DNA from: a virus
Virus record (IMG/VR): IMGVR_UViG_3300045999_009772
Span: 1-30,469 of that record
Length of the DNA stretch: 30,469 bases
Reading direction: 5' to 3' (one strand)
Below, in pieces: positions 1-30,469 of this stretch. Numbering within the stretch: position 1 is the stretch's first letter; the number at the start of each line of letters is the position of its first letter. The position numbers and the translations under genes were made by a program. The notes beneath the pieces were generated by a model that was not told the DNA's origin, searched no databases, and worked only from the letters and a program-made list of their open reading frames with translations.

Positions 1-610
1 CATAATATCCTTTTAGGGTTAAATAAAATGCGGGATACGGTAAATTAAAAAAGGCTGCGTATGGTGAATTATTTCCAAGTTGGAATAACGCTTTACCCTG
101 TACGTCTTCCAAAGTCATTGAGACACTTGGTATGAAAGAGGTGCTTGTTCTTATATTAATTGATGTGATGCCCAATAGTCCATTATCAATAGCGTTATTT
201 GGATTTGATATTGTGTTAACTATGTAAGGTTTCGAGCCGTCTTTAGGTACAACACCTACTTGTCGAGGTTGGTTTTGACCTCTCAAATTAACCGCATCTC
301 TTCCAGTTAACTCATCATAATATCCGGTACCCAAGAAATTGTCCTTGGTTGGTTTCAAGAAGTTTATTTTTGCTATAGATACGGTTCTAATTCCATCTTG
401 ACCTGTGGCACCTACGGCAAGTTTGGTTCTTGGCAATAGCTCAGCCTCCAAATTAGCATACATGACAAGGTTCTCATGGTCAACAAGCCTTTCTGAAATT
501 TTTTTGGTTGTGGGGTCCACAGTCTTGTTCGGGTCAACAACTATTATATTGTTGTAATCGAAGTCCACATAAATGTTACCACTGTTATCAGCTGTCAGAT
601 TACCTGCCAT
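1..610 (-). CDS. Baseplate/virion structural protein, C-terminus beyond the left edge
   Basis: An open frame runs from an ATG at 610 to the window edge without a stop, giving about 203 visible residues beginning MAGNLTADNSGNIYVDFDYN. The end of the visible part contains an aromatic motif, FNLPYPAFYLTLKGYYG, that I associate with a structural protein family of environmental T4-like phages, usually encoded next to baseplate genes. No enzyme motif is visible. The first 11 bases of the gene overlap the end of the LysM/gp53-like gene, so it is the last visible cistron of the tail operon, and co-translation is likely. The family recognition is from memory of the motif; the context (baseplate wedge gene directly upstream) is the stronger evidence. 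The exact baseplate role is unknown. Confidence 0.6.
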   Translation of the reverse strand, partial: MAGNLTADNSGNIYVDFDYNNIIVVDPNKTVDPTTKKISERLVDHENLVMYANLEAELLPRTKLAVGATGQDGIRTVSIAKINFLKPTKDNFLGTGYYDELTGRDAVNLRGQNQPRQVGVVPKDGSKPYIVNTISNPNNAIDNGLLGITSINIRTSTSFIPSVSMTLEDVQGKALFQLGNNSPYAAFFNLPYPAFYLTLKGYY

Positions 611-923
611 AATAATAAAAATAATTCTCTATTGCCGCTTTATAGTCCTGTAATGATGGTATGAGCGGAAAAGGAATAATCAAGACTGCTCCGTCATATA
701 TCGTATTTTCCAAACCACCAAATTGAGGATTTGCTTGTAAAATCAGCCAATTATAATAAGGTGCACCATAAAACTCTTGTGATACTTTGTCTAATCTACT
801 TCTTCCAACTTTATAAATAAATGTTTGGTCCGTTGGTTTTTGTGGTATCTGAACGAATGGTACAACAGTTTGTTGCCCGTTGATAGCAAACTCATTGTAT
901 CTATTATAATATGGATATGCCAT
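600..923 (-). CDS. LysM-like baseplate wedge protein (T4 gp53-like)
   Basis: A 107-residue protein. Residues about 33-85 look like a small LysM-type fold: a start 'TFIYKVGRSRLDKVSQEFYG', then an aromatic 'YYNWLILQANPQ' helix and a closing 'GAVLIIPFP' strand. The combination of 'FYG ... YNWLIL..N' is typical of T4 gp53-type wedge proteins and of P2 gpX-like tail proteins, both known to carry LysM-like domains in baseplates. T4 gp53 is about twice as long, so this is a reduced version. Its ATG overlaps the stop codon of the giant baseplate gene by one base (TAATG), and its own end overlaps the next gene by 11 bases, so it sits in a tightly coupled baseplate operon. I am fairly sure of the LysM-like fold and less sure that it is the exact gp53 counterpart. 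Confidence 0.6.
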   Translation of the reverse strand: MAYPYYNRYNEFAINGQQTVVPFVQIPQKPTDQTFIYKVGRSRLDKVSQEFYGAPYYNWLILQANPQFGGLENTIYDGAVLIIPFPLIPSLQDYKAAIENYFYYYGR

Positions 924-3900
924 TAATTAAGTTTTACTTTAGAAATATAAACATCAGGTACATCGGATAAAGTGTTCCACGTTGCGTCGTCTGTGTTTGC
1001 GTTTGTGGTTGCACCTAATGATTTAATCAGGTTCTCTTGTCCTTTGAATGCGGAAGTGTTTGAAGAACCATCTGTTAACTCATAAACTAAAACTCTTTCT
1101 TTACTTGGGAATGGGGTATAATTTAGAAAATCTTTTAAGTCGGAATCGGACTGTTTTTTTACAAAATCCCTCGTTAAAGTATTTTCTTCTTCGTATTTTG
1201 GTTTTGTTTCTGTTAACCAGTACGCATCGAATTGGGTATCCAAGTCTGTATTACCACTATCCAAAATAGATTTGTTATTTTTTATATTTCCGATTATGGC
1301 GTCTTTGAAATTTTGATATTTTGTATTGTCAACAATTATATCATTGAAAATGATATATTGTCTTTTAAATGAATCTATTTCAAACTCTGATAATTTACAA
1401 AAGGGAATAAAGACTTTATCTTTCAACCCGTCTTTGTAAAGTGTGTTTTGCTCTTGTGTACCGTAAACTAACTTGTCCTGATAATTTGAACTACCTACAT
1501 CAAATTTATAATCTGTAGATATAAAAGTGTAAAATTCTTTCACATCTTCTGCAATTTTTCCTATATCTCCTCTTAATTCTTCAAATGTTTCTGTATATGA
1601 ATCTTCTGACCTTAGCACCTCTGTGGTACCAGAAATAATATAAACTTTTATATTTCCGTTTGGTTGTTGTAAACCATCAGTTCCATCGGTATTCAGAGTT
1701 TGTCCGTAAGTCAATGTATTTGCTCTACTGAAATACCCTAATAAGTTTTGTTGTTGTATAGACAAATCTTGTACAATTTTTGTAGCGGCACTCAAATAAT
1801 TTGTTTTCTTCGATTTAACAAAATTTCTCATATTCTGTCTTAATTGCCTTATTACTTTGTTATTGAAATTTTTACTTGGGTTTTTCATCCATTTAATGAA
1901 GAGGTCCATTTTACTTTCATCATTACTGTCTATATCATCCTCATAATCTTTAAAAATCTTATTAATTTTTGGTTCCATCCCTTCAGGTTTGCCCAAAATT
2001 TTTATTGGTTCACCACCAAACGAAAGGAAAGTTCCACTGATATAACTTCTATCGGAAGTTACAATTTGCATCATCCCGTGGTTATATTGTTGTAGTAATT
2101 CACTTTGTTTGTTTACCACATTTTGGAAATACGTTTGGGTTTCTGAAACAAACTTATTCATAAATTCTTTATATGATATTGTTCCATTCTCACTTGATTC
2201 AGTTATAAAATTTGTGAGAATAGTTCCTATCGTAGAAGCGTTGGATTGACCGTTGAGATTTTGTGTTTGATTGTTTGTTGCTGCCGGTGGTTGTGCGCCA
2301 ATTGCGTTCAGGAAGTTTTTATCTAGTACTTTATAACTAGTATCCGTTACATCCGCTCTATCATCGTAGATTTCTGTGTTTGCATAGTAATTGAATGTTA
2401 ACGCATTTTGGAGTTTGTCCACCGCTTGTTTCAATCCACTTCCACCAACAAAGTTAAATTGTAATGTCACATTCGCAATCATTGGTTGAACTCCGATACC
2501 TTCGGGATTTATATCTAAATCTTCATACGTTAAAGAAAGTGAGGTGGGAATTATTTTTGTGTTATAAAAATCCCCAATCCTTAAAATAAGAACTGGAGGG
2601 CTTCCGAATGAAGTATTAATTGCGTTATTGTATTCTAACTCTGGTTGGCTTTGTGGTGTTTTTTGTTTGATTGTCGGAATTGTATCACCAGGTCTCATGC
2701 ATTGTTGTAAAAAAGTAAGCCTAGTATTCAAACCTTCTGGTGTCATTGAATGAAATGCAGGTTGGAAAAATTTGAGTTTGTCTTTAAGGTTGTCAAAAAC
2801 CATAGGGGTCTCCTCTTTAATAGTTTCAAAATAATCACATTCCGAAAGTAATCCTCTTAAAACTCTCTTTGTTATATTATCTTTTTCTGTCCATGTTAAT
2901 TCTACTTGGGTTGAAGGGAAAGTTTTTGGTGGGGTGTTTCCCTGTTGAGAATTGGGTGTGGTTTGTTGTGTAGGTTGTGCGGTAGGTACCTTCGGTGGTT
3001 GTGTTAAAGTCGATTCTATTTTTGATATAAAAGCTCTTCTACATGCCATCGCACCAACAGTATAAACATCGGTTGGACCAACTTGGTCTCCGCCTTTTAC
3101 TTGTAAAGTTCCCGTTGCATTTTTATCCGAACAATTAAAAGTCTGACCATTGGCTACAAATTTGGAAACTTCGAAAGGTCCTGTAGTTGTTGGACTAATT
3201 TTTGGAGTTGAGTTAGTGTTTTCACCGAATGGAGTTCCTGCCTTTACAATTAAACGTTGTGGAGATGAAGTTACAAATTTCGAAAGTGCTTGGTCTTGAT
3301 TGAAATAACCAATCATAGAATTAATTCTTCTCTCCGCTAATAATTTATTATAAGCATCCGTTGCCGGGGCAGAGCAACTTGCATCAATTATTAGGGTTAC
3401 TGTTCCTTCCGGATTGTCCTCGAAAGCTTTTGCTAATTTCAATTTAAAATCATTTAAAGCCTCGTAACTCGGTATTACCCCCTTATCAAATAAATTCTCT
3501 GTGTCGGGTTGTTTAGAAGTATAAGTTGCTTCTCTTCCAATATATGTTATATAAAGTGACGTATAATCTGTTGTACCCCCTTCTTCCGGGTAATTGTTGT
3601 CAAAAAACAATCCTATATTTTGAAGACTAGAAAAGTCTATAGTGCTTGATGCTTGTGGTGAAGACTGACGAACATCTTCCCTAGTTCCGTCTACTCCTGA
3701 TTGAATTGTTTGAACAGCAGCTCCGAGTTGTTCTCTTGATAAATCACCTGATGTGATAATAGTCTGTAGTTCATACAAATCTTGTGGGTTGATTGTGTAA
3801 TATCTTTTTGCGAGTTCGTACAAATCGTATTTTCTGCATCCAGCGAAAAATGAATTCAAAATACTGTTTACACGTTCAGAGTTTGATTCTTTAGCCAAAA

Positions 3901-6022
3901 CTTTGTTAACAATCATGTTTAGAACTGAAGGGTGGTCAACTACCATTTTCCAGCTAATACTTCCCGACCTGCTTGTATTATTGTATGTGTATATTGGTTC
4001 AGGTCTTCCTATGAAGTCGTTAGATTTCCAGTTAGCACTAATATTCTCGTTGAAGGTAAGTGCGTATGGTGGAAACCACATTACCCTTCCTCCATTAGGA
4101 CCTCTTTCGCAAACAGCTAAATCGTTGACTGTATATCCTGGTGTATTCGAAGTTCTCCAAGCCAAATTCTCAAGTGAGAACATATATTTTTTTGCAAAAG
4201 CCGAATTTCCTGCGCTAATGAGATTTGTTGAGTCTTGTCCTCCCTCTCTTTTATTTGGGGCGATATTCAAGTTATAAGTTTTATCTAAAACCGAATAAGA
4301 AAATCTTCTCCCTTCGGTTGTCATACCGTTTGTCTTCTGTAAGTCATTATACTGTAGGTAAGGGGTATCTTTAGTAAAAACTCTACAATATTCAGTTCCC
4401 ACCTCTTGACCTATCGCGCCAATATACGCAAGGACCCTTGAGCCTTTAGTCATTTCTTTATAACCATCATGAAAAACTTTACTAACTTGGTCTATTGCAT
4501 TACCAACATGTTGAAGTCTTTTTCCTCCTTGCGGTTGGCTATCTATAAGTCTTTGCGTGTCGAAAAGAATTGACCCTTCTTTAAACTCAAGGTTTGTAGA
4601 CTCCGTTTTGTTATACGATGATGGTTTGAAATCTTGGTCAGGTGAAATTATTTCACCTTCAACACCAACTTTCTTACCAGCGTTCCCCCTATATTTGGGT
4701 GACACCCAAGTAAACCCTCCTTCAATTCCTCCACCATTAGAATAAGTAGGACCATTAGCACCTAACTTGACCTCTTGATTAGGACCCTCGTAAAGTTGAG
4801 CTAGCTCTGTTGGACCATATACCGGGGATTGTTGCTCTATCCCAAACTCATTTACAGGTATCTGTCCGTCGGGTGAGAATACTCTTGATGGGTCGGATGT
4901 GATAGAACCAATATAAAAATTACTGTTGTTTGTTGTTGAACCGACCAAAGCCCCACCGGCTCTATCAAATAAAGTTCTATCGTAACTCGGCTTGAACCTA
5001 TTAAAATCTATGTTTGCAAATAATCTAGATTTTTGTCCTCCTCCCATGTTGTTATACATGATTTGAGAACCTGTCTTGTTTGCACCTAACAATCTATTAA
5101 AGAACTTCCCTGTTGCGGTATTTTTGAAGGCGTTACTAATTTGTTGAATTGTGGTCGGTTGGCCTAACTGAACACTTGTATCCCAATATGAACCAGGTAT
5201 CGGTGATACAGGAATGTAACTTCCTGCCAATCTTAAAGCAAAATCTGTTGCAGCAATAAGTGGATTTGCGGGAAGTGTGATTTGATAGTTTGGTTCTATT
5301 AATGGTACAATACCCGTTACAATGTTTAGAACATCTGTCCCACTTCTTACGTTAAATGCATTGGCTCTACCTCTGGTCTGTCTTATTTGAATTTGAGCTA
5401 TTCGGTCAATAAAAAGTTGTTTGAGCCTTGTCGCGCCAAATCTTTGTATATAGGAGTCAGAACTTAAAAGCCCATCCGAACCTTGTGGGTCGGGATTTAA
5501 AAGAATGGAAACCGGTCCATAAGTACTCGGAACAAATTGTAATGGTTGGTAAGGGTTTCCATTAGGAAGTCTGTCTTGGTCAGGTCTAACTGTCTCAAGA
5601 TTAGCAATGACCTCACCACCATCCAAACTGTTATTTGTTGAGTATGCATTTAATGGTCTCCAAGCAGGAGCGACTCCAGGATACCCCTTATCTCTTGCGA
5701 TTGGGGCTTCATCAACAATTCTAGCATCTCGATAATCATACTCCCCCTCGTTAGATTTTGAGTTCAATAGAGCTCCTGGGTCAGGTACTTGTTTGTAACC
5801 TCCATCTGCCCCATATTGATTTAGCGGATATAAACCATCTGCAAACGAAGGTGTATCTATAAGTGAGTCGGGGGAATCTTTAACCGCATAATCAGACTGT
5901 GTATATTCAAAATTAACTGGCGGGGATATTCTTCTTGGGGACTTGGCATAAGGAGTCAAGTTCCTTGTCATCAGTTTTTTTCTGAAAGCATCTGAACTTG
6001 CAAAATCTAAAGTTGTCCCCAT
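923..6022 (-). CDS. Giant multidomain baseplate/tail protein with embedded OmpA-like domain
   Basis: A 1699-residue protein, the largest in the window, placed between tape measure and baseplate wedge genes. A region near residues 630-720 has 'WFPPYALTFNENISANW' followed by 'IGRPEPIYTYNNTSRSG', a pattern I recall from baseplate proteins of environmental phages. Residues about 805-910 resemble an OmpA C-terminal (peptidoglycan-binding) domain: 'TVTLIIDASCSAPATDAYNK' followed by 'LLAERRINSM' matches the conserved D...YN..L..RR pattern, and the fold may continue to about residue 1000 after an insertion. Around residues 1130-1250 a second structural block contains 'FGSPPVLILRIGDFYNTKI' and 'GIGVQPMIANVTLQFNF'. 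The last 400 residues are mainly helical and charged. No cleavage site or catalytic motif was recognised. A long tail-baseplate scaffold that also contacts peptidoglycan is inference. The TATTTAT element lies 14 bases before the start. Confidence 0.65.
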   Translation of the reverse strand: MGTTLDFASSDAFRKKLMTRNLTPYAKSPRRISPPVNFEYTQSDYAVKDSPDSLIDTPSFADGLYPLNQYGADGGYKQVPDPGALLNSKSNEGEYDYRDARIVDEAPIARDKGYPGVAPAWRPLNAYSTNNSLDGGEVIANLETVRPDQDRLPNGNPYQPLQFVPSTYGPVSILLNPDPQGSDGLLSSDSYIQRFGATRLKQLFIDRIAQIQIRQTRGRANAFNVRSGTDVLNIVTGIVPLIEPNYQITLPANPLIAATDFALRLAGSYIPVSPIPGSYWDTSVQLGQPTTIQQISNAFKNTATGKFFNRLLGANKTGSQIMYNNMGGGQKSRLFANIDFNRFKPSYDRTLFDRAGGALVGSTTNNSNFYIGSITSDPSRVFSPDGQIPVNEFGIEQQSPVYGPTELAQLYEGPNQEVKLGANGPTYSNGGGIEGGFTWVSPKYRGNAGKKVGVEGEIISPDQDFKPSSYNKTESTNLEFKEGSILFDTQRLIDSQPQGGKRLQHVGNAIDQVSKVFHDGYKEMTKGSRVLAYIGAIGQEVGTEYCRVFTKDTPYLQYNDLQKTNGMTTEGRRFSYSVLDKTYNLNIAPNKREGGQDSTNLISAGNSAFAKKYMFSLENLAWRTSNTPGYTVNDLAVCERGPNGGRVMWFPPYALTFNENISANWKSNDFIGRPEPIYTYNNTSRSGSISWKMVVDHPSVLNMIVNKVLAKESNSERVNSILNSFFAGCRKYDLYELAKRYYTINPQDLYELQTIITSGDLSREQLGAAVQTIQSGVDGTREDVRQSSPQASSTIDFSSLQNIGLFFDNNYPEEGGTTDYTSLYITYIGREATYTSKQPDTENLFDKGVIPSYEALNDFKLKLAKAFEDNPEGTVTLIIDASCSAPATDAYNKLLAERRINSMIGYFNQDQALSKFVTSSPQRLIVKAGTPFGENTNSTPKISPTTTGPFEVSKFVANGQTFNCSDKNATGTLQVKGGDQVGPTDVYTVGAMACRRAFISKIESTLTQPPKVPTAQPTQQTTPNSQQGNTPPKTFPSTQVELTWTEKDNITKRVLRGLLSECDYFETIKEETPMVFDNLKDKLKFFQPAFHSMTPEGLNTRLTFLQQCMRPGDTIPTIKQKTPQSQPELEYNNAINTSFGSPPVLILRIGDFYNTKIIPTSLSLTYEDLDINPEGIGVQPMIANVTLQFNFVGGSGLKQAVDKLQNALTFNYYANTEIYDDRADVTDTSYKVLDKNFLNAIGAQPPAATNNQTQNLNGQSNASTIGTILTNFITESSENGTISYKEFMNKFVSETQTYFQNVVNKQSELLQQYNHGMMQIVTSDRSYISGTFLSFGGEPIKILGKPEGMEPKINKIFKDYEDDIDSNDESKMDLFIKWMKNPSKNFNNKVIRQLRQNMRNFVKSKKTNYLSAATKIVQDLSIQQQNLLGYFSRANTLTYGQTLNTDGTDGLQQPNGNIKVYIISGTTEVLRSEDSYTETFEELRGDIGKIAEDVKEFYTFISTDYKFDVGSSNYQDKLVYGTQEQNTLYKDGLKDKVFIPFCKLSEFEIDSFKRQYIIFNDIIVDNTKYQNFKDAIIGNIKNNKSILDSGNTDLDTQFDAYWLTETKPKYEEENTLTRDFVKKQSDSDLKDFLNYTPFPSKERVLVYELTDGSSNTSAFKGQENLIKSLGATTNANTDDATWNTLSDVPDVYISKVKLN

Positions 6023-6036
6023 TTAATTATTTTATT

Positions 6037-6043
6037 ATAAATA
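6037..6043 (-). promoter_or_regulatory. TATTTAT element upstream of giant baseplate gene
   Basis: TATTTAT on the coding strand, 14 bases before the ATG at 6022, in context CCTATTTATAATA. It is one of ten similarly placed copies in the window. Its function is unknown; a promoter or leader element is inferred from recurrence only. Confidence 0.35.
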
Positions 6044-6068
6044 GGTTGAGGATTATTTTTTCGAAAGT

Positions 6069-7904
6069 TTACTTTGTTCTTTCTAGTTCTTTGGACTTTG
6101 ATAACCAATGATTATAAACTAATTTTTTGAACTCATCGGAAATAATGTATTCTTCAAATTTTTGTGATGACATTCCTGGAGGTGTGACCACTTTGAATGT
6201 GACTTCTCCTGTGAAATCTACTATATTTTTAGATTCCTTAATTTCAGTTTTGTTTTCAGATAAAACGTAATTTTGTAGGGCTTGTTGTTGGTTACCGAAT
6301 AAAATCGAACTTACCACAGGCTCTACCTTTGCCGCTGTGGTTGATTTTCCCTGTGTGGATGTTACCCCGTAATTCTTCGCCTCTGTCTCTAACCTGTTCA
6401 TGAAATCTTGGTATTGCTTAGCAATAAAACTATTACCACCAACTTGCCCTTTAGATTCCCCAAGTTTTTCGAGTGTTGATTTAGCATACCCTAATAAGTC
6501 CGACTTTATCCCCTTGCTTCCTGATTCTAGTTCAGCTAATGTTTCTTTAATAATTTTATTAACATCTTCCCCTCCAACCGCTTTCTGAATTTTATCCTGT
6601 GCACTTGTAAAAATTTTTTCGAACGTATTTCTAAATGCTTCTGTGTCAGAACCTCTTTCAGACAGTGCTCCTGTTGTTATAGTTGCAGCTTTATTGATTG
6701 CATCAATATTATCCCTAACAAACCTAGCAGAAACGACACCATTATAATATGCTTTGTTTATTGATTCGAGAGCTGCTTTGGCAGCATCAGAAGATTTTAA
6801 CTGAGCCCTTGCAATATCTTCTACGGTTTTTGGTGACTCCTTTTGTTGTTTAATTAATTCATCAAATTCTTGTTGTGTTAGGTCAGATAATTTTTTCTCA
6901 ACACCGCTGTCCATCTTGATTGTATACTCACCTTCAGTATTCATTGCACCCAAGTTGGCAATGTATTGTTTGTCTTCCTCTGAACCGAATTTAATGGAAG
7001 GTTTTATTTGAGAGAGTCTTTTATCTAATTCTTGAGCTGCAATCGATGTTTTGGCTAAATTATCATAACTAATTCCAGTTTCTTTATGCAACTCCTTCAT
7101 TGTAAGTATTCCTTGGGGACTTATCTTGAAGGTTTTTGTTTTCTCATCGAAATAAGAAAACTGTTTGGTCATGTTAATCAAGGATTCTTGTAATGCTCCG
7201 GGGTCATTGATTGAAGCATTCATTAATGCAAATGGGTCTCCTAGTTGTCCAACCGCAACTCCAAGTCTTTGTAATCCCGCCGCCATGTTAATTGCACCTT
7301 CGGGGTCTTGTACTTTGTTTGCAAATTCAAGTGCGTCACCCATGTTGAATTTTACCATAGCAGCTTGAGCTGCCATTTTGGTCATTCCTTGTACCCCATT
7401 TTGAAAATTAAACTTATTAAGGTCAGACATGTTCGTAAGAACAACACCCATAACACTTTTCGTATTGAGTCCCAAATTTTGAACATTAACCACCGCTTCA
7501 CTCATTTGAGGTCCTATGAGAGACGCCTGATAACCTGCATCTGAAAAAGACTTTACCAATGTTTTACTGTCTTCCCCTAAAACTTCGCTAGTTGCATATA
7601 TACCTGAAACAATCTGCTCGTTCATTAATACATTTCTTTGGAGAGCGTCTGAAATTTTCTCCATTGTTTGAAATGTATCTCTTATACTACCCCCTAATCT
7701 TACTACTTTAGGTTCCGCTTCTGTAATCGCAGCCATTACAGCTGATATTCTTTGTCTAGATTGTCCGAAAGTATTGTTCAGTTGTCTACCATACTCGTCC
7801 ATGTTAGCAATTGCTTGCTTGAACTTGTCTGGGTCCAAGAGTTTGAACTGGTCTAAAATACTACTTAAATAATCTTTACTATTTTGTTGGTCAGGATTTT
7901 GCAT
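6069..7904 (-). CDS. Tape-measure-like tail protein
   Basis: A 611-residue, largely alpha-helical protein without cysteine-rich or catalytic motifs. Its length is close to that of T4 gp29 (590 residues), which sets a tail of roughly 100 nm, and it occupies the classic tape-measure position directly after the tail-tube and chaperone-like genes. The first 100 residues read as coiled or helical (for example 'FKQAIANMDEYGRQLNNTFG'). The middle is rich in Ala/Gly helices such as 'GMTKMAAQAAMVKFNMGDAL', which resembles the hydrophobic patches of tape measures. The C-terminal 60 residues are more beta-like ('DFTGEVTFKVVTPPGMSSQ'), possibly a hub-contacting or tail-tip domain. The call rests on context, length and composition. 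An unrelated helical baseplate component is the alternative. The start is SD-less, with TATTTAT 15 bases upstream. Confidence 0.6.
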   Translation of the reverse strand: MQNPDQQNSKDYLSSILDQFKLLDPDKFKQAIANMDEYGRQLNNTFGQSRQRISAVMAAITEAEPKVVRLGGSIRDTFQTMEKISDALQRNVLMNEQIVSGIYATSEVLGEDSKTLVKSFSDAGYQASLIGPQMSEAVVNVQNLGLNTKSVMGVVLTNMSDLNKFNFQNGVQGMTKMAAQAAMVKFNMGDALEFANKVQDPEGAINMAAGLQRLGVAVGQLGDPFALMNASINDPGALQESLINMTKQFSYFDEKTKTFKISPQGILTMKELHKETGISYDNLAKTSIAAQELDKRLSQIKPSIKFGSEEDKQYIANLGAMNTEGEYTIKMDSGVEKKLSDLTQQEFDELIKQQKESPKTVEDIARAQLKSSDAAKAALESINKAYYNGVVSARFVRDNIDAINKAATITTGALSERGSDTEAFRNTFEKIFTSAQDKIQKAVGGEDVNKIIKETLAELESGSKGIKSDLLGYAKSTLEKLGESKGQVGGNSFIAKQYQDFMNRLETEAKNYGVTSTQGKSTTAAKVEPVVSSILFGNQQQALQNYVLSENKTEIKESKNIVDFTGEVTFKVVTPPGMSSQKFEEYIISDEFKKLVYNHWLSKSKELERTK

Positions 7905-7919
7905 CCAAATTATTTTTTA

Positions 7920-7926
7920 ATAAATA
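7920..7926 (-). promoter_or_regulatory. TATTTAT element upstream of tape measure gene
   Basis: TATTTAT on the coding strand, 15 bases before the ATG at 7904, context TTCTATTTATTAAA. It is almost identical in sequence and spacing to the copy before the small beta protein at 29869. Confidence 0.35.
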
Positions 7927-7942
7927 GAACAATGAATTGTTT

Positions 7943-8122
7943 TTAACTCTTATTGTTCATTTCGAGCCACTTATCCAAAAGGTATTTACGGGCAAATATT
8001 GGCATCTGAATAAAGTCAGACCAACTAATTTTCATTAAGGTGTTTAGATAATAAAACTCATCTAATTGTCCTTTTCTATAGTCCGAAGAAAGGGCGAAAA
8101 AATTCAACCCCAAAACCAACAT
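7943..8122 (-). CDS. Small tail-assembly-chaperone-like ORF, possibly expressed by +1 frameshift
   Basis: A 59-codon frame from an ATG at 8122 to TAA at 7943, overlapping the last 47 bases of the preceding 249-residue gene in the +1 frame. The protein after residue 13 reads 'DYRKGQLDEFYYLNTLMKIS' and 'WSDFIQMPIFARKYLLDKWL', a compact helical pattern (aromatic, '.s..d...mP...r.y....') often seen in small tail-assembly proteins. It lies exactly between tail tube and tape measure genes, the position of G/GT-type tail assembly chaperones, where the second part is commonly made by programmed frameshifting. In the upstream frame the message reads GAA TTT TTT CGC near 8094-8105. A P-site slip from UUU to UUC would enter this frame and give a fusion of about 293 residues. 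Independent initiation at 8122 is the alternative; an AGGAG lies about 15 bases upstream, a poor spacing. Confidence 0.55.
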   Translation of the reverse strand: MLVLGLNFFALSSDYRKGQLDEFYYLNTLMKISWSDFIQMPIFARKYLLDKWLEMNNKS

Positions 8123-8825
8123 TGACCGTTAGTTTTTCTCCTGATGGGGTTGTTACTTCTCTTTTCATTTCGAGTCTGGGTTCATTTTGGTCCAAAAATC
8201 TTCTTATGAATTTGGAATCCATTATAGGCATTATTTCAAGTGATTTTGCAATTTTTCCCTTGTCGGTCTCTCCGTCGAGTTCAACAATCTCTCTTCCTAA
8301 TCTCCATGTTACACTTGGAACTACTCTTCCTTTTGGATAGTTTTCTTCAAACTTTCTTAATTCCATTATCTCACCATACGTTAGGGGCCTCAACTTTACA
8401 GTTACCCCTGACTTCGGTAATGAAGTTAGAAAAGTTCCATCATCTTGTGGTTGTTCTCCTTTTGTAATATTCATTTCATCAAGCATAACTTGAGTTGAAA
8501 AAGGTTTCCCTGTTTTGGGGTCAGTCGCTGTTACATTCATTTCAGGACCGAATGAAGTGTTTCTTAAAAATACAAGTATAGCTTCTACGTCCCCTTCCAA
8601 CAAATCTTCAATTTTTACATCAGGTTCATAGATTTTAGCCCTCAATAGATTACTTGTCAAATCAAGTCCCCCACCCATAAGGATGTTTTCATCAGATGCC
8701 GTAAGATAACCTACTTTAAGTGATTTCTTCTTGTTTTTATAAAACACACCTTGTGAAGGTAGTGGTACCACGTCATGTGGTAATGTTAAATTATTTTGTC
8801 CGTACTCTCTTGATTTGTCTTCCAT
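8076..8825 (-). CDS. gp26/tail-assembly-chaperone-like protein
   Basis: A 249-residue protein. Residues 16-60 contain 'HDVVPLPSQGVFYKNKKKSL' followed by 'GYLTASDENILMG', a start shared by the T4 base plate (gp26-like) protein family ('LPS.G..Y......v....t..dE.iL'). The middle ('DLLEGDVEAILVFLRNTSFG') and the later 'VTVKLRPLTYGEIMELRKFE' fit a small alpha/beta chaperone-like protein, where the segment after 'PLTYGE' usually recognises other tail proteins. It ends '...VGFGVEFFRPFFGL', overlapping the 59-codon frame. Position between tail tube and tape measure argues for a tail assembly chaperone; family resemblance argues for a gp26-like hub assembly protein. These may be the same thing in this phage group. 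A terminator hairpin ends only 10 bases before its ATG, so it probably depends on read-through and is expressed below the tube gene. Confidence 0.6.
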   Translation of the reverse strand: MEDKSREYGQNNLTLPHDVVPLPSQGVFYKNKKKSLKVGYLTASDENILMGGGLDLTSNLLRAKIYEPDVKIEDLLEGDVEAILVFLRNTSFGPEMNVTATDPKTGKPFSTQVMLDEMNITKGEQPQDDGTFLTSLPKSGVTVKLRPLTYGEIMELRKFEENYPKGRVVPSVTWRLGREIVELDGETDKGKIAKSLEIMPIMDSKFIRRFLDQNEPRLEMKREVTTPSGEKLTVNVGFGVEFFRPFFGL

Positions 8826-8826
8826 A

Positions 8827-8862
8827 TAAAAAAATAACCGTGAAGTTTATGTCTCCACGGTT
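8827..8862 (-). terminator. Rho-independent terminator after the tail tube gene
   Basis: On the minus strand a 10-pair stem, AACCGTGGAG and CTTCACGGTT with one G-U wobble and a 7-base loop (8836-8862), is followed by ATTTTTTTAT. It lies 34 bases after the tube stop and its T-run almost touches the next start codon. Transcription of the abundant tube would end here, with read-through into the chaperone-like gene. Confidence 0.8.
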
Positions 8863-8896
8863 AAATATAAAAAGTTTTGATTTTTTATAAAGAGTA

Positions 8897-9385
8897 TTAG
8901 TAAACTAACACACATCTATCCATACGTAATTCCGCAGTAATGTCTGCCAAAGCGTCTGTCGAATATCCTAAAGCCCCAAAGTCAACACTTGTTAGGAATG
9001 TTCCGTAAAGAATCCACTTTTCAACAACAACTCCTGTTGGGTCCAACATCTCGAGGTCCACATCTTTTTTATAACCTGCCGCATATCCCATACGACCTGT
9101 TACAGACTCCGCATGTAGACGCACCCACTCCATAAGAGCTTGAGATGCTGAAGGACCAATTGGGTCTCTGAATTTAACTGAAATAGGGTCCCAATTGAAT
9201 CTTCCTGCAACGAATGTTGAAGTATTCAAAAATTGAATTTCAGTACCTGCAATTTTGATTGAAGGTCTTTTTGCGCTCTCCACGAACCATTCGTTGATAC
9301 CCAAGCTTGAGGGGAATCTCAATATGAATCGATTCTGACGTTTCGGTTCATACGGTATCGGCATTTTCATTAGTAAATCAGCCAT
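8897..9385 (-). CDS. gp19: Tail tube protein (T4 gp19-like)
   Basis: A 162-residue protein, matching the length of T4 gp19 (163). Features of the family are visible. It begins 'KMPIPYEPKRQNRFILRFPS', followed by 'WFVESAKRPSIKI', the paired strands of the tube beta-barrel. It then has 'TFVAGRFNWDPISVKFRDPI' with a run of polar residues and 'QALMEWVRLHAESVTGRMGY', the helix that packs between subunits, and ends with 'KWILYGTFLTSVDFGALGYS' and 'ITAELRMDRCVLVY', the usual C-terminal strands. It forms the inner tube through which DNA passes, stacked on the baseplate hub and surrounded by the sheath. It is preceded by a 97-base A/T-rich region with a TATTTAT element and followed by a terminator, consistent with its own strong transcript. 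Confidence 0.93.
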   Translation of the reverse strand: MADLLMKMPIPYEPKRQNRFILRFPSSLGINEWFVESAKRPSIKIAGTEIQFLNTSTFVAGRFNWDPISVKFRDPIGPSASQALMEWVRLHAESVTGRMGYAAGYKKDVDLEMLDPTGVVVEKWILYGTFLTSVDFGALGYSTDALADITAELRMDRCVLVY

Positions 9386-9423
9386 GATATATTAGTTTTT
9401 TTTTGTTTCTTCGTTTATATAGT

Positions 9424-9430
9424 ATAAATA
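9424..9430 (-). promoter_or_regulatory. TATTTAT element upstream of tail tube gene
   Basis: TATTTAT in context ACTATATTTATACTATATAA, 38 bases before the tube ATG. The surrounding 97-base gap (9386-9482) is otherwise poly-A/T with no ORF. A strong late promoter is expected here, but its exact form is not known. Confidence 0.35.
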
Positions 9431-9482
9431 TAGTGAGTTCAAAAATATTTCTATTGACTTTTTTTTATAAAACTATATTCAT

Positions 9483-10310
9483 TTATTTATATTCTTCTTT
9501 GCCTTTACCAGTAAAATAAGTTCTCACTTGGTCTTCTGGTTTACCTTTATAATGTTTTCTCATAACTTCTATATTCTTTAAATCGTCATCTGAAAACCCT
9601 ATTGTAGGTTTCTTCGGTATAAAATTATTACTAACATCATTTTTAAGATAGGCTTTCTTATTTAATTCATGTGCTAGTTGTTTTATGTGATTTACAAACT
9701 CGTCCATAGCCATGATTTTTAACTCTTCAGGACTTGCCGCTCCTTGGTCTTTCCCAAAAGTAACAGGGTGGTATCTGTTAATGTCCAAATATGTTTTAAT
9801 CATTTCCTCATCAGACATTTCTTCTTCGTCGGTAAAATCTCTATATTTTCTTAAGTTCTTTATAAGTTGGTCTTTATCTATACCACCAAATCCATCAACA
9901 ATATAATTGTAAACAGCTTGCTTAAGTGTCCTTGGATTATGTCCTCTTGCAGTTATTATTGCAAAAACAGAACCATTATTAATAGCTTCTTTGAAGTCAT
10001 CAAATGCCGGTCCTTTTTCGGCTTTCATTGCATCTATTAAAAATGTCTTGTCTCCTTCTGTTCTAAAATTTCTAAAAGCATTTTCAGCATAACCAACAAT
10101 CGTATCACCATTATATTCTACAGGGCCCTTACCAATTTTTTCTCTGTACTTTGCAAAGTCAGTAGTGGACATACCTACCTCATCACCCATATCATTTTTT
10201 AGAACTATTTTTGTTGGCATGTGCACAATGTTGTCATCCCAATCGAAAGCGTAATATTTCATATCAGGAGTTCCCTGTTCCTCAAATCCTTCTTTGAACT
10301 CTTTTTCCAT
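9483..10310 (-). CDS. HAD-superfamily phosphatase/hydrolase
   Basis: A 275-residue protein. Motif I is 'YYAFDWDDNIV' with nucleophile Asp23 and acid/base Asp25. Motif II is 'FAIITARGH' with Thr120. Motif IV is 'TIGFSDDDLKNIEVM' (residues about 237-251), whose acidic cluster binds Mg2+. The order and spacing are those of the HAD superfamily, and a cap-like helical insertion lies between motif II and motif IV (residues 125-230). The substrate is unknown: a nucleotide, sugar-phosphate or phosphoprotein are all possible. It lies between sheath and tube genes, an unusual place for an enzyme. A strong hairpin stands just upstream, so it is probably transcribed by read-through at lower level than the sheath. 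Met17, immediately before 'KYYAFDWDDN', is an alternative start giving a more typical N-terminus. Confidence 0.8.
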   Translation of the reverse strand: MEKEFKEGFEEQGTPDMKYYAFDWDDNIVHMPTKIVLKNDMGDEVGMSTTDFAKYREKIGKGPVEYNGDTIVGYAENAFRNFRTEGDKTFLIDAMKAEKGPAFDDFKEAINNGSVFAIITARGHNPRTLKQAVYNYIVDGFGGIDKDQLIKNLRKYRDFTDEEEMSDEEMIKTYLDINRYHPVTFGKDQGAASPEELKIMAMDEFVNHIKQLAHELNKKAYLKNDVSNNFIPKKPTIGFSDDDLKNIEVMRKHYKGKPEDQVRTYFTGKGKEEYK

Positions 10311-10321
10311 TTTTGGCTAAA

Positions 10322-10339
10322 GGGGGGACAAGTCCCCCC
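10322..10339 (-). terminator. GC-rich hairpin terminator after the sheath gene
   Basis: A perfect 8-pair inverted repeat, GGGGGGAC / GTCCCCCC with a minimal loop, stands out in AT-rich DNA. On the minus strand it begins 7 bases after the sheath stop and is followed by TTTT. The T-tract is short, so partial termination or mRNA 3'-end protection is likely, with read-through to the HAD gene. Confidence 0.75.
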
Positions 10340-10345
10340 ATTTTA

Positions 10346-13300
10346 TTAGATATTTTCAAACGAAGCTCCTGTCGGTGTGATAAAGAATTCAATATCAATA
10401 AATTCTAGAGCTTTCGTAGGTTTAAGGTAAATTTTACCTGTGAGTGTGTTTCTATCCAAATCTTCAGGAGAAGAAGATACCGTTACACGGAAGTCATAAA
10501 GACCTCTATCTCTTCTAATACCATCAAGAATAGGATTAACACTATCGAGGAATTGTTGTCTTACGATTTGGTCGTTTTGTTCAAACAACAATCTTACAGC
10601 AACAGCCGAAATTAACTTACGAGCCTGTAACAACAATCTTCTAACATTCAACCTATTAAGTGCTGAATCAGCGACTTGGAGAGTTTTGTTACCCCAAATT
10701 ACGGTTCCTACATCAGAGAAAGTTGCGATTGGGTTGATTCTACCTTGGTATAACGTATCTCTATCCTCTTGTGTTAGTTTTTGTCTAGCTTTAATTGAGT
10801 TAACAAGACCTCTTGTATAACCCGCTGACGCGAACCATGGGAAAGAAATATTATCTGTTAGTGCCAAATTTCTAACGACCTCACCTGTTGGTGGTAAATA
10901 AATTTGTGTGTTGTTAACTGTATCTCTCACAAGAATCCATGGATAGTATGTTGCAGTGTAATTAGAATCAATTCCTGTATTATCTAAATTATCTACAGCT
11001 TCTTGAGAATAGATTACATCGAACTGACTTGTTCCGTCTGGAGTATACATTTGGTAGTCAGGTGTTGTAACAATATAAACAGAATCCGCTCTTTGGAATT
11101 GAATCATATCAATAGCTTCTTCACAAAGATTTGAGTTATTAACATAATCAATACTTGATGTTGCAAATACGTTAATATTTGTTGCTTCAGGGTTTTGATA
11201 TGTCAAGATACCCAACAAGTAAGCGTAGTAGTCAGTATTTGCGAAGTCACTTGTGTTATTCTGTACAGTAATTCTCTTAAACAATCCGTCACCTGTCGCT
11301 GTTGGGTATTTTGAAGATGGTGATGCACCTGCCAAATAACCCGAAGAACCTAATTGGAATCTATCTTGGTTAGTTCTGAACTCTCTGTATATATCCCATC
11401 CATCAAATCCACCAGCAAAACATACTGTGTACTTTCTGGAATAAATGAAATAATATGGATTTTCTTGAGTGTCGGGGTCTGCTGTAAAGTCTGCGGTACC
11501 ACATTCAAAAGCTGTTTCACCACTTGTTTGAAATGAGTTTGAAATTGTAACAACAGTAGCTCCAGAGTCCATGTGGAAACCCTTACTCAAATAATTGAAG
11601 TTTTCACCTGGTACTTCAAAAGATGAACTTACCCAGTTAGTAGGATTTTGTTTTCCTTTGTAAGAAAGGAAAGATTCATCGACACCATATTGTGAAGAGA
11701 AACCAAGATAACTTCTTCTTATGACATCTCCTGATGACTCAACAGTATTTGAACCTCCAGAGGATGTTCCGAAAGGAGGATTCATTATTGTTTCTCCAGG
11801 ATAAAAATACTTTGTTTTGTACTTAATCATTGGTGAAGGATTATCTGTTGTTTCATATTCTCTTTGAACGTACCCGTAGAAACCACAAGGAAGAGCATCT
11901 ATAGGTGCTCCGTCCGCCATTTCAACCATAATGTATTTAGAAATCAAAGCATATTCACCATTGGAAGAACCAATCTTTTTAGCCACAAAGTTGTTAGAAA
12001 GAGGGTCCATATTACAATTTGTGAATTTCTCGATTACAACAGGATTATTATCTGTATCAAAAAATTGTCTAACCAACACATCAAATGTCATATTATTGAA
12101 CGAAAGATTAGCTATCGAAACTTTAACTTCAAAATTTGCAGAATCACCGTCAGAAATAGATATGAACTTAAATAAGTTATAAACTTTATTACCTCTCAAT
12201 TCAGAAACCAAGAAAGGTGTTTCAGGTGATTGATATCTTTGAGATTTGTAAGCGATAGAAGAAGGGTCTTGAGACCTTGCTCCCGGTAATGCAACTAATT
12301 GACAATCCAACCCACGAATATATCCTTGGTTGTAAGCATCGTTAAGAGAACCTGGATATATCTCCTCCACAAAAATAGGAACTTGAGTTCTTGATTTTCC
12401 AAAGTTGTCAATTCCTAAAACTTTTGTAATATATTGAGGTGAGGATGCCAATAATGAAACTTCAAATGAGAAAGTATCTGCATCGTTAGTAATTCCTGAT
12501 AACAAGAAAGTTCCGAACGGATTACTTGTTACACCGGAATATTGTTCAGTACAAACCATAGTTACTCCCGTTGTTGCACTTACTTCGTACACAGGACCAT
12601 GATTGACACTTGTACTTGTATTTGTAAATAAAGATATACCTCTTGAACGAACTGTTGCAACAACCATATCATTAAAGTCGCTATAGGCAGTTCCTGAAAA
12701 ACTAAAGGAAGCACCTGATATTGTACCAGCAAAACTTGAAGTACCTGTTGTAGCGGTGAATGAGCTTGTTACGAAATAAAATGAATATCCTGTATAAGCA
12801 TCACCTGTGGTATTAACGAAGTTTGCATAATACCAAACATCGTTAGAACCTGCAGACAAATCGTTATCAACTAAATTAACACTGTAAGTCTCTAAAGGAT
12901 TGTTCTGATAGATATATGTTGCATCTAAAGAGTTGAAATCATTTTCAGGTATAGCACCAAAGATAGAAACAGTATTACCTGAAGTTGCTCCTGAACTATA
13001 AACATCTTGTAAGTAAGAATTGAAAAATCCTTGTAATGTTGAAACACTACCATCAGACAATCTGATTTGAGTAGTCAAATTATTTTCTACACTATCAGGT
13101 AAGTTGGAAGGATTGGTAATCTCAACCGTATTTCCTGATGAAGAACCTGTGAAGTTGGCAGTAAACACCGTACCTCCAGCAGAACTCAATCCAATTGTAG
13201 TTGGGTCAACGTTTGCTGTGACACGAATAGACCAAGAAGGACCCGCGTCATAACCAGAAAGACCCAATACTCTCGTAACGAACAATTGGTTAGACTGTTG

Positions 13301-13564
13301 TAAATATGATTTAGCGATGTAAGCCGCTTCATATTTCGGAATTTGTGTATTCACAAATTTTACTGGTTCTGTACCACCGAAATAAGCTTGGAATTCATCG
13401 TAGTTTGTAATAAAAATTGGTTCGAATGCGGGACCTTTAATTGTCTCCCCAACTAAACCTAATGTTGTAACACCTACACTCTGTGCCACGAACGATAAGT
13501 CCGTTTCGGAGGTATACACCCCAGGTGATACGTAAACTTTTTGATTTGCTTGTGCTGTTGCCAT
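10346..13564 (-). CDS. gp18: Tail sheath protein (T4 gp18-like), enlarged
   Basis: A 1072-residue protein. The N-terminus 'KVYVSPGVYTSETDLSFVAQ' followed by 'GLVGETIKGPAFEPIFITNY' and 'FQAYFGG' is the hallmark of contractile sheath subunits, as is the C-terminal part: 'ISAVAVRLLFEQNDQIVRQQ', 'SVNPILDGIRRDRGLYDFRV', 'LTGKIYLKPTKALEFIDIEF'. T4 gp18 has 659 residues, so about 400 are extra. They lie mainly in the middle (roughly residues 120-700) in Ser/Thr/Gly-rich beta segments, which in this family form surface-exposed domains on the outside of the tail. The protein forms the contracting outer tube around gp19. Its 119-base upstream region is shared with a divergent small gene, and a GC-rich hairpin follows its stop. 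Confidence 0.93.
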   Translation of the reverse strand: MATAQANQKVYVSPGVYTSETDLSFVAQSVGVTTLGLVGETIKGPAFEPIFITNYDEFQAYFGGTEPVKFVNTQIPKYEAAYIAKSYLQQSNQLFVTRVLGLSGYDAGPSWSIRVTANVDPTTIGLSSAGGTVFTANFTGSSSGNTVEITNPSNLPDSVENNLTTQIRLSDGSVSTLQGFFNSYLQDVYSSGATSGNTVSIFGAIPENDFNSLDATYIYQNNPLETYSVNLVDNDLSAGSNDVWYYANFVNTTGDAYTGYSFYFVTSSFTATTGTSSFAGTISGASFSFSGTAYSDFNDMVVATVRSRGISLFTNTSTSVNHGPVYEVSATTGVTMVCTEQYSGVTSNPFGTFLLSGITNDADTFSFEVSLLASSPQYITKVLGIDNFGKSRTQVPIFVEEIYPGSLNDAYNQGYIRGLDCQLVALPGARSQDPSSIAYKSQRYQSPETPFLVSELRGNKVYNLFKFISISDGDSANFEVKVSIANLSFNNMTFDVLVRQFFDTDNNPVVIEKFTNCNMDPLSNNFVAKKIGSSNGEYALISKYIMVEMADGAPIDALPCGFYGYVQREYETTDNPSPMIKYKTKYFYPGETIMNPPFGTSSGGSNTVESSGDVIRRSYLGFSSQYGVDESFLSYKGKQNPTNWVSSSFEVPGENFNYLSKGFHMDSGATVVTISNSFQTSGETAFECGTADFTADPDTQENPYYFIYSRKYTVCFAGGFDGWDIYREFRTNQDRFQLGSSGYLAGASPSSKYPTATGDGLFKRITVQNNTSDFANTDYYAYLLGILTYQNPEATNINVFATSSIDYVNNSNLCEEAIDMIQFQRADSVYIVTTPDYQMYTPDGTSQFDVIYSQEAVDNLDNTGIDSNYTATYYPWILVRDTVNNTQIYLPPTGEVVRNLALTDNISFPWFASAGYTRGLVNSIKARQKLTQEDRDTLYQGRINPIATFSDVGTVIWGNKTLQVADSALNRLNVRRLLLQARKLISAVAVRLLFEQNDQIVRQQFLDSVNPILDGIRRDRGLYDFRVTVSSSPEDLDRNTLTGKIYLKPTKALEFIDIEFFITPTGASFENI

Positions 13565-13683
13565 TATTGAGTTATCTTAATGCGGATTTATTTTCTTGAT
13601 AAATATTCATCACTACATCAAAAAACTTTACTTTTTGATATGTATTTGTAAACAGTATGAATTAATTCTGCCTTTTTTCTACC
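13565..13683. promoter_or_regulatory. Divergent intergenic region between sheath and RHH-like gene
   Basis: A 119-base A/T-rich gap between two divergently read genes must hold promoters for both. On the sheath side there is a TATTTAT element (13599-13605). On the other strand the near match GTATTTGTAA lies 5' of the RHH-like start. A short direct repeat (ACTTTACTTTTTGATATG region) is visible, but no clear operator palindrome. Confidence 0.4.
13599..13605 (-). promoter_or_regulatory. TATTTAT element upstream of tail sheath gene
   Basis: TATTTAT in context TGAATATTTATCAAG, 34 bases before the sheath ATG; the spacing resembles that of the tail tube copy (38). Confidence 0.35.
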
Positions 13684-13845
13684 ATGAAAACAAAGAAAGA
13701 AATAAAGAACATAAAAATTGACCCTGCAGTACACGATATACTAAAAAAATACTGCGATAGAAGGGGTATTAAAATCTATAAATTTCTTGAGCAATTAATT
13801 ATGGAAAAGTGTAAAGAAAAGAAAGATATATACGGGGAAGACTAA
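13684..13845 (+). CDS. Small ribbon-helix-helix-like protein
   Basis: A 53-residue basic protein from ATG 13684 to TAA 13845. After a Lys-rich start, 'IKNIKIDPAVHDILKKYCDR' and 'RGIKIYKFLEQLIMEK' give a short beta strand followed by two helices with a turn (RRGIK) between them, the pattern of Arc/MetJ/CopG-type DNA-binding proteins. Such proteins act as dimers, with the strand inserted in the major groove. It is the only plus-strand gene within the left minus-strand block, reads away from the sheath gene, and its last 4 bases overlap tail-to-tail with the gp15-like gene. It could repress the divergent sheath promoter or its own; this is inference. The coding pattern (good codon structure, clean start and stop) supports a real gene despite the short length. 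Confidence 0.65.
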   Translation: MKTKKEIKNIKIDPAVHDILKKYCDRRGIKIYKFLEQLIMEKCKEKKDIYGED

Positions 13846-14882
13846 ATTAATTTATTTAAAAATAACAAGTTCCCCTCCAAAGACGGATTAATTTTTGTTA
13901 CTTCAATTCTCAAGTCATCGTTTGTTGTTATTTGAATCGACTCGACATCACTACCATAGAAAAGGTTGTTGATGTAAACATCCCAAGTATCAATATTATC
14001 ATTATCCAATAAAGTCATATTTGCGGTATACTCAATAAATTCTGATAAAATTGTATTGCCAGTCACAAATAACCAGTTAGTCTCAAACTCATCAGGATTA
14101 GGGGGTTGTTTGTCTCTCTTTTTTTTCAGAACTGATGTGTCAATTTCAGTAACCAACATATATCTTTGAATTGCAGGTTTTACCTGAAACTCTTCTTCAT
14201 CTATAAGATATCCTAACATTGTAAAATCATAACTTTGTACATAATATTTTCTTGCGTCCATCTGCATTTGGGATTCATCAGAAACATTATTCATGATAAT
14301 TGGAACATATTGCCCTTTTATAAATGTGTAGGCTTGTCTTGAGGAAAAAGTCTGCATTACAATTTTGTTAAGCTGATTTAATTCTCTCATTCTGTTACAA
14401 ATAATTTTTACGCTGTAATTTATATCTACAGGTACTGGTTGAGGAATAGTATAAATGTCCATTCCTTGTTCGTTTCCATTCCATGTTGGAACAGACGCAT
14501 AATAGAATTGTTTACGGTTTGGTATTGTATATTGTAATGATGGATTTGTTCCATACTTTACTTCAGGAACTCTTACAACTGTCATAAAAGGAGGACTTGG
14601 GTTATAATCCAAATCTACAAACTGCCAAGTTTCCAAATATTGGGACCAGTTTTGTGTTGTTATAATTCTATCCAAAAGTGGAACGGATTTACCCGCAGTA
14701 ACAACCTCTAATTCAGTTTTGGTAAAATCCAACATACCCCTATCTAGGTCAGCATGAAGAACAGACTTCGGAAGATAAGTTCCATCTTTATTGATATATT
14801 CCAATAATTGCTCTCTTCTTGCAGACAATTCCTTTTTTGGGACTAATGGCAATGTTTTTTTTATTTGTTTTGGAAACGGCAT
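13842..14882 (-). CDS. gp15-like tail completion / sheath terminator protein
   Basis: About 346 residues from the ATG at 14882, which follows the upstream TGA after a single base (TGATATG). A longer frame from 14897 would add MYLID. I prefer the shorter because the protein then starts 'MPFPKQIKKTLPLVPKKELS', the start I recall for this family in environmental phages. The middle, 'YTIPNRKQFYYASVPTWNGN' then 'IYTIPQPVPVDINYSVKIIC' and 'RMRELNQLNKIVMQTFSSRQ', resembles the central part of T4 gp15-type proteins (a structural strand, then a conserved 'vd..Y.v.i.......ln.i' helix). Gp15 caps the tail tube and sheath and joins the tail to the neck. It is the last gene of the coupled cluster 16525-13842. 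Alternative: another neck/adaptor protein of unknown order. Confidence 0.55.
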   Translation of the reverse strand: MPFPKQIKKTLPLVPKKELSARREQLLEYINKDGTYLPKSVLHADLDRGMLDFTKTELEVVTAGKSVPLLDRIITTQNWSQYLETWQFVDLDYNPSPPFMTVVRVPEVKYGTNPSLQYTIPNRKQFYYASVPTWNGNEQGMDIYTIPQPVPVDINYSVKIICNRMRELNQLNKIVMQTFSSRQAYTFIKGQYVPIIMNNVSDESQMQMDARKYYVQSYDFTMLGYLIDEEEFQVKPAIQRYMLVTEIDTSVLKKKRDKQPPNPDEFETNWLFVTGNTILSEFIEYTANMTLLDNDNIDTWDVYINNLFYGSDVESIQITTNDDLRIEVTKINPSLEGNLLFLNKLI

Positions 14883-14883
14883 A

Positions 14884-15294
14884 TCAATTAAGTACAAATA
14901 TTTTATTTTTAGAATTTACAAGTAAAACCTCATCAGCATCAAATATTGACTCACCTGTACTTTTCAATATAAAACTATCGTTCTCATACGGGTTATAAGT
15001 AACCAAATCACCAAAAGAGGGCTCCAAAACCTCTGAACAAGGATGTTCACAATAATCAATCAAATCACCAATAACGAAAGCGTGAACATTTTTTCTTTTC
15101 TCACCCCTCACCCTTTCTTTACCACCCTTTCTTACTCTAAATTCTACGTCCGACAACTTAACCATATCGGCATGCATTATAACTTTTCCTGCAAGTGTTA
15201 TTGAAAAAGTGTGTTTATGAAGATTATAATAAACCATAACCCTTTTTCCTCCGAACACTGAATCAAATTGTGATTCTGTGAGTATTATTTTCAT
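14884..15294 (-). CDS. Conserved phage protein of unknown function
   Basis: A 136-residue protein I cannot assign. It begins 'MKIILTESQFDSVFGGKRVM', a 'ILTES' start that recurs in proteins of environmental phages, then 'VYYNLHKHTFSITLAGKVIM' and a basic stretch 'RVRKGGKERVRGEKRKNVHA'. This is followed by 'FVIGDLI' and a beta-rich C-terminus ending 'DADEVLLVNSKNKIFVLN'. The pattern (basic middle flanked by strands) suggests a nucleic-acid- or capsid-associated small protein. The single Cys pair (CEHPC) near residue 81-85 could bind metal, but only two candidate ligands are obvious. It overlaps the phosphatase gene by an ATGA (15291-15294), so it is translated together with it. Confidence 0.6.
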   Translation of the reverse strand: MKIILTESQFDSVFGGKRVMVYYNLHKHTFSITLAGKVIMHADMVKLSDVEFRVRKGGKERVRGEKRKNVHAFVIGDLIDYCEHPCSEVLEPSFGDLVTYNPYENDSFILKSTGESIFDADEVLLVNSKNKIFVLN

Positions 15295-16016
15295 TTTTCA
15301 TATTTTTTTTTCAGTTCAGGGATAGGATAAAAAGTATCCGCATATTTGTCATAACCCGAGCCAAAAAATCTATTGGCATTAATCATTCTCTTCCATCCAT
15401 TGTACTTTGTTGTGTATTCCCAAAGTTTGTCCAAGTCTTTTTCTTTCCCCGTTTTTTTGAGGTACCCACCAACAAGACCTCCAGTTCTGTCTGCACCATG
15501 AGCACAATGTATCAATGTGTTACCTTTTTGTAGTATTGAGGACACCGAATCAAGAGAACCAACATAACCTTCTCCAAACTTATACCCCATGTGAGCTTTG
15601 ATAGGTTCGAATTTACAATTCAATTCCTCACAAATTTTCTTTTCATCTTCTCTTGATAGTTTTTCACTGGCTTGTCTATGATAAGAATCGTTACCATCTC
15701 CGTTTAAACGAATTACGTTCTTTATTTTATATTTTTTTATAACTGATGCCAAAACATCTCCAGGTAATTGAGCCGAACGAAAATTATTTTTACCGTCAGG
15801 TATTTGATGAAAATTATATTTTGATTCCAAATCTTTTGGTATTTCAACTTGAACTCTTTCTGAATTCTCTTTATCGTCGAAACCAAATTGTTTTCTTAAC
15901 TTTTCGTATGAGTCATCACCCAAGACATCTTTTAATTTGTCTGCGAGAAAGTCAATCAAACCTTCAGTGACAATAACCATTTTGTCACCCTCTTCATTAA
16001 GTATAAACTTTGTCAT
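15291..16016 (-). CDS. Cys-based protein tyrosine / dual-specificity phosphatase
   Basis: A 241-residue protein with the CX5R signature 'LIHCAHGADRTGG': nucleophile Cys171, phosphate-binding Arg177 and adjacent Thr178. Upstream, 'NNFRSAQLPGDVLASVIKKY' and 'KNVIRLNGDG' match the 'yRS.Qp' and 'viNLr' elements of the atypical dual-specificity (PFA-DSP/SIW14-like) group. The segment 'FEPIKAHMGY' precedes the active-site loop. In that group substrates include phosphotyrosine proteins and inositol pyrophosphates; the substrate here is unknown. The first 50 residues are an extra N-terminal extension ('ILNEEGDK', 'IVTEGLIDFLADKLKDVLG') without homology that I recognise. It overlaps both neighbours by ATGA, placing an enzyme inside the neck/tail-completion cluster. 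The catalytic call is firm; the biological role is not. Confidence 0.85.
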   Translation of the reverse strand: MTKFILNEEGDKMVIVTEGLIDFLADKLKDVLGDDSYEKLRKQFGFDDKENSERVQVEIPKDLESKYNFHQIPDGKNNFRSAQLPGDVLASVIKKYKIKNVIRLNGDGNDSYHRQASEKLSREDEKKICEELNCKFEPIKAHMGYKFGEGYVGSLDSVSSILQKGNTLIHCAHGADRTGGLVGGYLKKTGKEKDLDKLWEYTTKYNGWKRMINANRFFGSGYDKYADTFYPIPELKKKYEK

Positions 16017-16525
16017 ATTCCTTTGAATTCATTTTCACTTACATAGGTAGCAACAATTGTTCTGTAAAATGGCTTGTACCCACCGTAAGTATGTTTATTA
16101 TCTGACCTTACATACCCATCATCACTTACAACATAATATCTAACTCTATCTTCAGTCTCATAGTATCCGAAATAATCACCCATGAATATTTCGACACCCA
16201 TATCCTCAAGAGTTTTTTGATATATACTAAATCTCATATTACCCGGCTCTTGCTGTTCTACTCTTGAGTTACCAAGAAACTTGTTTGCTGGAGCCATTAC
16301 TTGAACGTACCCTTTCAACTCAACAGGAGCAAGAAACTGAACACCATCCTCTAATACTTCACCATAAACATCATCAGTTTTTGTTTTATATCTGTCTATA
16401 CGGTAAAGTATGACAGTAAAGTTCATATCACCCAACAACCACTCCTCACCCATACCAATATCAAGAGCATAATCTTCACCACCAAAGAATTTACCAAGTC
16501 GTGTTATAGGTACTAAATTTTCCAT
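16013..16525 (-). CDS. Probable neck / head-tail structural protein
   Basis: A 170-residue beta-rich protein. 'DVYGEVLEDGVQFLAPVELK' and 'YVQVMAPANKFLG' followed by 'QQEPGNMRFSIYQKTLEDMG' and 'VEIFMGDYFGYYE' read like a virion protein with an 'EPG..rF.i....L...gv.i..GDyi' core, which I associate with T4 gp14-type neck proteins and related head-tail proteins of environmental phages. No catalytic motif is present. It is the first gene of a four-gene coupled minus-strand cluster (ATGA overlap with the phosphatase) and shares a 49-base divergent region with the SET gene. TATTTAT lies only 5 bases before its ATG. Structural role is likely; which neck component is uncertain. Confidence 0.5.
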   Translation of the reverse strand: MENLVPITRLGKFFGGEDYALDIGMGEEWLLGDMNFTVILYRIDRYKTKTDDVYGEVLEDGVQFLAPVELKGYVQVMAPANKFLGNSRVEQQEPGNMRFSIYQKTLEDMGVEIFMGDYFGYYETEDRVRYYVVSDDGYVRSDNKHTYGGYKPFYRTIVATYVSENEFKGI

Positions 16526-16574
16526 TATTGATAAATACTTTGAATGTTATTATATTTAACCCAAACAACTTGTA
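16526..16574. promoter_or_regulatory. Divergent 49-base promoter region
   Basis: Only 49 A/T-rich bases separate the divergent neck-like and SET genes. The minus strand carries TATTTAT (16531-16537); the plus strand carries TTATATTTAACC 5' of the GTG start. Both directions must be driven from here or from inside the neighbouring genes. Confidence 0.4.
16531..16537 (-). promoter_or_regulatory. TATTTAT element upstream of neck-like gene
   Basis: TATTTAT in context AAGTATTTATCAATAATG, 5 bases before the start codon. If it were a -10 box the message would be leaderless or nearly so. Confidence 0.35.
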
Positions 16575-16970
16575 GTGAAAATCATTCCGTCAGATAAAAT
16601 ATATGTTAACTATAGCCCTATCCATGGTCTTGGCGTATTTGCAAAGAAGAAAATCAAAGAAGGGGATGTGTTCGAAATCTGTCCCGTAATTGATTTAGGA
16701 ATGAACTACGGAGAAACTTCATATGTGTTGTTAAACTATAGATTTAACTGGCCATCAGGAACTACTTGGGAGAAACAAGTAGTTGGTTTGGGGTATGCTT
16801 CTCTTTATAATCATAGCGAAAGTCCGAACGCAGATTGGAGGTCAGTTTATAATGATAATGTGTTTGAGTTTTTCTCCCTTCGTGATATTGAACCAAATGA
16901 AGAAATATTTGTCTATTATGGTGGACAATCATATTGGGAAGATGGAAGGACTTCTATCGAAATTAAATAA
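16575..16970 (+). CDS. SET-domain protein (putative lysine methyltransferase)
   Basis: A 131-residue protein starting at a GTG. All landmarks of a minimal SET domain are visible: 'SPIHGLGVFAKKKIKEGDVF' (residues 14-33, AdoMet-binding GxG loop and first strands), 'YASLYNHSESPNADW' (74-88, the NHS..PN core that holds the AdoMet adenine) and 'FFSLRDIEPNEEIFVYYG' (99-116) with the C-terminal catalytic tyrosine region. The protein lacks pre-SET and post-SET domains, as do bacterial and viral minimal forms. Known members methylate lysine of proteins using S-adenosylmethionine. The substrate here is unknown: host ribosomal or DNA-binding proteins or virion proteins are options. Its stop overlaps the next gene's ATG (TAATG), so it is translationally coupled to the SNF2 ATPase. 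Confidence 0.85.
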   Translation: MKIIPSDKIYVNYSPIHGLGVFAKKKIKEGDVFEICPVIDLGMNYGETSYVLLNYRFNWPSGTTWEKQVVGLGYASLYNHSESPNADWRSVYNDNVFEFFSLRDIEPNEEIFVYYGGQSYWEDGRTSIEIK

Positions 16971-18727
16971 TGCCTCAAGAAATTACATTAGAATCAAGAG
17001 CACTAACAATTTTGGAAGAATACCAAGGTGCTAACAATTACATACTTGAATTAAAGAGAAAAGCTCAGGTAAACAAAAAATTCTACCCGACACGAAGTCA
17101 ATCAGATTACATTATAAGTAATCATGAAAAACAACCAAAGGTTGCAAAAAAATGGATTATACTTGATTCGTATTTTGCACAGAAACTAGCAGACGATAAG
17201 CTCTACACAACAATACCAGATAAAGTTTGGGTTGAAAAATTATTGGCGGAAAAAGATAAGGCATACCACATTTGGGGTAAAGTTTTTGACAATGAACAAC
17301 TACACGATTTTTGGTTACCAAAGGCTTCAATTATTAAAGACAATACAGTAAAAGATGTTGTATTAGATTTTGAAAAATATTCTAATAGGCCACCTCTCGC
17401 ACATCAAAAATACGCAATTCAAAAACTTGTAGAAAACAAAAGATACATTTTAGCTGATGATATGGGTTTAGGTAAAACAACATCAACAATAATAGCAGCT
17501 TTAGAAGCTGGTGCAAAAAAGGTTTTAATTATTTGTCCCGCAACACTTAAGATAAATTGGAAAAGAGAAATTGAAAATTATACAAATAAAAGCGTATCAA
17601 TTGCCGAGGGTAAAAACTTTTCTTCTGAAGAAGATTTTGTAATAATAAATTATGACATTATAAAAAATTTCCATGACACTAAAAGAAAAAATGAATCGCA
17701 AATTATTAGCGCCAATTTTGATTTGGTGGTTGTTGATGAAGCACACTATATTAAAAATGCTCAAGCTCAACGTACGAAACTAATAAACGACATTGTTAAA
17801 AGTGTTGACAGACTATGGTTGTTAACAGGTACCCCAATGACCTCAAGACCAATAGATTATTATAATCTTTTAAGTCTTGTTGATTCTCCAGTTGCCAAAA
17901 ATTGGATGGCCTACGTCATAAGATATTGTGAGGGGTATCAATTCAGGGTAGGACCCAGAAAAGTTTGGAACGTAATGGGTGCATCAAATCTAGAAGAATT
18001 AAGAGACCGAACAACCAATCTTATATTGAGAAGACTCAAAGAAGATGTTTTAGATTTACCCGACAAAATTATTACTCCTGTTTACTTAAGACTTAAATCA
18101 AAAGAGTATGAAGAAGTTATGGGGGAGTATTATAATTGGTATGAAAAAAATCCGGAAGAGTCAAAATCACTAACGGTTCAATTTACAAAGTTAACAAAAG
18201 TAAGACAAATAATTGCGGATGAAAAAATAAATCAGACGATTGAGATAGCGGAAAATATTGTAGAACAAGGAAAAAAAGTTATAGTATTTTGTAACTTTAC
18301 GAACTCACTAAATAAAATTTGTGAACATTTCGGAAAGGCGGCAGTTAAACTCGACGGCTCAATGTCCAAAGGGGAAAGACAAGATAGTGTTGATAATTTT
18401 CAAAACAACGAAAAAGTAAAAGTTTTTGTAGGAAACATAAAGGCAGCAGGTGTTGGAATCACTCTCACTGCAGGTGAGGCGGTTATAATGAACGACCTTT
18501 CTTTTCTTCCTTCAGACCATTCACAAGCCGAAGACAGGGCTTATAGATATGGACAAAAAAACAATGTACTTGTGTATTACCCTATTTTTGAAAATACCAT
18601 TGAGGGGATTATTTATGATATCCTTAATAAGAAAAAACATGTAATCGCAACTGTCATGGGTGACAACAATGGTCCCGCCGATTATGTTGAAGAAATTTTA
18701 CAAAAAATTAACGAACATAGATATTAA
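16970..18727 (+). CDS. SNF2-family DNA-dependent ATPase/helicase
   Basis: A 585-residue superfamily 2 protein with complete motifs: Q-like 'PPLAHQKYAIQKL' (141-153), Walker A 'ADDMGLGKTT' (162-171), Ia 'LIICPATLKINW', Walker B DEAH (256-259), III 'LLTGTPM' (284-290), V 'GNIKAAGVGITLT' and VI 'QAEDRAYRYGQ' near residues 518-529. 'DDMGLGKT', 'LTGTP' and 'RAYRYGQ' identify SNF2/SMARCAL1-type translocases rather than UvsW-type helicases. The first 130 residues form an accessory domain with 'FWLPKASI', an element often placed before the motor in phage SNF2 proteins. It would move on DNA, and fork remodelling or recombination is the probable role, possibly standing in for T4 UvsW. Coupling to a SET gene is unusual. 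A hairpin with a TATTTAT element follows 9 bases after its stop. Confidence 0.93.
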   Translation: MPQEITLESRALTILEEYQGANNYILELKRKAQVNKKFYPTRSQSDYIISNHEKQPKVAKKWIILDSYFAQKLADDKLYTTIPDKVWVEKLLAEKDKAYHIWGKVFDNEQLHDFWLPKASIIKDNTVKDVVLDFEKYSNRPPLAHQKYAIQKLVENKRYILADDMGLGKTTSTIIAALEAGAKKVLIICPATLKINWKREIENYTNKSVSIAEGKNFSSEEDFVIINYDIIKNFHDTKRKNESQIISANFDLVVVDEAHYIKNAQAQRTKLINDIVKSVDRLWLLTGTPMTSRPIDYYNLLSLVDSPVAKNWMAYVIRYCEGYQFRVGPRKVWNVMGASNLEELRDRTTNLILRRLKEDVLDLPDKIITPVYLRLKSKEYEEVMGEYYNWYEKNPEESKSLTVQFTKLTKVRQIIADEKINQTIEIAENIVEQGKKVIVFCNFTNSLNKICEHFGKAAVKLDGSMSKGERQDSVDNFQNNEKVKVFVGNIKAAGVGITLTAGEAVIMNDLSFLPSDHSQAEDRAYRYGQKNNVLVYYPIFENTIEGIIYDILNKKKHVIATVMGDNNGPADYVEEILQKINEHRY

Positions 18728-18736
18728 TGAACTTAA

Positions 18737-18758
18737 GAGTTATTTATAGTAATAACTC
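18737..18758 (+). repeat. Inverted repeat around a TATTTAT element
   Basis: A perfect 8-pair palindrome, GAGTTATT and AATAACTC around a 6-base centre, lies between the SNF2 stop and the SOD-fusion start. The TATTTAT element (18741-18747) covers its left arm and centre. There is no T-run after it, so a terminator is unlikely; an operator or leader structure is possible. Confidence 0.5.
18741..18747 (+). promoter_or_regulatory. TATTTAT element upstream of SOD-nuclease gene
   Basis: TATTTAT 17 bases before the ATG at 18765, embedded in a perfect inverted repeat. Confidence 0.35.
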
Positions 18759-18764
18759 ACACTT

Positions 18765-20303
18765 ATGAATAAATTAGAAAAAAAAATTGAACAACTTGAA
18801 AGACAAATAATTGAAAGGAAGTCCGGTCAAGAAAAAAAGTTGTTAATACAAGAAATGAAAAAAATAGGTATTGAAAAATTACCCTATTCTTACTCAGCCC
18901 TCAAACAATTCATTGATTCTGAAACAATGAATTTTCATTATAATAAACATTATAAAGGATACGTAGATAAGTTAAACGACGCTTTGGATAAGAAAAAATA
19001 TGGGGATTTAGAATTAGAACAAATTATTAAAAACATTAGTCGTTACGATAAAACAATAAGAAATAATGCGGGAGGTGCATTTAACCACGCATTATTTTGG
19101 AACATGATAACACCTGAACCCAAAAAATTAACGGGGGAACTATATAAAAAAATTACAAAACAGTACGGAACATTTACAAGATTCAAAAAAGAGTTCGAAA
19201 AAATTGCAAAAGAAAGATTCGGTTCTGGTTGGGTTTGGTTAGTTCTTACCGCAAAAAACGGACTCAAAATAATGTCAACGTCAAATCAAGACAACCCACT
19301 TATGAATGTTATTGAAGGTGGTGGATTTCCTTTATTGGGGTTGGATTTATGGGAACATGCGTATTATTTAAAATATAGAAATAAAAGAGATGAATATATT
19401 TCGAATTTTTGGAAAGTAGTTAATTGGGATTTCGTAACCAAAATGTATGAAATGAAAACGGAGACAAAACTTTTAGAGTCAAAGGAGTTAAAAAAAGTAA
19501 TTTCAGAACAAAAAGAACCTAAATTTTGTCAACCATATGAGGTCGCATTTTATAGCGCACTTATCAATAATAGAAGAATAAAAAAATTATACCAAGATGG
19601 TATAACTTATATTTTAAAAAGTGTTTTCACCCAATTTTGGGTAGAGGCCACAGATAAAGAAATGTCAGGATTTTATGGAGTAGAGTCCCCCGAAGGGAGG
19701 TCTATACTAAATAACCTAAACACTAATTTCAACTCATTCTGTTTATTAGTTAAGGCCGTTAATCGTCAGATAGAAGGAATAGGAAAACCTGAAAAAAAAT
19801 TTGATTTTTCACAAGAAAAAAACAGAACCCTTGAGGAGGTAAAAAGATTCTTGAATGCTTTAAATCACTTCAAAGGTAAAATTTTTACAAAAGACAATGA
19901 AGATTTTATAAACATTATTAATGTCCTATTAGTTCTTTGGAGAAGGGGTCAAAAAAGTGAAAACAATGCAGAAACTAAATTAAAAGAATATTTTGGTAAC
20001 GATGTTAAAATTTCACATATCGGTGGTCATGGTGTAAAGAAAGATGCGTTTAAAGGGGTTGATATTGTAATTAGAATGGATGGAAAAGAATACACAGCAC
20101 AAATAAAACCATACACATCAACTCAAATTGATAATAATATTATTTCACTTGCTGATACAGGTAATGTTAAAAAATATGACGTTGATTGGATGATATTTAG
20201 TCACCCTAAAACTAATAGAATTTTGATATTTAAAAATGAGCCTATATCTAGTCAAGACACCTACTCATTTGATTTGGGTTCGTTGATTCACGAAATAGAA
20301 TAA
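18765..20303 (+). CDS. Mn/Fe superoxide dismutase fused to PD-(D/E)XK-like nuclease domain
   Basis: A 512-residue fusion. Residues 1-32 are a charged helix. Residues about 33-235 are an Fe/Mn superoxide dismutase with all metal ligands: His58 in 'MNFHYNKHYKGYV' (with Tyr66), His108 in 'AGGAFNHALFW', Asp194 and His198 in 'LDLWEHAYYLKYRN'. Gln175 in 'NQDNPLM' with Gly at the other second-sphere position points to the Mn type. It should convert superoxide to H2O2 and O2. A junction with 'LLESKELKKVISEQ' (237-250) and a helical region follow. Residues about 400-450 resemble a PD-(D/E)XK nuclease core: Glu403 in a helix, Asp433 in 'FKGVDIVI', then Gln446-Ile-Lys448 in 'YTAQIKPY'. The SOD call is firm; the nuclease call rests on pattern only. 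The fusion is uninterrupted in one frame. It lies between SNF2 and neck genes. Confidence 0.85.
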   Translation: MNKLEKKIEQLERQIIERKSGQEKKLLIQEMKKIGIEKLPYSYSALKQFIDSETMNFHYNKHYKGYVDKLNDALDKKKYGDLELEQIIKNISRYDKTIRNNAGGAFNHALFWNMITPEPKKLTGELYKKITKQYGTFTRFKKEFEKIAKERFGSGWVWLVLTAKNGLKIMSTSNQDNPLMNVIEGGGFPLLGLDLWEHAYYLKYRNKRDEYISNFWKVVNWDFVTKMYEMKTETKLLESKELKKVISEQKEPKFCQPYEVAFYSALINNRRIKKLYQDGITYILKSVFTQFWVEATDKEMSGFYGVESPEGRSILNNLNTNFNSFCLLVKAVNRQIEGIGKPEKKFDFSQEKNRTLEEVKRFLNALNHFKGKIFTKDNEDFINIINVLLVLWRRGQKSENNAETKLKEYFGNDVKISHIGGHGVKKDAFKGVDIVIRMDGKEYTAQIKPYTSTQIDNNIISLADTGNVKKYDVDWMIFSHPKTNRILIFKNEPISSQDTYSFDLGSLIHEIE

Positions 20304-20309
20304 GAAAGA

Positions 20310-20316
20310 TATTTAT
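20310..20316 (+). promoter_or_regulatory. TATTTAT element upstream of neck gene
   Basis: TATTTAT in context GATATTTATTTGATATGG, 5 bases before the ATG, in an 18-base gap after the SOD-fusion stop. Confidence 0.35.
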
Positions 20317-20321
20317 TTGAT

Positions 20322-21449
20322 ATGGCAGTAATTCCAGAACCAGAAAGAAGTAGAATATATACTAGAATCAAACATCTTCTTGGTGCACCCTTAAGAAGTG
20401 TTGAATTAGAAGATGAAATGATGGACTCCCTAATGGAGTTATCCATAGGAGATTATGAAGAGTATGTTCTCCAATGGTTAATTGATTCTCAATGGGTAAA
20501 TCTTGTTAATTTAAACATGACTGAAAGGTCTGTGGCAAGAGCTCTTGTTACAAGAACAATGGATTTTGAACAACAGTTTGCATATTCATATTCAAAAATT
20601 GTGGGACTGCAAACAATGGGTCCATGGGTTTTAAAGAAGGATTATTTTATTTTAAGTGCAAACACTCAAAACTATGAAATTCCCGCAGGGCGCGAAGTTA
20701 ATGAACTACTTTGGTTCTCCAACCAACCGTGGACTGCATTTGGTTTAGGAGGTATTGGTGGATTTGGTATGGGGGGTATTGGTTTAGGTGCTAACGAAGC
20801 TGGTTATGCTCAAATGGGGTATCAAGGTTCTTATTTTATGATGTCAGGTTTTGATTATCTAATAAGAATGCAAGAAGCAAATATTCTTAATAGAATACTT
20901 GGAGGTTCTCTAACATACAGAATTACCGCTCTTCCTGACGGAAAGAGAAACATTTTTTTGTATAATACACCAGGAGGTAGATTTAATTGGAATAACTATA
21001 GTATGTATGCCGGAAAGGCTGTGTGGTATTGGTATTATGATGTTGGTCCTGATGATAGAGCGGCGTGTTTGAAAGCAAATCCCGACATTATAAAACTTCC
21101 TACTGATGTACCAATCGAAAATTTGTCTTGGGAAGATTTGAATGTTCCAGGACAACAATGGGTGAGAAGATGGTTTACCGCATATTGTAAAGAAACCTTG
21201 GCAAGAGTTAGGGGTAAGTACAGTGGAAACTTGAAAACTCCAGACTCGGAAATAACCATGGATTACCAAAGTTTATCAACAGAGGCAAAAGACGAAAAGT
21301 CAAAACTTATGGAAGAACTAACCGGCGCTGAAGGGTGGTTAACAAGATTAAGACCTGAAAAAGTTATGGAAAGAGAAGCCTTAATTGCTGAAAATCTAAA
21401 CAAACAAATGAAGTTTAGAGCAATGCCTCGTCAAATTTATGTGATTTAA
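20322..21449 (+). CDS. Neck protein (T4 gp13-like)
   Basis: A 375-residue protein. The N-terminus 'RIYTRIKHLLGAPLRSVELE' followed by 'EMMDSLMELSIGDYEEYV' is the start typical of gp13-type neck/portal-adaptor proteins of T4-like phages. It continues with 'WVLKKDYFILSANTQNYEIP' and 'AGREVNELLWF', a Gly-rich flexible loop 'AFGLGGIGGFGMGGIGLG' (residues about 139-156), and 'WVRRWFTAYCKETLARVRGK' with 'TPDSEITMDYQSLSTEAKDE'. Gp13 joins the portal to the tail. The Gly-rich loop looks like an inserted flexible linker. It is followed after one base by a small beta protein gene, and preceded by the SOD-nuclease gene. Family recognition is from motif memory; no catalytic motifs are present. Confidence 0.6.
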   Translation: MAVIPEPERSRIYTRIKHLLGAPLRSVELEDEMMDSLMELSIGDYEEYVLQWLIDSQWVNLVNLNMTERSVARALVTRTMDFEQQFAYSYSKIVGLQTMGPWVLKKDYFILSANTQNYEIPAGREVNELLWFSNQPWTAFGLGGIGGFGMGGIGLGANEAGYAQMGYQGSYFMMSGFDYLIRMQEANILNRILGGSLTYRITALPDGKRNIFLYNTPGGRFNWNNYSMYAGKAVWYWYYDVGPDDRAACLKANPDIIKLPTDVPIENLSWEDLNVPGQQWVRRWFTAYCKETLARVRGKYSGNLKTPDSEITMDYQSLSTEAKDEKSKLMEELTGAEGWLTRLRPEKVMEREALIAENLNKQMKFRAMPRQIYVI

Positions 21450-21450
21450 A

Positions 21451-21786
21451 ATGGGAATAGTAAAAACAATACCTTCAAGAAGAATCATTAATGGGATGGC
21501 AATCAATACATCCGAAATTTCAGTTGTTTCAGAAAAAGATTACCGTACTAGCGGTGAAGCATGTATTGTTGTTAGAGGTGTTGCAAGTTCGACAATTACT
21601 TTGGACTCAACGACCTCTGACCATATTGTAGTAAAATCAATGACAAAATTAACAATACTTCCAGACATAGGTCTTATAGACGAAGAATACGATGAAATTC
21701 AAATGGATAGATTTGCTTGTGTTGAATTCAGATTTGTTGGAGGAAACTGGTACATTTTATCTTCAGACGGATTGAAGCAGTCCTAA
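21451..21786 (+). CDS. Small beta-rich virion-like protein
   Basis: A 111-residue protein, unassigned, one base after the neck gene. It is composed of alternating strands: 'EACIVVRGVASSTITLDSTT', 'HIVVKSMTKLTILP', 'MDRFACVEFRFVGGNWYILS'. The C-terminal 'VEFRFVGGNWYILSSDG' is the usual last hairpin of small phage capsid-decoration or fibre-tip domains, which often end '...G.W.i.sS.G'. It has no catalytic motif. Its end overlaps the DNA polymerase gene tail-to-tail by 24 bases, so the two genes share coding sequence on opposite strands. A structural or decoration role is inference. Confidence 0.6.
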   Translation: MGIVKTIPSRRIINGMAINTSEISVVSEKDYRTSGEACIVVRGVASSTITLDSTTSDHIVVKSMTKLTILPDIGLIDEEYDEIQMDRFACVEFRFVGGNWYILSSDGLKQS

Positions 21787-24552
21787 TTTTTCCTCCCAAT
21801 TTTCTTCCGCTAATTCGTACATATAATCAGGATTAAGACCTCTTCTACCCCAATAGTTCAATTCTTGTTCTGTTATATCTAACACATCTTCTTTTAGTCT
21901 ATCTTGGTCACCAGACTCAAAAGGCATACCATTTATAAGTTCACATTGTGACGTGGTAAAAATACCCCTTTGTTCAGGGTCTGTCACTAAAAGATTATCT
22001 CTAACTTCTTGTTGGAAAACCACTAACAATGGTTCAATCCTTTTATTAAAAGTTGTTATTGCTCTAGGTACATTATACTCTCCTGTAAGGTCTGGATTTG
22101 TTTCAATTGTACTTTGGTCCAACATGTAACAATTTACAATTACACCATCAGTTATTTTTTTGTATTTTGGATTCAAATTTAAATTATATTCGTTGGTATC
22201 TTTGATTTGTTTTGCAGTCATCTTTTGTACATCTCCTTGTGAAGCTTTTTTTCCGTTATTTACGTACATGATTACATCACCTAGATTAACGTTTAAACCA
22301 TTTTTAATTACGAGTTCCATATGAGCCATTCTACTCATACTATTGCCGGCTTTTGTCTTTTGGGTTAATCGTTTAGTATAATCATCGAGAGTAAGTTTAA
22401 CTTTAGCCCTTTGTGCAATTTTAGACAAAGGGATTTTTTGGTCAAAAATCTTTTGAAGATACTCATAATAGTATTCTATAAAATCCTTACCATCACCGTT
22501 CAACAACAACTTTATACCTTTATCTAAAAATTCTTCAATATAAAGAGGTAATTTTTTTGACTTAATTGAATTGCCGGTTAATTTTATCTTACCCTTAGCA
22601 TCCATTACCGCATAATTTTTCCTGGCGAGGTTTATACACGAAGGCCAAACACCATCAGTATCTAAAGCCATCTCTCCTCTCATGAATATATCGTTATATT
22701 CTGCAACATCCGCATCAGGACCTGTATACTCCTTACCCTCTTTTACCTTCCAATTCAAACCTCTACCAATATATTTATGACTATCCGCATCGTCAGGACT
22801 TGAAAAGTTAACACCGTCCGTGTCCATCACAAGAGGAACGTAACCACGACTCATAAAAAATTTAATCATCTGACGTAGGTATTGTCTGCCCGTACAAGTA
22901 ATCTGTTCACCCATATACATGTCACCCCAAGCGAAAACTTGAGGTGCCGATAATGCGCCAAACATTGAGTTGATGAAAATCTTAATAGGTAATTGCTTGT
23001 TTGAGTATGAGGAAGACAATTGTGGGTCGGTTTTCTCAAATTGTTCTGCTAGTTGTTTGTATTTGATACGGGTATCACGAAAATACTTTAACATTCCTTT
23101 CATTGCGCCCGTCACATCACACTGTGGAAATACATCGTGTACAAGTTGAATAGAGGGGTATAGAGACGAGAAATCTAGTTTGAGTACATTCTTACTGTAC
23201 CCAACCTTAAGTAGTCGAGAAAGACCTCCTACGAAGTCTGTCTTATCTTGTTTACAAGGTATTGCTAAATTATGTTTATAAGACCAAGCAACCATTAACA
23301 TTTTCCATAAAGTAGCTGTTCCCATTGTTGAAACCCTCTCATAGGTTGTGGGTATCATTGATGCAAGGAGAAATGAAGCTTGATTGAATTCTTTGTCTAC
23401 TGCCAAGGTTTCTTCCAAGTCATCGTCAAGGTATCTCTCAACAAGATTGTCTCCTGTGGTTTTTATGTACACATCAGGAAACTTTACATCTAAATCTTGG
23501 TATTCGGATGCTTTTTTATATTTTCCATTTTGAACATTTAACCAATATTCTTCTTTAGCGGAATACATTTTTCCAATGTCGGTATGTTCTATGTAAACAC
23601 GGTCAGGTGCCTCCATACCAATGTACTTCGTAATATATTTAAGTCCTGCGGCTTTAATGTTTGAGTTAATTGCTTGAGCTCTACGAACTGCGTGAATAAT
23701 ATCAATTACATTATAACCCCAAATAGAAGTCTGAAGAAAATCCTCAACTTCGTTTGCGAGTTTTAAAATTGTATCTTTACGAGTATAAGAGTGTTGTGGA
23801 TGTAAGGATTTGATTGACTTTCTCATATCTATCCCTAACCTCTGCCCTCTCTCAAACAACCAATGCCAGTCGAAGTTTGCTGAGTTATAACCACCAATAA
23901 TACTTGGCTTGATTTGGTCAATTACATTAAAGAACTCAATTATTGCACCTTTCTCTTCCGACTCATCTAAACATTCAATAACTCTGTGATATCCTTTATT
24001 AGTCTTGATTCCTATCATGAATATACGACCATCTTTGGGGTCTAAAGCATTTGTTTCCAAGTCAAATACCAAACGAGTAACATCATCATAGTTGTTGAAC
24101 CCTTTAAATAATCTTTTTTCTTTTGAAACAAGATATTGTTCTACTGGTGGTAGAATCATTATTTTATCTTTAGTTTTTTCTCCCCAAGGGTCACACCCTC
24201 CATCCCTAAAAAACTGAATTAGTTCTCTGTATCCTTTAAGAGATTTGACCATAAAGGTCAAACCTTTTTCCAAACGTTCATCACCTTTGGTTTCAAGTTT
24301 ATCAATAACAATTCCATATTTCGACATGGCTTCTTTTTGTGCCATTTTGGAATCATTATAAAAATTCAAACCGCGTAAATCCCCAACCCAAGCAAAGGGA
24401 ATAAATGTATCTTTTCTTATTTCTTTACCTTTACCAGGTATCTCTTTGATTTTGAAAATAGAATTTGAAACGTAGTCAAACTCAATCGCAACTATAAATT
24501 CTTCAGGGTCGTTTCCTTGTAAGAACGACTCAATTTCTTGAGGGTCAATCAT
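21763..24552 (-). CDS. gp43: Family B DNA polymerase (T4 gp43-like)
   Basis: A 929-residue replicative polymerase (T4 gp43: 898). The proofreading exonuclease shows Exo I 'VFDLETNAL' (Asp164, Glu166), Exo II 'GGYNSANFDWHWL' (Asp228) and a probable Exo III 'ERYLDDDLEET' (Tyr374, Asp378). The polymerase shows motif A 'KLDFSSLYPSIQ' (Asp460), motif B 'KIFINSMFGAL' (Lys524, Asn528, Gly532) and motif C 'VMDTDGVNF' (Asp577, Asp579), where the usual Ser after the second Asp is Gly. Motifs A and B are only about 64 residues apart, shorter than in T4, so the fingers are compact. It copies the phage genome with the clamp and clamp loader, which are not in this window. The gene stands alone between a structural block and the surface block, convergent with the small beta gene. 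Confidence 0.95.
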   Translation of the reverse strand: MIDPQEIESFLQGNDPEEFIVAIEFDYVSNSIFKIKEIPGKGKEIRKDTFIPFAWVGDLRGLNFYNDSKMAQKEAMSKYGIVIDKLETKGDERLEKGLTFMVKSLKGYRELIQFFRDGGCDPWGEKTKDKIMILPPVEQYLVSKEKRLFKGFNNYDDVTRLVFDLETNALDPKDGRIFMIGIKTNKGYHRVIECLDESEEKGAIIEFFNVIDQIKPSIIGGYNSANFDWHWLFERGQRLGIDMRKSIKSLHPQHSYTRKDTILKLANEVEDFLQTSIWGYNVIDIIHAVRRAQAINSNIKAAGLKYITKYIGMEAPDRVYIEHTDIGKMYSAKEEYWLNVQNGKYKKASEYQDLDVKFPDVYIKTTGDNLVERYLDDDLEETLAVDKEFNQASFLLASMIPTTYERVSTMGTATLWKMLMVAWSYKHNLAIPCKQDKTDFVGGLSRLLKVGYSKNVLKLDFSSLYPSIQLVHDVFPQCDVTGAMKGMLKYFRDTRIKYKQLAEQFEKTDPQLSSSYSNKQLPIKIFINSMFGALSAPQVFAWGDMYMGEQITCTGRQYLRQMIKFFMSRGYVPLVMDTDGVNFSSPDDADSHKYIGRGLNWKVKEGKEYTGPDADVAEYNDIFMRGEMALDTDGVWPSCINLARKNYAVMDAKGKIKLTGNSIKSKKLPLYIEEFLDKGIKLLLNGDGKDFIEYYYEYLQKIFDQKIPLSKIAQRAKVKLTLDDYTKRLTQKTKAGNSMSRMAHMELVIKNGLNVNLGDVIMYVNNGKKASQGDVQKMTAKQIKDTNEYNLNLNPKYKKITDGVIVNCYMLDQSTIETNPDLTGEYNVPRAITTFNKRIEPLLVVFQQEVRDNLLVTDPEQRGIFTTSQCELINGMPFESGDQDRLKEDVLDITEQELNYWGRRGLNPDYMYELAEENWEEKLGLLQSV

Positions 24553-24578
24553 CTCTATTTACGAGTGGTTTATTGGCT

Positions 24579-24594
24579 TTCACAATATCGTGAA
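24579..24594 (-). promoter_or_regulatory. Palindrome in DNA polymerase leader
   Basis: A near-perfect palindrome, TTCACGATATTGTGAA, lies 26 bases before the polymerase ATG in a 95-base gap (24553-24647). T4 gp43 represses its own translation through a leader hairpin, so a similar RNA operator, or a DNA operator, is conceivable. No direct evidence beyond position and symmetry. Confidence 0.3.
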
Positions 24595-24615
24595 GTTTAC
24601 CTTACTCATTCATAG

Positions 24616-24622
24616 ATAAATA
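24616..24622 (-). promoter_or_regulatory. TATTTAT element upstream of DNA polymerase
   Basis: TATTTAT in context TTATATTTATCTATG, 63 bases before the polymerase ATG, followed by the palindrome at 24579-24594. It is the most distant copy from its start codon. Confidence 0.3.
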
Positions 24623-24647
24623 TAAAAAATATTGTCTCTGAATCAAA

Positions 24648-25028
24648 TTAACAACAAGCTTGTTCTGAAATAAAACTATCCGCAACGTTAATAAATAACT
24701 CTTCCCTTAATGGTAAAATAAGATTCCCTTCATCATTTCGAATTAGAAATTGTCCTTGATATCTACCTGGTGTATTGGTATCTCTAGAACTAAATTTGTA
24801 GTAGATATAATATTCTGTAGGTGCTCCGAGCTCGAGTGCTGTAAGAGCAACAATCTCACAAGGGGCAGAAACTATTTTGGGTACACCTGTATAATAGTCA
24901 ACCATTGTGAAAAATATTGTTGATACTTCAAGACTCTCCATGAATTGAATATAACTCGACCTTCCGTCTTGTACGACTTGCATTTTGAGAATTGGAAGAG
25001 TAGCATTTTTTTTGATAAAAAATTCCAT
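24648..25028 (-). CDS. Small virion/baseplate-like protein (BppU N-terminal-like)
   Basis: A 126-residue protein. 'ILKMQVVQDGRSSYIQFMES' at the start, an internal 'EYYIYYKFSSRDTNTPGRYQ' followed by 'GQFLIRND', and 'NLILPLREELFINVADSF' form the strand pattern of the N-terminal domain of baseplate upper/receptor-binding proteins (BppU-like), where 'y.f...dT...G.y.g.f.i....g...lP..e.l.I.v.ds' recurs. The C-terminus 'ISEQACC' has two cysteines. It is the last gene of the glycosyltransferase/adhesin block and follows the GT operon after 16 bases within a palindrome. It may connect a fibre to the baseplate. The family link is weak; the structural nature is more secure. Confidence 0.45.
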   Translation of the reverse strand: MEFFIKKNATLPILKMQVVQDGRSSYIQFMESLEVSTIFFTMVDYYTGVPKIVSAPCEIVALTALELGAPTEYYIYYKFSSRDTNTPGRYQGQFLIRNDEGNLILPLREELFINVADSFISEQACC

Positions 25029-25049
25029 AACAATAAATATATTGTTATG
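25026..25049 (-). repeat. Inverted repeat covering a start codon and a TATTTAT element
   Basis: CATAACAATA and TATTGTTATG form a perfect 10-pair palindrome with a 4-base centre. On the minus strand it spans the stop codon of the 558-residue gene, a TATTTAT element (25033-25039) and the start codon of the 126-residue gene. A translational switch by hiding the start codon is possible; it is not an obvious terminator. Confidence 0.55.
25033..25039 (-). promoter_or_regulatory. TATTTAT element upstream of the BppU-like gene
   Basis: TATTTAT 4 bases before the ATG at 25028, in the centre of a perfect inverted repeat. Confidence 0.35.
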
Positions 25050-26721
25050 ACTCTTTCCTTAACTCTCTATCGTAATGTTCGAACCTATCATGTTCGGTGG
25101 GCGTAATAAGTAACAATCCTGGGTTAAGCTCTTCTTTTTTCATAAGTTGAAACATATGACTCATCCATGTTTGTTCGAAAGGGTGAGCCCAAGTTGTATC
25201 CAAAAACATTTTTTTGTTTCCTGTTTTTGAAACTACCTGTGGCCAATTACAATAATAGATATCTCCGACAACATAAGGGATTTGTTTGTGAACGTGGATT
25301 TCTCTGAACTCTGTTCTTGGTGCGTTAGGGTCCAACCCTACTTGAGGTAACCTTGGTTTGTTCGGCCAAAATTTTCCCCTAACTTCTTGTGGTACATTAT
25401 ACCATGACCATTGAGTCCCATTATCACCATAAAATTCAGAAAAATTTAACTTTAAAAAATCAAAATTTTCTTTTTTACAAATTTCGAGTGATTTTTGATA
25501 AATGTTTTTTACATACCTATTAAATCCATTTCTACAAACTTGTTCTTTTCCGTTATAAAAAAACATATCGTCTTCAAAGAAGAACATAAAATCGTTTTCA
25601 GATTTTTCAAAATGTTCAGCAATATATTGTCTTCCACCACATATCCCTAAATTTTCACCAGAGTTAATATGTTCAAAACCATACTCTTCACAGAGTTCTT
25701 CATATTCGTAAAAAAATTTAGTATCTGTGGAATTATTAAGAAGATATTTTTTTGGTTTGGAAATAAAGTCGGGGTCATAATCTAACATCGACTTTATTAG
25801 TGTTTTGAATTGATTTGGACTATTAAATGTTATAACATACACTCCGACCTTTGACATGTCCAAGGTGTTATTACTTTTAACTGAAGACTCGGACTTTGGT
25901 TTTATCAAATCATTTTTCAAATCTTCAAAAAACTTACCTAACAATCCATTTGATTCAATTTCAAAGTAATTTATAATATCGGAATGCTTATAACACATAA
26001 TACTGAATATTGATTCTTCAGTACCCATAAATCCTTCATCTAAAGAACTCTTTAATAATCCATAGTAGAGAGAATTTATTTCAGATATTACGTGTTTAGG
26101 CCCACCAAAAAAACCACCTCTAGCAACTCTTTTTACTTTCGCACCCGCAATTTCATTCAGTTTGTTATACTCAAAACCATGAATCTCTCTTTCAGCGTCA
26201 TAAGGAAAACAAATAAATGAAAACTTGTTGACGTATTTTTCTAATTTATCTAAAACCTTATCGTGAGTGAAATAACCCGGATGTACTGTATTAGTTAAAG
26301 CCCCATCAATCCAAAACAAAAACTCCGAATCAAATTGGTCCATTATTTTTGCATCATGTAAAAGAAATACTTTTGACATGACTAAAGGGTTATAGTTTTC
26401 CAAACGAGCTTGTGTTGACTCTGATAACCAACCCGCAAGACTTGACCAATTTGGGTCTTTTCTTATTTGTTGAATTTTTTCAAAAAACTCGTTTTCTCTA
26501 AACCAAGAGAGTGGTCGTAAGATAAATTGAGTATTACTCCTATCTCTTTTCTTGAAAACGAAATCACGAAGTTCCTCATCTCCAAAAATTATAAGATTCT
26601 CATTAATATCTAATAACTTATCAAATTTTTCTAAATAATGAGAAAAAGGACGTGACCACCCTTCAGAAAGATTACCTCTCCCAATATCCCATATTCCAGT
26701 TACAAGTGTTATTTTACTCAT
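25045..26721 (-). CDS. HtrL/YibB-like domain fused to family 2 glycosyltransferase
   Basis: A 558-residue two-domain protein. Residues 1-270 resemble the HtrL/YibB (WlaTC) family: 'ITLVTGIWDIGRG' at the start, 'NLIIFGDEELRDFVFKKRDR', then 'FLFWIDGALTN' (the 'WiDgg' element) and 'ARGGFFGGPKHVISEI', and a late 'GFMGTEESIFSIMCYKHSD'. Residues about 289-558 form a GT-A domain of the family 2 type: 'VGVYVITFNSPNQFKTLIKS', a nucleotide-sugar region 'NSGENLGICGGRQYIA' and the acidic metal site 'FFFEDDMFFYNG' (about 383-385). Two probable transferases in one chain could add two sugars in sequence. It overlaps the upstream gene by 8 bases in a four-gene coupled operon. The acceptor is unknown. Confidence 0.75.
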   Translation of the reverse strand: MSKITLVTGIWDIGRGNLSEGWSRPFSHYLEKFDKLLDINENLIIFGDEELRDFVFKKRDRSNTQFILRPLSWFRENEFFEKIQQIRKDPNWSSLAGWLSESTQARLENYNPLVMSKVFLLHDAKIMDQFDSEFLFWIDGALTNTVHPGYFTHDKVLDKLEKYVNKFSFICFPYDAEREIHGFEYNKLNEIAGAKVKRVARGGFFGGPKHVISEINSLYYGLLKSSLDEGFMGTEESIFSIMCYKHSDIINYFEIESNGLLGKFFEDLKNDLIKPKSESSVKSNNTLDMSKVGVYVITFNSPNQFKTLIKSMLDYDPDFISKPKKYLLNNSTDTKFFYEYEELCEEYGFEHINSGENLGICGGRQYIAEHFEKSENDFMFFFEDDMFFYNGKEQVCRNGFNRYVKNIYQKSLEICKKENFDFLKLNFSEFYGDNGTQWSWYNVPQEVRGKFWPNKPRLPQVGLDPNAPRTEFREIHVHKQIPYVVGDIYYCNWPQVVSKTGNKKMFLDTTWAHPFEQTWMSHMFQLMKKEELNPGLLLITPTEHDRFEHYDRELRKES

Positions 26722-27595
26722 ATATCCTATTAAATTCTTCTAAAATTCTATAAAAACTTTTATTTTCTTCAAATAGTTTGGGACTAGTTCCTGGAGGACA
26801 ATTGTCAGGGCACCACCAAATATCAAAATGTTTTCTAACAAAAAGTTCAGGGTGGTTGTAATACATTAAAGTCATTAAAACTTCTTCATGGTGAACCCTT
26901 TCTTCGGGTGTAACTTTATAAGCATAATCTTCAAAAAGTGTTACTATGTTATCCCATAAGTCTCTATGACCACCAAACATCCCACCTATGATGTGAATCT
27001 TTCTTTCGTAGTTTTTGTACCATCTTTCATTAACGGTACCTGACCAGTAATTTCTGTCATTATCTTTACCTAAAATTACAAACTTACCATCCGAATCCTC
27101 TATTAGATTTTTAAGGAAATCGTTATTGAATAAATTACTTTCATAGTATTTTCCTTGGGGATGGTTGGAACCAACCAAGTATTTGTTTGGAATCAATCCA
27201 CAATGAGAGAGGCCGGCATCTATCCAAAAATAATAATCATAAGATTTGTCTTCATTCCACCACCATCCAAATTTAGACCATTGGATTTCAACACATCTAT
27301 CCCCTGTTTTTGCGCTTTCAAAATCTTTATGTTTTTGGAAAAGCTCTTCGTATTTTGTACCTCTCAAGTCAAAAGTTCTGAACTCTAATTTTTCAGGACT
27401 TACACTATGATGCTCATAGAAAAACTTTTTTAACCTATCAATTTCCCTTTCAGAAGTATAACAAAGAAAATCGGCGTCCGTCATTTTCAATAGGGACAAC
27501 AAACTATATTGATAATGTCCTCCACGAGATGACCTACCACCTAACTCGGTTCCGCTTAGGTCGCTGTAAATACATGTAATAAATTTAACTTTCAT
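26714..27595 (-). CDS. HtrL/YibB (WlaTC)-like putative glycosyltransferase
   Basis: A 293-residue protein resembling the first half of the following gene product. It has 'KVKFITCIYSDLSGTELGGR' at the N-terminus, 'YDYYFWIDAGLSHCGLIP' (the 'WiDaG' element, near residue 120-137) and 'IHIIGGMFGGHRDLWDNIVT' with a following 'HHEEVLMTLMYYNHPELF'. The GG-x-FGG plus acidic 'HHEE/GTEE' spacing is shared by the two proteins, so they look like paralogues. WlaTC/HtrL proteins occur in lipopolysaccharide and capsule loci of bacteria, and a glycosyltransferase GT-A fold is the usual prediction. It overlaps both neighbours (11 and 8 bases), indicating translational coupling. Substrate unknown. Confidence 0.7.
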   Translation of the reverse strand: MKVKFITCIYSDLSGTELGGRSSRGGHYQYSLLSLLKMTDADFLCYTSEREIDRLKKFFYEHHSVSPEKLEFRTFDLRGTKYEELFQKHKDFESAKTGDRCVEIQWSKFGWWWNEDKSYDYYFWIDAGLSHCGLIPNKYLVGSNHPQGKYYESNLFNNDFLKNLIEDSDGKFVILGKDNDRNYWSGTVNERWYKNYERKIHIIGGMFGGHRDLWDNIVTLFEDYAYKVTPEERVHHEEVLMTLMYYNHPELFVRKHFDIWWCPDNCPPGTSPKLFEENKSFYRILEEFNRIYE

Positions 27596-28319
27596 AACTG
27601 AAATCTTTATGTAAATTTTCGTCTTTTAATTTTTTTATTTCACCCAAGTTTAAATATGTGTTTGGAATTTTCTTGGGGGAATATAAATTCCAATTGTAGG
27701 TTTGAGTATAAAAATTATTATAAAGTCCGTGAGAAACATCTGACCAATCGGATATTTGAGGACCTATTGGAATTATCGGGACATAACTTTGATACTTTGA
27801 GGTTACAAATTGATATATAAAATCATCAATTGCATAATACCCTATTTTTGATGGGTCTTCAATCTCCAAAACTTTGTCGTAGATTGAATTATGATACATT
27901 ATCATGTTAGTAGCAAAAATACCTCTATGGTGTTCTTCCTTTGGGGGAAGATTTGTTATGTCTAAAAACCATTTGGATTTTGAACTAATATTCACAGGTC
28001 TATTAATAGTTGGAGCCAAATTTATAACTGCGAATTCTAATCCGTCACTATCTCTCTCCATTTGTTCTATTAAGGATTTTGCATAAGGCATAATTGTACA
28101 ATCATCCTCAACAACTAAAACCTTTTCGTAATTTCTTTCTTTTGCCAATTTTATAACCTCTAAATGAGACCTCGTACAACCTACATGACTATTTGTGTCA
28201 ACCGCAGGAAAATATTCATAATCCCACCCAACATAATCCATTTCTTTTTTTATTGATTCGAGTCTGTCTTTTCTTCTTTCAAGGTTGACAACAAACTTGG
28301 GAGCATCAGTGAAAATCAT
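27585..28319 (-). CDS. Family 25-like glycosyltransferase
   Basis: A 244-residue protein. The N-terminus 'FVVNLERRKDRLESIKKEMD' is the signature of the LPS glycosyltransferase family GT25 (PF01755), followed by the 'FPAVDTNSHVGCTRSHLEVI' region (GC..SH, residues 47-52) and 'KVLVVEDDCTI' with the metal-binding Glu71-Asp72-Asp73. The later part 'MIMYHNSIYDKVLEIEDPSK' then 'YYAIDDFIYQFV' contains the second acidic motif ('aiDdfi'). GT25 enzymes add galactose or related sugars to LPS or, in collagen modifiers, to hydroxylysine. In the phage the acceptor may be a virion protein or host glycan. It starts on the stop codon of the GlcNAc-transferase (TAATG). Confidence 0.88.
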   Translation of the reverse strand: MIFTDAPKFVVNLERRKDRLESIKKEMDYVGWDYEYFPAVDTNSHVGCTRSHLEVIKLAKERNYEKVLVVEDDCTIMPYAKSLIEQMERDSDGLEFAVINLAPTINRPVNISSKSKWFLDITNLPPKEEHHRGIFATNMIMYHNSIYDKVLEIEDPSKIGYYAIDDFIYQFVTSKYQSYVPIIPIGPQISDWSDVSHGLYNNFYTQTYNWNLYSPKKIPNTYLNLGEIKKLKDENLHKDFSYES

Positions 28320-29587
28320 TAGCTTACGTTATTATGATTTAGTTGTCCTGTTATTCTATCGCACCAACCTTTGGACTCAGAGTGAGGCCAAACAACCCAA
28401 TACTTTGGAAGAACGTCTGTATTAAACTCTCTCCAAATTTTACAATACTTATCGGGGTCTGAAAAATATCTTGCAATTTCATTTTTATCAGAATCTTTTC
28501 TATATAAAGTTGTGTCATCAGGTCCGTGAAAAGCAACTACCCAAAAATCATAATCTTTTTCAGTTACTTGAGAATATCCTATGTCGATGCAATGTTTGAA
28601 TACTTTTGTAAAACTATTTTTCCAATCCTCTTCTGTTTCAAAATTATATGGGTTTGGAGGATAGTTTTTATCCAATGTATATTTTTGTACCGCTCTTTTT
28701 TCAAAAAGAAGACCAGAATACTTTTCATACTCTCTTAATGTTCTTTCAGTCCCAAAACCGTAAAGACCTTCATGACCTTCTTGTTTTTCATTATCCATTC
28801 CAAATAATTTTCTATTTGTAAGATGAGAATGTTTGTTTTTATCCCCCCACGTTTTATCATCATCCCACTGTTTTGTTCTACCTTTTCTTGTATACTCATG
28901 AAAGACAACGGGGAGGTGTGGATGAAATAAATCATACCCGTGAGTATAGGCCCTTGCAGCTATTGAAATTTCTTCCCCGTGGAAATAGTATTCAGGATTA
29001 TGTTGGACTTCCTTTGAAAACTGACCTAATGTAAAACAGAAGTGTGCAGAATAAAACCTAGCAGTAACAGGTTTTGTCATTTCTCTCCAACCTGGAATTG
29101 TTTCAGGTAAGAAAAACACCGCACCTTCAGGAATAAATCTATCGAAAACCATCCTCCAAGCATCTTGAGCTCTTCCCGATGGTTCATTATCAGGGTCAAA
29201 GGAGGGTACATAACCCGTAAGTAGAGGTTTCTTATACCCATCCTTTTGTAGACCCTTTATCATTTTGATTAGGATATCGTCCCAATCCTTAACAAATCTC
29301 ATATGAGAATCAATTTGCATTGTATAAGTTTCACCACCATAAAGTTGTTGAACTTGATGTCTTGCCCAACAAACACCTTTAGCTTCTTGGTATGGAATGT
29401 CCAAAATTTTAAATCTCTTATCTTTTCTATATTCATCAAGATTGTCAAAACCATCAGTCTCTGAATACTGTCTAGCAATGGCCAATACCAAGTTTTTTGG
29501 TTTTTTTGCGTTTTCCAACATATTCTTAATTGTTGGAACTAATTGTGGGTCTCTGTAAGAAGCAATTTGAATAAAAATTTTCATCAA
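28319..29587 (-). CDS. GlcNAc-transferase family protein (Skp1-type)
   Basis: A 422-residue protein. 'KIFIQIASYRDPQLVPTIKN' (the ASYRDP element, residues 9-14), then 'AKGVCWARHQVQQLYGGETY' and 'TMQIDSHMRFVKDWD' (Asp93-Ser-His95 metal motif), and 'YYFHGEEISIAARAYTHGYD' with 'LFHPHLPVVFHEY' identify the UDP-GlcNAc:polypeptide N-acetylglucosaminyltransferase family (PF11397) described from Skp1 hydroxyproline modification in Dictyostelium. A C-terminal 120-residue extension ('KVFKHCIDIGYSQVTEKDYD' onward) is not part of the core and may bind another partner. It is the first gene of the coupled operon, after a terminator. In T4-like phages such enzymes are not standard. Acceptor unknown; the Thr/Pro-rich protein upstream is an attractive candidate. 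Confidence 0.85.
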   Translation of the reverse strand: MMKIFIQIASYRDPQLVPTIKNMLENAKKPKNLVLAIARQYSETDGFDNLDEYRKDKRFKILDIPYQEAKGVCWARHQVQQLYGGETYTMQIDSHMRFVKDWDDILIKMIKGLQKDGYKKPLLTGYVPSFDPDNEPSGRAQDAWRMVFDRFIPEGAVFFLPETIPGWREMTKPVTARFYSAHFCFTLGQFSKEVQHNPEYYFHGEEISIAARAYTHGYDLFHPHLPVVFHEYTRKGRTKQWDDDKTWGDKNKHSHLTNRKLFGMDNEKQEGHEGLYGFGTERTLREYEKYSGLLFEKRAVQKYTLDKNYPPNPYNFETEEDWKNSFTKVFKHCIDIGYSQVTEKDYDFWVVAFHGPDDTTLYRKDSDKNEIARYFSDPDKYCKIWREFNTDVLPKYWVVWPHSESKGWCDRITGQLNHNNVS

Positions 29588-29601
29588 AAATAGTTTGTAT
29601 T

Positions 29602-29634
29602 AAAAATAAAAAACCCTCCACGAAAGTAGAGGGT
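29602..29634 (-). terminator. Rho-independent terminator between small beta protein and GT operon
   Basis: On the minus strand AACCCTC and GAGGGTT flank a short imperfect extension with a small loop (29612-29634), followed by TTTTTATTTTTA. It lies 22 bases after the stop of the 70-residue gene. It separates the structural transcript from the glycosyltransferase operon, which needs its own promoter or read-through. Confidence 0.8.
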
Positions 29635-29656
29635 TCTTAAAAATATTTTCAATTTG

Positions 29657-29869
29657 TTATGCTGGTGGAAAAACTCCTTCATCAGTTAAAACAACAGATT
29701 GCTCGAAGAGTTGAGGTATTTGATAGGTACCGTTAATCAACCAAATGTTTTTGGTTTGTCCTGCAGATAATTCTACTTGGTATTCCCAAAGAGCGTCATC
29801 ACATCTTTGATAATTAAAATTTACCATAGTATCTCCAGTGTTTACTAAAATATATTTACTACATGCCAT
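29657..29869 (-). CDS. Small beta-strand protein of the surface block
   Basis: A 70-residue protein starting 'MACSKYILVNTGDTMVNFNY' with 'QRCDDALWEYQVELSAGQTK' and 'NIWLINGTYQIPQLF'. The pattern (a Cys, 'y.l.Ntg.t.v.f.Y..C', then 'v.L..G.t..i....G.y') is a small beta-sandwich module that I recall as both a stand-alone protein and a repeated unit in tail fibre or adhesin proteins of aquatic phages. Two cysteines could form a disulfide. It sits between the Thr/Pro-rich protein and a terminator, with a TATTTAT element 15 bases before its start. A virion surface role is inferred from context. Confidence 0.55.
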   Translation of the reverse strand: MACSKYILVNTGDTMVNFNYQRCDDALWEYQVELSAGQTKNIWLINGTYQIPQLFEQSVVLTDEGVFPPA

Positions 29870-29884
29870 AATTTGTGTTTTTTA

Positions 29885-29891
29885 ATAAATA
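29885..29891 (-). promoter_or_regulatory. TATTTAT element upstream of the small beta protein
   Basis: TATTTAT in context AACTATTTATTAAAAAA, 15 bases before the ATG at 29869. Nearly identical to the copy in front of the tape measure gene. Confidence 0.35.
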
Positions 29892-29909
29892 GTTGTTTGT
29901 CATAAAAAA

Positions 29910-30469
29910 TTATGATGGTGTTGGTGTAGAAGTTGGTGTTTCAGTAGGAGTAGATGTTAAAGTTTCAGTTGGTGTGTTAGTTGCTGTTTCAGTAGGTGTA
30001 TTAGTTGGAGTTTCACTTGGTGTATTAGTTGGGGTTGGAGTTATATAAGTACTCTCACAATCATTACATCCACCAGTTCCAAATGATGTGATAAACGCGT
30101 CGTCTATCGGAGCATTTATCTTACCAATGACTGAATAACATCCACTTGGTGTTGCTCCTGTGAATGTGTAATAGTTTACATCTCCAGGAACTATTAATCC
30201 TGGTCCTAAATCGACAACTAAAACATTTAGATTAGTACATCCTGATATTGTATAGGTTGTTATTGAACTTAAATCAGTTGAAGTTGGAGTTTGAGTTAAT
30301 GTTGGAGTTTGGCTTGGTGTTTCAGTTGGTGTTGATGTAGGTGTTTCTGTCATTGTTGGTGTTGGAGTTTGTGTGGGTGAAGTAAAATTCGCAACTTCTA
30401 TTTCTAAAAAATCTGAAGATGTTCCTGAAGTTGTAAAGTAATATGTAAAAGCGTTGGGTGAAGTATAAC
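29910..30469 (-). CDS. Thr/Pro-rich adhesin-like protein, N-terminus beyond the right edge
   Basis: The frame is open to the window edge: it reads through from 30469 without a stop, so an internal ATG at 30353 is not the true start. About 186 residues are visible. Two Thr/Pro-rich low-complexity linkers (TPT.TPT.T repeats) separate small beta domains. The one between them starts 'SSITTYTISGCTNLNVLVVD' and ends 'FGTGGCNDCESTYI', with cysteines that could pair. The part upstream of the first linker ends 'SGTSSDFLEIEVANF'. The chain ends in a third run, 'TSTPTETPTSTPTPS'. Such beads-on-a-string architecture suits a flexible surface fibre, and Thr/Pro runs are typical O-glycosylation targets. Located immediately upstream of a glycosyltransferase operon. 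Function as fibre or adhesin is inference. Confidence 0.7.
   Translation of the reverse strand, partial: YTSPNAFTYYFTTSGTSSDFLEIEVANFTSPTQTPTPTMTETPTSTPTETPSQTPTLTQTPTSTDLSSITTYTISGCTNLNVLVVDLGPGLIVPGDVNYYTFTGATPSGCYSVIGKINAPIDDAFITSFGTGGCNDCESTYITPTPTNTPSETPTNTPTETATNTPTETLTSTPTETPTSTPTPS
29913..30043 (-). repeat. Degenerate tandem repeat encoding Thr/Pro-rich C-terminal tail
   Basis: Degenerate repeats of a 6- to 24-base unit (GTWGGWGTTTCWGTWGG-like on the plus strand) encode TPTETPTNT-type repeats at the C-terminus. Such DNA is prone to length change by slippage or recombination, which would vary the length of the linker. Confidence 0.75.
30277..30383 (-). repeat. Degenerate tandem repeat encoding internal Thr/Pro-rich linker
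   Basis: A second block of the same kind of repeat encodes the linker between two beta domains (TQTPTPT...TSTPTETPS...TQTPTST). It is related in sequence to the C-terminal block at 29913-30043, so recombination between the two could delete the domain between them. Confidence 0.75.

Follow-up and report, generated by a model that had tools for sequence, protein, structure and literature searches.

Described systems closest to the locus

Polyvalent proteins (Iyer et al. 2017, PMC5512222) are encoded by phages and conjugative elements and are multidomain proteins that combine disparate enzymes, among them HExxH zincin-like metallopeptidases, DNases and SNF2 ATPases. The zincin-like metallopeptidases are the commonest of these domains, and the proteins are thought to be delivered together with the DNA and to be proteolytically processed (PMC5512222). 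They provide the closest concept to the protein described here, in which a superoxide dismutase (SOD) and a nuclease-like domain share one chain and whose sister architectures include a HExxH module. The present family differs in that the SOD is a constant hub, that the proteins are small (two to three modules) and that gp21-type [LI]xE motifs lie between the modules. The protein of the window itself carries no metallopeptidase module, and the word superoxide is absent from PMC5512222.

A second point of reference is bacteriophage T4, in which internal proteins are directed to the prohead by propeptides that the gp21 protease removes, cutting after L/I-X-E (PMC9026906). The T4 internal proteins IPI-III and Alt share with the present system a gp21 protease, a short propeptide ending in L/I-X-E and basic cargo, and in them too the targeting signal is constant while the cargo changes fast (PMC9026906). 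The present precursor differs by having two modules and internal sites, and its packaging is presumed.

Virus-encoded SODs have been described in several settings. A SOD is packaged in the virions of giant viruses that infect eukaryotes (PMC9405923), and freshwater phages have been reported to possess SOD genes as a defence against reactive oxygen species (PMC6802176). The view of the first-pass annotation that viral SODs are rare has to be given up in the light of those freshwater genes and of the phage SOD candidates in IMG/VR, which amount to at least 599 stretches (single scans). The large myoviruses PA5oct/MIJ3 and Vibrio phage 2.275.O encode stand-alone proteins that have the Fe/Mn SOD C-terminal domain in common with the present family, but these are only 182-189 aa long, about 25-31% identical, have a shortened alpha-hairpin domain and lack a partner module. 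The SOD of Pseudomonas phage PA5oct (L083:3031-3579) is degenerate and annotated as 'hypothetical protein'; its record bears an ESI-MS/MS note from which it follows that the protein has been detected, its location in the virion not being stated there.

A relative of the fusion is already present in the databases. A0A6J5L953, a 501 aa protein named 'superoxide dismutase' [uncultured Caudovirales phage], matches the C-terminal half of the window protein in structure (E 1e-15, TM 0.83), which indicates that a related fusion has been deposited; it is 28% identical and its name covers the SOD only. As far as found, the SOD-nuclease fusion was thus deposited earlier and is undescribed in the open-access literature, in agreement with the first-pass annotation, the search having been confined to that literature.

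A fusion gene at a conserved locus

The window, by which the whole analysed stretch of DNA is meant, corresponds to a virus record in IMG/VR and is 30,469 bases long. The fusion gene occupies positions 18765..20303 on the + strand as a single open frame that begins with the ATG at 18765, ends with the stop codon at 20301-20303 and encodes 512 aa, confirming the uninterrupted frame first noticed in the sequence. The phage origin of the window is equally borne out, as it encodes T4-like structural proteins, namely a tail sheath, a T4_baseplate protein, a weak match to the gp19 tube and a head-tail adaptor.

The same fusion was sought in other phage genomes. A first IMG/VR protein search returned 80 loci, of which 79 are full-length matches with 71-100% identity and one is cut by a contig end. 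Two IMG/VR scans together place the complete 512-aa frame in 156 loci, a count in which some contigs occur twice, and these correspond to 57 distinct proteins. The loci derive from many metagenomes, the length is fixed at 512 aa and the longest contigs measure 317-326 kb. Among the 57 distinct fusions the median dN/dS is lowest in the SOD (0.033), takes values of 0.10-0.13 in the C-terminal half (nuclease 0.134) and 0.13 in the N-terminal 35 residues, and reaches the maximum of the gene in the linker (0.23).

The gene order is kept across the fusion loci and reads SNF2 helicase, fusion gene, neck-like gene, a gene of 111 aa and, on the opposite strand, PolB. In the window the upstream neighbour is a SNF2-family helicase (16970..18727, +; Pfam SNF2-rel_dom E 1e-29), and the downstream neighbour is a neck or head-tail adaptor-like protein (20322..21449, +; phrog_211 E 3e-10) that also shows a weak match to a Flavobacterium phage 'putative head completion protein'. 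The family B DNA polymerase (21763..24552, -), assigned by domain match and synteny, forms the boundary of the locus, and a SET-domain protein (16575..16970, +; Pfam SET E 1.6e-15) is a variable neighbour that is missing at some loci. The number of loci, their many metagenomes, the fixed length, dN/dS values far below 1 and the conserved synteny rule out an assembly artefact or chance frame with near certainty. A cluster of HtrL_YibB- and GlcNAc-transferase-like genes, apparently glycosyltransferases, adjoins PolB at window positions 25045-29587 (-).

The SOD gene, joined to the nuclease or to other exchanged modules, is carried by large T4-like viruses of bacteria that are found worldwide, mostly in fresh water. 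Their closest capsid proteins belong to a 484-kb uncultured phage and to phages of Microcystis, Flavobacterium and Rhodothermus. The closest cellular SODs are mostly from Bacteroidota (about 45-56% identity), and judging from sequence a Bacteroidota host is likely.

The superoxide dismutase domain

The N-terminal part of the fusion is a complete Fe/Mn SOD with both domains, all four metal ligands and the Gln and Gly-Gly of Mn-type enzymes; it is predicted to be active as a dismutase. Pfam places Sod_Fe_N (PF00081) at residues 36-115 (E 3.4e-22, 79 bits against a cut-off of 27) and Sod_Fe_C (PF02777) at residues 123-226 (E 1.3e-39, 135 bits against a cut-off of 20.9), and the nearest sequences in the PDB are SODs of bacteria, for the most part Mn enzymes (E ~2e-57). 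The predicted mature product comprises residues 31-238 (18855..19478, +; ~24.7 kDa). The SOD half is poor in a full-length AF2 model owing to a shallow alignment, and the assignment relies on the sequence evidence instead.

The residues named in the first-pass annotation, H58, H108, D194 and H198 together with the Mn-type Q175, are invariant in the 57 full-length fusions and in a set of 188 phage SODs that covers all architectures, and the second-shell residues are likewise invariant among the 188, which implies selection for catalysis. This invariance weighs heavily against a scaffold or neck role, in which the SOD would be a stable fold with a structural function in head or neck assembly and catalysis would be secondary. 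Such a role would agree with the position of the gene, which adjoins the neck gene whatever the architecture, but no homologue was found among the ten T4-like or huge phages searched, and it is considered very improbable.

In a maximum-likelihood tree a branch with 100/99 support separates the phage SODs encoded at this locus from the cellular SODs tested, the exceptions being two long-branched rows, PA5oct and the Vibrio phage. The phage SODs are further set apart from the cellular ones by extensions that bear [LI]xE. Several phage records (matches H1-H9, e.g. OR845917 and OR850395) contain SODs resembling ordinary bacterial genes, some on contigs of 1-3 kb, and these are probably host DNA.

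The C-terminal half

The two halves were examined separately, the SOD by Pfam and residues 251-512 by AF2. The model of the latter (pLDDT 86, pTM 0.72) consists of a helical domain at residues 251-378 (19515..19898, +), with the conserved motifs LNNLNTNFNxF and EMSGFYG, and a PD-(D/E)XK nuclease-like domain at residues 379-512 (19899..20300, +), in which a long helix carrying E399 is followed by strands bearing D433 and Q446-x-K448. Its structural neighbours in the PDB are I-Ssp6803I (Z 8.0), NhoI (7.9), the SPARDA nuclease (7.8) and Hjc (7.5), as well as RecU, DpnI, PvuII and EcoRV. The best match has an rmsd of 3.9 over 110 residues, a Z of about 8 being in the middling range and the comparison using a predicted model. 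Approximately the top 30 rows of the VIA-align output all belong to the PD-(D/E)XK superfamily, so that no non-nuclease fold stands at the head of the list.

E399, D433, Q446 and K448 are invariant in the 57 distinct fusions and form a QxK variant of the active-site motif. On the strength of the near-uniform list of neighbours and of conserved residues where the fold needs them, the C-terminal domain is predicted to have the PD-(D/E)XK nuclease fold, and it may act as a nuclease. The nuclease-like character proposed in the first-pass annotation is upheld in this predicted form, including its residues D433, Q446 and K448. Its candidate catalytic residue Glu403 is rejected, since this position varies among the 57 sequences and the invariant glutamate of the helix is E399. 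The domain shares with I-Ssp6803I, NhoI, the SPARDA nuclease, Hjc and RecU the predicted alpha-beta-beta-beta core, E399, D433 and Q446-x-K448 (Z 6-8), but differs from these nucleases in lacking a sequence match to any family and in having its own helical domain in front. No usable family match to the C-terminal half was obtained in Pfam, PHROGs, NCBIfam, PADLOC or the PDB sequences, two peptide patterns retrieved no relative from bacterial genomes, and ten other T4-like or huge phages, a set without a positive control, yielded neither the domain nor a homologue.

The domain also occurs by itself. A 735-kb phage encodes a stand-alone homologue of 290 aa that is 26% identical, keeps the equivalents of all four residues and begins approximately where the linker of the fusion ends and the predicted cut falls; no SOD was found in this phage. 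A second stand-alone homologue is present at locus L323. An IMG/VR scan with the homologue of the 735-kb phage as the only query gave no matches.

SET-domain genes are found near the nuclease domain both in the 735-kb phage, where the gene is adjacent (L082:3275-3712), and in the clade of the window, these phages being otherwise distant. A genome of ~317 kb contains a second gene (L177:1246-2517, -) whose product contains a D...QVK motif and weakly matches the nuclease domain in a profile comparison (E 7e-8); the start of this protein, YEGTNNFINDLK, resembles that of the SNF2 helicase of the window, YQGANNYILELK.

Exchange of modules around a constant SOD

Further IMG/VR scans with other SODs yielded at least 208 distinct complete SOD proteins, and the set of 188 comprises those among the matches listed, of all architectures, that could be anchored on the SOD start. 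Among these listed matches 77 of the 188 carry an N-terminal HExxH metallopeptidase-like module (for example L466:2500-2967, L463:2488-2967 and L610:3536-3988) and 136 carry a C-terminal module of 109-380 aa. The C-terminal modules form five clusters, again among the matches listed: C0, the type of the window, with 97 members, C1 with 18, C2 with 13, C3 with five and C4 with three. Profile comparison relates C2 to C0 (probability 97%, E 1.7e-10). The same method finds no relation to C0 for C1 (L466:3574-4596), C3 (L463:3571-4698) or C4 (L532:4592-4918), which have no family match either. By eye, C1 shows a conserved YDFEAL...SPYDV...KISCK, possibly another nuclease motif. The HExxH module has a weak match to DUF6055 (E 4e-4, under the cut-off) and another weak match in Synechococcus phage B23.

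Every architecture sits between the SNF2 helicase and the neck gene, in the order SNF2 helicase, SOD gene, neck gene and PolB. In the SOD tree the C1, C2, C3 and no-module types are intermixed, and their distribution calls for many changes; the type with an N-terminal module plus C2 by itself requires no fewer than four. Interleaved architectures at a fixed locus indicate that partners have been exchanged around a constant SOD.

This exchange bears on the possibility that the fusion acts intact as a bifunctional enzyme, the attached SOD giving the nuclease oligomerisation, control, or superoxide or metal protection of its site. The fusion is indeed uninterrupted and of constant length at all its loci. 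Mn-SODs are oligomers, so a fused nuclease would be multimeric. In sister phages, however, the same SOD has unrelated modules as partners or stands without any, the nuclease domain occurs without SOD in the 735-kb phage and at L323, and the linker evolves fast except at its [LI]xE residues; an intact enzyme is accordingly thought quite unlikely. Swapped or absent partners, together with junctions that resemble protease sites, also make functional coupling between the halves unlikely, and with it the earlier suggestion that redox sensing is coupled to cleavage.

Junctions that resemble protease sites

Four [LI]xE motifs are conserved throughout the fusion family, at E17, E30, E238 and E248, and all lie in the N-terminal segment or the linker and none inside the domains. 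The propeptide-like N-terminal segment, residues 1-30 (18765..18854, +), ends in IQE/M (the slash marks a predicted cut) and its E17 and E30 motifs are invariant in the 57 sequences; AF2 models a helix at residues 2-33 with low confidence. T4 capsid targeting sequences have 10-19 residues, compared with the 30 of this segment ending in [LI]xE, and no clear similarity is seen. The linker (19455..19514, +) contains the predicted sites LLE238/S and ISE248/Q and resembles N-terminal tags with K-L-T-E-S. It is the fastest-evolving part of the gene, yet both of its motifs are invariant.

The pattern extends to the other architectures. A Glu directly precedes the SOD start (the E30 position) in 188/188 distinct phage SODs and is part of [LI]xE in 182 of them, as against none of 49 Bacteroidota-like cellular SOD frames. 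Downstream, [LI]xE occurs within 30 residues of the SOD in all 136 proteins with a C-terminal module (40-56% in shuffled linkers). Each of the five module clusters has 1.3-2.3 motifs per linker compared with 0.5-0.7 after shuffling, that is two to four times fewer, the motif being short (1.3% background per position) and the linkers rich in L, I and E. These junction counts are inflated by phylogenetic dependence, as they come from related sequences and are not independent events, the pattern being the same in five module clusters. Of the SOD-only proteins 3/52 have a downstream [LI]xE, a weak contrast given their short tails. A common [LI]xE inside the SOD, LWE197, is part of the metal-binding DxWEH motif.

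The junctions are also what an auxiliary metabolic role fails to explain. According to this alternative the SOD would guard the virocell from superoxide, the partner and linker would be incidental and nothing would be packaged, which fits with the SOD as the constant and most constrained part of the protein, with the ROS-defence genes including SOD reported in freshwater phages (PMC6802176) and with the stand-alone SODs of PA5oct-like phages and Vibrio phage 2.275.O. It leaves without explanation the conserved [LI]xE at both borders of the SOD across architectures, the tag-like linker and the exchange of modules at a single locus adjacent to the neck gene, and is regarded as unlikely.

Head maturation and the proposed cargo precursor

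A gp21-like protease and a gp23-like capsid protein are encoded in all three near-full-length genomes of ~320 kb that were searched (G001, G003 and G004), in which the same fusion is present; the window is a 30-kb fragment without gp21 and gp23 genes, and the evidence on protease and capsid comes from these genomes. The site LINE/A in the capsid protein of the clade aligns with the cleavage site LTE/A of T4 gp23. Among ten large contigs that carry other architectures, all of them fragments, seven have no gp21 match. Other ORFs of the clade bear N-terminal tags such as MKKIIRLTESDLVRLVKKVVKE, which end in [LIV]xE, and the SOD linker is similar to these in its K-L-[LT]-E-S start and [LI]xE end. 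The motif [KR][LIV][TLSM]ES occurs in G001 eight times at N-termini and once internally, the internal one being the SOD linker; G003 and G004 each have two other internal instances. The predicted mature products are basic.

The specificity of gp21, the gp21 and gp23 homologues, the capsid site LINE/A and the tag-like linker with its [LI]xE motifs favour a packaged precursor. The fusion is judged, by a small measure, to be probably a cargo precursor that is packaged in the head of a large T4-like myovirus and cut at head maturation into a free Mn-SOD and a nuclease. Entry of the precursor into the prohead core would be directed by residues 1-30 and probably also by the tag-like linker, and a gp21-type prohead protease would then cut after the [LI]xE motifs at E17, E30, E238 and E248. 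Cleavage would free, inside the head, an active Mn-type SOD (approximately residues 31-238, ~25 kDa) and a PD-(D/E)XK nuclease-like protein (approximately residues 249-512, 30.6 kDa, i.e. ~31). The SOD could then keep superoxide away from the packaged DNA, or from DNA and proteins of a cell that has just been infected. The nuclease and the other exchanged modules may target host DNA or competing DNA once injected. The idea of the first-pass annotation that the protein is injected or packaged is better supported in this form, by the [LI]xE sites, the gp21 and gp23 homologues and the tag-like linkers, and remains a deduction from sequence.

A broader proposal, which is tentative and falls a little short of being probable, is that this T4-like clade possesses a modular head-cargo polyprotein from which a constant active Mn-SOD is freed by the prohead protease and injected together with interchangeable partners. 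As part of the same tentative proposal these partners would include at least two nuclease-type modules, a HExxH peptidase-like module and further modules. If true, SOD would be a virion-borne enzyme of bacterial viruses that protects DNA or counters defence, and an antioxidant enzyme carried in the particle or delivered at entry would imply that oxidative stress, during infection or in sunlit water, selects on virions. Multi-effector cargo of the T4-like kind would in that case be made from one precursor at one locus, with a constant core and swapped modules freed by the head-maturation protease, and modules bounded by [LI]xE might serve as a simple sequence signature for further packaged effectors in uncultured phages.

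T4-type late promoters (TATAAATA) show no excess upstream of the SOD gene, with 7/187 against 57/1189 genes, a point against the cargo precursor. A recurrent tag, (K/R)LTESDLxxLVKKVIKE, is found on otherwise unrelated small ORFs (L177, L178-L193 and L280-L312). This tag is a candidate for the capsid-targeting propeptide of the clade, and the proteins packaged by these phages could be catalogued by means of it; the cluster of capsid genes has one tagged ORF in its vicinity.
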